DNA of 64,000 nt, from NCBI RefSeq assembly GCF_000756305.1, contig NZ_JRFE01000019.1, forward strand, positions 168,830 to 232,829, given 5' to 3'. This DNA comes from Myxosarcina sp. GI1 (GTDB taxonomy: Bacteria; Cyanobacteriota; Cyanobacteriia; Cyanobacteriales; Xenococcaceae). The notes under the pieces were generated by a model that worked only from the letters and a program-made list of their open reading frames with translations, was not told the DNA's origin and ran no database searches. The position numbers and the translations under genes were made by a program. Positions 1-64,000 of this stretch are shown here, in pieces. Position 1 is the stretch's first letter. Every line of letters starts with the position of its first letter.

Positions 1-539
1 GGTTTGAGAGCCAAAGCTACTTTGGGCAAACGATAATTAGACTGCCAAACGTCTAAAGCTGTATTGCCGTAGTGCAAAAGCATAGTAGCAATTGCCAAAG
101 CTGCAATTATAGCCAAAGGTAACAGCAGCGAAAGCTTAAATTTTGGAGTATTGGTTTTGGTTATTAAGTTATTATTACGCTGCAAATTAGCCAAATAAGA
201 GCGATAGGAAGGAGGATTGTTTAACTTGTCAATTAACTGCCTGGAATCTTTACTGGTATAGGAAATACCGTTTTCATACCATTCTTTTTGTGCCAGCCAC
301 CGCCATTGCAGCCGACTGGTCAACCACAGATTGCCCCAAAGAAATAAAATTGAAACGCTGCTAAATACCAGCCACAGTCCACCTTGAGTTTGCCACTTCG
401 TATATAGTACCGATTGATACTCAACTTCCTCAAACCAGAGTATTTCGGCAAAGACGCGACCAACTAACTGGAATATTAGCCATAGTCCGAAGATAGCAGG
501 GATAATAACTAAAATTTTGCGGGATAGACGTTTGGTCAT
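1..539 (-). CDS. UPF0182 family membrane protein (N-terminal part, cut by window edge)
   Basis: An ATG-started reading frame runs off the left edge; 179 codons are visible. The N-terminus has a hydrophobic segment at about residues 8-30, then the sequence LWFEEVEYQSVLYTK, a second membrane segment (about 53-70, ending FLWGNLWL), and a third at about 135-155. This layout, with an acidic-aromatic stretch between the first two segments, is that of the large UPF0182 membrane proteins of cyanobacteria and actinobacteria, which are about 900-1000 residues long and whose function is unknown. The rest of the protein lies outside the window. It is transcribed in the same direction as psaC, 205 bp downstream of it, but no coupling is evident. 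The family call rests on recalled similarity of the N-terminus only. Confidence 0.7.
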   Translation of the reverse strand, partial: MTKRLSRKILVIIPAIFGLWLIFQLVGRVFAEILWFEEVEYQSVLYTKWQTQGGLWLVFSSVSILFLWGNLWLTSRLQWRWLAQKEWYENGISYTSKDSRQLIDKLNNPPSYRSYLANLQRNNNLITKTNTPKFKLSLLLPLAIIAALAIATMLLHYGNTALDVWQSNYRLPKVALALK

Positions 540-744
540 CAGGGAAGCAGCTTACGAGGGTAGACTTTTTACTTATGACTGTTTTGGTCGATCGGGAATG
601 GGGTGATAGGGAGAGGGGAAAGTCAAACTCTCTTCCTCAAATAATAATAAAAAAAATAGTGCCGTCCGACAGCGCGATCGCTTTAGTATAAAGATCGACC
701 GCACCGCTACAACGACACAAATTTTATAAGATACTTATAATTGC

Positions 745-1385
<641 letters not shown>

Positions 1386-1613
1386 ATGTTTTTAATAGGA
1401 CTTAGAATTATCATTCTGCTAGCAGTTGCCTACTTGTTTGGCTTGTTAGTAGCCTGGTTGTTTGCCATGTTTGGTAATGGTAATGGTGGTGATGATTTTC
1501 GTAGAGACGATCCCGAAACTCCTTCACCACAGGGAGATCCAGAAAATAAGAAACGCCTGGTAGAAGTAGATGAATCTTACTATCTTGAAGAATTCGATCT
1601 CAGTAAAAAGTAA
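1386..1613 (+). CDS. Small single-pass membrane protein, unknown function
   Basis: This 75-residue protein has one strongly hydrophobic N-terminal segment (about residues 3-29, rich in I, L, V and A), followed by a charged tail with many D, E, P and K residues. The shape is that of a membrane-anchored protein with a short acidic soluble tail. I do not recognise a family. It begins with ATG and lies before an LPA1/Rep27-like gene on the same strand, 233 bp away. A role in thylakoid assembly could be guessed from the neighbours (psaC, LPA1-like), but nothing in the sequence shows it. Confidence 0.6.
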   Translation: MFLIGLRIIILLAVAYLFGLLVAWLFAMFGNGNGGDDFRRDDPETPSPQGDPENKKRLVEVDESYYLEEFDLSKK

Positions 1614-1846
1614 CGCGAAAGGCAAATAGAGCTCAGTAGTTTATCAATATTTAATAGGCTTTTTTATGCAGGGGGGCAGAGAGCAGGGGGATTTTTGTCC
1701 GACTTGTTTTCCCTGCTCTCTTGCACCCTACTCCCAAGCGAAGTGATGCTCTCTACCTACGTTATCCCTCATTAATTAATCGACAAAGCACTAGCCTTTT
1801 AAGGCGATCGAGCAATAATGGAAGCAATGCTATAATTTATTTAAAA

Positions 1847-2131
1847 ATGGCAAACCTGTCGCCCCAAGACCGAGAACGGGCAAAAAAAAGCAATCTTTCT
1901 CCTGAAAAATACGCCAGACTTCAAGCCGAAGCTAAAGCTCCCTTCAAAGGCTTAAGAAAGTTCTTTTATCTAGCTTTTGCCGCATCTGGCTTTATTGGAG
2001 CGATGATTTTTTTAGCTAAGTTAGCGGCAGGAAAAGATGTAGCTTCTAACCTGCCTAATTTTATGCTGCAATTGGGTTTAATTGGTTTAATGTTTTTACT
2101 ATATAGTTGGGAACAAGGAAAAACTGACTAG
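1847..2131 (+). CDS. LPA1/Rep27-like (DUF3493) two-helix membrane protein
   Basis: Taking the ATG at 1847 gives a 94-residue protein starting MANLSPQDRERAKKSN. A longer TTG-started frame exists, but its extra 42 codons lie in a low-quality stretch with no homolog-like sequence. Two membrane segments are visible (about residues 40-60 and 70-88) after a basic, charged N-terminus. The pattern matches the family once called DUF3493 and named after plant LPA1 and algal Rep27, which are involved in photosystem II assembly and repair. Cyanobacterial members are short and lack the TPR part of the plant protein. The function in this organism is inferred from the family name only. Confidence 0.75.
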   Translation: MANLSPQDRERAKKSNLSPEKYARLQAEAKAPFKGLRKFFYLAFAASGFIGAMIFLAKLAAGKDVASNLPNFMLQLGLIGLMFLLYSWEQGKTD

Positions 2132-2323
2132 ATACAATTGTCAGCGGCGACCTAATTAAAAGGTCTAGGTTAAAAAACCATAGAGGCTTTGATAATTAAG
2201 CTTCTGAGTAATAAATGCTACCACTAAGTCATCAAACCCAGATAAAACAACTACATATTCGATCGGCATGAGAATATACAATTAATCTCGCTAGTGTTAG
2301 TGAAACAAAAAAATTAGAGTTTT

Positions 2324-5300
2324 ATGCCCCGACGCGACGATCTTCACAAAATTCTACTTCTTGGTAGTGGTCCTATTGTCATCGGACAAGCCTGCGAATT
2401 TGACTATTCTGGAACTCAAGCCTGTAAAGCATTACGGGAAGAAGGATACGAAGTAGTCCTGGTCAATTCTAATCCCGCTTCGATTATGACCGATCCCGAA
2501 ATGGCAGACCGTACCTACATCGAGCCATTGACCCCAGAAATTGTGGAGAAAGTCATCGCCAGAGAAAAACCCGATGCGCTCTTACCAACTATGGGCGGAC
2601 AAACTGCATTAAATGTGGCAGTATCTCTAGCCAAGAATGGAGTTTTAGATAAGTATGGTGTCGATTTAATCGGAGCTAAATTACCCGCTATTGAAAAAGC
2701 CGAAGATCGCCTGTTATTTAAAGATGCAATGGCAAAAATTGGCGTTCCCGTATGTCCTTCGGGGATTGTCAGCAATATTGCCGAAGCCAAAGAAATTGCC
2801 GATGAAATTGGTAGCTATCCCCTAATTATTCGTCCTGCCTATACTTTAGGCGGTACTGGAGGCGGTATTGCCTACAACCAGGAAGAATACGAAACAATGG
2901 CTCAATTTGGTCTTGACGCTTCACCAGTCTCGCAAATTCTGGTAGAAAAATCGCTTTTAGGTTGGAAAGAGTACGAACTTGAAGTAATGAGGGATTTAGC
3001 AGATAACGTAGTGATTATCTGTTCGATCGAAAATATCGATCCGATGGGGATACATACGGGGGATTCAATTACCGTCGCTCCAGCCCAAACTCTTACAGAT
3101 AAAGAATATCAGCGTCTGCGAGATTACTCTAAGAAGATTATTCGTGAAATTGGCGTAGAGACGGGTGGTTCTAACATTCAGTTCTCGGTCAATCCTGTAA
3201 ACGGCGAGGTAATTGTTATTGAAATGAACCCCCGCGTTTCTCGTTCTTCGGCACTGGCTTCTAAAGCGACTGGTTTTCCAATCGCTAAATTTGCGGCAAA
3301 ACTAGCAGTAGGCTATACACTCGATGAAATTTCCAACGATATTACCAAAAAGACTCCTGCTTCCTTTGAACCGACAATTGATTATGTAGTTACCAAAATT
3401 CCTCGCTTTGCCTTTGAAAAATTTCCTGGCACCAAACCCATTCTCACTACGCAAATGAAATCTGTAGGGGAAGCAATGGCAATTGGCAGGACATTTAACG
3501 AATCCTTTCAGAAAGCCCTGCGATCGCTTGAAACGGGACGTTATGGCTTTGGCTGCGACAAAAAAGAAACTCTGCCTTCAATTCCCCAGGTTAGAGCGCG
3601 TCTGCGTACCCCCAACCCCGAACGCATCTTTAGTATCTATCATGCCATGAAGTTGGGAATGTCTCCCGAAGAAATCCACGAACTGACGGCAATCGATATG
3701 TGGTTTTTAGATAAGATGCAGGAGTTGGTAGAAAGCGAGAAGTTTCTCAAACGCACCAGTTTTAAAAAGATTTCCGCTGAGGAGATGCGCTATATCAAAC
3801 AGCAGGGATTTAGCGATCGCCAGATTGCCTTTGCTACTAAAAAGACCGAAGATGAGGTTCGCACCTATCGTAAAGAGTTGGGAGTTTTACCCGTCTACAA
3901 GTTGGTAGATACCTGCGCGGCAGAATTTGAAGCCTTTACTCCTTACTATTACTCTACATACGAAGAAGGAGAGTCGGAAATCGAACCCTCGGAGAAATCT
4001 AAGGTAATGATTTTAGGCGGTGGTCCCAACCGTATCGGACAGGGAATTGAGTTTGACTACTGCTGTTGTCATGCGGCGTTTTCTCTTTCAGAAGCGGGTT
4101 ACGAAACGATTATGGTCAATTCTAATCCCGAAACCGTTTCTACCGATTACGATACCAGCGATCGCCTCTATTTTGAACCCCTAACTAAAGAAGACGTTCT
4201 CAATATTATTGAAGTCGAACAACCAGCAGGTATCATCATTCAGTTTGGCGGACAGACCCCGTTAAAATTGGCTATACCCTTACAGAATTACTTATTTAAA
4301 GCTCGGCTGGAAAGTTCTTTTGTAACCTCAAAAGCAACGGAAACAGAAATTTGGGGAACTTCTCCAGATTCGATCGATACTGCCGAAGATCGCGAAAAAT
4401 TCGAGCAGATTTTGAGAAAGTTAGAAATCGAACAGCCACCCAACGGCATTGCTAGAAGCTATGAAGAGTCTTTAAATATTGCCAATCAAATTAGCTATCC
4501 CGTCGTAGTTCGACCTTCTTACGTTTTAGGAGGAAGGGCAATGGAAATTGTCTATTCCGATAACGAACTCAAACGTTACATGACTTATGCGGTAGAGGTA
4601 GAACCAGACCACCCAATTTTGATTGACAAGTTTTTAGAAAATGCAACTGAAGTCGATGTCGATGCTTTGTGCGACAAAGAAGGCAAAGTAATTATCGGCG
4701 GCATTATGGAACATATCGAACAGGCTGGCATACATTCTGGAGACTCGGCATGTTCGATTCCCTATACTTCGCTTTCAGAGACAGCTTTAGCAACCATTCG
4801 CGACTGGACGGCAAAGCTAGCCAACGCTCTAGATGTAGTCGGCTTGATGAATATTCAATATGCCGTTCAAGGAGAACAAGTATACATTCTCGAAGCCAAT
4901 CCTCGCGCTTCCCGTACTGTCCCTTATGTATCCAAAGCTACGGGAGTACAGTTAGCCAAACTAGCTTCTTTAATCATGTCGGGCAAAACTCTAGCAGATT
5001 TGGGAGTTACTAAAGAAACTATTCCCCAACATATTGCCGTTAAAGAAGCGGTGTTGCCCTTTAATAAATTCCCCGATAGCGACACTTTATTAGGACCAGA
5101 AATGCGTTCTACGGGTGAGGTTATGGGTATCGATACCGACTTTGGTAAAGCCTTTGCTAAAGCTGAAATTGCGGCAGGGGTCAATCTGGCTTTGTCGGGA
5201 ACGGTATTTATTTCCATGAACGATCGCGATAAAGAAGAGATCGTCCCCGTAGTTAAAGATTTTATCGAGCTAGGATTTAAAGTGGTGGCTACCTCTGGTA

Positions 5301-5593
5301 CGCAAGAAGTCTTACAACAAAACGGCATTGAAGATGTAGAAATCATACTCAAACTACATGAAGGTCGTCCTCATGTGGTTGACTGGATTAAAAACAAACA
5401 GATTCAGTTAATTATTAATACTCCTACTGGGGAAGAATCTCAAACCGATGCGCGGTTAATCCGTCGTATGGCATTAGACTACAAGTTACCAATCGTAACT
5501 ACCATTGCAGGAGCAAAAGCCACCGTCGCCGCGATTCGTTCGCTACAGTCAGAACCAATGGAGGTCAAAGCGTTACAAGACTATATCTACTAA
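2324..5593 (+). CDS. carB: Carbamoyl-phosphate synthase large subunit CarB
   Basis: This 1089-residue protein is full length for CarB (usually 1070-1100). It makes carbamoyl phosphate from bicarbonate, ATP and ammonia delivered by CarA, feeding arginine and pyrimidine synthesis. The two halves are homologous: the first opens with [19 protein letters not shown] and the second near residue 563 with [19 protein letters not shown]. Each half has an ATP-grasp domain with glycine-rich and EMNPR/EANPR metal-binding stretches. The C-terminal 140 residues form the regulatory MGS-like domain. carA is not adjacent, which is common in cyanobacteria. The start ATG is followed by the conserved [17 protein letters not shown]. 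No operator was recognised upstream. Confidence 0.97.
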
Positions 5594-5675
5594 ATAGGTA
5601 GAAATGAAATACTTAAAGCGCGGTCGCTAATTTTATTCATTTATTATAAACCGTCAAGCTTAGAAGTATATTTCT

Positions 5676-6140
5676 TTATATCGCTTGAAGATAAGCCTTC
5701 TCTCCTCGTTCCTTATATAAGCTCTTTAGAGCGTCTATGAAATTGTTTAGGAGAGCAGGTTCTGTTTTCAAGTAAAGCGTTGCCTCACTAGCTGCTTTCA
5801 TGACCGAAAAATCTTTAAACTCCGATTGTTGTTTGCAAGTAATGTAGAGTTTACCTGGCTTTGCAAAATGAAGCCGTGCATGAAATGCTCCATTAGCATA
5901 CTCTAGTCCAAACTCCCCAAATCTAAGATCTAGTACCCCTCCGTAGACTTGGTCTTTAAATACATCGAGTTCCGTGATAACATTGGCAATTCTTGAGTAG
6001 CTAACGTATACTCGATTTGAGAATAACGAGTTACCATCTGAAACATCAATTTTTAGCTCGATAATATCATTATCAAACCAAATTTTAGTTAAGTGAATAC
6101 CTGACTTTATTGGATTATGGATTATATTTTCACTCCTCAC
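5676..6140 (-). CDS. Hypothetical protein overlapping the pseudokinase gene
   Basis: This is a 154-residue soluble protein with no signal peptide or membrane segment. It is predicted to be largely beta, with alternating hydrophobic residues (for example IIELKIDV, GVLDLRFG, ARLHFA), and ends with an alpha helix FIDALKSLYKERG. The order resembles small beta-rich proteins of the WapI/immunity type, but I cannot make a firm family call. The start is a GTG at 6138-6140, 11 bp inside the end of the upstream kinase-like gene, so the two are probably translated together. That overlap is the strongest hint to its role: a partner of the pseudokinase-TPR protein. Confidence 0.6.
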   Translation of the reverse strand: MRSENIIHNPIKSGIHLTKIWFDNDIIELKIDVSDGNSLFSNRVYVSYSRIANVITELDVFKDQVYGGVLDLRFGEFGLEYANGAFHARLHFAKPGKLYITCKQQSEFKDFSVMKAASEATLYLKTEPALLNNFIDALKSLYKERGEKAYLQAI

Positions 6141-9100
6141 TCATCCGACAACCGACTATGTTCATCGCCTGAGTTATAGGAGCAAAATCGGGAGCAAACT
6201 GACGGGACTTTCGATAGGTATCGCAGGCGGCATCGTAGTTTTGCTGCTCGGTCAAGATGGAACCTTTAGTCTGCCACAGTAAGGGGTTTTGAGGTTCGAG
6301 GTCCAAAGCGCGATCGATCGCGTTAATAGCTTTTTCTTGACGACCGACTGCCTGTAAAGCATTGGCAAAACCCACCCAGGTTTCACTGTCTTGAGGATTG
6401 AGTTGACTGGCTTTGGTAAAAGAAGCAACTGCCCGAGCGTATTGACCTGCCTGAATCAGTGCCAGACCGCGGTCGCGCCACAGTGCGGCATAATCGGGAT
6501 TTAGCTCGATTGCTCGCTCGTAAGCTGTAACTGCTGCTATGGGGCGTTCCAAGCCATCTTTGAGAATCGAACCGCGCATTTGCCATGGTCGGTCGGCTTG
6601 GGGACGAATTTCCGAGGCGCGATCCAATGCGGTTAAGGCTGCCCGATATTCACCTGCGGCTAGGAATGTTTTGGCTTTACCAATCCAGGCTAGATAAGAT
6701 TCGGGTGAGATGGCAGTTGCTTCTTCGTAAGCTGCTATTGCCTTACTCTGAATTTGTAAGGGGGAAGAAAAAGCTTTGTCGGTAGCAGCATTAGCAAACA
6801 AGTTTTGAGATTGAGTGATGCGTAACTGAGTCAAAAAATCGCCTTTTGCCAGCCATAGACTATAGTTGGCGGGGCTTTGTTCGACTAAATCCTGATAGGT
6901 GGCAATAACATCGCGGTAAGTGCGATCGGCTTCATCAAACCGACCGAGAGCTTGCAGGGCAAAAACCTTATCCTGCCATAGTTGGGGACTATTGGGTTCG
7001 ATGTTTCTAGCTCGATCTAATACCGCTAGCGCGTCATAATAGCGACCTAGTCTAATCAAAACTCTAGCGCGATCGCTTAAAAACTCGGCATTGAGGCGAT
7101 CGCCCTTCAACGCTGCTTCATGAAATGATAGAGCTTCTTCGTATCGCTGTAAATTTTCCAGGGTTTTACCTTTACTATTGAGGACGGCACGATCGCTTGG
7201 TTTTAGCTTTAGTGCGCGATTGTATGCTGCTAGAGCCTGGGGAAATTTTTCCAAACGATAGTAAACATCTGCTTGTTTTTGCCAGTTTTGAAAATCGTTA
7301 GCGTTTAATTCACCAGCGCGATCGTAAGCCGTTAGAGCGCGATTGAAGTATTTGAGGTTGTATAAAGCATCTCCTTTACCTTCCCAAGCTAAATAACTGT
7401 TTGGCTGTAGTTCTGTAGCTCGCGCAAAGGCGTTTAAAGCAATTTGAGGCTGTTGTGAAAGAAGCTGTCTGCCGCGATACCAATAATATGCTGGTCTGAG
7501 AAACGGAAAAGCAAATTCAATACTAGCCAGTAAGCTAACAATTCCTAAAGTTGCGATTAATATTTGACCTGGCTGTAACGACCATTTGGAGAAAACAAGT
7601 ACTAAATCGGAGCGCTCGAGTTTATTGCGTCGAAATTCTGAGGTTTCTTCAGAATGGACGCTGGAGCGTCCCGACGCGGACTGGAGTCCGCCGTCTTCGC
7701 TTGGCGAAGGCGAGTCGCTCCAGCGACTTTCGGAACGGCGAAGCTCTCCAGAGCTTGAGGCAGTAGTTTTACCAGTAAAGACTCGTTGAGATTTAACCTT
7801 TACTTTTACTTTACGCAGATCTGCAATTGCTTTTTCTACCGCTTGATAGCGTTTACCAACATCTGAAGCAGTCATTTTAGCGATTATTTTTGTCAGGCGG
7901 TTGCTGACTATTGCTTTTTGCCTCAGAAAGTTTGCTGTTTGCTCGTGCTTGAAATGTTTGGGTTCGATTCCCGTCAGAGCTTCAATAGCGATTATGCCTA
8001 AAGCATAAATATCGCTGCTTAAGGTTGCTCTGCCGGCAATTTGTTCTGGAGCAAAATATTCACTATAGTCAGTTTGGCGTTCGTCCGTGCTGCTCTGACA
8101 TGAAACTTGAATATCTTCTAAAATTCCCAGTCCCGTCAATACAACTCGCTGGCGATCGTCAATTAGTAAATTTTCTGGACTGATATAACGATGAATTATA
8201 CGTTGTTTGTGTACGAATGCTAATGCGGCGAGCGCGCTTTTAAGAAAATTTAATACCTCAGCTTCGGAAAAATTGCGTGCTGATAGTATTTGTCTGAGGC
8301 TTTTGCCCCCAACATAAGCCTTAACTAAGTAAAACTCACCATTTTGTTGAAAATGATCCCATAGCTGGGGTATTTGAGGACAATCATTGAGCTTTTCTAA
8401 AACTGCAAGCTGTGCGGTCAAACTCTGCTCGATTTTTTGCCAGCTTACAGCATCGCAACCGCTCAATTCTACTCGTTCGAGTATACAGGGAGACTGATAG
8501 GAGCGGCGTAAATTTTCGGCAAGATAACTATCGATTGCGCCTTTTTGCTGTAGATGTCTGATAATGCGATAGCGTCCGTCTATTACTCGGTCTACAAACA
8601 ATAAAGGCTTGAGATCGGCAAGAACTTCTAAAGCATTGTGATAGCGTTGGGTGTGGTTGGCAGCAGTCATTTTTTCAATAATTGCTACCAACCTCTCGCT
8701 GACCTGACAGCAGCGATACCAAACCGTGCTGGTTTGTTTTAAATTTCGCGGTAATAGTCCTGTCAAAGCATAAATAGCAGTTTTGCCCAATCCGTAAATA
8801 TCGCTGCTAAATCTTGGTTTTCCTATTTGTTGTTCTGGTGCTATATAACCATTATTGGCAGCATATACAGTTATTTTGCTCGAACCGCCGTTAGGGGAAG
8901 GGTTAAACGCGCTAAATTTGACTAGCGCGTAACTATTTAACTCTTGGCGTTCGACTAAGTTTGCGGGGACGATCGCCTGATGAATGAGGTTGTTTTTGTG
9001 AATTAAATCTAAAGTTTTAAGTACGTCGTGCAGTAGATGTATTGTTTGCGCTTCGTTAAAAGTGCGACCTTCTATTTTTTGCTTTAGTGTTTCACCATTG

Positions 9101-9453
9101 ATATATTCTCTAACTAAATAAATTTGCCCTTTGTCAATAAAAAAGTGTCTGTATTGAGGAACTTGCAGGCGATCGCTCAGTCTTTGAAAAACTTCTAGTT
9201 GTCGAACTAAGCAGGCTTTGACTTCGTCTTTAGATTCAGAACTATTCAAATCCAATCCAACTAATTGCTCGATAACACATCGCGCATCCCCCTCTAGTTT
9301 TAAATCTTTAGCCAGATAGATTTTGTCTGCTTTTTCTTTGCCCAACTGCCGTACAATTTGGTAGTGTCCGACAATTGCACCAGGAGAATAAATTTTATTA
9401 CTGCTAGAAATTGAAGCTGCCGAATCAGTCTGTTGGGGTTTGGGGTCTGGCAT
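6130..9453 (-). CDS. Twin pseudokinase - membrane segment - TPR protein
   Basis: This 1107-residue protein has two kinase-fold domains (about residues 28-285 and 293-548), a Ser-rich linker (567-605), one membrane segment (about 629-650) and about ten TPR repeats to the C-terminus. The domain order is that of cyanobacterial Ser/Thr kinases with TPRs, but both kinase domains lack the catalytic residues. Domain 1 has Glu62 for the ATP-binding lysine, HQA (158-160) for HRD and SAF for the DF of DFG. Domain 2 has Glu326 for the lysine, HRY (421-423) for HRD and TGLG for DFG. The APE and following SSDIYGLG or SSDIYALG segments remain. It is therefore likely a scaffold or sensor and not an enzyme. 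It shares an 11-bp overlap with the small gene downstream. Confidence 0.88.
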   Translation of the reverse strand: MPDPKPQQTDSAASISSSNKIYSPGAIVGHYQIVRQLGKEKADKIYLAKDLKLEGDARCVIEQLVGLDLNSSESKDEVKACLVRQLEVFQRLSDRLQVPQYRHFFIDKGQIYLVREYINGETLKQKIEGRTFNEAQTIHLLHDVLKTLDLIHKNNLIHQAIVPANLVERQELNSYALVKFSAFNPSPNGGSSKITVYAANNGYIAPEQQIGKPRFSSDIYGLGKTAIYALTGLLPRNLKQTSTVWYRCCQVSERLVAIIEKMTAANHTQRYHNALEVLADLKPLLFVDRVIDGRYRIIRHLQQKGAIDSYLAENLRRSYQSPCILERVELSGCDAVSWQKIEQSLTAQLAVLEKLNDCPQIPQLWDHFQQNGEFYLVKAYVGGKSLRQILSARNFSEAEVLNFLKSALAALAFVHKQRIIHRYISPENLLIDDRQRVVLTGLGILEDIQVSCQSSTDERQTDYSEYFAPEQIAGRATLSSDIYALGIIAIEALTGIEPKHFKHEQTANFLRQKAIVSNRLTKIIAKMTASDVGKRYQAVEKAIADLRKVKVKVKSQRVFTGKTTASSSGELRRSESRWSDSPSPSEDGGLQSASGRSSVHSEETSEFRRNKLERSDLVLVFSKWSLQPGQILIATLGIVSLLASIEFAFPFLRPAYYWYRGRQLLSQQPQIALNAFARATELQPNSYLAWEGKGDALYNLKYFNRALTAYDRAGELNANDFQNWQKQADVYYRLEKFPQALAAYNRALKLKPSDRAVLNSKGKTLENLQRYEEALSFHEAALKGDRLNAEFLSDRARVLIRLGRYYDALAVLDRARNIEPNSPQLWQDKVFALQALGRFDEADRTYRDVIATYQDLVEQSPANYSLWLAKGDFLTQLRITQSQNLFANAATDKAFSSPLQIQSKAIAAYEEATAISPESYLAWIGKAKTFLAAGEYRAALTALDRASEIRPQADRPWQMRGSILKDGLERPIAAVTAYERAIELNPDYAALWRDRGLALIQAGQYARAVASFTKASQLNPQDSETWVGFANALQAVGRQEKAINAIDRALDLEPQNPLLWQTKGSILTEQQNYDAACDTYRKSRQFAPDFAPITQAMNIVGCRMSEE
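7656..7757. repeat. Hairpin-rich repeat inserted in frame in the pseudokinase gene
   Basis: About 100 bp hold five small hairpins in a row: GACGCTGGAGCGTC, GCGGACTGGAGTCCGC, CTTCGCTTGGCGAAG, AGTCGCTCCAGCGACT and AAGCTCTCCAGAGCTT. Several share a GGA or TCC loop. The stretch is much more GC-rich than the gene around it. In the gene's frame it encodes the Ser/Arg-rich linker at residues 567-600 without a stop codon. It looks like a mobile interspersed repeat tolerated in a linker. Confidence 0.8.
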
Positions 9454-9578
9454 AATTCTGATTGGCGATGATAATCTAAAGCAATTTCTTTAACGCTCGA
9501 ACCATTCTAATTCATCTAAATAAAAATACTTAGATTTTAAATAGGATAATGATTTTTGCCGTACATTAGTATTCTAAT

Positions 9579-10748
9579 TTACGAACGCAGAGACGGCTTG
9601 AGATCGATTACCACAGCTCGATCGCTCTCTCTGGCAACTCTTACCAGCAATCCCGCTAACAGCAATGAAGCTACGACAGAGTTTATTCCGTAGCTAAAAA
9701 ACGGTAAGGGTAAACCCGTAGTTGGTAAAGTCCCCGTAGCTACACCAATATTTATTAGAGATTGTCCGACTAACAAGACCATTGAACCTATAGCGATCGC
9801 CTTGGGAATGGCTTGACGGCATTTAATTGCCACTCTTAAAGCCAGGGTTGCAAAACCTAAAAGCAAGATTAAAAATAATAGACAGCCAATAAAACCAAAT
9901 TCTTCAGCATAAACGGCAAAAATAAAGTCTGTCGAGCGAATTGGTAAATATGACAGTTTTTGTTGCGATAGTCCAAATCCCGCGCCACTAATTCCCCCTG
10001 AAGCGATCGCCAGTAAGCTTTGAATTAACTGATATCCTTTGCCGTGATAGTCTCGCCAGGGATCGAGAAAAAACACGATGCGATCGCGCTGATAGGAATT
10101 GATGGCAAGACTCATACTCGCGAGAGTCGAACCTACAATAGCAGAGCCAATTAGCTGCTGCCAGGGCAGGCAGGCAGATAGGGCAATCAGCCACAGGCTC
10201 AAACCGCACAAAGCAGCCGTACTCAAATTAGGCTGCTTTAAAATTCCCAGCAGCATGAGGGCAAAAACGATCGACCAGACTAGTTTTACTTTCGGTTTTA
10301 ATACCTGCCAACGTGAAAACAAATAGCTAGCCTGTAAAACTAAAAACGGTTTGATTAATTCCGAAGGCTGTAAAGAAAAAGGACCGATAGCAATCCAACG
10401 GCTCGCTCCCATAGTGGTTTTGCCCAAACCAGGAACTAAAGTTGCCAAAATTAACAGCAGCCAGATTAATACCATCCAAGGGGCAGACTTAAGAGTTTTT
10501 TTTAGTGACTGTCTGGATACTAAATTAAAACCTAAAATACCGAGCAAAACACCGATCAGCTGTTTTTTGAGAATATACAGTCCGTCGTTAAAAGTAACTA
10601 TTCCTTCGGCATAAGATGCAGATACCAAGGTAACTAATCCAATTAACAGCCAAATACAGGTCAACCAGTTTAATAATCGAGCCTCCCACGACCAAGATTT
10701 GACTTGAGGATCGACAAAGGGAATTAAATATCGTAGATATCGCCTCAC
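9579..10748 (-). CDS. ftsW: Peptidoglycan glycosyltransferase FtsW (SEDS family)
   Basis: This is a polytopic membrane protein of about 389 residues with some nine to ten hydrophobic segments. SEDS-family signatures are visible: GASRWIAIGPFSLQPSELIKP, the loop RDYHGKGYQLIQSLLAIASGG, the stretch DFIFAVYAEEFGFIG and the C-terminal GLPLPFFSYG. FtsW polymerises lipid II glycan strands at the division septum. It is assigned as FtsW and the copy at 53.4 kb as RodA, from QKLSYLPIRSTDFIF and overall likeness to cyanobacterial FtsW. I chose the GTG at 10746-10748, because the in-frame TTG at 10793 lies in the T-tract of the apc terminator. The start remains uncertain. It is downstream of apcC on the same strand. 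Confidence 0.88.
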   Translation of the reverse strand: MRRYLRYLIPFVDPQVKSWSWEARLLNWLTCIWLLIGLVTLVSASYAEGIVTFNDGLYILKKQLIGVLLGILGFNLVSRQSLKKTLKSAPWMVLIWLLLILATLVPGLGKTTMGASRWIAIGPFSLQPSELIKPFLVLQASYLFSRWQVLKPKVKLVWSIVFALMLLGILKQPNLSTAALCGLSLWLIALSACLPWQQLIGSAIVGSTLASMSLAINSYQRDRIVFFLDPWRDYHGKGYQLIQSLLAIASGGISGAGFGLSQQKLSYLPIRSTDFIFAVYAEEFGFIGCLLFLILLLGFATLALRVAIKCRQAIPKAIAIGSMVLLVGQSLINIGVATGTLPTTGLPLPFFSYGINSVVASLLLAGLLVRVARESDRAVVIDLKPSLRS

Positions 10749-10789
10749 GGTTTTAGTTATTAAATTGCTTACCCTATCAAAAGTAACAG

Positions 10790-10824
10790 ACAAAAAATAA
10801 AAAGAGGTCGCGATCGACCCCTTT
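10790..10824 (-). terminator. Intrinsic terminator of the apc operon
   Basis: Read on the minus strand, AAAGGGGTCG - ATCG - CGACCTCTTT forms a ten-base-pair stem (one G-U pair) and is followed by TTATTTTTTG. It lies 32 bp after the apcC stop codon and before ftsW, so it should separate the highly expressed apc transcript from ftsW. Confidence 0.8.
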
Positions 10825-10855
10825 GATTAAATTAAATTTTGTAATGTAATAAATT

Positions 10856-11059
10856 TTATGATAAGCCCGTGTTCATTCCTTGCTTGCCCGTAGCTAGCTC
10901 TACTTTCATAATTTTGCCGCCCATTTTCATGATGCGCTGCTGTTCGCGGAACCAGTTATCGTAGGGAACGAGTTTGGTAAAGTAGGTGTTTTGTAACTCT
11001 CTTTGCGTACGAATCCTGGACTGGCTAGGAACGCAAGCAGTAACTTTAAACATTCTCAT
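10856..11059 (-). CDS. apcC: Allophycocyanin core linker ApcC (LC 7.8)
   Basis: This 67-residue protein starts MRMFKVTACVPSQSRIRTQ and matches the small core linker of the phycobilisome, which caps and stabilises the allophycocyanin trimers and tunes their absorption. Length and sequence are typical for the CpcD-like domain family. An AGGAG ribosome-binding site stands a few bases before the ATG. It is the last gene of the apcE-apcA-apcB-apcC cluster and is followed directly by a strong terminator. Confidence 0.97.
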   Translation of the reverse strand: MRMFKVTACVPSQSRIRTQRELQNTYFTKLVPYDNWFREQQRIMKMGGKIMKVELATGKQGMNTGLS

Positions 11060-11363
11060 AAGTTTTTCTTCTCCTATTTTTCTTAATTAAATTATTTTCT
11101 TTTGGGATACCAAGGTTAAACCCTGATGAAAATTATGGTTTTTGTAAATTTGTCAAAAAATTCTACCGATTGTCATCATTCCGCAGCGTTTGATGACCTA
11201 AAAACGCTAAAGTTCGGGAGTCAAAAGTCAATACTAGATCGTCAAAACTTATTGCCGACCGATGCGATCGCTTATCCTAAGCTTCATTAGAACTAGCACT
11301 CACTCTAGACTTCCCGAACCAACGCGACTACTATTTATGAACGACTTTCAAACCAGGTTTAGT
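11060..11363. other. Gap between apcB and apcC
   Basis: These 304 bp separate apcB from apcC on the minus strand. A partial stop or processing site is common here in cyanobacterial apc operons, as the linker is needed in smaller amounts, but I found no clear hairpin with a T-tract. No gene is seen. Confidence 0.4.
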
Positions 11364-11849
11364 TTAGCTCAAGCCAGAGCAAATGTAGTCAAAGTAAACG
11401 CCCATTTCTTTACCAGCATCAGCACCAACTAAGCTAGCAGTTACTTCTTTCATAGCCTGGATGGCTTGAACTGTAGAAGAAACAGGTACGCCTAAAGAGT
11501 TATAGGTTTCTTTCAAACCGTTGAGTACGCGCTCGTCTAGGATCGAGGGATCGCCAGCCAACATAGCGTAAGTAGAATAGCGAAGATAATAATCCAAGTC
11601 GCGGATGCAGGCTGCATAGCGACGAGTAGTATACATATTTCCGCCAGGACGAGTAACATCAGAATACAGTAGAGATTTAGCTACTGCTTCTTTGACAATA
11701 CTCGCTGCATTAGCACTGATTACGCTGGCTGCACGAACGCGCAGTCCGCCAGTTTGAAAATAGTTTTTGAGCTTGTCCATGGCAGAACCATCGAGATACT
11801 TGCCTTGAACGTCAGCGGAATTAATAACAGAGGTAATTGCGTCTTGCAT
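11364..11849 (-). CDS. apcB: Allophycocyanin beta subunit ApcB
   Basis: The 161-residue protein is ApcB, which pairs with ApcA into the monomer of the phycobilisome core. The phycocyanobilin-binding cysteine is Cys81 in [15 protein letters not shown], and the conserved asparagine that is methylated in beta subunits is Asn71 in [10 protein letters not shown]. The length is exactly that of the family. The start [20 protein letters not shown] is conserved. An AAGGAA sequence precedes the ATG. It lies 116 bp after apcA. Confidence 0.98.
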
Positions 11850-11965
11850 AATTTTATTTCCTTATCTTACCTAGTCTTAAATGCTTTAACACCGATAAGT
11901 TAGTGTATCTTTTTTAGAATTTGCGATCGATATTTTGAGTTAGTTTGGTTAACAGCAACTAAATG

Positions 11966-12451
11966 CTACTGCATAGCCCCAATAACGTAGTCGAAGTAAG
12001 AAGCTGCTTCGTTTTGGTCGTCAGCCGACATCATCGAAGTTGCTACGTCTTTCATTTCACGAATGCTTTGAGCCATAGCACCGACATCGGTTCCAAGAGA
12101 TTTGTACATCTCCCGCGCACCAACCAAACCAATTTCTTCAATAGGAGTAACGTCTCCTGCAACTACACCATAAGTGATCAGACGCAGGTAGTAATCCATA
12201 TCCCGCAAACAAGTTGCTGTCATTTCTTCACCGTAAGCGTTACCGCCTGGAGAAACAACGTCGGGACGTTTTTGAAATAGTCGATCGCCAGCTTGCTTGA
12301 CAATGCGTTCTCTAGACTCGGTTAGAGTTTGAGCGATACGCAGACGGCTTTCGCCAGTAGTAACAAAAGACTTGATTCTTTCTAGTTCGCCTGGGCTCAG
12401 GTAACGAGCTTCAGCATCGGCATTCACGATTGATTTCGTGACAATACTCAT
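11966..12451 (-). CDS. apcA: Allophycocyanin alpha subunit ApcA
   Basis: The 161-residue protein is ApcA. Its bilin-binding cysteine is Cys81 in [14 protein letters not shown]. With ApcB it forms the allophycocyanin trimers of the core, which take energy from the rods and pass it to ApcE and ApcD. The start is supported by a GGGAGGAAT ribosome-binding site about 8 bases upstream. A long 669-bp gap separates it from apcE, so apcABC probably has its own promoter besides any read-through. Confidence 0.98.
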
Positions 12452-13120
12452 CGATGGATTCCTCCCAATACAATGAAATCAAATAATGGATGAGCTACCC
12501 CAAGAGATAGTGTTTCTCAAACAAGGTTTCCAGCTTTTTATTTTTACTCTATATGACCTACTTGAGTTGTAGTTTTAGAGTAATAAAGCTAGCCGAACAA
12601 ATCTAACTAACTTTAGCTGGTTAAACCCCTCAGATTTTAGATTACTCTATTTTGCTAATTAGTTTTTAACTTTCAGCTACAAAATAGTATTGCAGTTAGT
12701 CAAACCGAATATATCAAAGGTAGCCATTACATTAACAAACTTTTACATAAAGACAAGTTCATTAATCAAAGTTGCTTTAAGTTAGCTATATTTTTACAGA
12801 TGCGATCGAGTAAGCGATCTGGTACAGACTAACATTCGAGCCAATTGTTGAATCGACCCAACTCAATTATTTTGCGATATTTGGTTCTAAAAAGCTATTT
12901 TTTCTTAACAAAAAATAATAATCTTCTTCAGAAACGAGGGACGAAGCGATCGCCTCAGCTATAAATTTTAAGTAAGGCAAAAGAAAAATCCTCTACTTCC
13001 TCACTTTAGTAAAAGAGTAGCATAAGCTATCTATGCCAATTGATAGCGGGTGACGATGAGTAAAACTCACCATCCCCATCTCTAACAATTGCCAATCGCT
13101 AATTTATCAAACAAATACCG
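12452..13120. promoter_or_regulatory. Long apcE-apcA gap, presumed apcABC promoter region
   Basis: No gene is visible in these 669 bp. The side near apcA is AT-rich and probably carries the leader and promoter of apcABC; long leaders are known for apc transcripts. The side near apcE has an imperfect hairpin around 13050-13075 (GGTGAG...CTCA...CACC on the minus strand), possibly part of apcE transcript termination. Neither promoter nor terminator can be pinned down by eye. Confidence 0.45.
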
Positions 13121-16114
<2,994 letters not shown>

Positions 16115-17197
16115 ATGACTGCTACTTTTTCTGCACCCAAATCCATTGCTTCCTGGCTCGGAGATGAAGCCGAAAATTTGCTAACTTATGAAGCAAAAGT
16201 CTCCCAAGAGATGCTGCACTTACCAGGCGCTGATTTTGTCGATCGCATTTTTAGCAAAAGCGATCGCAACCCTCAAGTATTACGTAGTTTGCAACAGCTA
16301 TACTCTACAGGCAGATTGGCAAACACGGGATATCTATCTATTTTGCCCGTCGATCAAGGTATCGAACACTCTGGCGCAGCTTCTTTTGCACCAAACCCAA
16401 TTTATTTCGATCCAGAAAATATTGTTAAATTAGCACTGGAAGGCGGTTGCAATGCCGTTGCTACTACTTTGGGTGTTTTGGGTATGGTGTCTCGCAAATA
16501 TGCCCACCATATTCCCTTTATCGTCAAACTCAATCACAACGAACTGCTAACCTATCCCAACGCTTCGGATCAGATTATGTTTGGCAGCGTCGAACAAGCT
16601 TGGAACTTAGGCGCAGTTGCCATCGGCGCGACGATTTATTTTGGTTCGGAAGGTTCTGCCAGACAAATACAGGAAGTTAGTAAAGCTTTTGCCCGCGCCC
16701 ACGAACTAGGCATGGCAACTATTCTCTGGTGCTATTTACGCAATAATGCCTTCAAACAAGATAAAGACTATCATTTAGCTGCCGATCTTACAGGACAAGC
16801 CAACCATCTAGGCGTAACTATAGAGGCAGATATTATCAAGCAAAAGCTACCCGAATGCAATGGGGGTTATACCGCAGTTGCTAAAGCCACTGGTAATAAA
16901 TACGGCAGAACTCACGATAAAGTGTATAGCGAACTAACTAGCGACCACCCGATCGATTTGACTCGCTATCAGGTTCTCAACTGTTATGCAGGACGTAGCG
17001 GTTTGATTAACTCTGGTGGTGCTTCTGGTGACAATGACTTTGCTACTGCCGTTCGTACTGCGGTAATTAATAAACGCGCAGGGGGTTGCGGTTTGATCTC
17101 TGGTAGAAAAACCTTCCAGCGTCCGATGGATGAAGGGGTCAAACTATTCCACGCCATTCAGGATGTTTATCTATCTGAAGATGTGACTATTGCTTGA
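16115..17197 (+). CDS. fbaB: Class I fructose-bisphosphate aldolase (FbaB/DhnA type)
   Basis: The 360-residue protein closely follows E. coli FbaB from its start to its last residues (compare [20 protein letters not shown] and the ending [10 protein letters not shown]). It splits fructose-1,6-bisphosphate into two triose phosphates in glycolysis, and runs in reverse in the Calvin cycle. The Schiff-base lysine should be Lys242 in EADIIKQKL. The glycine-rich phosphate-binding stretches [11 protein letters not shown] and [12 protein letters not shown] are present. It diverges from apcE and is followed by a hairpin. Cyanobacteria also have a class II enzyme, so this may be a second or inducible aldolase. 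Confidence 0.95.
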
Positions 17198-17216
17198 TAT
17201 TGCTTGATGTAGTTTA

Positions 17217-17235
17217 GGGCGAATGAACTTCGCCC
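17217..17235 (+). terminator. Hairpin after fbaB
   Basis: GGGCGAA - TGAAC - TTCGCCC forms a perfect seven-base-pair stem 20 bp after the fbaB stop codon. The following sequence is only weakly T-rich (ACTAACGTTATTTATTT), so it may be a weak terminator or a stabilising 3' structure. Confidence 0.55.
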
Positions 17236-17301
17236 ACTAACGTTATTTATTTCTAGTTGTACTTAAATCGATCTAAAAATTGCTACAAATACGATCGCTA
17301 G

Positions 17302-17514
17302 TTATAAAAGCTGTTTAAACTCTTCAATTGTCAAACCAGCATCTTTAACAATTCCAGCCATTGTATAAGCATTTACAGGATTGGCTCTAGGAATGACAAT
17401 AACGCGAGTGTCGTTAGTCATGGTAATATGTTTACCCTGTCGCACGATTCTAAAACCAGCTTTTTCAAAAGCCTTAACGGCTCTTTGGTGATTAATACCT
17501 GGAAGCTTTGGCAT
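17302..17514 (-). CDS. hicA: HicA-type mRNA interferase toxin
   Basis: This 70-residue protein has the HicA/YcfA fold: MPKLPGINHQRAVKAFEKAG at the start, and the catalytic histidine in RQGKHITM followed by VIVIPRANPVNAYTMAGIVKDAG. HicA toxins cut mRNA when free of HicB. The gene starts 2 bp after the stop codon of hicB, so the two form an operon with the antitoxin first. It seems intact. The pair lies directly downstream of a broken restriction-modification gene, a common type of defence-gene neighbourhood. Confidence 0.9.
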   Translation of the reverse strand: MPKLPGINHQRAVKAFEKAGFRIVRQGKHITMTNDTRVIVIPRANPVNAYTMAGIVKDAGLTIEEFKQLL

Positions 17515-17516
17515 AG

Positions 17517-17711
17517 TTATCCTACTTCCACATATCGAGCATCTGTGTCTTTATTCAATTCCTCGACTGTCGCTAAATAAGCACTGATCGCATCTTTAAT
17601 ATTTTCTAAAGCCTCTGCTTCTGTTTCTCCCTGCGACCAACAACCAGGTAAACCAGGACACCAAACTGCATATCCTTCTTCGCTTTGTTTTAGTCTGACT
17701 TGGTAACGCAT
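17517..17711 (-). CDS. hicB: HicB-type antitoxin
   Basis: From the ATG at 17709-17711 this is a 64-residue protein with the HicB core EEGYAVWCPGLPGCWSQGET and the following helix EALENIKDAISAYLATVEEL. The frame is open further upstream from a non-ATG codon, but that extension is rich in K, N and I and overlaps the tail of the upstream gene, so I did not use it. There is no added DNA-binding domain, so it is a short HicB that would neutralise HicA by binding and may regulate through the complex. Confidence 0.88.
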   Translation of the reverse strand: MRYQVRLKQSEEGYAVWCPGLPGCWSQGETEAEALENIKDAISAYLATVEELNKDTDARYVEVG

Positions 17712-17787
17712 AAATTTTAAACGATATTTGTTTTTTCTTAGTACATAAATTAATTTTAGTGGTCTACTGATATGAAAATCGCAGTAA

Positions 17788-18033
17788 TTAATAATCAGGA
17801 GATTCTGCACCGATGACTTTTTCACCTTGTTGTTCTTTCTCTGCAAGTTCTAAATTTAGTTCTAGAAGTTTGGCTAAGATATCATCTTGTTCTTTAAAAC
17901 CGTAAGCTTGCATCACTAATTTATCTAACTGTTGATGTAGCTGATAGAGTTTACTTGCTGGTTCGTGAAAGTATTGGTTATAAAGTTGCGTAATGCCCCA
18001 CTGTTTTTGTTCCATTTGTTGCGAGCGGTATTA
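17788..18033 (-). pseudogene. C-terminal tail of the MmeI-like enzyme, beyond an in-frame stop
   Basis: After the TAA at 18031-18033 the same frame continues for 80 codons with YRSQQMEQKQWGITQLYNQ and then a helical tail with LYQLHQQLDKLVMQAYGF. That is the usual C-terminus of large Type II restriction-methyltransferases of this family. A single C-to-T change (CAA to TAA) would explain the stop. A restart at the ATG at 18013-18015 could give a 75-residue peptide, but I read it as the cut-off end of the gene at 18031-20516. Confidence 0.75.
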
Positions 18034-19803
18034 ATGTAGTTCGATCGCTTTATTGCGGATTTGCTGGATTAGGTTTTTCGTTGGGGCAGTTCGCGAACTG
18101 TCCTTACGGGGCATTTGCGGAAAGGGAAAGGTTTCAAAACAAGTTGTGTTTGTGTATCGCGTTCTATCTTCTAAAGTAGAACTTTGCGCTTGTACCCATA
18201 GACGATGAATATTAGATGTAAGAATGCCTAAAACATAGTAATCATCCGAAGCTACAACTTTTATTGTTCTCGCAGGTAGCCAACTAGTATTACAAGGAAC
18301 AAAAATACACCATTTAGATACCTCTGAAACCATAAAGCAATAAGACAAAGTTGATAATGCTTTTCTCATTCCTGTTCTTATGCCTTCATATTTCCACCAA
18401 TAAGTTTTTAACTTATCATTACGATTATCTTTCCTTTCTACAGGAATAGTAGATTTTAGCCATTCAAATGGAAGTTTGTATGAGCTTGCTTCTTCAATTG
18501 ACATATTATTGAAATCAATAATCCATCTTGCAGGGGTGAATTTAGGATTTTGTGTTAAGTTTTCACCAATTAAAAGCAGCTTTAGCACGTTTTTATTTTT
18601 TTCTTCCTCTTTAGTCGATTGTTTATATTGTTCATCCGTAATAATAAAACCATCTCCGTTGGGTAAGACTCCTGTAAAACACTTATTTTTATTAGCTTTT
18701 ATTTTTATTGTCTTACTAACATCTATAGTAGTTTTAAGAGATGAGTTTATACTATCTACTTCGCTGTTATCTAAGTAACATTTTTTAGGTTTTACTTTAC
18801 TCCAATTAACAATGCTGACATGAACTTTAGCTTCTCCAGACCATGTTTGGCTAGAAATAGCTTCATTTATATAACCACCATTTTGTATGATGTAATCCAA
18901 AGTTGCAGTTTTACTTTGTCCTTGACTAATTGAATTCGTTCCTACAAAACCAACTCTAGTGTTATCAATATTGTCATGGGCAACCCGAAACCAATAGCTG
19001 CAAAAATCCACCTGTCCCTTGACATCAGGAAATTTTTTAAATACTTTTTCTGTATACTCGTTTCCGAATTCCGAACGTAAGCGATATCCACCCAAAAAAG
19101 GAGGGTTGCCGATAATAGCGTTAGCTTTTACCCAAGGAGTAAATAAAGCATCGGTGCAAACGATGTTTTTATCTAGAGTATCGAGAGGTAATTCTGGTTC
19201 GGTTAGTTCCAAGCGATCGATCGCCACTTTTTTAGCAATAGTTAGAGTAACTTTAGCCAACTCTACCGCAAAAGGATTGATATCCATGCCGTAAAACTGT
19301 AGCGGTGTTACCAAACCCATTTGCACCTGTTGTTTGAGAGTTTCGGATCTACGGCGTTCTGAAATTTTATTCAGTAGTGACTTTTCTATTTCTTTCAATT
19401 CTTGATAGGCAATATATAAGAAATTTCCCGAACCACAGACAGGATCGAGAACGCGATAGTTTTGCAATTCTAGCTGTAGGGAATTTAGTTCGGAAATGCT
19501 GTTAGCAGCTTCTATCTTTTCGTCCCAATAATTACTAATAGTCGGTTTGACGATTTTCATAATGTCCGCTTCGGAAGTGAAGTGCATTCCGTAAGCGTGA
19601 CGTTCTTCTTTATTCGCCGTCCCCTCAAAAATGTTACCAAAAATAGCAGGACGAACTTGCTGCCAATTTTCTCGCGCTGCTTCGTCTAAACGCTTTAATT
19701 CTTCCTTAGTCAGTTCGATGGGATGAATTTTGGCAAACAATCCCCCATTAAAATAGTCTACCCCTTTATATCTTCCTGCGGGCGTAACTCCACGTCGATT
19801 CAT
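18031..19803 (-). CDS. MmeI-like methyltransferase and recognition part (split gene, second fragment)
   Basis: This 590-residue fragment starts MNRRGVTPAGRYKGVDYFNGG, which normally follows directly on the N-terminal part. It has the SAM-binding motif DPVCGSGNF (residues 120-128) and the catalytic NPPF (233-236) of N6-adenine methyltransferases; the second half is the target recognition region. In the intact family one long chain carries nuclease, methylase and recognition domains (Type IIL/IIG). Here the reading frame is broken 5' by a one-base loss in a G run and ended 3' by a TAA. Translation could begin at the ATG, which overlaps the previous fragment, so a methylase-only product is possible. 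Confidence 0.8.
   Translation of the reverse strand: MNRRGVTPAGRYKGVDYFNGGLFAKIHPIELTKEELKRLDEAARENWQQVRPAIFGNIFEGTANKEERHAYGMHFTSEADIMKIVKPTISNYWDEKIEAANSISELNSLQLELQNYRVLDPVCGSGNFLYIAYQELKEIEKSLLNKISERRRSETLKQQVQMGLVTPLQFYGMDINPFAVELAKVTLTIAKKVAIDRLELTEPELPLDTLDKNIVCTDALFTPWVKANAIIGNPPFLGGYRLRSEFGNEYTEKVFKKFPDVKGQVDFCSYWFRVAHDNIDNTRVGFVGTNSISQGQSKTATLDYIIQNGGYINEAISSQTWSGEAKVHVSIVNWSKVKPKKCYLDNSEVDSINSSLKTTIDVSKTIKIKANKNKCFTGVLPNGDGFIITDEQYKQSTKEEEKNKNVLKLLLIGENLTQNPKFTPARWIIDFNNMSIEEASSYKLPFEWLKSTIPVERKDNRNDKLKTYWWKYEGIRTGMRKALSTLSYCFMVSEVSKWCIFVPCNTSWLPARTIKVVASDDYYVLGILTSNIHRLWVQAQSSTLEDRTRYTNTTCFETFPFPQMPRKDSSRTAPTKNLIQQIRNKAIELH
18087..18100. repeat. Perfect 14-bp palindrome in the restriction gene tail
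   Basis: CAGTTCGCGAACTG is a perfect palindrome within a GC-rich patch (about 18080-18112) in the 3' part of the methyltransferase fragment. It encodes the unusual stretch RKDSSRTAPTK. The composition differs from the gene and is like the hairpin repeats elsewhere in the window, so it may be a small insertion. Confidence 0.55.
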
Positions 19804-20516
19804 CTGCTCGAACAGTCCCCCAAAACATCGTAAGAACTTTGACCGTTCAAACAGTCCCGAACGCAGCTAACAAACATATCCTGGGGTAATAAGCCGCGAT
19901 CTTCGGCAAACATCGCTAAGACGCACTGCAAAACCAATCTTTGAGCGTCGGCAACGCTAAAACCTGCCCGTTCGCCTCGTTCTTTAAGAATTTCGCACAG
20001 TTCCCCCATTTTACGAGCGGTATTTTGGGTAACTTCTACCTGATTATTACGAAAGACAGGAGTTTGAGGCTGCAACCCCATAAAGCCAAAAGCAGAGGCT
20101 CGTTCGGGTAGAGTATTTATGGCAATAACGTCTACAGGTTCGTCTACTTGATTATCAAAGTCGTAGATCCAAAACTCATCAAAATTACACAGCATGGCGT
20201 AGCGAGGACGATTGGGAACTATTCTCGTCCAGTAATTAAAAGCCTGACGATAATGTTTGCCTAAATCTTCCCCTTGTTTCTTCATTTCGATTAATACGCG
20301 GGGCTTCCAGACTAAATCGGCAAAACCAGTTTTACCTTTTTTGCTTCCTTTTCTTATTGCAACCTCGTATTCCGCCCCCGCCTGTAATGCACCTGAATGA
20401 CCAAAAGCACGAAAAAAACGATCTAGAAATATTTGCGCTTCGCTTTTCTCTTTTCCAGTAATAAATTGCAGACGATAATTAACAAACTCTTGCAGACTTT
20501 GAGGAGTAGCTACCAT
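19800..20516 (-). CDS. MmeI-like restriction enzyme N-terminal nuclease part (split gene, first fragment)
   Basis: This 238-residue fragment is the N-terminal nuclease and spacer part of an MmeI-like enzyme. The PD-(D/E)XK site is visible as Asp67 and Glu77-Met-Lys79 in FADLVWKPRVLIEMKK. Its last residues, YDVLGDCSSR, depart from the family, where the sequence continues LGGLFEQMN. Adding one G to the five-G run (C run at 19817-19821 on the plus strand) restores exactly VLGGLFEQMNRRG and joins it to the next fragment. So the gene is split by a single-base slip in a homopolymer, either a true mutation, a phase-variable site or a sequencing error. Confidence 0.8.
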   Translation of the reverse strand: MVATPQSLQEFVNYRLQFITGKEKSEAQIFLDRFFRAFGHSGALQAGAEYEVAIRKGSKKGKTGFADLVWKPRVLIEMKKQGEDLGKHYRQAFNYWTRIVPNRPRYAMLCNFDEFWIYDFDNQVDEPVDVIAINTLPERASAFGFMGLQPQTPVFRNNQVEVTQNTARKMGELCEILKERGERAGFSVADAQRLVLQCVLAMFAEDRGLLPQDMFVSCVRDCLNGQSSYDVLGDCSSR

Positions 20517-20674
20517 AAAAATCGTGGATAACTGACTCTCTCAAAGTTCCCCTTCGAGAATTAGGATCTATAAACAAATCTACGTGATTTCAATTTATAT
20601 TTCACAAATCACGCCAAAAATTCATTTTTTTACGTAGGTATTTTCTTTTAGAGGTTTCCTAAAAAGCTTACTTC

Positions 20675-21013
20675 TTATTCACCGCAACAGCGATCGATAC
20701 CCAAACTGTCTAAAATCAGATCGCTGACGGCATTAGCGATCGCAAATTCGCTGTAAAAACTCCGACTAAAATCAAAAGCCTGCATTTCGGTAATAATTGC
20801 AATTACCAGCGAACCTAAATCGTTTTCACCTTCCAAACGTTGGCGTACAAAAATTTGTGAGGCTCTAGAAGCAATCTTTTCATTAATTGTTTCTGGGATA
20901 AACTCAGTATCCAACCAGTTGTGCAAAGACTGTTTGAGCCATTGGGCTTCTACCTCTGGATTCTGTACGGGAGGTAAAATAACTGGAGGAATCGGTTGGG
21001 CAGATTCTGTCAT
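20675..21013 (-). CDS. Conserved small protein, unknown function
   Basis: This 112-residue protein has a proline-rich start (PIPPVILPPVQNPEVEAQWL) followed by a helical region with LHNWLDTEFIPETINEKIA, ending with a cysteine pair in DRCCGE. No membrane segment or signal is seen. I do not recognise a named family, though the composition is like conserved cyanobacterial hypothetical proteins. The start ATG and good coding character make it likely real. Its neighbours (a restriction gene and a DUF92 gene) say little. Confidence 0.65.
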   Translation of the reverse strand: MTESAQPIPPVILPPVQNPEVEAQWLKQSLHNWLDTEFIPETINEKIASRASQIFVRQRLEGENDLGSLVIAIITEMQAFDFSRSFYSEFAIANAVSDLILDSLGIDRCCGE

Positions 21014-21064
21014 CGGTTTTTCAATCGCTATCTTAAATTAATTGTAGCTAGTACCGCTACGCGG

Positions 21065-21106
21065 AAATTAAAAGTTAAAAGTTAAAAATTAAAAGTCAAA
21101 AGCTTT
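21065..21106. repeat. Heptanucleotide tandem repeat (STRR type)
   Basis: Six 7-bp units follow one another: AAATTAA, AAGTTAA, AAGTTAA, AAATTAA, AAGTCAA, AAGCTTT. Such short tandem heptamers (STRR sequences) are well known between cyanobacterial genes. Units of a similar kind recur at 27214, 27384, 60651 and 63170. Confidence 0.8.
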
Positions 21107-21301
21107 ACATAACAAGATTTTCAAACGGTTGCTTTATTTACGCATTAGTCTACTAGCTCTCGATCGCTCTATCGTTCATTATTTACAGCAATTATTAATT
21201 AAATTGATTTAATTTAGGAAACAGGTAATAGGCAACAGTTAATATTAATTACCGTACTCTAGTTTTTCTCAATTCTCTTGTTTCTCGCTACTCAAAACTT
21301 T

Positions 21302-22063
21302 CTAGCCAATTGTGTAAGCATAAACAACTGCCAATCCGATAGCGGCGATCGCGCCAATAATAGTATTAATAAAATTAACTATTTCATTAGTCAGCCAGGC
21401 AAACTTGGGTTGTAGTGTCGCACCAATTAAACTTTCGATAGTGGTGGCAATAAATGCGGCGATCGCACACCAGACAATACCAATAGGCTCGATAAGTCCA
21501 ATCACCCAGGCGACAATAGCAATAACTAACGAAGCTACTACACCAGCGATGGTACCTTCCCAACTTACTGCCCCTTCCGTACCCTGGGGAACGGGTTTTA
21601 AAGTCGTAACTAAAAAAGTGTGTTTGCCATAAGCTTTGCCTATTTCGCTAGCCGTAGTATCGGAAAGCTTGGTAGCAAAACTGGCTGCATAAGCCAAAAT
21701 TAATAATTCTTTAACTGGAGAGGCGAAAAATAAACTCAATATGGCGCAGATAGCTGCTGTCAGTGCCGATCCCCAAACATTTTCGGGACCCCGCATTCCA
21801 GAACGTTTTTCGGCTATGCCTTTGGCTTCTTTTTGCTTCATCCCCAGGCGAGTCATTAGCGAACCAGCTAAAAAATAAAACATTACTACGCTGTATCCCC
21901 GCCAGCCCAAAGTTGCCCAAACTATTACTCCCAAAACCCAGGCGTGAATGTAGCCAGCTGGAGTTAATAACTTTTTCGGCAAAATCCAGGCGATCGCCAA
22001 AAGGAGACTATTTAAGGCTAGAGCAAGAAACCAAGGATTATACCAATTAATTTCAGTCAGCAT
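21302..22063 (-). CDS. DUF92 (TIGR00297) membrane protein, VTE6-like
   Basis: This 253-residue protein has six or so hydrophobic segments and the family stretches GMRGPENVWGSA, YAASFATKLSDTTASEIGKAYG and PVPQGTEGAVSWEGT. DUF92 includes plant VTE6, which phosphorylates phytyl phosphate to phytyl diphosphate for salvage of phytol into tocopherol and chlorophyll. Cyanobacterial members are taken as the same enzyme, so phytyl-phosphate kinase is a reasonable guess; it is not proven by anything seen here. The start is at the ATG giving MLTEINWYNPW. It diverges from the small gene at 22105. Confidence 0.85.
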   Translation of the reverse strand: MLTEINWYNPWFLALALNSLLLAIAWILPKKLLTPAGYIHAWVLGVIVWATLGWRGYSVVMFYFLAGSLMTRLGMKQKEAKGIAEKRSGMRGPENVWGSALTAAICAILSLFFASPVKELLILAYAASFATKLSDTTASEIGKAYGKHTFLVTTLKPVPQGTEGAVSWEGTIAGVVASLVIAIVAWVIGLIEPIGIVWCAIAAFIATTIESLIGATLQPKFAWLTNEIVNFINTIIGAIAAIGLAVVYAYTIG

Positions 22064-22104
22064 TTTAATTACAATAAACTACGGCAATCTTTTAGCTAAA
22101 TCTT

Positions 22105-22323
22105 ATGTCTATTTCCAAAGCCGAAGCCAAACAACTTTTAGAACGGATGATTTTTGATGACCAACATCCCCAACAGTGGGTAGAAGATGTTTGGGGTATA
22201 ACGCCAATTTTAGGAGACAGTGCGGCAAAATTACTAGAAGTTTATGAAGCATTGATTGAATGCTGTCCTGAAGAAAAACTAGACAATCTGGTGCAGTCTT
22301 ATTTACAGCAAAAAATGCAATAG
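22105..22323 (+). CDS. Small conserved protein, unknown function
   Basis: This 72-residue soluble protein begins MSISKAEAKQLLERMIFDDQ and contains PQQWVEDVWGITPILGDSAAK and a cysteine pair at IECCPEE. It is acidic and helical. I do not recognise a family name. It diverges from the DUF92 gene with a gap of only 41 bp, and its end is close to the convergent cupin gene. Its compact setting and clear ATG argue that it is real. Confidence 0.65.
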   Translation: MSISKAEAKQLLERMIFDDQHPQQWVEDVWGITPILGDSAAKLLEVYEALIECCPEEKLDNLVQSYLQQKMQ

Positions 22324-22333
22324 CATCTTATTT

Positions 22334-22918
22334 CTATTTAAAGTCTCCTGGTCGCGATCTTAGCCAACGCTCTCCTTTTAGCTGAACGATCGCTAATTTT
22401 GCAGGTTCGTTACCTACCGTACCAGAGAGATGTCCTCGATGCCCTTCTACGTCAAGTTTGGTATTCTGGTCGCCACCAAAAGAAACCTCGCCTACTCCCA
22501 TCTCTACTCGTACACCGTCCATAGTTTCGACAAACCATTTCCCAGACAGAGGAATAATCCACTGCGGCTTGGGGTTTTCGTGCCATTCTCCTATCCATCC
22601 TACAGGCAGTTCGGCAAAGATTATTTTCGCCTCGGCAGTAAGCAAAAGGTCATTCCACTGTGGTGCAGCATCACCCCCCATACTTTGTTGCTGAAAATCG
22701 CTTAACTCACACTGAGTTTGATGGCTGATACTCTTGTCGTCCGTCCAAACGTGCCAATAACTTAAGGTGGGTACGGAGCGATCGCTTTCTACAAAATCGC
22801 TTATAAAATTATCTCCTCTTGCTGGTTGGCAAAATCCATTAGTAGTTACGAGCAAAATTACCGTAATAACAAGGATTTGGGCTATTATACTAAATTTGCC
22901 GATAATTGTTTTGTCCAC
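22334..22918 (-). CDS. Exported cupin-domain protein
   Basis: From the GTG at 22916-22918 this is about 194 residues. An N-terminal hydrophobic stretch (about residues 8-30, IIAQILVITVILLVTTNG) is a signal peptide or anchor, so the protein probably sits in the periplasm. The body has a cupin-like barrel region: WIGEWHENPKPQWIIPLSGKWFVE and later VGEVSFGGDQNT...GHRGHLSGTVG. Cupins bind metals through histidines, and several His residues are visible, but the substrate is unknown. A TTG three codons earlier is an alternative start. It converges with the small gene upstream at 22105. Confidence 0.75.
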   Translation of the reverse strand: MDKTIIGKFSIIAQILVITVILLVTTNGFCQPARGDNFISDFVESDRSVPTLSYWHVWTDDKSISHQTQCELSDFQQQSMGGDAAPQWNDLLLTAEAKIIFAELPVGWIGEWHENPKPQWIIPLSGKWFVETMDGVRVEMGVGEVSFGGDQNTKLDVEGHRGHLSGTVGNEPAKLAIVQLKGERWLRSRPGDFK

Positions 22919-23129
22919 TAGTCTCAATGAGAAATACTATATTACAGTATCTATAATTTCTGTCGTCGTTTAACGCTCGTGAGATCGAGGTGAATGTCTT
23001 GTCGCTCTTCTACAGCTAACTTCAAATGTACTAAATGGAACTATATAGTCGATCTTGCTGATGTCTTAATTCAAAAAGACGGGTAAACTTTAAAAAATCC
23101 CCTGTCAGCTTGTTAATATTTTTTAAAAT

Positions 23130-26100
23130 ATGGAAAACCAGCAGCTTTCTTTGCTGCAACAAATTTCTCTAGAAGAGTGGAGAAATACACCAGTAAATGT
23201 CAAACATTTGTTAATATCATCGCTTACTAATGCAGTTCGCTCAGAAAGCGAAAGCTATTTAGTTCGATTACTAGATGAGATACAGATTGGAATTGCTGTT
23301 TGTAATGCGACAGAACAAATAGTTTATCTCAACCGTAGTGGACGTTTGTTACTAGAGAGCGATCGCCCTGCAAAATTCGCTCCAGAGCAATTCAATACTG
23401 CCTTTCAAGTTTACTGTCAAGATACTCAAGAACTTTATTCCATAGCCCTACTAAGTACAAAAGCACTAGCTGGAGAACAAGCATTTGCCGATAACTTAGA
23501 AATACGCTGCGGCGATCGCCAAATTCCTATAGAAGTTTTAGCCACACCAATATTCGACAGCCATGAGCGAGTAACTTATGCCATTGTTTCCTTTTATAAA
23601 ATAAGCGATCGCCAAAGTAAAGAATTGGAGCAGCAAATTCAACGCGAACGCGCTCTCAATCGAGTTCTTCAAACTATCCGTAACTCACTTGACTTAAATA
23701 CTGTATTTGCCACCGCTACAGAAGAAACGGCTCGACTCTTAAAAATTTTACATTGTTGTGTGGTGCAATATTTACCACAACTAGGAGTCTGGCGGCATCT
23801 TGCAGAATTTCGCTGCGATCCGAACACTTCAACGGCAATAGGAATTGATATTCCCGATGCAGGAAATCCATTTGCAGAGCAACTCAAAGATTTACAAATC
23901 GTACGTATAGAAAATGCCTCCAAGTTAGATGACGAAATTAACCAAAAACTGGCAGCAACTTTTCCTGGAGCCTGGCTGTTAATTCCCCTAACTATTGAAG
24001 GTACTTTATGGGGCAGCTTAACAATCTCAACTACACAGCAACCCCACATCTGGCACGATAGCCAAGTAAAAATAGCCCAAGCTGTTGCCAATCAATTAGA
24101 AATAGCTATTGGGCAAGCTAATCTCTATCAGCAAGCTCAATTAGAAATAGCAGAACGCCGCCGAGTGGAAATAGCGTTAAGAGAGAGCGAAGCTAAATTT
24201 CAAAATATGGCAGCTAATGTACCAGGTGTAATTCTGCGCTATGTGCTTTGTCCTGATGGCTCTGATGCAATAACCTACATTAGCCCAGGCGGTTATAGTC
24301 TTTGGGAGATAGAAACTCCGCAGATTCTAGCAGATAGCACTGTACTCTGGGAGATGGTTTACCCTGAAGACTTACAGAGTCTCATAAAATCGATCGAAAA
24401 TTCGGGGAAGAATCTACAACCTTGGAGTAGTAGCTGGCGAATTATAACACCATCGGGACAGACAAAATGGCTGCAAGGAGCGGGTAAACCTACAAAACAG
24501 GCTAATGGCGACATTATCTGGGATACATTAATCCAAGATATAAGCGAACGCATCTTTTCCGAAGCAGCAATTAAGCGAGAAAATGCTTTCCGTCAGCAAA
24601 TTTTGGAAAACATGTCCGAAGGATTATGCGTCCACTATGAACTGAAGGACGCTCCTTTTGTTCGCTTTACGCTCTGGAATCGTCAAATGCAAGCAATTAC
24701 GGGTTACACCCTAGAAGAAATTAACCTTCTGGGATGGTTTGATGTCTTACATCCCGATTCAGAAACTCGCGATAGAGCGATCGCAAGTTATCAAAGGATG
24801 CTACTTGAAGAAGACCTTTTCGCTGGGGAATGTGAAATTAGGCATAAAGATGGACAACTACGTACAGTCTCAATTTCAGCCTCATTCTTAACAAATCACA
24901 ATGGACTAACCCACGTTCTACTCATAATCCAAGATATTACCGAACGCAAACAAGCCGAGCGACAATTAATTGCTAGTGAAAATAAATTTCGTGCTATTTT
25001 CGAGCGTGCTGCTGTAGGAATTGTTTATGCTTCGTTAGAAAATCAGGGAAATCCAAAAATATTAGCTTGCAATCCTCGTTTTTGTGAAATGCTCGGCTAT
25101 ACTGCTGCGGAGTTATCTCAACTTACAGCCGTAGATATTACCCATCCAGATGACCGAGAACATTTCGATCGACCCAAGTTATTTAGCGGCGAAATTCCCC
25201 GCTTTATCTTAGAGAAACGCTATCGTCGTAAAGATGGAACGGTGATGTGGGCTAATACGACTGTGACCATATTAGAAGGTGAACCCGAACAGCCATTAAA
25301 AACGGTAACAGTAATTGAAGATATCAGCGAACGCAAGCAAGCCGAAACCGATCTGCGCGAAAGTGAAGCTCGTTATCGACTGGTGACGGAAAATATGAAC
25401 GACCTGGTATGTTTGCATGAGTTAAAAGGTTCGTATCTATACGTTAGTCCCTCTTGTCAAACCCTGCTAGGCTATTCTCCAGAAGAAATGTTAGGGAAAG
25501 ACCCCTATAGCTTTTTTCATCCAGAAGATGGCGATCGCATTTACCAAGAACACTCGGATGCGATTAAGGGAAATCCCCAGCCCGTTACTTATCGAATGCG
25601 CCATAAAACTGGTAGCTATATCTGGTTTGAAACCCTAACTAAACCAATTAAAGATGATAGCGGTCAAGTTATCAGGTTACAGACAACCTCCCGCGATGTG
25701 TCCGAACGCGTTCGGGCTCAACATCAGTTAAAACATGAGGCTCTACACGATACTCTAACAGGCTTGCCCAATCGTACTCTGTTGATGGAACGCTTAGAAT
25801 TAGCCATTAATCGTGTTAAACGTTCGGAACAACATAGCTTTGCAATTTTATTTCTCGATCTGGATCGATTTAAAATTATTAACGATAGTTTAGGTCATTT
25901 GGCAGGCGATCGCTTGCTAATTACTGTCGCTCAAAAGCTGCAAACTATTTTAAGAGCGACGGATCTAGCGGCGCGTCTGGGGGGAGATGAGTTTGTCGTT
26001 CTTTTAGAAGACATTGAAGGAATTCAAGAAGCCGTAAATATTACCAAGCGAATTTTTGCCAAACTGCAAACGCCTCTAATCCTAGAAGGACGAGAAGTAT

Positions 26101-27032
26101 ATACTACCCCTAGTATTGGTATAGTGTTGGGGGATAGCAGTTATAGACAGGCAACCGATCTTTTGCGAGATGCTGATATTGCTATGTATCGGGCAAAAAA
26201 TAAAGGAAAAGCTCGATATGAAATTTTTAATACGGAAATGCACGTTCGAGTTTTAGAGCGACTGCATCTAGAAAGCGATTTGCGAAAAGCAGTCGAAAAA
26301 CAAGAATTTATACTTTATTATCAACAGTTAGTTGACTTAAATACCAGAAAACTTATAGGATTTGAGGCACTTATCCGCTGGCAACATCCCACTCAAGGGT
26401 TAAAAACTCCCAAAGAATTTATTACCGTAGCCGAAGAAACAGGACTTATTGCGGCGATCGATTCCTGGGCGCTTCAAACGGCTTGCAGGCAACTGGCAGC
26501 ATGGCAAATAGCTTTCCCCAATTTTTCTAATCTTAGAGTAAGTGTCAATCTTTCGTCGCCAGACTTACAAACCAAACATTTTCTAGAAAATATCGATCGC
26601 ATCCTTCAGCAAACTGATTTGGATGGTCAGTTTCTAAACTTGGAAATAACAGAAAGTATGTTAATCGATAATGTGGATTGTACAATTACCTTACTCAAAC
26701 AATTGCAAACACGAGGCATTCAAATCAGTATTGACGATTTTGGTACGGGATATTCTTCATTAAGCTACCTCCACCGCCTACCAATAAATACCCTCAAGAT
26801 AGATCGTTCTTTTGTCAGTGCCATGAAAGAGGGAGATAAAAATCATCAAATTGTAAAAACTATTACCGCTCTAAGTAACCAATTAGAAATTGATACGATT
26901 GCTGAAGGAATTGAAATACCATACCAACTAGAAACATTAAAGAACCTCGGTTGTAAGTTCGGTCAAGGTTATCTTTTTTCGCAGCCTTTGAGTCAAGCAG
27001 AAGCAGAAGCACTTTTGGCTAGTGCAAGCTAG
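23130..27032 (+). CDS. Multi-sensor GGDEF-EAL cyclic-di-GMP protein
   Basis: This 1300-residue protein starts with a PAS-like domain (about 45-160), a GAF domain (about 170-335) and four PAS domains (about 345-865, with repeated DISERKQAE linkers). A GGDEF domain (about 870-1030) and an EAL domain (about 1045-1295) follow. The diguanylate cyclase motif RLGGDEFVVLL is intact near residue 952. The phosphodiesterase motif FEALIRWQHP (near 1077) and later DDFGTGYSSL are intact too. It could therefore make or break down cyclic-di-GMP depending on the sensed signal. No membrane segment is evident. It stands alone and is followed by a 391-bp repeat-rich gap. Confidence 0.95.
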   Translation: MENQQLSLLQQISLEEWRNTPVNVKHLLISSLTNAVRSESESYLVRLLDEIQIGIAVCNATEQIVYLNRSGRLLLESDRPAKFAPEQFNTAFQVYCQDTQELYSIALLSTKALAGEQAFADNLEIRCGDRQIPIEVLATPIFDSHERVTYAIVSFYKISDRQSKELEQQIQRERALNRVLQTIRNSLDLNTVFATATEETARLLKILHCCVVQYLPQLGVWRHLAEFRCDPNTSTAIGIDIPDAGNPFAEQLKDLQIVRIENASKLDDEINQKLAATFPGAWLLIPLTIEGTLWGSLTISTTQQPHIWHDSQVKIAQAVANQLEIAIGQANLYQQAQLEIAERRRVEIALRESEAKFQNMAANVPGVILRYVLCPDGSDAITYISPGGYSLWEIETPQILADSTVLWEMVYPEDLQSLIKSIENSGKNLQPWSSSWRIITPSGQTKWLQGAGKPTKQANGDIIWDTLIQDISERIFSEAAIKRENAFRQQILENMSEGLCVHYELKDAPFVRFTLWNRQMQAITGYTLEEINLLGWFDVLHPDSETRDRAIASYQRMLLEEDLFAGECEIRHKDGQLRTVSISASFLTNHNGLTHVLLIIQDITERKQAERQLIASENKFRAIFERAAVGIVYASLENQGNPKILACNPRFCEMLGYTAAELSQLTAVDITHPDDREHFDRPKLFSGEIPRFILEKRYRRKDGTVMWANTTVTILEGEPEQPLKTVTVIEDISERKQAETDLRESEARYRLVTENMNDLVCLHELKGSYLYVSPSCQTLLGYSPEEMLGKDPYSFFHPEDGDRIYQEHSDAIKGNPQPVTYRMRHKTGSYIWFETLTKPIKDDSGQVIRLQTTSRDVSERVRAQHQLKHEALHDTLTGLPNRTLLMERLELAINRVKRSEQHSFAILFLDLDRFKIINDSLGHLAGDRLLITVAQKLQTILRATDLAARLGGDEFVVLLEDIEGIQEAVNITKRIFAKLQTPLILEGREVYTTPSIGIVLGDSSYRQATDLLRDADIAMYRAKNKGKARYEIFNTEMHVRVLERLHLESDLRKAVEKQEFILYYQQLVDLNTRKLIGFEALIRWQHPTQGLKTPKEFITVAEETGLIAAIDSWALQTACRQLAAWQIAFPNFSNLRVSVNLSSPDLQTKHFLENIDRILQQTDLDGQFLNLEITESMLIDNVDCTITLLKQLQTRGIQISIDDFGTGYSSLSYLHRLPINTLKIDRSFVSAMKEGDKNHQIVKTITALSNQLEIDTIAEGIEIPYQLETLKNLGCKFGQGYLFSQPLSQAEAEALLASAS

Positions 27033-27213
27033 ATATAGCAATTCTCGGTTGAATAAGTTACACTTCGGTCTTATCAGACATTAGGCACTAGGCACTAAAA
27101 TTTGAGTGATTTATTAATCGAATTTTGTATAACTTGTCTACAAGCAAAAGCAATCTATAGCAGCGAACAGAAGAATTACAATACCCTTGTATTAATGAAC
27201 ATTGAACGGTGAT

Positions 27214-27248
27214 AAATGTTAAATGTTGATTGCTCATTGTCCATTGTC
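27214..27248. repeat. Heptanucleotide tandem repeat (STRR type)
   Basis: Five 7-bp units in register: AAATGTT, AAATGTT, GATTGCT, CATTGTC, CATTGTC. A GAACATT/GAACGGT pair just upstream (27197-27210) has the same period. Confidence 0.75.
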
Positions 27249-27272
27249 AAAAGGTTAGACATTTTCTTTTTA

Positions 27273-27370
27273 ATTCGCGGCGCGTTCCCTAGCGTCGTGA
27301 GACAAACAGCGCGTACGCGCAAACGCCATGCCCTGGAGGGCATCGCCGTTGCGGAGCAACGTCGGGAGTC
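27273..27370. repeat. GC-rich hairpin-cluster repeat
   Basis: This stretch is strikingly GC-rich and made of small palindromes: GCGCGTACGCGC, ATGCCCTGGAGGGCAT and GTTGCGGAGCAAC. It is the same style of element as at 7656-7757 and 43571-43770: small hairpins whose loops read GGA or TCC. No gene overlaps it. Confidence 0.75.
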
Positions 27371-27383
27371 ACAGAGCCGCTCT

Positions 27384-27418
27384 TTTTGACTTTTAATTTT
27401 TGTCTTTTGACTTTTGAT
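27384..27418. repeat. Heptanucleotide tandem repeat (STRR type)
   Basis: Five units in register: TTTTGAC, TTTTAAT, TTTTGTC, TTTTGAC, TTTTGAT. It is the complement type of the array at 21065 and lies 6 bp before the end of the acylphosphatase gene. Confidence 0.75.
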
Positions 27419-27423
27419 ATAGT

Positions 27424-27696
27424 TTACCTACGAATTTCAAAACCTTTAAATTCTTCATCATCGGCTAAACATTCGACCTGCAAATCATTAACTACAGCCG
27501 ATGGTGGTCCCATCTCAGCCCAGGTTAAAAGTTCATTTACTGGCTCTGCTTCTCCTGCAGCCACAATTTCTACCTCTCCACTGGCTAAGTTTCGCACGTA
27601 TCCAGCAACGCCAATTTGCTTGGCTTTACTTTGAGTAGACATTCTAAAACCTACACCTTGTACCCTACCCGAAACTATTGCTCTAACCTTTTTCAT
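27424..27696 (-). CDS. acyP: Acylphosphatase
   Basis: From the ATG at 27694-27696 (MKKVRAIVSGRVQGVGFR) this is a 90-residue acylphosphatase, which hydrolyses carboxyl-phosphate bonds in small metabolites. The signature GRVQGVGFR gives the phosphate-binding Arg18, and GYVRNLASGEVEI gives the catalytic Asn36. The protein is normal in length. A TTG codon immediately before would add one residue. It is on the same strand as the metallophosphoesterase gene, 44 bp downstream of it, so the two may be co-transcribed. Confidence 0.95.
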   Translation of the reverse strand: MKKVRAIVSGRVQGVGFRMSTQSKAKQIGVAGYVRNLASGEVEIVAAGEAEPVNELLTWAEMGPPSAVVNDLQVECLADDEEFKGFEIRR

Positions 27697-27740
27697 CAAC
27701 AGTAATTTTAAAATCTAATAAACTATATTAGTCGAACTCT

Positions 27741-28919
27741 TTATTCAAACAAAACTATAGACTTACCAATATTTCCTAATTTACTTAGCCCACAGAGCTT
27801 ACTATTTAATCGCTCCAAGCAAAAAGCTTTTTCCTCTGGTTTCAAGTCTGCCAACTCAATGTCGTGCCTCAAAATAATGCCGTTATGTGCTGCGATAAAA
27901 CGTGGTAGCTGCTCCTTTTTAATTAATTCCAAAGTTTGCATATCGTAAGTCGTGTAGGTAGATAGTGCCTGTAAATCGAAATTAATGTCTACTATAGTTA
28001 TAGTTTTTTGCGGTGGTAAGCTGCTGTCAAGTAAAGGTCTTATACCCGAACCTAAAATACCTGTATGTAGTAACTGTAGCTTGCCCCGATGACCGGGATA
28101 GTAAGCATGGTGATGACCGCTAACGTAAGTATGAACGTTATATTTTTCTAACATTGCCCGTAACCGATCGGCATTATCCATGACTTCCCCAGCCTCGTCA
28201 CGTCCTACTGCTACTCCATAGAGAGGAAGATGTCCTAGTAAAATTCGCATCTTAGCCTGCTGTGCTTGCCGACTGGCTAAAGTTTTTTCTACCCAAGCCA
28301 GTTTATTAGCAGGAATTTTACTGGAAGAACCATCCCATACTAAAAAAAAGATGCCCTGATGTTCAAAAGTGTAATAAAAAGGAAACTCGAAACGGTCTAC
28401 AAATCGAACCCCAGGATCGTGTTGCGGATCTTGCCAGTATGCCTGAGCTAAATCGCGTTCCTGTTGAAACAAATATTGTCCCTCAATTCCTAAAGCACTA
28501 GAAGCATCGTGATTGCCAATTGTAAATCCAAAAGGTATTTTCGCCTGACGTAAAGGTGCAGCTACATGGTCGTCAAATGCTTGCCACATTGCTTTTATCT
28601 CTGGTTCTGTAAGCGCAGGATTTTGACCTGCCACCATATCACCTCCACAAAGCACCAAATCTGGTTGCCATAAGGATAGTAGCGCGATCGCTCGATCTAT
28701 TTCAGGTTCGTAATCGGTAGCTCCGTAGGCACTATTGAGATCGCTAATGACGGCAATGCGGACATCACTACGAGGAGGAACAAAGAGATTTTCTGTATTG
28801 GTATTAGTTCGAGCGGTTTCTGAAAGAATGGGTATTCGCCCTATTGTCTGCAAACAGGTAAAACCAATACTTAAAATCATTGCGATCGTAAATAGTTTCA
28901 AAAATCGCCATTTGTTCAT
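27741..28919 (-). CDS. Membrane-anchored calcineurin-like metallophosphoesterase
   Basis: Starting at the ATG at 28917-28919 (MNKWRFLKLF), this is a 392-residue protein. An N-terminal hydrophobic stretch (about residues 7-27) is a signal anchor. The metallophosphoesterase motifs are in order: AVISDLN (usually D-x-H), LVLCGGDMV, GFTIGNHDAS, GHLPLYG and VSGHHHAYYPG. In the first motif the usual histidine is replaced (SDLN), seen also in purple acid-like members. The substrate is unknown. It is likely periplasmic. It diverges from the large secreted-type protein and is followed by acyP. Confidence 0.85.
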   Translation of the reverse strand: MNKWRFLKLFTIAMILSIGFTCLQTIGRIPILSETARTNTNTENLFVPPRSDVRIAVISDLNSAYGATDYEPEIDRAIALLSLWQPDLVLCGGDMVAGQNPALTEPEIKAMWQAFDDHVAAPLRQAKIPFGFTIGNHDASSALGIEGQYLFQQERDLAQAYWQDPQHDPGVRFVDRFEFPFYYTFEHQGIFFLVWDGSSSKIPANKLAWVEKTLASRQAQQAKMRILLGHLPLYGVAVGRDEAGEVMDNADRLRAMLEKYNVHTYVSGHHHAYYPGHRGKLQLLHTGILGSGIRPLLDSSLPPQKTITIVDINFDLQALSTYTTYDMQTLELIKKEQLPRFIAAHNGIILRHDIELADLKPEEKAFCLERLNSKLCGLSKLGNIGKSIVLFE

Positions 28920-29224
28920 CTTGAGAGTAGTTAAAGCCAACTAAAAAATAAACATCACCATGTTCGCATATTTTTAGTAATAGAAGTTGAAATGGCGCGA
29001 TCGCTGCATTCGCAAAAATTCAAATGATGGTGGTAATAAAAACATAGTGATAATTTTTTAGATATTAGTTTCTTTTTATTTATCGATCTAAAAATACATC
29101 TAAGTAGTTTTTGAATATTTTTTAGGTGTTTTTTCTTAGTATGTTTGGGGGTTTTTTCTCATGCTGATTTTTGAAACAAAAGCCAGATTATAAATACGTT
29201 TCATGTTTCAGATTGGAGCAATCG
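28920..29224. promoter_or_regulatory. Divergent gap, metallophosphoesterase / large RTX-like protein
   Basis: About 305 bp, with T-rich stretches toward the right side (29100-29165). No operator or gene is recognised. An in-frame TTG at 29171 would extend the right-hand protein by 18 residues, but the ATG at 29225 is preferred. Confidence 0.4.
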
Positions 29225-32200
29225 ATGGCAATTACTCAATTAACGTCAAATGGAGTATCGGAAACTCCAGATGTAAATAAAGACCGTATAGTTTGGATAA
29301 AAAATGGCAGTGAAATTATTCTTTATGATGGCACTAGCAATACTAAATTATCAAATACAGGAAATAATTTAATTACAGATCTTCAAATTTCTGAAACTGG
29401 AATTTTGTGGAATGGTTATACAAATGGATGGCAAATTTTCTTTTATGACAATAACAATATTAATCAGTTAACCAACGATCCCTATATTTTTGATGAAAAA
29501 CTTTCAGGTAACAAAATTGCTTGGCGAAGTGCGCCAGAATATAGTTCTACTGGAAGCTTATATGAAGTATATGTTTACGATAATAGTACTCAAGCAACAA
29601 CTCAATTAACTAACAACAACATTGGTGAAACTTTCATAGATATCTCTGGACAAAATGTTGTTTGGCAAGGAAGCGGTAACACAATTTTTCTAAATGATGG
29701 TACTAATACTACTCAGCTTTCAACAAATGGTGTTAATCCTCATGTGTCAGAGGATTTAGTAGCTTGGGAAGCTTATTCTGGAGGAACAAAATCAGAAATT
29801 TATTTATACGATTCTGGGAACACGACTCAAATCGTCGATAGCGTTAATAATGTCTCAATTCAGGGATTTTTCGATGGGAATTTAGTTTGGGGTGAATGGG
29901 TCGGCAATGATTGGGAATTATTTCGCTTTGATGGAACAAATACTTATCAAATCACTAACAACGATATTAACGACACCTTAAATCCTAGCAGTACAGTTAA
30001 CTCTTACAGTGCCAATAGCTCCGCTGCTGTTGATGGTTCGGGAAATAATCTAGTTTGGAGTAGCTATGTCGATGATAATTGGGAAATTTTCTATTACGAC
30101 GGCTCCGAAACCATTCGAGTAACCAATAACGATATTGATGATCTCAATCCCAAAATTTCAGGCAACACCGTAGTTTGGAATACTAGTGGTGCAACTTCTG
30201 ATGTTTTTATGTTCGAGCCAGAACTAAGCAGCACTGGAAATATCACTGGTTCCGATGGCGACGATCGCCTGTTTGCGACTGATAATTCTTACATTGATGG
30301 TGGTGCGGGTTTCGACACTTTGGTAGTTGATTACACTGACCGTCGCGAACGCTTGGATGTCATAGCTAACTTTGGTTATTTAGACATTTTCTTTCCCGAA
30401 TCTGGCAATAGCAGTCGCATCGACTTTGACAACATCGAAAGTTTTGAAATCACTGGCGGTCGTAGTAATGACAATCTCGATTTAGGTATTGATAACTTTA
30501 GTGACGATACGGTTAATGGTGGTGCGGGTAATGACCTGTTTAGAACTGGTCGTGGTATTGACAGCGTTGATGGCGGTGTGGGTACTGATAAGCTTAGTCT
30601 TGACTTTAGCAACAGCAACAGCAGTGTTACTTCTAATCTCACCGATAGCACTAGCGGTGAATATAGCGATGGTGAAAACAGCGTCAGCTTTAGCAATATC
30701 GAAACCGTTGAGGTATTTGGTTCCAACTATAGTGATGTGTTGGTAGCTCCCGATGCTGGTATGACTAACAACAATTTAGAGCCTATTTTTGCTACTTCTT
30801 ACATTGACGGTGGAGAAGGTTTCGATACTTTAGTAGCCGATTATTCCGAGCGTCGCCAACGCTTTGACCTGGTACTCAACTATAATTCGTTAGTCTTATA
30901 TTCTTCAGAATTTTATTTTTCTGAAACTAGCAGCAACAACCGTCTTATAGACTTTAATAACATCGAAAGCTTTGAAATTACGGGCGGTCGCAGTGATGAC
31001 ACTTTTGATTTGGGTGCTGATAACTTCTCTAACGATACGGTCAATGGCGGTGCGGGTGATGATTATTTTATCGACTTAGGACAAGGCAGAGATAGCGTTG
31101 ATGGCGGTGCAGGAATTGACAGACTGCGTCTAGACTATAGCGACAGTTTTAACAGCATTATTTCTACCATAAGTAACAGTATTAGCGGTGAATATAGTGA
31201 TGGTGAGAATAGCGTCAGTTTTAGCAATATTGAAATTTTAGAGGTTACGGGTTCGAGCTATGATGATGTGCTGGTAGCTACAAATGCTGGTACGACTAAC
31301 AACTATTACGATCCTCTTACTGCTAGTTATTATCCTCCTGCTTCTTATATCAACGGTGGAGACGGTGTTGATACTGTTAAATTCTCTCAAAGTTTGGCTG
31401 AGGCGGGTGAGATTTCTACTGACGACGGATTTATTAATATTGGTACGGAGTATACGCTGTTTGATGTCGAATTTATCGAATTTAGCGATGCGCGACTGGA
31501 AGTTGCACCGACAATATCGTTAGCGGACTACGAGACTTCAATTTCAGAAGGCAATATTGATTCAACTTTTGTAACTTTCGACTTTAATCTTTCCAATCCT
31601 ACTATTCAAGATGTAACGATTGATGTTTTTGCTTACTCAGATTCTGCCGATGCAGGAATTGATTACTTACAACCTAGTCAGTTGATTATTGAAGCTGGAA
31701 AAAGTTCGGGTACTCTAGCTTTAGAAATATTAGGCGATACTGTTGCTGAAGCGGATGAAGCAATATCACTTGATTTTACCCTGGATTCTGGCGGTACATT
31801 TGCTGATGGAAACCTGTTAGAGACTGCTGTTGTAAATGTACTTGATAACGATATTATTTACACTACTGATGAAGATGTAACTTTAACTATAACAGCAGCC
31901 GAATTATTGGGTAATAATACCGAAGGCTGGAGTATTGACAGTATTGGCAATTCAGTTAACGGAACCGCAATTGTTAATAATGAAGGCAATGTTGAATTTA
32001 CTCCTGCTGCCAACTTGAGCGGTACTGCAAGTTTCGATTACATCGCCACCAATGGCGCGGAAAATACCACCGCTTCAATAGAAGTTACAGTCGCACCTGT
32101 TAATGATGCTCCCGTTCTTAATAATTCAATTACTGACCAGATTGCCACTGAAAATGCACTATTTAGCTTTACCATTCCAGGAGACACCTTTATTGATGTC

Positions 32201-33727
32201 GATGCAGAAGATAGCTTGACCTACACCGCTACTTTAGCCGATGGCTCTAATTTACCTACCTGGATCAGTTTTGATGCTAGTTCCCATACCTTGAGCGGCA
32301 CTCCTCTAAATGAAGATAGCGGAAATATTAGTATTAAAGTCACTGCTAGTGATGGAGAAGCTGAAACCAGCGATACCTTCGATATTAGTATCAGCGATGC
32401 TAATGATGTGGTCATGGAATATGGCAAAGTTGAAAATCTTACCGACCAACTTCAAACCATTAACTTAACTAACAGCTTTACAAACCCCGTCGTTTTCATT
32501 CAACCTCTCTCTAATAATGAGTCAGATCCCGCTATTGTAAGGTTACAAAACATTACCGATAATAGCTTCGATTTGCGAGTTCAAGAAGCTAATTATCTTG
32601 ACGGTTTACATACAGCAGAAGCAGTTAGCTATTTTGTCCTGGAAGCAGGAACCTGGCAGCTTGATGACGGTACGCTGTTAGAAGTTGGAACTACTGACAG
32701 TGAGGGACTGGTAGCAAAAGGAGCGGGATTCGATCGCGTTGATTTTAATTCTGATTTTGCTGCTACTCCTGTCGTTTTATCTCAAATACAAACTGAAAAT
32801 GGACTTGATTTCGTACGGACACGCCAGCGAAACAGTACCGTTGATGGTTTTGAAATTGCTATGGAAGAAGAAGAAGCCAATCAAAATACGGCTCACGTTT
32901 CTGAAACTGTCGGTTGGCTGGCAATGGAAACGGGTTCTGGGCAATGGGGAGACTTTTCTTATTATGCAGACCGTACTGGAGACATAGTTACTCATGACTG
33001 GTCTTCAATTGAGTTTGATGGCTTATTAACACAAGAACCACAGCTTGCTGCCAGTGTTAGTACTTATGATGGTGCCGATGCTTCGGGATTGAGATATAAC
33101 AACCTCTCAACTGCTGGAGTAGATATTAAGGTAGAAGAAGATCGTAGTTTAGATAATGAAGTAATTCATACTACAGAGATTGTCGATTTCCTTATGGTTG
33201 AGGGTAGTGGTAGCTTAAGTGCCACTCCTGTAGATTTTTCCTCAACAAATGAAACGTCAGCAAATACTATTTTTGTCAATGCAGCAGGCGATGATTACAC
33301 TGATAGTTTGAACAGACAATGGTCTAATAACTATAGTGGTTTTACTTGGTCTGACAATTTCACTGGTCTATACTCATCACCTTGGGAAATAGAGAAAACT
33401 GAGGAGGACGAGCTTTATCAAACGGGATACTATGGTAGTGACTTTAGTTACAACACAGCACTTGATAATGGCGTTTATGATGTCACTCTTAAATTTGCCG
33501 ACCTCTTTTTTGATGCAGCAGGCGAACGAGTGTTTGATGTCAGTGCGGAAGAACAGTTAGTTTTGGATGATTTGGATGTTTTTTCCGAGGCTGGTGGACA
33601 GAATATTGCTCTTGATAAAAGTTTCACTGTTGAGGTTACTGATGGTGCGCTAGACCTCAATTTTACTGCTAGTGTTAACAATGCGATGGTTGCAGCGATC
33701 GCTATTGAGCCTTCAATTGGTGTTTGA
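29225..33727 (+). CDS. Large multidomain extracellular protein (beta-propeller, RTX-like, cadherin-like, lectin-like, malectin)
   Basis: The 1500-residue protein lacks an N-terminal signal peptide, as do proteins exported by Type I secretion. Residues 1-345 form a beta-propeller of repeated strands such as IVWIKNGSEIILYDG and WEIFYYDG. Then two copies of a 170-180-residue unit (starting near 355 and 525, SYIDGGAGFDTL and SYIDGGEGFDTL) contain degenerate RTX GGxGxD motifs. A Calx-beta domain (about 762-877), a cadherin-like segment (878-960), a dystroglycan-type Ig domain (961-1060) and lectin-like strands (1062-1338) follow, and a malectin-like domain (1347-1498) ends the chain. It probably binds calcium and sugars at the cell surface. 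The ATG gives MAITQLTSNGVSETP. Confidence 0.85.
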   Translation: MAITQLTSNGVSETPDVNKDRIVWIKNGSEIILYDGTSNTKLSNTGNNLITDLQISETGILWNGYTNGWQIFFYDNNNINQLTNDPYIFDEKLSGNKIAWRSAPEYSSTGSLYEVYVYDNSTQATTQLTNNNIGETFIDISGQNVVWQGSGNTIFLNDGTNTTQLSTNGVNPHVSEDLVAWEAYSGGTKSEIYLYDSGNTTQIVDSVNNVSIQGFFDGNLVWGEWVGNDWELFRFDGTNTYQITNNDINDTLNPSSTVNSYSANSSAAVDGSGNNLVWSSYVDDNWEIFYYDGSETIRVTNNDIDDLNPKISGNTVVWNTSGATSDVFMFEPELSSTGNITGSDGDDRLFATDNSYIDGGAGFDTLVVDYTDRRERLDVIANFGYLDIFFPESGNSSRIDFDNIESFEITGGRSNDNLDLGIDNFSDDTVNGGAGNDLFRTGRGIDSVDGGVGTDKLSLDFSNSNSSVTSNLTDSTSGEYSDGENSVSFSNIETVEVFGSNYSDVLVAPDAGMTNNNLEPIFATSYIDGGEGFDTLVADYSERRQRFDLVLNYNSLVLYSSEFYFSETSSNNRLIDFNNIESFEITGGRSDDTFDLGADNFSNDTVNGGAGDDYFIDLGQGRDSVDGGAGIDRLRLDYSDSFNSIISTISNSISGEYSDGENSVSFSNIEILEVTGSSYDDVLVATNAGTTNNYYDPLTASYYPPASYINGGDGVDTVKFSQSLAEAGEISTDDGFINIGTEYTLFDVEFIEFSDARLEVAPTISLADYETSISEGNIDSTFVTFDFNLSNPTIQDVTIDVFAYSDSADAGIDYLQPSQLIIEAGKSSGTLALEILGDTVAEADEAISLDFTLDSGGTFADGNLLETAVVNVLDNDIIYTTDEDVTLTITAAELLGNNTEGWSIDSIGNSVNGTAIVNNEGNVEFTPAANLSGTASFDYIATNGAENTTASIEVTVAPVNDAPVLNNSITDQIATENALFSFTIPGDTFIDVDAEDSLTYTATLADGSNLPTWISFDASSHTLSGTPLNEDSGNISIKVTASDGEAETSDTFDISISDANDVVMEYGKVENLTDQLQTINLTNSFTNPVVFIQPLSNNESDPAIVRLQNITDNSFDLRVQEANYLDGLHTAEAVSYFVLEAGTWQLDDGTLLEVGTTDSEGLVAKGAGFDRVDFNSDFAATPVVLSQIQTENGLDFVRTRQRNSTVDGFEIAMEEEEANQNTAHVSETVGWLAMETGSGQWGDFSYYADRTGDIVTHDWSSIEFDGLLTQEPQLAASVSTYDGADASGLRYNNLSTAGVDIKVEEDRSLDNEVIHTTEIVDFLMVEGSGSLSATPVDFSSTNETSANTIFVNAAGDDYTDSLNRQWSNNYSGFTWSDNFTGLYSSPWEIEKTEEDELYQTGYYGSDFSYNTALDNGVYDVTLKFADLFFDAAGERVFDVSAEEQLVLDDLDVFSEAGGQNIALDKSFTVEVTDGALDLNFTASVNNAMVAAIAIEPSIGV

Positions 33728-33776
33728 GATTTTTAATTAATTATTACGTTTTCGTAACGGAGAATTGACAATATAG

Positions 33777-33812
33777 CACATTACCTGAAATAGATTTGGT
33801 AATGTGTTTTTT
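33777..33812 (+). terminator. Intrinsic terminator after the large extracellular protein
   Basis: CACATTACC - TGAAATAGATTT - GGTAATGTG forms a perfect nine-base-pair stem followed directly by six T residues, 50 bp after the stop codon. Confidence 0.85.
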
Positions 33813-33882
33813 ATTTTATGCAGTTCATAATAGCTATTGTATATAGTCAAAATATAAGTAAAAGTATTTTAATTTAAAACTA

Positions 33883-35103
33883 ATGGTTTTTACCGTACCC
33901 AATCCCAATTCCGTCAATTTATCACAGGTTCGTTTAGAAATTCGTAATTTACAGTCGCAATTAGTAGCATGGCGGCGCAAGCTGCACCAAAAGCCAGAAT
34001 TAGGTTTTCAAGAGCGAATAACAGCCGATTTTATTGCTAGTAAGCTACGGGAATGGCAGATCGACCATCAAACAAACATTGCCGAAACGGGTATCGTTGC
34101 GACGATAAAAGGTAGTAAAGAAGGCTCAAATAAAGTCTTGGCAATTCGCGCCGATATGGATGCCTTACCCATTCAAGAAGAAAATGAAGTTCCCTATCGA
34201 TCGCAACACGATGGTAAAATGCATGCCTGCGGACATGACGGTCACGTAGCGATCGCGCTAGGTACGGCATACTACTTATCTCAGCATCAACAAGCCTTTA
34301 CGGGAACGGTCAAAATTATCTTTCAACCAGCCGAAGAAGGTCCTGGTGGTGCAAAACCAATGATTGAAGCAGGAGTATTACATAACCCCGATGTCGATGC
34401 AATAGTTGGTCTACACTTATGGAACAATCTTCCTTTAGGTACCGTAGGCGTTCGAGAGGGGGCATTAATGGCGGCTGTCGAATGTTTTCGCTGTACTATT
34501 CTTGGTAAAGGCGGACATGGCGCGATGCCCGACCAAACTATAGATTCAGTCTTAGTTGCCAGTCAGATTGTCAATGCCTTACAGACTATAGTGGCACGTA
34601 ATCTCAATCCGTTAGATTCGGCAGTGGTTACTGTGGGCGAACTTCATGCAGGTACCGCACATAACATTATTGCCGATACCGCCAGAATGAGCGGTACGGT
34701 GCGATATTTTAAACCAGAGTTAGAAAATTATTTTGGCAATAGAATTGAGGCAATTGTTGCTGGTATCTGCCAGAGTCACGGCGCAAAATACGAACTAGAT
34801 TACTGGCGACTATATCCACCTACAGTTAATGATAGTGCGATCGCCGAACTAGTGCGTTCTGTTGCCACTCAAATAGTAGAAACACCCGTCGGAGTCGTAC
34901 CAGAATGCCAAACTATGGGCGGTGAAGATATGGCTTTCTTTTTGCAGCAAGTACCTGGCTGCTATTTCTTTTTAGGTGCTGCCAATCCAGAAAAAGATCT
35001 AGCATATCCTCACCACCATCCGCGTTTTGATTTTGATGAAACCGCTCTTCCTATGGGTGTAGAAATCTTTGTGCGTTGTGTTGAAAAGTTTTTAGATAAT
35101 TAA
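33883..35103 (+). CDS. M20 family amidohydrolase (N-acyl-amino-acid type)
   Basis: The 406-residue protein is a zinc-dependent M20D peptidase/amidohydrolase, the group with N-acetyl-amino-acid, hippurate and auxin-conjugate hydrolases. Metal-site motifs are ALAIRADMDALPIQEEN-like (IRADMDALPIQEEN), MHACGHDGHVA, QPAEEGPGGAKPMI and the C-terminal PHHHPRFDFDE. The dimerisation domain with CTILGKGGHGAMPDQ is in the middle. Length and order are typical and nothing is missing. The physiological substrate is unknown. It stands between a terminator and a 460-bp gap, so it is probably a single-gene unit. Confidence 0.92.
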   Translation: MVFTVPNPNSVNLSQVRLEIRNLQSQLVAWRRKLHQKPELGFQERITADFIASKLREWQIDHQTNIAETGIVATIKGSKEGSNKVLAIRADMDALPIQEENEVPYRSQHDGKMHACGHDGHVAIALGTAYYLSQHQQAFTGTVKIIFQPAEEGPGGAKPMIEAGVLHNPDVDAIVGLHLWNNLPLGTVGVREGALMAAVECFRCTILGKGGHGAMPDQTIDSVLVASQIVNALQTIVARNLNPLDSAVVTVGELHAGTAHNIIADTARMSGTVRYFKPELENYFGNRIEAIVAGICQSHGAKYELDYWRLYPPTVNDSAIAELVRSVATQIVETPVGVVPECQTMGGEDMAFFLQQVPGCYFFLGAANPEKDLAYPHHHPRFDFDETALPMGVEIFVRCVEKFLDN

Positions 35104-35563
35104 GCCAGATCGACTAGTTCTGAAGAAATAGAAGGTTACTGGTATGATAGTTTTGTCAAGCAATAGGTAGTTTGAGTAAGTGAATCTAATTTAAAGTTAG
35201 CTGATAATAATTGAGAGTTATGAATAAAACAAATTTTACAGCGATTTTCAGTTGAATAGAACACCAATAATAAATTAATTTTCACAAAACACATCTCAAC
35301 TGACTTGTGGCTATTATTAAAAGTTTGAGCGAGCGTCTGCTTGAGTAAGTCTCAGCTTACATCGTTACAATTTTTTTGACCTAAAAATTGGAAGACTTTT
35401 TTGCCATAACCAATATTCCTATAGACATATTTCAATCGCTCGCAAGCAGATAAAAAATATTACTGCTTAATTTTTAGATCGGGCGATCGCAGCAAATAGA
35501 ATCGATTTTAGTTATTATTTGAGATTTGAATTTCCGCTCGATTTGTATTTTCTTCCACAGCTA
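35104..35563. other. Gap before the regulator gene
   Basis: No gene, tRNA or clear repeat is seen in these 460 bp. The sequence GAGCGTCTGCTTGAG around 35332 and CTCGCAAGCAGA around 35437 are partly complementary. The promoter of the response regulator is expected here. Confidence 0.4.
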
Positions 35564-37351
35564 ATGAGAATTTTATTAATTGATGACGACGAACAGTTAA
35601 TGGAAATTTTGGCAGATAAATTAATCGAGCAGCATTATGCTGTCGATATTGCCAGCAATGGAGAGATGGGCTGGGAATTTATTTTGCTGTTTGACTACGA
35701 TTTGGTAGTTTTAGACTGGATACTTCCCGACACAGAGGGAATTACCCTGTGTCAAAAAATCAGAACCAAAGGCTACGAAATGCCAATTATTTTATTAACC
35801 GCACGCGATCGCCACAGTGATAAAGTAAGAGGATTGGATGCGGGTGCAGATGACTATGTAGTCAAACCCTTCAATTTTGACGAACTTACCGCCAGAATTC
35901 GGGCATTATTAAGACGAGAAATTCATGTAGCCTCGCCTATATTACAGTGGCAAGATTTGAGTCTCAACCCCAAAACTTATGAAGTTAAATATCGACAGCA
36001 GCTTTTGCTGCTCACACCCAAGGAATATGGGCTTATAGAGCTTTTTATGCGACATCCGCAACAGGTTTTTAGTCCTGGCGCGATTATCGAAAATCTTTGG
36101 GCGGGTGAAGATCCTCCAGGGGAAGAGGCAGTTAGAACTCATATTAAAGGCTTGCGTCACAAACTAAAGGCAGCTGGTATGGCTAAAGATACAATTACCA
36201 CAGTTTATGGTATTGGCTATCGTCTCAAAGCCATTCCCGAGCCAACACAGGCATCAAAAGGCACATCCAACTACCCCGAGCATATTATTCATGCTTGGGA
36301 AAAATTTAAGGATGTAGCTTTCCAAAGAATTGCCATTTTAGAGAATTTTGCTGCCGCACTAGGAGAAGAGAGAAGCACTACAGAATTATATGCCGAAGCA
36401 AAAAGTGTGGCACACAAGCTTGCAGGTTCTTTGGGTGTATTGGGCTTCCCCAAAGGCTCGCAAATTGCCAAACAACTAGAAAATTTATTAGAAAAAGAGC
36501 CTTTAGAAGTCAAACGAGTAAGCGAACCGCTCCTAGCACTCAAGCTCGAATTACAGCATCAGCCTTTTGAAGAGATAGTCAGAGAAACCCTGGAAAAAAA
36601 TATTTCACTATTAATTATCGATCGCGATACAAAATTTCGGCAGCAGTTAGTTACCGAAGCGAAGAACAGTGGTATGAATGTTTATACTGCAGCTAATTTA
36701 ATTCGAGCTAAAGAAATAATTACCCAGGAATCACCTACTGCGGTGTTATACAAAATTATTTTTCCCGACGGAGAAGATTTAGAGTTTCTCGAACAGCTAC
36801 ATCAACAAAAGCCTCAGTTGCCAATTGCCATTATTGTCAAAGAGGCTAAGTTACTAGACCGATTGGAGATAGTTCGTAAAGGGGGAAGTTCGATCTTACA
36901 AAATTCAATAACACCTAGTACCGCAATTACCTCTGTCGTCGAACTAATTAAGAGTACGGGAACTACCGCCAAAATATTGATTGTTGATGATGACCCACAG
37001 GTTTTACTATCGTTGGAAATATCTCTGGCACCTTGGGGATTTGAATTAACTACCTTAGATAGACCGACACAGTTTTGGCAGGTTTTAGAAGCAGTCAAAC
37101 CAGATTTGCTGGTATTAGATGTAGAAATGCCAGAAATTAGCGGTATCGAACTATGCCAGGTCTTACGCAGCGATCGCCGCTGGCAGCATTTACCAGTTTT
37201 ATTTTTAACCGTACACCAAGATAAAAAAACCGAACATCAAGCCTTTGCAATTGGTGCAGATGATTATCTGGTCAAACCAGTCATCGCTTCGGAATTAGCC
37301 AGCCGTATTTTAAATCGCCTGCGACGCAGCCAGTTTAATCGTCAGCATTAG
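35564..37351 (+). CDS. OmpR-type response regulator with Hpt and two further receiver domains
   Basis: I start at the ATG at 35564 (MRILLIDDDEQLMEIL); the frame is open to a TTG 45 bp earlier. The 595-residue protein has a receiver domain (1-115, phospho-acceptor Asp51 in LVVLDWILPD), a winged-helix DNA-binding domain (about 125-222), an Hpt domain (about 245-335, His284 in SVAHKLAGSLG), a degenerate receiver (about 350-455, in which the Asp position reads VLYKII) and an intact receiver (about 465-585, Asp519 in LLVLDVEMPE). It combines a DNA-binding regulator and a phosphorelay in one chain. Its kinase is not adjacent; the large kinase gene lies 1 kb downstream. Confidence 0.92.
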   Translation: MRILLIDDDEQLMEILADKLIEQHYAVDIASNGEMGWEFILLFDYDLVVLDWILPDTEGITLCQKIRTKGYEMPIILLTARDRHSDKVRGLDAGADDYVVKPFNFDELTARIRALLRREIHVASPILQWQDLSLNPKTYEVKYRQQLLLLTPKEYGLIELFMRHPQQVFSPGAIIENLWAGEDPPGEEAVRTHIKGLRHKLKAAGMAKDTITTVYGIGYRLKAIPEPTQASKGTSNYPEHIIHAWEKFKDVAFQRIAILENFAAALGEERSTTELYAEAKSVAHKLAGSLGVLGFPKGSQIAKQLENLLEKEPLEVKRVSEPLLALKLELQHQPFEEIVRETLEKNISLLIIDRDTKFRQQLVTEAKNSGMNVYTAANLIRAKEIITQESPTAVLYKIIFPDGEDLEFLEQLHQQKPQLPIAIIVKEAKLLDRLEIVRKGGSSILQNSITPSTAITSVVELIKSTGTTAKILIVDDDPQVLLSLEISLAPWGFELTTLDRPTQFWQVLEAVKPDLLVLDVEMPEISGIELCQVLRSDRRWQHLPVLFLTVHQDKKTEHQAFAIGADDYLVKPVIASELASRILNRLRRSQFNRQH

Positions 37352-37378
37352 AAGTAAGGCGCTGCCTTGCCCCTCTTG

Positions 37379-37780
37379 TCAAACCATATTCTGCGGACAG
37401 TAACCCAATCTGGCAATAATTTGCTTGCGGAAAATATCAACTTCTTCCAATTCTGGTTGACCGTACGCCACAATTACTACTCGATAACGATTCATGACTG
37501 CGGTTGGCGAATCTCCAGCAGCTAGCTGCTTGAGTGCTAATTCTATTCGTACTGGTGGTTGACAGGAAACACCCATTTCGTTCAAAACAGCCTGGAGATT
37601 TTTGGCAGATTCGATGTCTATAGAATTTTTCAGGTTGATATTAATTAGCCAGCGATCGATGGTGTTGATTACTGTTACTGAGTTTAGATTGAGTCGATAG
37701 TAATTATGCAGATGCTGAATAACGTTAAGAGTGAGGCTAGCATTAGCAAAAGAGTACAAATATTGAGTGTGAGTTTTCAT
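37379..37780 (-). CDS. Conserved hypothetical protein
   Basis: This 133-residue soluble protein starts MKTHTQYLYSFANASLTLNVIQ and has no membrane segment, signal or motif I know. Mixed strands and helices can be guessed (VTVINTIDRWLININL, VVIVAYGQPELEEVDIF). It ends 28 bp from the end of the regulator gene, in the opposite direction. The DUF2949 gene ends 10 bp upstream of its start, on the same strand, so the two are probably co-transcribed. I cannot give it a function. Confidence 0.65.
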   Translation of the reverse strand: MKTHTQYLYSFANASLTLNVIQHLHNYYRLNLNSVTVINTIDRWLININLKNSIDIESAKNLQAVLNEMGVSCQPPVRIELALKQLAAGDSPTAVMNRYRVVIVAYGQPELEEVDIFRKQIIARLGYCPQNMV

Positions 37781-37789
37781 TATTCTTGA

Positions 37790-37969
37790 CTAAGCTATTT
37801 CTAACCAATCAAATACAAGGTCTAGTTGTTTTTTATCAAGCAGTCCATATTGCCAGAGAACTATCGGTAATATATGTGGTTCTACAGGAGCGGTTTTTCG
37901 CGCCAGCGATATTGCTTCGGCAGAAATTTTCAACTCCGATTTAAGAAAATTAATTAGTTGCTCCAACAT
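37790..37969 (-). CDS. DUF2949 family small protein
   Basis: A 59-residue frame from the ATG at 37967-37969 to the TAG at 37790-37792 reads MLEQLINFLKSELKISAEAI, then LPIVLWQYGLLDKKQLDLVFDWLE. This is the DUF2949 pattern of short cyanobacterial proteins, with its invariant LWQYGL and DWLE. The function is unknown. It is the first gene of a likely two-gene unit with the hypothetical protein at 37379-37780, and is divergent from the large histidine kinase. It is easily missed because of its small size. Confidence 0.85.
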   Translation of the reverse strand: MLEQLINFLKSELKISAEAISLARKTAPVEPHILPIVLWQYGLLDKKQLDLVFDWLEIA

Positions 37970-38349
37970 TACCGATATCCCTAATACTCGAAAAAAGTAT
38001 TTATTCGTTTTCAGGACAGATTAAATCAAAACAATGAGGAACTTGTGAAGAACAGAAAAATAAACTCAAATTTAAATTATGTAATTACCTTCTAATTTCT
38101 TAGGGCTATCGATTGTAAACTAGAGTAATTACATCTCATACAAAATCTTTCTTCATGTTAAGAACTTAAAGCAAATTTTAGACTTATTAAAGTATCTAAT
38201 TAGTAGGCTGATATTGGCTAAAAACGTCGCTATAATCGAATTTTCAAACGACTAACCCATACCTACTAACAAAAAAACCAAAGTATTAACTGCGATCGTT
38301 CAAATGAGAACTGCCAGATTGAGTTTCTCGGCTAACTTTTCAGATTCTA
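37970..38349. promoter_or_regulatory. Divergent gap between DUF2949 and the histidine kinase
   Basis: These 380 bp hold no gene. Both outward promoters are expected here. I saw no convincing operator or terminator. Confidence 0.4.
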
Positions 38350-41300
38350 ATGTCTAATTTAAATTCTGCTCGATTTATAATGCAGCATGAGCGTCTGCCT
38401 AATTCATACAATTTGGAACAGTTTATCGATCGCCCGCCTTTAGTTGTCGAACCAGATACTTTACTGGCAAACGTTGTAGCTTCAATTCATAGACAGCAGC
38501 AAAATAAAAATAATCGCTCGGATTGTGTCTTAGTAGTAACAGCAGAGCAGTTAGTAGGAATTTTTACCAAAAGCGACTTAGTTCGAGCGATCGCCACTGA
38601 AGTCGAGCTAACAACTACAGCTGTGGCTGCGGTAATGACTCAACCAGTTACGACGATAATGCGATCGCAATGTGACGGCATTGAATCGGTTTTGTCGTTC
38701 GTAAAACACCATTTATATAGCTATCTGCCAGTTGTAGACGACGAGCAAAAATTAATTGGCGTACTCGATGTTTGCCGACTGCTTCAGTCTCTCAATCCAG
38801 TCCAGCCAGAGTCTAGTAGGAACGAGATCGACCGAGATAATGAGCCAAATAACAAAAATTGCAGCGAATGCTGGCAACCAGATAGAGAGTGGAAGCGGTT
38901 TTTAAATATCAATCCTAGTATGCTTTGTATTGCTAGTTTTGATGGCTATTTCCAACGCCTCAATGCTGCTTTTACTAAGATTCTCGGCTTTACACAAGAT
39001 GAGCTATTTGCCGTACCGTTTATTAACTTCGTTCACCCTGAAGATCGTACTGCAACCATAGCCGAATTTGAAAGTTTAATTACAGGAAAAACTACAACTT
39101 CTTTTGAAAATCGCTATCGTACTAAAAACGGTGACTATCGCTGGCTATTGTGGACGGCAGAAGCTTATGGGATAGAAAAGATAGTGTGTGCGGCGGCCAT
39201 AGATATTACCGAGCGGAAGAAATTCGAGCTAGCTTTAATAGAAAGTGAATCGAGATGGCAGCTAGCTTTGAAAGGAGCCAATGATGGCATTTGGGACTGG
39301 AACGTCAATACTAACCAGGTTTTTTTCTCTCGTCGTTGGAAAGAAATGCTGGGGTATAGCGAAGCTGAAATTGGCAATAATCTAGAAGAATGGACTAAAC
39401 GAGTGCATCCAGAAGATCTAGACTGGGTAACCCGGGTCATTCAAGACCATTTTGCCAAAAAAATTCCGTTTTACATTACCGAGCATCGAATGTTGTGCCA
39501 AGACGGTAGCTATAAATGGATTTTAGATCGGGGACAGGCATTATGGGATAAAGCAGGTAATGTCATCCGTATGGCTGGTTCCCATACCGACATTAGCGAT
39601 CGCAAACAGGCAGAGATCGAACTAAAACAAGAACGAGATTTTTCTAATGCCGTAATCGATACTGTAGGGGCATTAATAGCTATCTTAGATCGCCTGGGAA
39701 GGATAATTCGCTTCAATTATACCTGCGAACAAATTACAGGATATACGTTTGCCGAGGTTGAAGGAAAACAAGTATGGGATTTTTTGATCGCTCCCGAAGA
39801 AAAATCGGCGGTTAGAGCCGTATTCGAGCGACTACTAGCAGGTCAAATAACCGATCGCTATGAAAACTTTTGGCTGGCTAAAGATGGCTCTCGCCATTTA
39901 ATTTCCTGGTCTAATACCGTTTTATTCGATGCTGAGGGCAAAATAGAATATATCGTTGCTACGGGAATTGATGTTACCGAACAGCGAAAAGTTTGGAATC
40001 AATTAGAACATCAATATCAGCAAACCAGGTTGCTAGCAGAAGTAACTCGCAAAATTCGGATGTCGATCGAACTAGATGAAATATTACAGACTACGGTTAC
40101 CGAAGTTCAGCAACTTCTGGCTTGCGATCGGGTTTTGATTGTCAAAGTACTCCCAAATCATACTGCAATACCGATTAGCGAATCGCTTTTACCCGAACTA
40201 CCACCCATGCTGGGTTACAAGCTTGCCGATCCGCTTCTGGTCGGTGAGGACGCGACCCTGCCCTCGAAGGACGGTGCTAATGCTGTCGGTCAGTATTTGC
40301 CTAAATATCGCCAGGGAGAAATTTTAGCCATTGACGATTTAGCTACCGCATCAATTTCTTTTGACATCAAACAGCTATTAGCGCAGTTTGAAATTAAAGC
40401 TAAATTAGTCGTACCCATTCTCAGTCAAAACCAACTTAAAGGACTTTTAGTAACACATCAATGTTACCAAGCGCGGCAGTGGCAACAAAACGAAATAGAG
40501 CTATTAATTCGTTTGGCAGACCAAATTGGGGTAGCTATATCTCAAGCGCAACTACTCAATCATCTTGAAGAATCGGTAGCAGAACGTACTATTGAGTTAA
40601 CTACTATTAATAGTCTGTTGCAAGAAGAAATAAGCGAACGCAAGCAAACCGAAGCCGCTTTAAGAGAAAATCAGCAAAAGCTGGCGGGAATTTTAGACAA
40701 TGCCGATGAGGCAATTATTTCTATTGACGAACGACAGCAGATTCAAATGTTCAATCAAGGTGCAGAGAAAATTTTTGGCTATCTAGCCTGCGAAATCATC
40801 GGACAGTCATTAGATTTGCTTTTGCCCCAAGCTTACCGCCAGATACACAGGCAACACGTTAAGAAGTTTGGCAACTCTTTAGAGTCAGCACGCTCAATAG
40901 ACGAACGAAGCAGCAAGGTATTTGGACTGCGTAAAAATGGCGAAGAATTTCCTGCCGAGGCTTCAATTGCTAAATTATCCACTCGCGAGGGAATGCTGTT
41001 CACAGTCATGATTAAAGATGTTACCGAACGCCTGCAGGCTAAAGAAAAACTAGAAGCTTCTCAAGCATTACTGGCTAAAGCCGAAAAAATTGCCAAGATT
41101 GGTAGTTGGGAATACGATTCGATCGCTCGACAAATAAGTTGGTCGGAAGAACTGTTTATAATTTTAGGATTTAGCGACAGTCGCTCCATACCACCTTGCA
41201 CGGAAGTTATATCTCGCATTCATCCAGATGACTGTCTGCTGGTGACAAATACTCTTCAGAAAGGACATAGAAATGGCGAACCCTGGCAATTTAACTTTCG

Positions 41301-42492
41301 CTGGTTGTTACCTAACGGTAAAATAAAATATTTTGAATCGAGAGGCGAGCCTACTACTGATAGTCGAGGCAAACTGCTCAAAGTTTGGGGAACAATTATT
41401 GATATCAGCGATCGCATTCAGGCAGAAAAAATCCTCCAGCGCAGTGAGGAACAGCTAAACCTGATTACTAATGCTCTGCCAATTTTAATTGCTTATATCA
41501 ACGACCGACAGTGCTATCGCTATAACAACCGTACCTACGAAACCTGGTTTGGCAAACCCCGTTCTGCCTTGCTGGGACTTCATATTAGAGAGTTAGTCGG
41601 AGAAGCCACCTATCAACAAATGCTTCCCTATATCAAAACAGCTTTATCTGGAAAAGCGGTCACTTTTGAACTTCAGTCCCTTGGGGAAAGCGGCAATAGC
41701 TATTGGCTGAATAATACTTATATTCCCGATTTTGATGCAGACGGCGAGGTCAAAGGATTTTTTTCCATGACTGAAGATATTAGCGATCGCAAAGCAATAG
41801 AAAAGATGAAAAGTGAGTTTATTTCGGTTGCCAGTCACGAAATGCGAACTCCTCTAACTTCGATTCATGGGATAATTAAATTATTATGTGCCAATCGTTT
41901 GGGCGAACTTTCCGATTTGGGAAGAGAAATGGCAACCCTGGCTTTGAGGAATAGCGAACGTCTGGTGCGTCTGGTTAACGATCTTCTCGATCTCGAACGT
42001 ATGGAGTCGGGAAAAGATCGGCTCGAATGCCAACAGTGTAATAGTGCCGAGTTGATCGAGCAGGCAATAACTACTATAGAATCAATGGCTCGGGAACATG
42101 AAGTCGTTATTGAAACTAACGTTCCCTCGATTGAACTCTGGGTCGATCGCGATCGCATCCTTCAAACAACTATTAACATCCTTAGTAACGCAATTAAGTT
42201 TTCAGCTGCCAACTCTAAAGTATTAGTAACTGTCAAACTACAAGGTAATGAAGTATTATTTGCAGTTAAAGATCGAGGTAGAGGAATTCCCGCAGATAAA
42301 TTGGAAACTATTTTTGAACGTTTTCAACAAGTAGACGCTTCGGATTCCCGCCAAAAAGGCGGTACTGGCTTGGGTTTGGCTATTTGCCGTCACATTGTCG
42401 AACAACATGGCGGCAAAATTTGGGTGAAAAGTGTTTATGGTCGAGGCAGCACTTTTTTCTTTACTTTACCTCAACTAAAAAACCCTTCGTAA
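38350..42492 (+). CDS. CBS/PAS/GAF sensor histidine kinase
   Basis: This 1380-residue soluble kinase has two CBS domains (about 25-150), three PAS domains (about 180-555, with WDWNVNTNQVFFSRRWKEML in the second), a GAF domain (about 575-735), three more PAS domains (about 765-1140), a HisKA domain with phospho-acceptor His1163 in SVASHEMRTPLTS, and an ATPase domain with GGTGLGLAICRHIVEQHGG. All catalytic boxes look intact. CBS pairs usually bind adenine nucleotides, so energy state may be one input among others. A single-receiver regulator follows 50 bp downstream and is the likely partner. Confidence 0.94.
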   Translation: MSNLNSARFIMQHERLPNSYNLEQFIDRPPLVVEPDTLLANVVASIHRQQQNKNNRSDCVLVVTAEQLVGIFTKSDLVRAIATEVELTTTAVAAVMTQPVTTIMRSQCDGIESVLSFVKHHLYSYLPVVDDEQKLIGVLDVCRLLQSLNPVQPESSRNEIDRDNEPNNKNCSECWQPDREWKRFLNINPSMLCIASFDGYFQRLNAAFTKILGFTQDELFAVPFINFVHPEDRTATIAEFESLITGKTTTSFENRYRTKNGDYRWLLWTAEAYGIEKIVCAAAIDITERKKFELALIESESRWQLALKGANDGIWDWNVNTNQVFFSRRWKEMLGYSEAEIGNNLEEWTKRVHPEDLDWVTRVIQDHFAKKIPFYITEHRMLCQDGSYKWILDRGQALWDKAGNVIRMAGSHTDISDRKQAEIELKQERDFSNAVIDTVGALIAILDRLGRIIRFNYTCEQITGYTFAEVEGKQVWDFLIAPEEKSAVRAVFERLLAGQITDRYENFWLAKDGSRHLISWSNTVLFDAEGKIEYIVATGIDVTEQRKVWNQLEHQYQQTRLLAEVTRKIRMSIELDEILQTTVTEVQQLLACDRVLIVKVLPNHTAIPISESLLPELPPMLGYKLADPLLVGEDATLPSKDGANAVGQYLPKYRQGEILAIDDLATASISFDIKQLLAQFEIKAKLVVPILSQNQLKGLLVTHQCYQARQWQQNEIELLIRLADQIGVAISQAQLLNHLEESVAERTIELTTINSLLQEEISERKQTEAALRENQQKLAGILDNADEAIISIDERQQIQMFNQGAEKIFGYLACEIIGQSLDLLLPQAYRQIHRQHVKKFGNSLESARSIDERSSKVFGLRKNGEEFPAEASIAKLSTREGMLFTVMIKDVTERLQAKEKLEASQALLAKAEKIAKIGSWEYDSIARQISWSEELFIILGFSDSRSIPPCTEVISRIHPDDCLLVTNTLQKGHRNGEPWQFNFRWLLPNGKIKYFESRGEPTTDSRGKLLKVWGTIIDISDRIQAEKILQRSEEQLNLITNALPILIAYINDRQCYRYNNRTYETWFGKPRSALLGLHIRELVGEATYQQMLPYIKTALSGKAVTFELQSLGESGNSYWLNNTYIPDFDADGEVKGFFSMTEDISDRKAIEKMKSEFISVASHEMRTPLTSIHGIIKLLCANRLGELSDLGREMATLALRNSERLVRLVNDLLDLERMESGKDRLECQQCNSAELIEQAITTIESMAREHEVVIETNVPSIELWVDRDRILQTTINILSNAIKFSAANSKVLVTVKLQGNEVLFAVKDRGRGIPADKLETIFERFQQVDASDSRQKGGTGLGLAICRHIVEQHGGKIWVKSVYGRGSTFFFTLPQLKNPS

Positions 42493-42542
42493 ACTTTCAA
42501 TAGCAATATTTCAACCGCAATCGACTTTTACTTCCGAAGAAC

Positions 42543-42917
42543 ATGGGTGCTAAACGTATTTTATTTATTGACGATGAAGAAGACATCAAAATTTTAGCTG
42601 GTTTTTGTCTCAAGACCGAAGCTGACTGGGAGATGCTGACGGCAGCTAATGGTATTGAAGGAATAGCAATTGCCGAAACCGAACAGCCAGATGCCATTTT
42701 GCTAGATGCCATGATGCCAAAACTCGATGGGTTGCAAACTTTAAATCTGCTACAAAATAACCCTAAAACCAAGCATATTCCCACGATTTTTATTACTGCT
42801 AAAGCTCAAGCCAGCGATCGCAGCCGCTTTTACGCTGCTGGTGCTAAAGGTGTAATTCTCAAACCATTTGATTCTCTAACTTTGGCAAGTCAGATTTCTG
42901 GATTTCTTGGTTGGTAG
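42543..42917 (+). CDS. CheY-like single-domain response regulator
   Basis: The 124-residue protein is a lone receiver domain. The acidic pair is in ILFIDDEED, the phospho-acceptor is Asp55 in AILLDAMMPKLDG, the switch Thr in IFITAKAQ and the Lys in GVILKPFD. With no output domain it probably acts by protein contact or in a relay. It follows the histidine kinase by 50 bp on the same strand, so the two form a probable operon and pair. The start MGAKRILFIDDEE is well placed. Confidence 0.93.
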   Translation: MGAKRILFIDDEEDIKILAGFCLKTEADWEMLTAANGIEGIAIAETEQPDAILLDAMMPKLDGLQTLNLLQNNPKTKHIPTIFITAKAQASDRSRFYAAGAKGVILKPFDSLTLASQISGFLGW

Positions 42918-43244
42918 CAAAACAATTACAATTTATTAATTTTTACATCTATAATTTTATTGATATTTTAGAATAAAAAGTTTTTTAAAAAACTATAGTC
43001 TAGAACATTTTGCGCTATACAAAATCTTCGTATTTATAAACTTCTTCACAAGTTCTTTAGATTTAAAATTTATGATTTAAATTAGCTTGAAGCAAGTTTA
43101 ACGCGACAAAATTCGAGCGATCGCTTAAGGGATCGTAAAAATTACTAGCAAACCAAGTTCGATATAAAACAAAATTTGCTGGAGCTATGACTTTAAAATC
43201 AAATGCGATCGAGCTATTTAAATTAACTTAAAGCGGATAAAAAA
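42918..43244. other. AT-rich gap, no gene seen
   Basis: These 327 bp hold no gene that I could support. They carry a few HIP1-like GCGATCGC sites and AT-rich filler. Confidence 0.4.
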
Positions 43245-43448
43245 ATGAAAACTCATCCTATTTGTCCCAATTGTTCTGGTACTATGCTACATCACTTTGG
43301 TAGTCATCGTGAGTACTGGTTTTGTCGTAGATGTTGGCAAGAAATGCCAGATTTAGAAACCATCATCGAAAACAAATATTATCCTCAAAAACAAATAGTT
43401 AATTTATCCATTGGCTTATCAAATAAAAACCAGCCAGTATCTGTATAG
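43245..43448 (+). CDS. Small zinc-ribbon protein
   Basis: This 67-residue protein has two cysteine pairs, CPNCSGTM at residues 7-10 and FCRRCW at 26-29, forming a four-Cys zinc ribbon. The stretch between has HHFGSHREYW. The tail is short and not conserved in a way I can name. Similar small ribbon proteins are common in cyanobacteria, and their role is unknown. The ATG at 43245 is preceded by an AAGCGG stretch. It stands alone. Confidence 0.7.
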   Translation: MKTHPICPNCSGTMLHHFGSHREYWFCRRCWQEMPDLETIIENKYYPQKQIVNLSIGLSNKNQPVSV

Positions 43449-43570
43449 GCGTTGCCGCTTGAAGTGATGACGTTTCATAAGCTAAAGCCTAAAGCCTTGT
43501 CTTAAAAGGACGGTAAATTAGACTTCTTGCATAAATATACTTTTTCGATACTAGTTTTTGATTTCAGACA

Positions 43571-43770
43571 CAGCCCTTCGGAGAAGGGCAAATATAGAGG
43601 CTATTGCTTCAAAGCCGCGCAGTCTGGAGGGCATGACGTATGCGCGGGCGGCACAAGGGCTCGAACACAGCGCGTTCGCGCATACGCCGCAAAGCGTCTT
43701 TGAGCCGTTAGGCTCTGTTTCAAGCCACGCGCCCTTGCGTATGCGCTGTGACTTCAGACTTCATACCCAA
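43571..43770. repeat. Large GC-rich hairpin-cluster repeat
   Basis: About 200 bp of GC-rich sequence made of small inverted repeats, including GCCCTTCGGAGAAGGGC at 43573-43589 and AACACAGCGCG with GCGCTGTG as outer complement. Forms of TATGCGC and CGCATAC recur in both orientations. It ends just before the 3' end of the aldo/keto reductase gene. Reading frames across it have a repeat-like composition and are not taken as genes. Confidence 0.75.
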
Positions 43771-43800
43771 CCAAGTTTGATGATTCGTGCGAGAGGTCTA

Positions 43801-44763
43801 TTATTGCGGCATCAACTGCTGGAGTCGCTGTGGTTCTTCTCCCAACCACTGAGGATTTTGGGCAGTGCTATCAAAAATAGAAGAAGTTTTAAATGGCTCG
43901 AATTCTCCCGTCGCCGCTGCCTCAGCGGTTTTATCTAACAACGATTGCACCTGCTTTTCGTCCATTGACTCGAAGGTGCGTACCGCTTCAAATGCCTGGT
44001 CGAGAATTTCCATACTATCGATACCCGTTATTACCACTGAAGTAGGTAGATTGAGGGCGTAATGCAGACATTCAATAGGAGTAGCGGTATTAGAGCGTAA
44101 CAGAATCCCGTTTGCCATAGTTTTCATCGCCAATATTCCAATATTTTGCTCGACCAATTCTGGAACGACTAGCTGGGCGAAACTTCGGTAGTGGGCATCC
44201 ATTACGTTCAAAGGCATTTGTACCGTATCAAACTTAAAGCCTTGTTTCGCTGCTACTTCAAGCATATGTAAGTGTATCTGAGGATCTTTGTGTCCCGTAA
44301 ATCCAATGTAGCGCAGCTTGCCAGCTTCTTTTGCTTCAATAAAAGCTTCGTTTGCGCCTCCCTCATCAAATACTCGATGGGGATCTTCGTAGCGAATAAT
44401 TTCGTGGTGCTGTACGAGATCGATGCAGTCTACCTGTAGACGCCTCAAAGACTCGTCTATTTGCTTGGCGGCTTCTTGCTTGGAACGACCATCAATTTTG
44501 GTCATTAAAAAGACTTTTTCGCGATAGCCGTCACGAAGGGCTTTGCCCATTCGCTTTTCGCTAATTCCATCATTGTAATCCCAGCTATTATCCATAAAAG
44601 TAATGCCGCGATCGATCGCCGAACGAATAATTTTGAGGCTTAGTTGCTCGTCAACTTTATCTAAACCGAGATGCCAACCGCCAAGTCCGATAACAGAAAC
44701 TTTCTCGCCCGTGTTACCTAGTTCTCGATATAGCATTGAGGAATTTTGGGAATTAGCTGGCAT
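43801..44763 (-). CDS. Aldo/keto reductase
   Basis: This 320-residue protein has the aldo/keto reductase barrel. The start has YRELGNTGEKVSVIGLGGWHLG, then the active-site aspartate and tyrosine in FMDNSWDYNDGISEKRMGKAL, the lysine in VFLMTKIDGRS and the histidine in DLVQHHEI. Such enzymes reduce aldehydes and ketones with NADPH. The C-terminal region is typical of the group with PSVVITGIDSMEIL. The substrate is unknown. It is a single gene next to a repeat cluster at its 3' end. Confidence 0.92.
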   Translation of the reverse strand: MPANSQNSSMLYRELGNTGEKVSVIGLGGWHLGLDKVDEQLSLKIIRSAIDRGITFMDNSWDYNDGISEKRMGKALRDGYREKVFLMTKIDGRSKQEAAKQIDESLRRLQVDCIDLVQHHEIIRYEDPHRVFDEGGANEAFIEAKEAGKLRYIGFTGHKDPQIHLHMLEVAAKQGFKFDTVQMPLNVMDAHYRSFAQLVVPELVEQNIGILAMKTMANGILLRSNTATPIECLHYALNLPTSVVITGIDSMEILDQAFEAVRTFESMDEKQVQSLLDKTAEAAATGEFEPFKTSSIFDSTAQNPQWLGEEPQRLQQLMPQ

Positions 44764-44973
44764 ATTTTTCTCTAATTTTAAAATCTACTATTATTTGATT
44801 AAATTAGAAAAATTCAATATATGGTATCCCCCTAAAGGTTGAGTGGTCTGGTAATTTGCTAGAGAAAAAAATATCGACAATTGAAAGCTGTAGTCTGCCA
44901 CACATCTAAAGACAGGAAAAAAAGTTATCTGTAGAATAGGTAAATGAGCGATTGATGTAGTAAGGAGTTAACT

Positions 44974-45618
44974 ATGACCAATATTGCTGTCATTGACTAT
45001 GACATGGGCAATCTTCATTCTGCTTGTAAAGGCTTAGAAAAAGCAGGAGCAACTCCTACTATTACTGATTCTGCCGCAAAAATACTTAATGCAGATGCGG
45101 TGGTTTTGCCAGGAGTTGGGGCATTCGATCCTGCGATGCGGCATCTTAGAGAGCGGAATTTAGAAGCACCAATCAAACAGGCGATCGCCCAGGGAAAACC
45201 GTTTTTGGGTATTTGTTTGGGTTTGCAAATTCTTTTTGAGGGTTCTGAGGAAGGAACAGAATCTGGCTTGGGTATTGTTGCGGGAATGGTACGGCACTTT
45301 AAAAGAGAACCAGAAATTACTATTCCCCACATGGGTTGGAATCAACTAGACTTGATACAGCCCCAGCTTCCCCTTTGGCAGCAGTTAAACCCAAATCCCT
45401 ACGTTTATTTCGTTCATTCTTTTTATGTCGATCCGCTAGATTCTAGTATAAATGCCGCAACCGTAACTCACGGTACGCAAACGGTCACTGCGGCGATCGC
45501 TCGCGATAATTTAATGGCGGTTCAATTTCACCCCGAAAAGTCTTCAGATAACGGGCTGCAAATTCTATCAAACTTCGTGGCTTTAGTAGAACAGTATCAG
45601 ATGGTTAGTAGCGTATAG
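44974..45618 (+). CDS. hisH: Imidazole glycerol phosphate synthase glutaminase subunit HisH
   Basis: This 214-residue class I glutamine amidotransferase releases ammonia from glutamine for HisF in histidine synthesis. The nucleophile is Cys81 in FLGICLGLQIL, and the His-Glu pair is in VQFHPEKSS. The start motif IAVIDYDMGNLHS is typical of HisH. An AAGGAG ribosome-binding site lies 8 bases before the ATG. hisF is not adjacent, as usual in cyanobacteria, where his genes are scattered. Confidence 0.97.
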   Translation: MTNIAVIDYDMGNLHSACKGLEKAGATPTITDSAAKILNADAVVLPGVGAFDPAMRHLRERNLEAPIKQAIAQGKPFLGICLGLQILFEGSEEGTESGLGIVAGMVRHFKREPEITIPHMGWNQLDLIQPQLPLWQQLNPNPYVYFVHSFYVDPLDSSINAATVTHGTQTVTAAIARDNLMAVQFHPEKSSDNGLQILSNFVALVEQYQMVSSV

Positions 45619-45722
45619 CAGTTATTGGCTAAATAAGACAAATTGCGATCGCGTTTTTATAGCTAAAATTCTTTTATTTATTTGCTCGTAGAAAGTTTTT
45701 CTGCGAAGAGCTACAGCATAAC

Positions 45723-46460
45723 CTAATGTAACTTAATATAAGTTTCAGCTTGTCTGACAGCTAAAATAACAAACGCCAGCCATAGCAAAGCAATTGCCAG
45801 TCCTGCAATTAGATCGCTGGGCCAATGTGCGCCAAGCACCAACCGCGACATCGAAATTAAACCAATCCAGACTAAAGCGAAAACAATAACAATTAATCGC
45901 TCTAACCAACTATGGGAAGATCGAAACCAAAGATAAAATAAAAAACCATAGACTACAGTTACTACAACCGCATGTCCAGATGGAAAAGAGTGTAACCCTG
46001 GTGCAGCTAGACCGTTGGCAATTAAATTGGGGCGATCGCGATTCCAAATTCCCCAACCAACCCAAACGATAGCAAATTGTAGCACGTAGGCGATCGCTGT
46101 CGTCGCTGCAATTAACGGTCGCGAAAACCAAGAAGTTAGAGCAGCAAAAGCAATTACTACTGGTAGCATACCCACTAAATTTCCTGGAGATTGCCAGGTA
46201 ACACCTTTGTTAAAACTCATAGGAAAGTGTTTGTCGATTTTTAAGAGCATTTGCTCGTCCCACGCTTGTAGACCTTCTGCGCTCATTGCCCAACGAGTTG
46301 CTACAAACATAATTAGCATACATATCCCCAAACCAACTGCTAGAGTAATAGCCCAACGCTGCCAGGCTTTAGCAGGAATTGCTTTTGCCGAATGCCAAAA
46401 TCTTTGAGTAACGTCTGTTGCTGTTCGAGCAATGAGCCATTGGTATTGTCTTGCGGACAT
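45723..46460 (-). CDS. PAP2-family membrane phosphatase
   Basis: From the ATG at 46458-46460 (MSARQYQWLIAR) this is a 245-residue protein with about six membrane segments. The three PAP2 motifs are visible: IWNRDRPNLIA (a variant of KxxxxxxRP), FPSGHAVV and SRLVLGAHWPSD. The family removes phosphate from lipid phosphates such as undecaprenyl diphosphate or phosphatidic acid. Which substrate is used here cannot be told. A TTG 15 bp earlier is possible but less likely. It converges with hisH. Confidence 0.9.
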   Translation of the reverse strand: MSARQYQWLIARTATDVTQRFWHSAKAIPAKAWQRWAITLAVGLGICMLIMFVATRWAMSAEGLQAWDEQMLLKIDKHFPMSFNKGVTWQSPGNLVGMLPVVIAFAALTSWFSRPLIAATTAIAYVLQFAIVWVGWGIWNRDRPNLIANGLAAPGLHSFPSGHAVVVTVVYGFLFYLWFRSSHSWLERLIVIVFALVWIGLISMSRLVLGAHWPSDLIAGLAIALLWLAFVILAVRQAETYIKLH

Positions 46461-46564
46461 AATCTTAAAAAACAAATTATATTTTGGTAGTTATCAACAA
46501 GGTATTGACTGTAACAACAATGTTTCTAAATTTTTATCTTTTGCAATCAATAGCGACGTTAAAC

Positions 46565-46901
46565 CTAAATATTGAGGCGACCAGTAGTAAATAGTTGATA
46601 ACCTCCGAAAAAACAAGCTAAAGATAGGACGAATTGCCATAAGCTCGTAGGATTTAAAATAGCTCTACTGCTGGCAAAAATTAGTAAAATTCCAATGCAT
46701 ATTGCTATACCACTCAAAAATTTGTTTCTTTAAAACAAAAAACATTAAAACACCTGCTGTGAGAAACCAAATAGAAGCATCAGCAGCTATACCACGCCAC
46801 CAATATGGATAAGAATTAGTTGAAAAATAAATATTTTGCCCTAAAAAATATATCCCTAATAGTAATAAAGCTAAACCAACCAACCTAATCAACAATCCCA
46901 T
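46565..46901 (-). pseudogene. Small membrane protein broken by a frameshift
   Basis: The frame starts at ATG 46899-46901 with MGLLIRLVGLALLLLGIYFL and is open for 78 codons. At about 46720-46735, in GAAACAAATTTTT on the minus strand, a shift of one base leads to a second frame that continues FLSGIAICIGILLIFASSR and then LWQFVLSLACFFGGYQLFTT up to a stop at 46565-46567. Both parts are strongly hydrophobic and fit as one four-helix membrane protein of about 111 residues. The first frame alone ends in the unlikely tail EWYSNMHWNFTNFCQQ. The family is not recognised. It may be a real mutation or a sequencing error. Confidence 0.65.
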
Positions 46902-46971
46902 GTTCTTAAATATATGCGTTTTACAATTTTAGATTTCCCAAATAAGTAAACATATCGAACAGATAGCAAGT

Positions 46972-47151
46972 CTAAAGCATAGTTTGGTTAATCAAAGCAG
47001 CTCTAACTATAGGGAGTTCGCTTCAACAGGTCGTGTATCTCGGACTTACTTTGTCTTTTCTAGTCGCTTAAGATTTTTCAATTTCTGCAACGGCAAAAGT
47101 AATAGTATTTTGACCCATAGTTGCGTCGAGGCGATCGATACTTTTCATCAA
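46972..47151 (-). pseudogene. Remnant of umuC (DNA polymerase V subunit), C-terminal end
   Basis: Translating the minus strand from 47151 gives LMKSIDRLDATMGQNTI, TFAVAEIEKS, a stop, ATRKDKVSPRYTTC, a stop, and SELPIVRA in one unbroken frame. This lines up with the C-terminal DUF4113 region of UmuC, where LM-x-x-(L/I)D-x-(I/L)N-x-x-(F/M)G precedes SW-x-M-(K/R)R-x-x-x-SPRYTT-x-W-x-(E/D)LP. Both stops fall where tryptophan is expected. The upstream part of the gene is not recognisable in the 290 bp to the left of the RTX-like gene, so it is an old fragment. It lies beside another decayed gene at 46565-46901. Confidence 0.65.
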
Positions 47152-47439
47152 CCGTTACTGTTTGTCTTAATTTTTTGCAGGACAAGTAATATCTACAAGA
47201 AGAACAAATATGTTGTACGTATTACTCGTAAAAATGCTACTAGCTTCAACCAGTGGCAACCACACCGAGTGCCATAGATTTAGCGTAAGTTAAATAAAGC
47301 CAATAAAGCATAAAAAACATTTAAAATAAGCCAATATTTTTTATTTATTATCAAAATCATTTTTTTGCATAATTTTTCTCCTTCGATCGTATAGAAATAC
47401 AGAACAAAACAAATCAACTTAAAACAGGAGAAAAAAACA
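47152..47439. promoter_or_regulatory. Gap upstream of the RTX-like repeat protein
   Basis: This 288-bp stretch may include further decayed umuC sequence (47152-47277), but I cannot align it. The promoter of the RTX-like gene should be at 47290-47420, which is very AT-rich. The ribosome-binding site CAGGAG at 47425-47430 is clear. Confidence 0.4.
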
Positions 47440-48078
47440 ATGGGAACTTACTACGGTAACAACAAAAACAATGTAATCGAAGGCAGCAAGCACGACGACT
47501 ATATTTATGGATACAAAGGCGACGATTACTTATATGGAGATAAAGGTCATGATTGGTTAGATGGAGGTAAGGATCATGATTGGTTAGAGGGTGGTAAAGG
47601 CGATGATTATCTCTACGGAGATAAAGGCGACGATTACTTATACGGAGATAAAGGTCATGATTGGTTAGATGGAGGTAAAGGTCATGACAATCTCTACGGA
47701 GGTAAAGGCGATGATTATCTCTACGGAGACAAGGGGCATGATTGGTTAGATGGAGGTAAAGGCGATGATTACTTAGATGGAGGTAAAGGCGATGATTATC
47801 TTTACGGAGGTAAAGGCGATGATTATCTCTACGGAGGTAAAGGGGCTGATACCTTTAGCTTCTATGAACTTGATGAAGGAATTGATACAATCGCAGACTT
47901 TAATTGGCAAGAAGGAGATATTATTGAGATAGACTCTTATGGTTTTGGAGCTTCTTCAACTCACGAATTTGAATACGATTATCACACTGGTGCTTTATCG
48001 TTTGATGGAACTCAATTCGCTACTTTAGAAAATGTGCCTAACGATTTTGCTACTGACTTAGATATTGTTTTATTTTAA
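47440..48078 (+). CDS. RTX-like calcium-binding protein built of nonapeptide repeats
   Basis: After a 14-residue start, residues 15-140 consist of fourteen nonapeptides of the types GGKGDDYLY, GDKGHDWLD and GGKGHDNLY. They fit the RTX consensus GGxGxDxUx, which forms a calcium-bound parallel beta roll. The remaining 72 residues have the usual RTX end domain with ADTFSFYELDEGIDTIADFN and EGDIIEID. No signal peptide is present, as expected for Type I secretion. Lysine at position 3 of nearly every unit and Tyr or Trp at position 7 are unusual. The ATG has a CAGGAG ribosome-binding site. Confidence 0.9.
   Translation: MGTYYGNNKNNVIEGSKHDDYIYGYKGDDYLYGDKGHDWLDGGKDHDWLEGGKGDDYLYGDKGDDYLYGDKGHDWLDGGKGHDNLYGGKGDDYLYGDKGHDWLDGGKGDDYLDGGKGDDYLYGGKGDDYLYGGKGADTFSFYELDEGIDTIADFNWQEGDIIEIDSYGFGASSTHEFEYDYHTGALSFDGTQFATLENVPNDFATDLDIVLF
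47482..47859 (+). repeat. 27-bp tandem repeat array in the RTX-like gene
   Basis: Fourteen units of 27 bp, some nearly identical at the DNA level (for example the units around 47611-47640 and 47773-47850), encode the nonapeptides. Such arrays change copy number easily by slippage or recombination. Confidence 0.85.
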
Positions 48079-48153
48079 AACTACACAATAATACAAAGCC
48101 TTGTCGAATTTACTAACTAAAATCGTTATTTTGGCTTATATTAGTCGCTAATT

Positions 48154-48187
48154 TAGCCCTGTAAGTTGCCTTATGGGGCTATTTTGT
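48154..48187 (+). terminator. Probable terminator after the RTX-like gene
   Basis: TAGCCC - 16-base loop - GGGCTA is followed by TTTTGTT. The stem is only six base pairs and the loop is long, so the strength is uncertain. It lies about 75 bp after the stop codon and just before the end of the convergent cphA2 gene. Confidence 0.55.
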
Positions 48188-48212
48188 TATCTTACTCTCA
48201 ATCCTAAAAAGC

Positions 48213-50129
48213 TTATTTTTCAAGGATATTGGCAATTTCTTTTAAATAAACTCCTTCTAATAACTCTCCCGACTCTAATTCGTATTGTTCGAGTAAACCT
48301 TGGCGTTTGATAGTTATTTGATTGTCTTGCTTGATTACTATAGTTGAGTCGGTAAAAACATCGCGAGCTAACATCATTTCGGTTTCAGAAGGATTGTCTA
48401 ATACCACTAAATCGCTGCCATAGTAAAACATTCCTTCTCTTTCTAATTCTTCTTCATCGTATTCAGCAATTAAAATATTTAGTTTGGGGTTGCGTAGCAA
48501 ATTGAGAATGTTGCAGTTGTAGTAACGATTGAGTACTTTTTCAGAGCGATTGATTAAAATACCTTCGCGACATACCGCACCTACTACCCAATCAGGATGA
48601 AAAGTCAAAATGCGATCGCTCAACTTTTGTAACTCTCGCAGAGTAACGCGATTGAAGGTAACAATGGGAATCCTGGCATCATCACCAGACTTGAAAAAGG
48701 TTTCTAAAATACGAGAAGTAACATCAACTGGTTCGCCGATCGCAGGATTGAGGTGCATATAAACTCCAGGAGCGGCGTTAATTTCAATAATACCAAAATT
48801 ACCTTCTTTCCAGGAAACCGAAATATCTTTAGTAATCACATCGATTCCCAGACAGGTCAGGCGAAAATGCTGGGCGATGTCTTGCGCCAAAATAATATTA
48901 TCGGGGTGAACTCGATTGGTGGCATCAATACTAAATCCTCCCGAAGAGAGATTGGCAACTTTACGCAAGTATACGGCGCGATCGCGATCGACAACGCTAT
49001 CTAAGTCTAAATTTTGCTCTTCTAAATAACGGTGCATCGCTTCATCGGTTTGAATTTTACCCATCGGCGAGGTAGGCGTGTCGCTCCGCTGAGACGAACG
49101 ATTTTCCCGTTCGATTAATTCGCCAATTGTACTGATTCCATCTCCAATTACAAAAGCTGGTTGTCGTTCGATCGCGGCAACAAATCTACCATTGACGCAG
49201 AGTAGGCGAAAATCATGTCCCGCGATGCTATTTTCGATAATAATACTGGCTCGTTCTTCTTCTGGTACGGAAGCTACCGCACGTAAATAAGCTGTTTCTA
49301 ATTCGACTTCGTTTTGCACGTCAGCAGTCACGCCAATTCCTTTATGACCAGAGACTGGTTTTACCGCCAGAGGATAGCCAAGTTCTGCCGCTACTTCTCC
49401 CGCTTCTTGCCAACTTACTACTACATCACCCTGGGGTACTGGAAATCCTAACTCTGCTAAAAATCTTTTGCAGTCATCTTTGAGAGTCGTAAAATCAGAA
49501 TCTAAATGACTATCGGCATCGAAGGTCGTAGCAATTCCGCGAATTTGCTGTTTGCCGTAGCCATACTGCATCAATCTTTCATCCCACAAATAAAAAGCAG
49601 GAATTTTTTTAGCATTGGCAGATCTTAATAAGGCGTAAACCGTCGGACCTCCATAAACCGAGGAGCGAAATACCTGTTGTAAAGAAACAATTTGCTCGGC
49701 AATATTAAAGTCATCTCCTCGTTCGATCGCTTCAAACCAATCCCAAACGCAATAAATTACTTCTCTGGTAGTACGCTGATGTAACGATTCAATGGCAATT
49801 CTCTGGTAGTTTGCCTCTTCTCGTATACTCCAACTCTTAAGGTGCAAATCCATGTCCAGTTGATTGACTTCTGATACCGTACGAGCAAATAATTCCCCGT
49901 GAGACTTGTATTGAGCTTCTAATAAATGAGGGTAGCGATCGCCGATAATAGCCAAGTATTTTTCTATTGGTAAAGGTTGACCGAATTTGGTTAGAGCCAA
50001 GTCAAATACCACCGCAGCACGATTTAGATAGGGATTTGCCCCGACATATTGTCTGATATTAAACAGGTCAAAAATATCTGTATTTCTGGCATTAACGCGA
50101 ACAACTTCGGCAGTATTTTCTGTGAGCAT
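48213..50129 (-). CDS. cphA2: CphA2-type short cyanophycin synthetase
   Basis: The 638-residue protein has the N-terminal and ATP-grasp domains of cyanophycin synthetase (for example LAVKPVSGHKGIGVT, and the conserved TPTSPMGKIQTDEAMHRYLE and YLRKVANLSSGG). The C-terminal Mur-ligase-like part, with its P-loop, is much reduced. Full-length CphA1 is about 870-900 residues; the 600-650-residue type is CphA2, which is known to polymerise beta-aspartyl-arginine dipeptides instead of free amino acids. It is divergent from the cyanophycinase gene, which makes that dipeptide. The ATG start MLTENTAEVVRVNARNTDIF is well placed. Confidence 0.88.
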   Translation of the reverse strand: MLTENTAEVVRVNARNTDIFDLFNIRQYVGANPYLNRAAVVFDLALTKFGQPLPIEKYLAIIGDRYPHLLEAQYKSHGELFARTVSEVNQLDMDLHLKSWSIREEANYQRIAIESLHQRTTREVIYCVWDWFEAIERGDDFNIAEQIVSLQQVFRSSVYGGPTVYALLRSANAKKIPAFYLWDERLMQYGYGKQQIRGIATTFDADSHLDSDFTTLKDDCKRFLAELGFPVPQGDVVVSWQEAGEVAAELGYPLAVKPVSGHKGIGVTADVQNEVELETAYLRAVASVPEEERASIIIENSIAGHDFRLLCVNGRFVAAIERQPAFVIGDGISTIGELIERENRSSQRSDTPTSPMGKIQTDEAMHRYLEEQNLDLDSVVDRDRAVYLRKVANLSSGGFSIDATNRVHPDNIILAQDIAQHFRLTCLGIDVITKDISVSWKEGNFGIIEINAAPGVYMHLNPAIGEPVDVTSRILETFFKSGDDARIPIVTFNRVTLRELQKLSDRILTFHPDWVVGAVCREGILINRSEKVLNRYYNCNILNLLRNPKLNILIAEYDEEELEREGMFYYGSDLVVLDNPSETEMMLARDVFTDSTIVIKQDNQITIKRQGLLEQYELESGELLEGVYLKEIANILEK

Positions 50130-50442
50130 CTCGATTTGACTTTAAGCAACACCGATCTAAAGTACCAGCGAAACAGTACAGTTGCCTCTATCTGAGGTTA
50201 GTAATATTTCAATTGACGTATTCGAGAATCTACAAAAAATTAAATTTCAAATGTTTTACAACAAAATATAAATATGGGGATCGCTAAACTAACAATTGAT
50301 ATTGGCTTTAAAAACTACAAAATTTAGCTATATCTTTTTAAATTTTTGGTAAAACAGCAAAATATATCTAAAGAAACAAGGAAGCGATTGGCAAATATGT
50401 TTTACTTTAATTATTAATTATTTTTGCCATTGGTAGGTAACT
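50130..50442. promoter_or_regulatory. Divergent promoter region cphA2 / cphB
   Basis: This 313-bp AT-rich region must drive both genes. At 50162-50179 GTA and TAC half-sites stand 12 bases apart; a NtcA site needs eight, so I do not call one. No terminator or gene is seen. Confidence 0.5.
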
Positions 50443-51297
50443 ATGGTCGCAATTACTAAAAACAAACAAGATCGTGAAGAAATAGAAAGCTCCGTTTCAG
50501 GATCGCAGAAACAGGGACAACTAATCATTATTGGCGGTGCAGAAGATAAAGAAAGAGAATGTACCATCTTGCGCGAATTTGTTCGACTTTCTGGGGGTAG
50601 AGAAGCTCAGTTGGTAGTAATGACTGTGGCTACAAGTTTGCCAGGAGAAGTAGGAGCGACTTACAGAGATATTTTTGAAAGATTTGGTGCTAAAAGAGTA
50701 GATATTGTCGATACCGAAAGGCGCGAAGATGCTGAAAACTCTAGAGACATAGAGATTATACAGCAAGCGACTGGCGTATTCTTTACTGGTGGCGATCAGG
50801 CTCGCATTACTGATTTGCTTAAAGATACTGAAATCGATCGCTTATTACACCAAAAGTTCGACAGCGGTTTGGTAATTGGCGGAACTAGTGCGGGTGCGGC
50901 AATGATGCCTGAAACTATGATCGTTGAGGGAGATGCCGAAACTCATCCACGTTTGGAAACTGTAACTTTAGAACCAGGTATGGGTTTTCTCTCGGGAGTG
51001 GCGATCGATCAGCACTTCTCTCAAAGAGGAAGATTGGGAAGGCTGGTATCAACTTTAATTCAACAACCTTCCATGCTAGGAATTGGTATTGATGAAAATA
51101 CTGCAATTATCGTTAATGGCGATGAAGTAAGAGTTATAGGTGAAGGTGGCGTGACAATTATCGATCTTGCCGATTTGTCTCATACTAACGTTGACGAATC
51201 TTTGCACGATGAGGCTTTGGCAATTTGTGGTGCCAAACTGCACATTTTACCCGATGGCTATCGATTTAGTCTCAAGCAACGAGATTGTGTTTGCTAA
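50443..51297 (+). CDS. cphB: Cyanophycinase CphB
   Basis: The 284-residue serine peptidase breaks cyanophycin into beta-Asp-Arg dipeptides. The nucleophile is Ser149 in GLVIGGTSAGAAMM, and other family stretches are LIIIGGAEDK, FFTGGDQARI and DQHFSQRGRLGRL. Length and order match cyanobacterial CphB. The first 20 residues are variable, as in relatives. It is divergent from cphA2, forming a compact degradation and re-synthesis locus. A hairpin without a T-tract (51337-51355) lies 40 bp after the stop codon. Confidence 0.97.
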   Translation: MVAITKNKQDREEIESSVSGSQKQGQLIIIGGAEDKERECTILREFVRLSGGREAQLVVMTVATSLPGEVGATYRDIFERFGAKRVDIVDTERREDAENSRDIEIIQQATGVFFTGGDQARITDLLKDTEIDRLLHQKFDSGLVIGGTSAGAAMMPETMIVEGDAETHPRLETVTLEPGMGFLSGVAIDQHFSQRGRLGRLVSTLIQQPSMLGIGIDENTAIIVNGDEVRVIGEGGVTIIDLADLSHTNVDESLHDEALAICGAKLHILPDGYRFSLKQRDCVC

Positions 51298-51336
51298 CTC
51301 AAATTGGCGATCGCTCTTAACATAGCTCGGTAGAGT

Positions 51337-51355
51337 AAATGCGATCGCCGCATTT
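51337..51355 (+). other. Hairpin after cphB
   Basis: AAATGCG - ATCGC - CGCATTT gives a seven-base-pair stem that includes a GCGATCGC HIP1 site. No T-tract follows, so it is not a clear intrinsic terminator; it may protect the transcript end. Confidence 0.45.
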
Positions 51356-51375
51356 GAGAAAGTCTATTTAAAGAA

Positions 51376-51447
51376 ATGTTTGAGCAAACCTTCCTAAATA
51401 TCGATCTTTTAGAGGAGCAAAGGAAAGAAAAGACGAAAAATTGCTAG
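51376..51447 (+). other. Short frame resembling the N-terminus of HsdM
   Basis: ATG to TAG encodes only 23 residues, MFEQTFLNIDLLEEQRKEK and four more. The first ten residues match the very conserved start of Type I methylase HsdM (MFEQTFKNID...). Nothing like HsdM follows. It could be a gene-start remnant or chance. Confidence 0.25.
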
Positions 51448-51569
51448 TTGTCTAAATAAGTTCGTGAGGAGATAAAGCGATATTTGCAGTAGTTAATGCT
51501 CAAATAAATTTTATCAATAGCTTCAAGCTGGCAAGCTCTCGTTCGCGTTGATTTGTCAACCAGAGAGTT

Positions 51570-52403
51570 TTATTGAGTATAACCAGAAAAAATCGTTCCA
51601 TCGGGCATAGTTGCACCATCTAAGTTAGGACGAGACAAATAAGATTTTTCGTAGTCTTCTGAAAATATATAATTGGGAAGTTTGGCACCTAACAAGTTTG
51701 CTTCCTTGAAATTAACGTTACTGATTTTAGATTTACTTAGATCTGAGTGTTCTAGATTAGCCCCTTGAAGATTAGAGGAAGTTAAATATGTTTCTCTTAA
51801 ATTGGCACTACTAAGATTGGCATTTTTCAACTCAACGTTGTATAAGTCGGCTTCTGTGAGATTAGCCTCTTTTAAATTGGCTTCTGTAAAATCGACCCCC
51901 GATGAGTAAACCTTTTCTAAGTTGGCTTCTATGAGATTAGCCTCTTTTAAATTAGCTTTATGTAAATCGGCATTTTTTAAATTAGCATAGCTAAGATTTC
52001 CCTGTTCTAAATCGACTTTTCTTAGGTTAGCTCCTGATAAATTAGCCCCCTCTAAATTAGCTTTCTTTAGCGAAGCAGAAAAATCGACATCGCAAGTCTC
52101 TGATAATCCCCATCCAGTATCAATATCGTACCAACTCAATTGAGCATTACTTAAATTAGCCTGTTGTAAGTTAGCACCATCTAAATTAGCTTTGACTAAC
52201 ATAGCTCCCGACAAATCTGCACCTGCTAAATCTGCACCACTTAAATCGGCATCGCCTAAGTAACATCCTGGACATTTTTTAGTTTCAAGCAACCGCTTTA
52301 GATGTCTAGGTTTAGTAGTCTGTTTACTCAAACAATCCTTTCCATAGCATCCCGAAAGGAAAACGAGCATAAAAATTGCAGCAGTTAAAGGCTTAAGTTG
52401 CAT
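51570..52403 (-). CDS. Pentapeptide-repeat lipoprotein
   Basis: The 277-residue protein begins with a lipoprotein signal peptide (residues 1-18) with lipobox LSGC and lipidated Cys19. About 35 pentapeptide units of the A(D/N)Lxx kind follow from residue 52 (for example GADLAGADLSGAMLVKANLD), which fold into a right-handed square beta helix. Two interruptions are seen, near 95-112 (SWYDIDTGWGLSETCDVDF) and at the end. Two cysteine-bearing stretches (GKDCLSK, KKCPGC) precede the repeats. The protein should sit in a membrane facing the periplasm or lumen. Pentapeptide proteins are many in cyanobacteria and their roles mostly unknown. Confidence 0.9.
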   Translation of the reverse strand: MQLKPLTAAIFMLVFLSGCYGKDCLSKQTTKPRHLKRLLETKKCPGCYLGDADLSGADLAGADLSGAMLVKANLDGANLQQANLSNAQLSWYDIDTGWGLSETCDVDFSASLKKANLEGANLSGANLRKVDLEQGNLSYANLKNADLHKANLKEANLIEANLEKVYSSGVDFTEANLKEANLTEADLYNVELKNANLSSANLRETYLTSSNLQGANLEHSDLSKSKISNVNFKEANLLGAKLPNYIFSEDYEKSYLSRPNLDGATMPDGTIFSGYTQ

Positions 52404-52645
52404 TTCTTTAATACCATAAACATTAGAAACAAATACTTAATCAGCAAGCGAGCAGATAATTTGTTAACCATCTCATTTCTAGTCATATAGATAGTAAGAA
52501 AGGTGTTTTGGTCTTAACCTAAACAAAGTTCCGTTAGCATCTCAAACCCAATCGCCTTAATAACCGCTCTCATCACTACCAATATCGAGCGCATTTTTCT
52601 CTCTTTCAATGCGATCGCTCTACCTCATCACCAAACACGATCGCA

Positions 52646-52927
52646 CTAATAAACTTCATCATGAGTCCCAATTGATTCTAAGAGAATTGCTTGTGTTTGT
52701 TCGTATTCAACAAATTTGAAAATAATTCTTAGATCGTAGCCCGCACTGCAAGCATAAGAATCTTTAAGCTCTCCTTTTAATTTGTGAGTTTTTAATCGTG
52801 CTTGAAACGGATATGAGCAGAGTAGCTCTATGGTATTTTGAATATTTTGAGCTAATTGAGGTTGTCTTTTGATAATTTTGCGAGCATTTCTAACAAAGGC
52901 ATTAGAGCGTAATAAGACAAACTTCAC
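52646..52927 (-). CDS. RelE/YafQ-type toxin
   Basis: Using the GTG at 52925-52927, this is a 93-residue protein, VKFVLLRSNAFVRNARKI and onward. Family features include LKTHKLKGELKDSYACSAG, YDLRIIFKF and LLESIGTHDEVY. RelE-type toxins cut mRNA on the ribosome. The GTG overlaps the TGA of the antitoxin gene as GTGA, which is the usual arrangement and decides the start; a longer ATG frame exists at 52972 but lies inside the antitoxin. The residues look intact. Confidence 0.88.
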   Translation of the reverse strand: MKFVLLRSNAFVRNARKIIKRQPQLAQNIQNTIELLCSYPFQARLKTHKLKGELKDSYACSAGYDLRIIFKFVEYEQTQAILLESIGTHDEVY

Positions 52928-53136
52928 GAAAGAATTTCCTTCATCAGTTGCTCTAGTGTAACAGGTTGACATTCACCTCGCTCGAATTCTTGTTGAGCTT
53001 CTCTAACATCTTTAACCACATCGGCTCTTTTTTGTTCTCTCAAACGATTTTGTAAAATACGAATCAAGTCTTCTCGCTCTTCTATAGAAAGTTGTTCTGC
53101 TGCTTCTAAAATTTCTCCAAAGTTTATCTGTGCCAT
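52924..53136 (-). CDS. Antitoxin of the RelE-type pair
   Basis: The 70-residue acidic and helical protein, MAQINFGEILEAAEQLSIEE and onward, belongs to the small antitoxins found before RelE/ParE-like toxins in cyanobacteria. The helix SIEEREDLIRILQNRLREQ is typical. The C-terminal part (EFERGECQPVTLEQLMKEIL) would wrap the toxin. It lies first and overlaps the toxin gene by four bases (GTGA), so both are translated together. Confidence 0.85.
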   Translation of the reverse strand: MAQINFGEILEAAEQLSIEEREDLIRILQNRLREQKRADVVKDVREAQQEFERGECQPVTLEQLMKEILS

Positions 53137-53451
53137 GATATTTTTTTTAATAGCTCACTAAGATTATAAGATCTATTATCTTCAGCTTTATTTGATGAGT
53201 AAGTAATCGAGACTATTCGCTCTAATTGAAAGACAAGCAATCGCGCCATTAGGATACTTAGTATGTAGATAAAAAGTAGGTTAAATACCCTTCATCAATT
53301 TAAGTCAATCGCGCTCGCTCGGAGTTACTTTAACTTATGCGGCGATCGCCATCAGATTTTTGGAATAATTATCTTTGAATCTAGAGGCTATTGGATTCAA
53401 AAGCGGTTAGATTAGTGCTAATCAAAATTTCTATTTCTAATCCCAAACAAG
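53137..53451. promoter_or_regulatory. Divergent gap, antitoxin / rodA
   Basis: These 315 bp include promoters of the toxin-antitoxin operon and rodA. A near-perfect palindrome GATTAGTGCTAATC at 53409-53422, about 30 bp before the rodA start codon, may be an operator. No other structure is evident. Confidence 0.45.
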
Positions 53452-54756
53452 ATGCCTGCTAAATCTCGCTCGAAATTACTTTATCTCAGCAAATATCTGC
53501 ATACAGTAGTTCAGCCCTGGCAACAACTCGACTGGCTGTTGCTGCTGTTAGTAATCGGCGTAACTATATTTGGCGGCTTGACGATTCACAGTACGGAGTT
53601 AGCAGAAGGATTAGATCGCGCCTATCAACATATTTCTATCGGTGCCATTGGCTTGGTTATTGCTCTGTTACTTTCTCGCTGGCGTTATCAATCTCTATTG
53701 CAGTGGCATTGGTTAGTTTACGCTTTAACCAATGCTTCTTTAATTGCGGTAATGATAACTGGAGTAACCGCTAAAGGCGCACAACGCTGGATTACAGTTG
53801 CAGGTTTTAACATTCAACCGTCAGAGTTTGCCAAAATTGGTGTAATTATTACTCTGGCAGCCTTACTGCATAATGAAAATACTTCCAAAATGAGCGCGAT
53901 CGCCCGTACTCTAGCAATTACTGCCGTTCCCTGGGGGCTGGTATTTTTGCAGCCAGACTTAGGTACTTCGTTGGTATTTGGAGTAATAGTAATCACCATG
54001 CTCTATTGGGCAAATACCAATCCAGGATGGTTGATTTTACTTGTATCTCCTTTAATTTCAGCTATTTTATATCATGTCTATCTTCCTGTCTGGTTAATTT
54101 GGGTGTTAGTTATGGCAGGCATAGCCTGGCTGAGTTTCCCCGTAAAAATAGTAGCCTTCTTGGCAGCGAGCGCGCTAAATTTGGCGGCGGTAGAGTTAGG
54201 CAATGTCTTTTGGGGACTGCTCAAAGACTATCAAAAAGCCAGATTGATTTTATTTCTCGATCCAGAGAAAGATCCTCTGGGAGGAGGCTATCATTTAATT
54301 CAATCGCGTATTGCGATTGGTGCGGGACAGTTAAGCGGTAGGGGATGGCATCATGGAACCCAAACTCAACTTAACTTTATTCCCGAACAGCATACTGACT
54401 TTATATTTTCGGCAGTAGGAGAAAATTTAGGCTTTGTTGGCTGTATGATTTTGTTGCTAGTTTTCTGGGCAATCTGCTTTCGTTTAGTTTGGATTGCGGC
54501 TACGGCAAAAGATAACTTCGGTTCTCTGCTGGCAATTGGTTTTCTTTCAGTTATTGCTTTTCAGGTAATTATTAATATCAGCATGACTATTGGACTAGCT
54601 CCAATTACTGGTATACCCCTGCCCTGGATGAGTTACGGGCGATCGGCTTTACTCTCTAACTTTATCGCGATCGGCTTGGTAGAATCTGTCGCCTATCATC
54701 GAGTTAGTAAGAAGAAACGTTACAGACTTCTGCCTTCAGGAGCGAAGCGAAGTTAA
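53452..54756 (+). CDS. rodA: Rod-shape SEDS glycosyltransferase RodA
   Basis: This 434-residue membrane protein has about ten hydrophobic segments. SEDS marks include GAQRWITVAGFNIQPSEFAKI, FLQPDLGTSLVFG, DPLGGGYHLIQSRIAIGAG, GWHHGTQTQLNFIPEQHTDF and GIPLPWMSYGRSALL. The sequence FIPEQHTDFIFSA and FLQPDLG mark RodA against FtsW. It polymerises peptidoglycan in side-wall growth. The last residues (LLPSGAKRS) are encoded by GAGCGAAGCGAAG, which looks like repeat-derived sequence. The stop codon overlaps the end of the FHA-ABC transporter gene on the other strand by three bases. Confidence 0.93.
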   Translation: MPAKSRSKLLYLSKYLHTVVQPWQQLDWLLLLLVIGVTIFGGLTIHSTELAEGLDRAYQHISIGAIGLVIALLLSRWRYQSLLQWHWLVYALTNASLIAVMITGVTAKGAQRWITVAGFNIQPSEFAKIGVIITLAALLHNENTSKMSAIARTLAITAVPWGLVFLQPDLGTSLVFGVIVITMLYWANTNPGWLILLVSPLISAILYHVYLPVWLIWVLVMAGIAWLSFPVKIVAFLAASALNLAAVELGNVFWGLLKDYQKARLILFLDPEKDPLGGGYHLIQSRIAIGAGQLSGRGWHHGTQTQLNFIPEQHTDFIFSAVGENLGFVGCMILLLVFWAICFRLVWIAATAKDNFGSLLAIGFLSVIAFQVIINISMTIGLAPITGIPLPWMSYGRSALLSNFIAIGLVESVAYHRVSKKKRYRLLPSGAKRS

Positions 54757-57227
54757 AAAATATCTTTGCGACGTTGCACTATTAGAGTAACAATTGCATA
54801 AGCTAAAGCATGAACGACTAAAATTCCCCAGTTCAAAGCCAAGTTTTCCCAGGTGGCATTGTATACCGAACTAGGCTGAAAAATGTCTGCTAGCATTTCC
54901 GTCTCTAATCCTGGCATTTCGGGAGGTGCCATAGCATTTACATTAGCTAGCGAACCAAAAGCTCCAATCGACCAGCGACTTAGCATTAGCCAGGAAAGCT
55001 TGCTCGACCAACCTTCTAAAGTAAACAACACGCCTGAAAAAATTATCTGAGGTATCATCACTAAAGGTAAAATACCGTTACCTTCATTTTCAGTTTTAAC
55101 CACTGCAGAAAGCATCAAACTTAGACTGGTACTGGCAACAAGAGTTAAAAAGGTAGTAATTGCAAAGCCAACTGACCAGGGAATCAGATTTGACTCTGGC
55201 GCATCAAAAACTAAAAGAACTACCAGAGTAATCAAAATAGTTTGCGCTAAAGCAATTCCTCCGCGAATTAGTAGCTTGGACGAGAGATAGGGAATTAAAC
55301 CGAGATTGAGCAGCCGTTCGCGAAAATAAATCCCTTCTTCTTTGACAATTTCGCGAATTGCATTAGAAAGACCGAGCCAAATCGCAACGCAGCTAAAAAT
55401 AAACAACAGTCTTAGTGCTAGAGAAGCTTGAGTTGCGCTGGGAACATCGACTATACTTAGTGGTTTTTCGTTACGTAGGGGTAAGCCTGTTAGAGCAATG
55501 GTAATTGGTCCTGCTAGCAAAGTTAAGATTAAACTATTGGTATCGCGACTAACTAGTTTCCAGTAACGTCGAGCTAGTAGTGATAATTGTGCTAAAGGTG
55601 AAATACCCGTCTTAACTGCCGCATTTGATTTTTGCTGTATTTCTTTACCAGGACTGAGAGAACTTTCGATATAGGCTTCGTATAGTGAGGACTTAGAATA
55701 AGTATCAGACCAATAATCGACCCGTTCTAAAATGGCTTCTTCGTTTTTGCCTTTATTTAATTCGATGTAAATATCGGCAAAATCATTAAATTTTTCGTCG
55801 ATAAATTTTCCCGAATGCTGCTGAAAGAAAGACAGAGCTTCTTGAGGAGGTCCATAATAACAGAGTTTGCCTCCCAAACCCATAAAAGCAATGCGATCGC
55901 AAATACCAATATTATCTGTAGCATGAGTAACTAAAGCAATAGTTCTGCCTAAATCTGCCTGTTCGCGCAGTAGCTGCATCATTTCTTTATCCAAACCAGG
56001 ATCTAGACCAGAAGTAGGTTCGTCGAGAAAAAACAGCTTGGGGTTGGCTAACAATTCTACGCCGATACTAACCCGCTTGCGCTGTCCACCGCTGAGTTTG
56101 GACACCAAACTATGACGGACGTGAGAAAGTTTAACTTGTTCTAGAGTGTTAGTAATTACTTTACCGATATTAGTATCGGGAGGAAGCCGTAGTTGACAGG
56201 CATACTTTAAAACCTCCTCAACAGTTAGCTCGCGGTGAATAATATCATCCTGGGGAACATAACCTACCTGAGAACGGTAAACTGCCCAATTTTGCCGCAA
56301 ATCGTCACCATTTAAGTAAATATTACCTGAAGACGTTGGAGCAATTCCTAACAAAGACTTCATTAGAGTTGATTTACCAGCACCACTACCCCCTACCAAA
56401 GCAACTAGCTGTCCTGGTTCGATAACTAGTGAAACATCATTGAGAATAATTTTTTCTTTGCCTCGTTTGTCTTTTACCTTGCGTACCAGTTGATGGGCAT
56501 CAATACGAACCCGATCTGTAGCGTTTTTAAGCTCTAAAGCATCTCCCGTGTAAATCAGAATATAAGGACCAATTTGAATAGCATCTCCTGGTTCGAGTCG
56601 ATGCCGCTTTTCTAAGCGATTGCCGTTGACAAAAGTTCCGTTGGTACTACGATCTTGTAAGATGTGACTGCCTTGGCGATCGGCATAGATAGTTGCATGG
56701 AGACGAGATACTGTAGGTGCATCTAGTTGAATCGACGCACGATGATTGGGATTTGGGGATCTGCCCAACTCTACGAGATCGTTTTGCAAACCAGTCAATT
56801 CCAAGCGATGTAGTTTTGGTACAGATACATTACTGCTTCTAGGATTCTGGTAAGTCAGACTAATTTGATACCGAGGATCTTGACCGATGTATAATTGTTC
56901 GCCGCTTTTCAGTAAATGACCTTCAGTAAAGTTAATTCTAGTTTGATTGAGAAAAATGCCGTTACCTCTTTTTTTGGCGCGATGCCTTTGGCTAGCTTCG
57001 CAATCGCCATCAAAAATGCGATAGCTTTTACCTTCTTTTTGGATAATTGCCTGGCGGCGCGAAACAATTGTCCAATCTTGCGGTACCTGTATCGTTGCCC
57101 ATTTAGGATCTCTTCCGAGGCGGTTGACCTCGTCGCTCAGTCTCAAGCGTACTACTTTACCTCGATTGTTTAACTCAATGTAAGGTTCTATATTGACAAC
57201 AGTTGCTTGAGAAAAACGATCTGTCAT
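54753..57227 (-). CDS. FHA-FHA-ABC transporter (ABCG-like half-transporter)
   Basis: The 824-residue protein has two FHA domains (about 30-120 and 150-225, with GRDPKWATIQV and GRSPNPNHRASIQLD), an ABC ATPase domain (about 240-470) and a six-helix ABC-2 type membrane domain (about 590-815). The Walker A is GGSGAGKSTLMKS, the signature LSGGQRKRVSIG and the Walker B LFFLDEPTSGLDP. FHA domains bind phosphothreonine, so this exporter is probably controlled by Ser/Thr kinases. The cargo is unknown. Such FHA-ABC proteins are typical of cyanobacteria. It converges on rodA and overlaps its stop codon. Confidence 0.93.
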   Translation of the reverse strand: MTDRFSQATVVNIEPYIELNNRGKVVRLRLSDEVNRLGRDPKWATIQVPQDWTIVSRRQAIIQKEGKSYRIFDGDCEASQRHRAKKRGNGIFLNQTRINFTEGHLLKSGEQLYIGQDPRYQISLTYQNPRSSNVSVPKLHRLELTGLQNDLVELGRSPNPNHRASIQLDAPTVSRLHATIYADRQGSHILQDRSTNGTFVNGNRLEKRHRLEPGDAIQIGPYILIYTGDALELKNATDRVRIDAHQLVRKVKDKRGKEKIILNDVSLVIEPGQLVALVGGSGAGKSTLMKSLLGIAPTSSGNIYLNGDDLRQNWAVYRSQVGYVPQDDIIHRELTVEEVLKYACQLRLPPDTNIGKVITNTLEQVKLSHVRHSLVSKLSGGQRKRVSIGVELLANPKLFFLDEPTSGLDPGLDKEMMQLLREQADLGRTIALVTHATDNIGICDRIAFMGLGGKLCYYGPPQEALSFFQQHSGKFIDEKFNDFADIYIELNKGKNEEAILERVDYWSDTYSKSSLYEAYIESSLSPGKEIQQKSNAAVKTGISPLAQLSLLARRYWKLVSRDTNSLILTLLAGPITIALTGLPLRNEKPLSIVDVPSATQASLALRLLFIFSCVAIWLGLSNAIREIVKEEGIYFRERLLNLGLIPYLSSKLLIRGGIALAQTILITLVVLLVFDAPESNLIPWSVGFAITTFLTLVASTSLSLMLSAVVKTENEGNGILPLVMIPQIIFSGVLFTLEGWSSKLSWLMLSRWSIGAFGSLANVNAMAPPEMPGLETEMLADIFQPSSVYNATWENLALNWGILVVHALAYAIVTLIVQRRKDIF

Positions 57228-57398
57228 TGGTATTTAATAATTTAATAGTGTATTTTTGGCAGCGGTCGTGCTACAAAAAAAATTATATATCTAACCCTTT
57301 GTTACTAGTCCAGTCCATACAGCTTTTTGATTGTCTTTATAGATAATCGATACAAACTCTTCTTGATTCTTAACTAAGTTTGATGAATTAAGCTCAGT

Positions 57399-57905
57399 TT
57401 AAACACGTTGCTTTGATTCTGAAATAATAGTTGGATAAGCCATTGTAAAGAGCATTATTAAATTCGCCACCCAAAACAACAACACCAACCACAAACAACT
57501 CAGCCAAGGCTGGGGATAAATAGCCAACTGAAGACCATACCATAACTGCCAAATCCGAAATCCCGTATATATCGTCCCGATAGTTACCACCACACTTTTA
57601 CACAACCAACGGCTAAAACCAATTTCACTAGCTAACTGAATAAAAACAGCCACTAAATAACAGCTAAAAAATTGACAAATATCTGGTTGTTGCCAAAAAA
57701 CAATCGCCATAACTATAGGTACAATTAACCCAATAAGTAAAGCAATATTGACCCAAACTTGTAAAAACTGCTGTTGTGCTTCCGAGTAAGGAATATTGGA
57801 AGTAAGTGGTAATGTTCCCTTTTTCGTCAGCCAGCCAACTTCGATACTTAACAAAGTGGCGATCGCGATAAACGAACTAACGGTAAGCCAGTTATTAGGA
57901 TTCAT
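57399..57905 (-). CDS. Four-helix membrane protein, unknown function
   Basis: This 168-residue protein has four or five hydrophobic segments (about 8-25, 50-70, 78-95, 105-125 and 138-158). No known motif is seen. The ATG overlaps the stop codon of the cysteine desulfurase gene as ATGA, so the two are translationally coupled. That link is the only clue to its role. I could not assign a family. Confidence 0.75.
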   Translation of the reverse strand: MNPNNWLTVSSFIAIATLLSIEVGWLTKKGTLPLTSNIPYSEAQQQFLQVWVNIALLIGLIVPIVMAIVFWQQPDICQFFSCYLVAVFIQLASEIGFSRWLCKSVVVTIGTIYTGFRIWQLWYGLQLAIYPQPWLSCLWLVLLFWVANLIMLFTMAYPTIISESKQRV

Positions 57906-59077
57906 ACTTTTAAAGTGCTATTATTTGCCTGTCGTAAAGCCTTAACTGTGTTTATCGTTGCCTTGCCTACGGTTTCTATTTCCTTAGCAGTATTAAAGCG
58001 TCCGATACCAAAACGCAAAGAAGCATAAGCTAACTTTTGCGATCGCCCCAATGCCGTCAACACATGAGATGGTGCCGTAGAAACACTAGAACAAGCCGAA
58101 CCAGAAGACAAAGCTACGGTAGGCTGCAAACCAAGTAGCAAAGCCGAACCGTCTACTCCTTCAATACTAATATTTAAATTACCCGATAATCTTTGCTGAT
58201 AATGACCATTTAACTCAATTCCAGGCAATTCTTTTATCATTTGCCATAGCTTTTTTCTTAACTCAAATTGTCGCTGCGACTCCGATCGCATCTCTGCTAG
58301 TCCCAACTCTACTGCCTTACCAAAGCCGACAATTTGCGGGGTGTAAAGCGTACCAGAACGCCTGCCTTTTTCTTGTCCTCCTCCCTGAATTTGCGAGGCA
58401 ATTTTAACTCTGGGATGGCGACGACGTATGTATAACGCACCGATGCCTTTAGGACCGTATACCTTATGAGCGGTTAGTGACATTAGATCGATTTTCATTT
58501 CCTCTACATCTAAAGGAATTTTAGCGATCGCCTGTGCGGCATCAGTATGAAATAAACAGTTGCGGTCGCGACAGATATTACCAATTTCTGTCAGAGGTTG
58601 AATTACGCCAATTTCGTTATTAGCTGCCATTACCGAAACTAAAATTGTATCGTCGCGAATTGCCGTTTCTAATTTGTTGAGATCGATTAACCCGTCAGAC
58701 TGCACTGGTAAATAAGTAACTTCAAACCCCAACGTTTCTAAATAACCACAGGGATCTAGTACGGCACTATGTTCGGTTTGGACGGTAATAATATGTCTTC
58801 CCTGGCTAAAGTAAGCCTCTGCCACACCTTTAATAGCTAAATTATTGGCTTCGGTAGCACCGCTAGTAAAGACAATTTCTTCGGGAGTAGCACTAATTGC
58901 ATTAGCAATAGTTTCTCTGGCTTGCTTGACTGCTGCTTCTGCTTCCCAACCATAAACATGAGTAATGCTAGAAGGATTGCCAAATTTTTCTGTAAAGTAA
59001 GGAATCATTGCCTCTAACACTCTTTCATCTACAGGTGTTGTGGCGTGATTATCTAAATATATAGGTCGTTGAGACAT
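57902..59077 (-). CDS. Cysteine desulfurase (IscS/NifS type)
   Basis: From ATG 59075-59077 (MSQRPIYLDNHATTP) this is a 391-residue PLP enzyme that takes sulfur from cysteine for iron-sulfur clusters and thiolation. The PLP lysine is Lys205 in TAHKVYGPKG, a histidine pocket is TEHSAVLDP, and the active cysteine is Cys329 in SSGSACSS. The long, flexible loop around that cysteine marks it as group I (IscS/NifS) and not SufS. A TTG two codons earlier is less likely. It precedes the coupled membrane protein and lies a few kb from sufR/sufB. Confidence 0.95.
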   Translation of the reverse strand: MSQRPIYLDNHATTPVDERVLEAMIPYFTEKFGNPSSITHVYGWEAEAAVKQARETIANAISATPEEIVFTSGATEANNLAIKGVAEAYFSQGRHIITVQTEHSAVLDPCGYLETLGFEVTYLPVQSDGLIDLNKLETAIRDDTILVSVMAANNEIGVIQPLTEIGNICRDRNCLFHTDAAQAIAKIPLDVEEMKIDLMSLTAHKVYGPKGIGALYIRRRHPRVKIASQIQGGGQEKGRRSGTLYTPQIVGFGKAVELGLAEMRSESQRQFELRKKLWQMIKELPGIELNGHYQQRLSGNLNISIEGVDGSALLLGLQPTVALSSGSACSSVSTAPSHVLTALGRSQKLAYASLRFGIGRFNTAKEIETVGKATINTVKALRQANNSTLKV

Positions 59078-59412
59078 TGGCAAATTAGTAACTAGCTGTC
59101 TGGGTTGGTTTGGTAATTTATTTTAAATTTAGTTTATTCTCTGACTCATAATATAAAAGACTCTGATGTTTTTCTCTACCGACCGAAAATTGGTTTCTTA
59201 GAGTTAAATTTTTTACGTCAGTGTATTTTGATTAAATAAAACCTTTGTTCTGTATTTTCTCTTTGCCTCCCACAGAAGAAGGATTCTACAAATTTAATTT
59301 ATCTTTACATTTGCGACTTCTTATAGGTGTTTCTTACAGAATCATTGTTCATGATGAACAACAGATAAGGTTTTAAACCTTGTTTGAAAATTATTAAAGG
59401 TATTTTATTTTT
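59078..59412. promoter_or_regulatory. Divergent gap, cysteine desulfurase / helical carotenoid protein
   Basis: The 335-bp region separates the two divergent genes. The right part, before the carotenoid protein, has the two palindromes described separately. The left part is AT-rich without recognisable operators. Confidence 0.55.
59345..59381. promoter_or_regulatory. Pair of perfect palindromes before the carotenoid protein gene
   Basis: TTGTTCAT-G-ATGAACAA (59345-59361) and AAGGTTT-T-AAACCTT (59367-59381) are both perfect inverted repeats around a single base. Their centres are 21 bp apart, two helical turns, and the second ends 31 bp before the ATG. This suits two dimeric regulator sites or one double site overlapping the promoter. 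They are not the same sequence. Confidence 0.65.
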
Positions 59413-59871
59413 ATGTCTGCGGCAACAGAAAAAATTTCCACTCTTCGTTCTTTAGAAACTGACGAACAGCTAGCAATTTTATGGTACGCTTACCAGAAAA
59501 TAAAAGGAGATTTAACTCCCGAACCAGAACGTGAAGGAGAAAATTTAGGCGATACTGACAGCTTAGTCAGTAACATTAAACAAATGTCTGAAGAAGAACA
59601 GCTACAGGTACAGCGTGATTTTATCGCAGGTAGCGATCGCCAAGAATTTCAGACTTATAAATCTTATTCTTCTAATCAAAAGCTTTATTTTTGGTATCAG
59701 TTAGCAGCAGCAATGGAACAAAACTCTGTAGTGAGTTTTCCTAATGACTACAGCCTATCGTCTGGCGGTAAAAAACTGTTAGGGTTGCTTAAAGAAGAAG
59801 ATTTTACCCAACAACTAGTATTTATCCGTGATGCTGTTGGCGTAAGTACTGAAGAAACAGCTAGAGTCTAA
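59413..59871 (+). CDS. Helical carotenoid protein (OCP N-terminal domain homolog)
   Basis: This 152-residue protein equals the N-terminal domain of the orange carotenoid protein without the sensor domain, so it belongs to the helical carotenoid proteins. Signature stretches are LETDEQLAILWYAYQKIKG, MSEEEQLQVQRDF and YFWYQLAAAMEQ, and the end DFTQQLVFIRDAVG matches OCP. Members bind one carotenoid; some quench phycobilisomes and others quench singlet oxygen. Which type this is cannot be told here. Its start is short compared with OCP. A strong terminator follows, and two palindromes precede it. Confidence 0.88.
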   Translation: MSAATEKISTLRSLETDEQLAILWYAYQKIKGDLTPEPEREGENLGDTDSLVSNIKQMSEEEQLQVQRDFIAGSDRQEFQTYKSYSSNQKLYFWYQLAAAMEQNSVVSFPNDYSLSSGGKKLLGLLKEEDFTQQLVFIRDAVGVSTEETARV

Positions 59872-59892
59872 TAAGACTTATAAATCCTCTAC

Positions 59893-59928
59893 AACCGAGG
59901 AACTGGTTAAAAACTTCCTCGGTTTTTT
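59893..59928 (+). terminator. Intrinsic terminator of the carotenoid protein gene
   Basis: AACCGAGGAA - 12-base loop - TTCCTCGGTT is a perfect ten-base-pair stem and is followed by a T-tract. It lies 22 bp after the stop codon. Confidence 0.9.
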
Positions 59929-59930
59929 AA

Positions 59931-59963
59931 TAAAAAAACAGTCGCTATGTTATTAGCGACTGT
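59931..59963 (-). terminator. Intrinsic terminator of the DUF4278 gene
   Basis: On the minus strand ACAGTCGCTA - ATAACA - TAGCGACTGT is a perfect ten-base-pair stem followed by seven T residues. It faces the terminator at 59893-59928, so the two T-tracts nearly touch. Confidence 0.88.
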
Positions 59964-60025
59964 ATCTATATGCGATCGCTACTACTCTAGTAAAGTGCAG
60001 CGATCGCGTTTTTATCGTTTAGTAA

Positions 60026-60346
60026 TTAAATAAGACCGACCTCATGCGCCGAACGTCTTAACATAGACTCAGTGCGGTTTTTAGCTGCTTTTTCTTTATT
60101 GAGCATCAACCAACGAGCCTGTTCTGTAACAGAAACCTGCTCTCGAACATCTGTAGTTGGTACGGGTCGGTTGTTATAAGCTACGCCGCGATAGGTGAGG
60201 TTAACAGGTGGTTGCAGCACTGGGGGTTTTTTGAGATTGCGAAATCTCCAGTCCAAGCCGCGAAATTTACCTGCAACTCCGCCTTCGCCTACTTCAACCA
60301 CAGGTGGGTTGTATTCGTAACTTACACCGCGATAATTAAGTTTCAT
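60026..60346 (-). CDS. DUF4278 domain protein
   Basis: The 106-residue protein starts MKLNYRGVSYEYNPPVVEV and contains a second similar element NLTYRGVAYNNRPV. This repeated YRGV(S/A)Y pattern marks DUF4278, a cyanobacterial family of small proteins of unknown function. The end is basic and helical (LMLNKEKAAKNRTESMLRR). No signal or membrane segment is seen. It has its own downstream terminator and a 331-bp gap upstream, so it is a single-gene unit. Confidence 0.88.
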   Translation of the reverse strand: MKLNYRGVSYEYNPPVVEVGEGGVAGKFRGLDWRFRNLKKPPVLQPPVNLTYRGVAYNNRPVPTTDVREQVSVTEQARWLMLNKEKAAKNRTESMLRRSAHEVGLI

Positions 60347-60677
60347 ATATATTTACGCCTCCGATTGCGTTGATAAAATGAGGCGCGTTCCTTCGGGAGT
60401 TTTCCCTACTTCCGTCTCTCTAAATTTTAAATTTACAGAGAGATGAACGATTGCTTTAATTTATTTCTGTATCTATTGTAACCGTTTTAAAATTAATGTC
60501 TATACCCCTAAAGACGGAAAGCCACATTTTGCGTTGCGGCTTCCCGAATCTTTGAGAAAATTTTATATTTGTATATTTTTAGCTGCACATAGACAAATAG
60601 AAAGGTGAGAAGCAGGGGGAGCAAAAAACAACTAGCGTTAAACAACTGATAAATGCTAAATGCTAAATGCCAAATGT
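60347..60677. other. Gap between sufR and DUF4278
   Basis: The gap holds no gene. GGCGCGTTCCTTCGGGAG near 60381 and TTGCGTTGCGGCTTCCCG near 60532 are GC-rich bits in the style of the hairpin repeats. A heptamer array stands at its right end (60651-60678). Confidence 0.5.
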
Positions 60678-60678
60678 C
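60651..60678. repeat. Heptanucleotide tandem repeat (STRR type)
   Basis: Four units in register: AAATGCT, AAATGCT, AAATGCC, AAATGTC. The array reaches the stop codon of sufR. Confidence 0.75.
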
Positions 60679-61322
60679 TACTTTGCTTCAATTGAATAAC
60701 CACAGCGATGTTCGCCGTTATTGATCCAGTGAGTTCGTTCGATATTGCAGTCGGGTAAAACTGCGGCAAACATTTCCAGTTCGTGTCCGCAAATACTAGG
60801 GTAAGATTCTGCTACTTCCGATATGGCGCAGTTGTGTTCTACTAAAACAAATTTCTTTTGTGGCGACTGAGAAATTGTATGCAGTTCTGCCATATAGCCT
60901 TCTTCTTGTCTTAAGTGTACCAATCTGGTTACTCGCTGCAACAGAGAACCTCCACCCACGCGATCGCGATATTCGTTTGCTTTTCGCTGCCACTGTTTTT
61001 CTAAAACTTTACCAACCTGTTCTTCACCTACGGTTTCAGCTAAAGTATCTAAAAAAGACACGGCAAACTCTCCATAGCGATGGGGATTGAGGCGATCGCG
61101 TCCTTTGTCGCTTAGCCGATACAGATGCTGTGGTCTTCCCATTCCTTGCTGTACCGCATGATATTCAATAAATTCTTCAGCTTCTAATTCATTTAAATGA
61201 CGGCGAATTGCTTGAGTTGTAAGTTTTAAAGCTTCAGCCAACTGTTTGGCGGTAGCTCGATCTTGTTTGAGTAGGTATTGTAAAATACTTTGTTTGGTAG
61301 ACGGTAAACCAGTGGTCGTCAT
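60678..61322 (-). CDS. sufR: Iron-sulfur cluster assembly repressor SufR
   Basis: The 214-residue protein has an N-terminal winged-helix DNA-binding domain (STKQSILQYLLKQDRATAKQ and on to LTTQAIRRHLNELEAE) and a C-terminal iron-sulfur-binding domain with cysteines in VEHNCAISE, SICGHELE, LPDCNIE and HRCGYSIE. SufR binds 4Fe-4S clusters and represses the suf genes when clusters are plentiful. It diverges from sufB over two CAAC-N6-GTTG sites, the known SufR operator form. The length is as in Synechocystis. The ATG at 61320-61322 gives MTTTGLPSTKQSI. Confidence 0.96.
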   Translation of the reverse strand: MTTTGLPSTKQSILQYLLKQDRATAKQLAEALKLTTQAIRRHLNELEAEEFIEYHAVQQGMGRPQHLYRLSDKGRDRLNPHRYGEFAVSFLDTLAETVGEEQVGKVLEKQWQRKANEYRDRVGGGSLLQRVTRLVHLRQEEGYMAELHTISQSPQKKFVLVEHNCAISEVAESYPSICGHELEMFAAVLPDCNIERTHWINNGEHRCGYSIEAK

Positions 61323-61393
61323 CGTCCTATAATTAAATTTCGAGTCTTAAAAAGATAAATCCGTACAAAAAATTGAGAAATTTTCCGACTTTG

Positions 61394-61409
61394 ACAACAT
61401 CTTTGTTGT
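61394..61409. promoter_or_regulatory. SufR operator 1
   Basis: ACAACATCTTTGTTGT contains the CAAC-N6-GTTG form. It lies about 70 bp before the sufR start codon and 40 bp (centre to centre) from the second site, about four helical turns, so both face the same side of the DNA. Confidence 0.8.
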
Positions 61410-61432
61410 TAATGTAACTTACAATAGACTTA

Positions 61433-61450
61433 AACAACAAATTTGTTGTT
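61433..61450. promoter_or_regulatory. SufR operator 2
   Basis: AACAACAAATTTGTTGTT is a perfect 18-bp palindrome with the CAAC-N6-GTTG core. It lies about 125 bp before the sufB start codon. Its symmetry is better than that of site 1, so it should be bound more tightly. Confidence 0.85.
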
Positions 61451-61574
61451 AAACTTTTAAGTAGAGTAGTCGTTAACTTTAATTGTACACAGCGATTAGC
61501 TTTTACTGACATTCTCGACCGAGAAAATAACGGTATTAGATTTAGAACACCACAGCAATAGCTTGCCATTAATT

Positions 61575-63017
61575 ATGAGTGCCACAGTCAAAACTTTAGT
61601 CAATCAACCATATAAATACGGCTTTGTAACTGATATTGAAGCAGATACCATTCCTCGCGGCTTAAGCGAAGAAGTAATTCGTCTAATTTCAGCCAAAAAA
61701 AACGAGCCAGAGTTTATGCTAGAGTTTCGCCTCAAAGCTTATCGACAGTGGCAAAAGATGAGCGAACCCAAGTGGTCGCAAGCAAAGTATCCCGCGATCG
61801 ACTATCAAAATATCATTTATTATTCTGCACCTAAGAAGAAGAAACAGGAAAAGTTAGGCAGTCTAGAAGAAGTAGACCCTGCTTTACTCGATACCTTTGA
61901 AAAACTTGGCATTCCCCTTTCCGAACAAAAAAGACTTAGTAATGTTGCGGTAGACGCTATCTTTGACAGCGTATCGGTAGCGACGACTTTTAAAGAAAAA
62001 CTAGCAGAAGAAGGGGTGATTTTCTGCTCGATTTCTGAAGCTTTGCAGGAACATCCAGAACTGGTGCAAAAATATCTTGGTAGCGTGGTTCCTGTAGGAG
62101 ACAACTATTTTGCTGCTTTAAACTCCGCTGTATTTAGCGATGGCTCGTTTGTCTTTATTCCCAAAGGCGTAACTTGCCCGATGGAACTGTCTACTTATTT
62201 CCGCATCAATACTGGCGATACGGGACAGTTCGAGCGTACCCTAATCGTAGCCGAAGAAGGAGCGAGCGTTAGCTACTTAGAAGGCTGTACCGCACCGATG
62301 TTCGATACCAATCAACTTCATGCTGCGGTAGTAGAACTAGTAGCCTTAGACAATGCCGACATTAAATACTCTACCGTTCAAAACTGGTTTGCTGGCGACG
62401 AACAAGGCAAAGGCGGTATTTACAACTTTGTAACCAAACGTGGTTTGTGCAAAGGAGTCAATTCTAAAATTTCTTGGACGCAGGTAGAAACTGGTTCGGC
62501 AATTACCTGGAAATATCCAAGCTGTGTCTTAGTTGGCGATAATTCGGTAGGAGAATTTTATTCGATCGCCCTAACTAATAACCAGCAACAAGCCGATACT
62601 GGTACGAAGATGATTCATATTGGCAAAAACACTCGCAGTACGATCATTGCCAAAGGTATTTCCGCTGGTAATTCTCAAAGTAGCTATCGAGGCTTGGTCA
62701 AAATTGGTGCCAAAGCCGCAGGTGCGCGTAACTATTCTCAATGCGACTCGATGCTAATTGGCGATAATGCCGAAGCCAATACCTTTCCCTATATTCAAGT
62801 AGATAACAACACCGCCAAATTAGAACACGAAGCTTCTACCGCCAAAATTGGTGAAGAACAATTGTTTTATTTGGCTCAAAGGGGTATTTCAGAAGAAGAT
62901 GCCGTCACTATGATGGTTAGCGGTTTCTGTAAAGACGTTTTAAATGAATTACCGATGGAGTTTGCTGCCGAAGCAGATAAATTACTAAGCCTCAAACTAG
63001 AAGGTACTGTCGGCTAA
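61575..63017 (+). CDS. sufB: Fe-S cluster scaffold protein SufB
   Basis: From the ATG at 61575 ([17 protein letters not shown]) this is a 480-residue protein with the normal length of SufB. SufB, with SufC and SufD, forms the scaffold on which iron-sulfur clusters are built. Family stretches include [60 protein letters not shown] and [20 protein letters not shown]. It is divergent from sufR over two operator sites. In many cyanobacteria sufC, sufD and sufS follow; here a convergent PhnD-like gene comes next, so sufB is on its own. A TTG 12 bp earlier is less likely. Confidence 0.97.
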
Positions 63018-63169
63018 GAAGATTTTTGACTCCTTACTATATATAAATGAACGGTAATTTGTAGGGGAAAGGAAAAGAAGCCTTTAGTAGGTAAAAGGGA
63101 AACGGTTAAAGGTAGCTATATCTTCCTTTAGTCTTTTCTTTTTTACCCTAAACTCTAAAAAACCTTTAG

Positions 63170-63190
63170 TTTTAACTTTTGACTTTTTAA
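63170..63190. repeat. Short heptanucleotide repeat
   Basis: Two to three units, TTTTAAC, TTTTGAC and TTTTTAA, stand between the convergent ends of sufB and the PhnD-like gene. They match the type at 21065 and 27384. Confidence 0.55.
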
Positions 63191-63194
63191 ATAC

Positions 63195-64000
63195 TTATTT
63201 TGGTTGATATAAGAGTGCTGGTTTGTCGTTAATATTTTCGGCAATTGGACGAACTCGCTCGATAACTTTAACTAAGTAATCGTAGTTGGGTGGTTCTTCA
63301 TTAGGCAAAAAACCCATAGAACCTGCAATAAACGAAGGTGTTTCGGCTAACTTTTGTTCGATCTGTTGTTGCAAATTGCGTTCGATGCGATCGCCTATTA
63401 AAATCGCTCCAGGGGGTACGTCATGATAGTCTACATAAATGACTTTAAAACTATTGGGTTTAAAATTTTGTCGATAGCGTTGAAACTCTTCCATTGACAG
63501 CGCACCTGCCGCAATCTTTTCTTCATCTAGCCAGGTCAAAATAGTACTAGGTGTAGGCGCGAATTTAATTTCGGAAAAATGCAAGCCATATAAATTGTAG
63601 ATCGGTAAATAATAGCCAGTCGCCGAACCCCGTTGACCTAGAGCGATTACCTCCCCTGCTAAATCCTGATGGCTTTCAAATTTTGAATCTTGCCTGACAG
63701 CTATAACCGAGCGTGTTTGTCGTAAACTTTCGAGAGGTACTAAAGGTAGATAATTGTAACGAGAAATAGCGATCGCTGCTAATCCAGAAGGAGCAAAAAC
63801 CAAGTCCCACTTTTTCTGTGCAATCTGTTGTAAAGCCTTGACTTCATTATAAACAGGTTCTACTTCTACGATGCAGTTAAGCTGCGTTTCTAAATATTGT
63901 TTGAAATCAATATATTTTTCTAAGGTATTATCTTGCGCTTCATACCTAACCACCCCAATACTTAGCTTATAAATATCTGTTTGTTCGGAAGTGCGGCTAC
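63195..64000 (-). CDS. PhnD-like periplasmic binding protein (N-terminus outside window)
   Basis: The frame is open to the right edge (upstream residues SRTSEQTDIYKLSIGVVRYE), so the start lies outside the window; the GTG at 63953 is internal. The 268 residues seen form the type of binding protein used in phosphate, phosphite or phosphonate uptake: YIDFKQYLETQLNCIVEVEP, WDLVFAPSGLAAIA and the later VVRQ-like hinge with VIALGQRGSATGYYLPIY. The upstream Ser-Arg-Thr-Ser stretch looks like a linker behind a lipoprotein signal. Which ligand is bound is unknown. It converges with sufB. Confidence 0.8.
   Translation of the reverse strand, partial: SRTSEQTDIYKLSIGVVRYEAQDNTLEKYIDFKQYLETQLNCIVEVEPVYNEVKALQQIAQKKWDLVFAPSGLAAIAISRYNYLPLVPLESLRQTRSVIAVRQDSKFESHQDLAGEVIALGQRGSATGYYLPIYNLYGLHFSEIKFAPTPSTILTWLDEEKIAAGALSMEEFQRYRQNFKPNSFKVIYVDYHDVPPGAILIGDRIERNLQQQIEQKLAETPSFIAGSMGFLPNEEPPNYDYLVKVIERVRPIAENINDKPALLYQPK

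Follow-up and report, generated by a model that had tools for sequence, protein, structure and literature searches.

A predicted membrane-spanning tandem pseudokinase with TPR repeats in the cyanobacterium Myxosarcina sp. GI1

Introduction

The Hanks-type kinases PknB, StkP and Stk1 are built from a kinase fold in the N-terminal half, a single transmembrane (TM) helix and a C-terminal extracytoplasmic region. The protein described here follows the same plan, with kinase-fold matches at Z scores of about 26-28, one TM helix and a C-terminal region that is presumably extracytoplasmic. However, it carries two tandem non-catalytic domains, and TPRs take the place of the PASTA repeats. A second system of interest is YukC/EssB, a component of type VII secretion, in which a cytoplasmic N-terminal pseudokinase without ATP binding is followed by one TM helix and a helical extracytoplasmic C-terminal domain (PMC9600267). 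Judged by architecture, this is the closest working analogue of the protein studied here, although YukC/EssB has one kinase fold rather than two and no sequence link between them is claimed. The neighbouring genes that were read included carB-like, SEDS and phycobilisome-like genes and none of type VII secretion; with its two kinase domains and no type VII gene among these neighbours, the protein does not belong to YukC/EssB.

Bacterial pseudokinases are largely unstudied (PMC12599244). The same 2025 review describes CP1, a cyanobacterial pseudokinase family with mixed motif losses that is linked to COG3899 and lacks a TM helix. The present protein has both a TM helix and TPRs, and Pfam reports only kinase and TPR matches in it, which places it outside CP1. 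The pseudokinase-kinase tandem of JAK/TYK2 also contains two consecutive kinase folds, but the domains are arranged differently and JAKs retain one active domain; nothing beyond the fold is claimed. The text of the review of bacterial pseudokinase families (PMC12599244) makes no mention of tandem or TPR, and a 2025 review of cyanobacterial Ser/Thr phosphorylation (PMC11863333) none of TPR, tandem, inactive or fasciclin. No description of a TPR-linked tandem pseudokinase family was found in the open-licence papers searched, a prior description elsewhere being possible.

Architecture and predicted structure

The DNA analysed, referred to here as the window, is a stretch of 64,000 nt from Myxosarcina sp. 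GI1 (GCF_000756305.1, contig NZ_JRFE01000019.1, positions 168,830 to 232,829, forward strand). Its features of interest are collected in Table 1.

Table 1. Features of the locus, in positions within the 64,000-nt window
Feature	Position	Strand	Residues or size	Remarks and basis
Small ORF	5676..6140	-	154 aa	GTG start; overlaps the tandem gene by 11 bp
Tandem-pseudokinase/TM/TPR protein, OG-A orthologue (predicted)	6130..9453	-	1107 aa	ATG start; stop-free inside
TPR-like helix pairs, about 12	6145..7506	-	aa 650-1103	Pfam, alignment, model
Single transmembrane helix	7507..7563	-	aa 631-649	Mean hydropathy 2.2; model helix 628-648
Disordered linker	7576..7788	-	aa 556-626	Alignment; pLDDT <50 at 553-627
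Palindromic element in linker	7650..7765	+		Translated in frame; alignment with orthologues, genome search
D2, kinase-fold domain 2	7813..8577	-	aa 293-547	
D1, kinase-fold domain 1	8602..9366	-	aa 30-284	
FtsW/RodA-type SEDS gene	9579..10793	-		Directly upstream of the tandem gene

Pfam recognized two Pkinase stretches (155 bits, against a cut-off of 31.7) and many TPRs, and the protein is a member of the PF00069 superfamily by both sequence and fold match. An AlphaFold2 model of the tandem, computed from 33 sequences, reached a pLDDT of 83 and a pTM of 0.78. In this model D1 (region 21-285) matched M. tuberculosis PknB with a Z of 25.9 over 244 residues, while D2 (region 286-553) matched S. 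aureus Stk1 with a Z of 27.8 over 250 residues. In the full-length model (pLDDT 79) the linker is disordered and is followed by the TM helix and by about 12 helix pairs, but the pTM of 0.45 leaves the relative placement of the domains uninterpreted. Similarly, the best Foldseek match spanning both domains was TYK2, and at a TM score of 0.35 and an rmsd of 19 a TYK2-like domain arrangement is not claimed. Searching a viral fold library returned mostly generic kinase and repeat matches, and a plasmid search with the protein gave TPR matches only.

Two features of the protein are private to it. Its linker exceeds in length that of every aligned orthologue and contains the palindromic element, which was not found in the 16 aligned orthologues from the host family and of which the genome has partial copies at two other places (87% over 60 bp). 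The second is a 22-residue insert in the TPR region. In the C-terminal repeats, C1077 and C1102 are conserved within the clade, which is compatible with an oxidising compartment.

Catalytic residues of the two kinase folds

A reading of the locus made from the DNA alone, without database searches (the sequence-only reading), had proposed that both kinase-fold domains lack the ATP-binding Lys, the catalytic Asp and the metal-binding Asp. Residue assignment by alignment to the 16 orthologues and to intact relatives bore this out, and did not locate the catalytic residues elsewhere in the sequence. In D1, E62 replaces the beta3 Lys, A160 (HQA 158-160) the HRD Asp and K179 (KFS 179-181) the DFG Asp; in D2 the corresponding residues are E326, Y423 (HRY 421-423) and G441 (GLG 441-443). 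The metal-Asp triplet had been placed correctly in D2, whereas in D1 it is KFS and not SAF 181-183, as had been thought. The glycine loops are also lost (LGKEKAD in D1, LQQKGAI in D2). The catalytic-loop Asn is retained in both domains (PANL in D1, PENL in D2), as are the APE and SDIYxLG motifs; the earlier view that this part remains and that the fold is kept agrees with the alignment, the AlphaFold2 models and their matches to PDB kinases. A further change that this reading overlooked affects the alpha-C Glu, which is Gln in both domains (Q85 and Q348) and is retained in the sister clade.

Neither D1 nor D2 has the beta3 Lys, alpha-C Glu, HRD Asp and DFG Asp of an active Hanks-type Ser/Thr kinase. 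If a pseudokinase is taken as a kinase fold lacking at least one of Lys, HRD Asp and DFG Asp, both domains qualify by sequence, all three being missing in each. Such losses are not chance, because 24 of the 30 Pkinase matches in the same genome carry an Asp in the HRD as well as the DFG position; the other six are the two window domains, D2 of the paralogue L002, and L207, L209 and L211. It is highly probable that the predicted pseudokinase domains carry out no phosphotransfer.

Relatives and the order of loss

The protein belongs to OG-A, a cyanobacterial tandem-kinase TPR family defined in the present analysis, by its D1-D2-TM-TPR order, its full-length similarity and its placement in a tree of the TPR part. 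Sixteen other genomes of the host family encode full-length orthologues (about 1020-1070 aa), to which two more distant ones (L083 and L157) can be added; among the hosts are Pleurocapsales LEGE 10410, Waterburya agarophytonicola, Pleurocapsa CCALA 161 and a Myxosarcina MAG. Most genomes of the host family also encode a shorter paralogue of about 860 aa (group B), in which D1 is intact and D2 usually reads HGN or similar. Tandems of the B type with both domains intact were found in Hydrococcus (L155/L109), Gomphosphaeria (L150) and L153, which lie outside the host family, and in L154 and L156. The Hydrococcus and Gomphosphaeria proteins share the D1-D2-TM-TPR order with the window protein; in contrast to it, they have all catalytic residues and a shorter, different TPR part. 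One-domain kinase-TM-TPR proteins (group C, which combines one HxN kinase domain with the same TM-TPR module, and L145-L148 and L169-L171) are about 40-60% identical in that module. They differ from the window protein in having a single, mostly intact kinase domain, with an Asp-to-Asn change in group C.

Within group A, both domains are intact in L076 and L080, and in L077 and L082 the D2 HRD Asp is the sole loss. This Asp is also lost in most of the other orthologues from the host family, among them the genus-g2 clade, where the D1 Lys is Glu except in L079 (Lys) and L070 (Gln). The window-bearing clade, of which these g2 sequences are part, has Glu for the D1 Lys in 12 of its 14 rows. Among the relatives aligned, the window protein is alone in missing the Lys and the two Asps from D1 and D2 alike. 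The question raised by the sequence-only reading, whether homologues share the losses, is answered in part: most share some of them, two orthologues from the host family are fully intact and none shares all. A tree built from the TM/TPR part alone, and therefore independent of the kinase columns, placed the window protein as sister to 11 genus-g2 sequences (100/97), inside the 14-row clade (100/100). On this tree the minimum number of changes in HRD Asp state was five for D1 and three for D2, counts that are by themselves blind to gain versus loss. D1 and D2 are about 40-53% identical to each other where the tandem is intact, against about 32% in the degenerate clade. As read from these alignments, the loss of catalytic residues across the relatives is stepwise, and the window protein most likely had a catalytically active tandem Hanks-type Ser/Thr kinase as its ancestor.

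Linkage to a fasciclin gene

In the five loci of host-family orthologues with an intact D1, a gene for a fasciclin (FAS1) protein lies between the SEDS gene and the tandem gene, divergent from the latter. FAS1 genes also adjoin the orthologues L143 and L144 and several one-domain kinase-TM-TPR proteins, among them those of group C. Three of the FAS1 proteins begin with stretches that, judged by eye, resemble signal peptides. A search started from the FAS1 side gave, at E <= 1e-28, 18 matches spread over 17 of the 391 genomes covered. A Hanks-kinase gene adjoins 17 of the 18, from at least four families, a count that carries no probability since the genomes are related. One of these loci (G393:C157) has the kinase and the TPR part as separate ORFs, and G429 alone has no such neighbour. 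Because one large genome search scored two candidates per genome, absence of group C from the other genomes is not claimed; for the window genome the scoring extended to every candidate. That genome contains only a weak FAS1 match, of 57.8 bits and on another contig, and no secreted FAS1 gene adjoins the window gene, which therefore does not form a FAS1-linked kinase-TPR locus. Since the FAS1 gene is missing there, the evidence for a partner comes from the relatives.

Proposed role

Taken together, we consider it fairly probable that the window protein is a membrane-spanning, non-catalytic tandem-pseudokinase receptor or scaffold. From the single TM helix, the kinase folds would lie in the cytoplasm and the TPR superhelix outside. 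The TPRs would bind an envelope partner, in the relatives probably the secreted FAS1 protein, and the kinase folds would relay the resulting state through docking, either to an active Hanks kinase (the paralogue L002, for example) or to another cytoplasmic protein; the identity of this dock is a guess. In the window lineage, from which the FAS1 gene is gone, the ligand would have changed or would come from another gene. The sequence-only reading had already joined the kinase folds through a membrane segment to about ten TPRs, a number that the model raises to about 12 helix pairs, and had suggested that the protein senses on one side and gathers partners on the other. This fits the one-TM topology but, like the scaffold role, is an inference.

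In a variant of the scaffold model, which does not amount to a full alternative, an active kinase such as L002 would phosphorylate the kinase folds or the linker in trans and the protein would act as a phospho-switch. The paralogue L002 has the same architecture and a D1 that keeps K, HRD, N and DFG, and the linker is rich in Ser/Thr; however, most of this linker is the private repeat insert, and we regard the switch as unlikely. Extended to the whole order, the receptor model would describe a two-part envelope sensor, in which the extracytoplasmic TPR superhelix of kinase-TM-TPR receptors has a secreted FAS1 protein as its ligand, catalysis has been repeatedly discarded, mostly through an HRD Asp-to-Asn change, and signalling proceeds by conformation only. 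The window protein would then be an end point in which the two domains are fully dead and whose ligand gene is gone. We put this forward tentatively, as a possibility with the balance against it.

Selective constraint

The lack of catalytic residues could also be the mark of a decaying gene, whose FAS1 partner was lost, whose product was no longer needed and whose catalytic residues drifted away. Consistent with this are the long terminal branch of the window protein (0.74), its private palindromic and 22-residue TPR inserts, the missing FAS1 gene and the fact that a single strain has been seen. Against it, the 1107 codons contain no stop, while about 5% of single-base changes create one and about 17 would be expected at 0.1 neutral changes per site. 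Compared with its relatives, the window gene differs most at third codon positions and least at second ones, and it keeps 85% of otherwise-invariant columns in D1 and 82% in D2, nearly as many as in the TM/TPR part (88%). In close pairs of the degenerate clade, which includes the sister clade with a dead D1, dN/dS is low (0.11-0.25 in D1, 0.05-0.17 in D2 and 0.12-0.19 in TM/TPR), and it is 0.07-0.13 in pairs with an intact D1; the window gene's own value is unreliable because dS is saturated. As the relatives are under purifying selection and the core of the window ORF is kept, the gene is probably not broken, and decay appears improbable. A simple pseudogene was rejected on the stop-free frame and the kept core. 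Selection may have relaxed recently in the window lineage, given the one strain, the long branch and the two private insertions.

Neighbouring genes and residual activity

The sequence-only reading had correctly seen the 11-bp overlap with the small ORF and had named this gene as a possible partner. That proposal fails on synteny and distribution: the small ORF is absent beside all 16 orthologues from the host family, and one other homologue (48% identity, with a stop inside the match) exists in 27 genomes of that family. Its sparse distribution, together with a 56% match carried by a plasmid of Vibrio campbellii, suggests that it was probably acquired horizontally. In the relatives, the FAS1 protein is the better candidate partner, judging from gene linkage.

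Wall synthesis in actinobacteria has links to PknB-type kinases and to the MviN pseudokinase, and the window protein might likewise regulate the FtsW/RodA-type SEDS protein encoded next to it. The SEDS gene is the nearest same-strand neighbour in 17 of 17 orthologue loci of the host family, window included; in the window, the 125-bp gap between the two genes holds no terminator-like site. However, the long orthologues in L143, L144 and f7/f17, which lie outside the family, have no SEDS neighbour, and in five genomes of the family the divergent FAS1 gene stands in between. With the adjacency confined to the family, inherited gene order suffices and explains it equally well, so that regulation of the SEDS protein seems decidedly improbable.

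SelO, SidJ and ULK4 are pseudokinases that bind nucleotide or have non-canonical activity despite degraded motifs. That either persists in the window domains is very doubtful: the catalytic-loop Asn is retained, and ATP binding without the usual Lys has been predicted for some bacterial pseudokinases (PMC12599244), but neither domain has kept its Lys, alpha-C Glu, HRD Asp, DFG Asp or Gly loop, and the Lys-to-Glu change reverses the charge in beta3.

Implications

On the receptor or scaffold model, the linkage to FAS1 genes provides a concrete and testable candidate ligand for such receptors. In addition, a single family contains, in living species, intact, half-dead and fully dead tandems joined to the same membrane and TPR parts, and offers a natural series in which the function of a kinase fold after the loss of catalysis can be tested.

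Features of the Tandem Gene and Its Neighborhood

The linker of the tandem protein, encoded at 6130-9453, contains a translated palindromic element, with a DNA fold z of -3.6, that was not found in the aligned family orthologues, and two further, partial copies are present in the same genome. The protein also carries 22 extra residues in its TPR region (aa ~881-903), an insertion found in 0/16 aligned family orthologues. In the Hyellaceae MAG CSU_1_1 (L163/L111), the orthologue is broken into three ORFs, which may represent an assembly error or true decay.

Regarding the small ORF, to which neither Pfam nor NCBIfam assigned a family, its top outside match lies on a Vibrio campbellii plasmid, and it was likely acquired by horizontal transfer.

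Related Kinase-Fold Proteins and FAS1 Neighbors

Group C proteins have one kinase-fold domain, with Asn replacing the HRD Asp, and share the TM-TPR module of the tandem proteins; at the relatives' loci L067 and L068, the group C gene lies two genes away from the tandem. Within the window genome, the L209 and L211 proteins, with a Glu close to the beta3 Lys position and a hydrophobic segment C-terminal to the kinase domain, look like two more pseudokinases, judging from their motifs. About nine very long open frames (~1900-3200 aa) with a kinase domain were also observed there.

Across the order, a kinase-TM-TPR or Hanks-kinase gene adjoins a secreted FAS1 (fasciclin) gene in 17 of the 18 best FAS1 matches (the loci tabulated are examples, and further ones exist). 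The two products are a candidate ligand-receptor pair.

Coordinates of the features discussed
Feature	Location	Remarks
Small ORF	window 5676-6140	GTG start
Palindromic element	window 7650-7765	in frame
FAS1 gene	L076:11063-11629	predicted secreted; adjoins kinase gene
FAS1 gene	L143:9428-10003	predicted secreted; adjoins kinase gene
FAS1 gene	L067:11043-11747	predicted secreted; adjoins kinase gene
Group C members	L067:12142-14460, L158, L159, L160, L162	
Hanks-like putative pseudokinase	L209:805-2316	other contig; HLN with NFG
Hanks-like putative pseudokinase	L211:655-2292	other contig; HQK with GFG
Very long kinase frames	L184, L189-L191, L193, L195, L196, L198, L199	HKD-type
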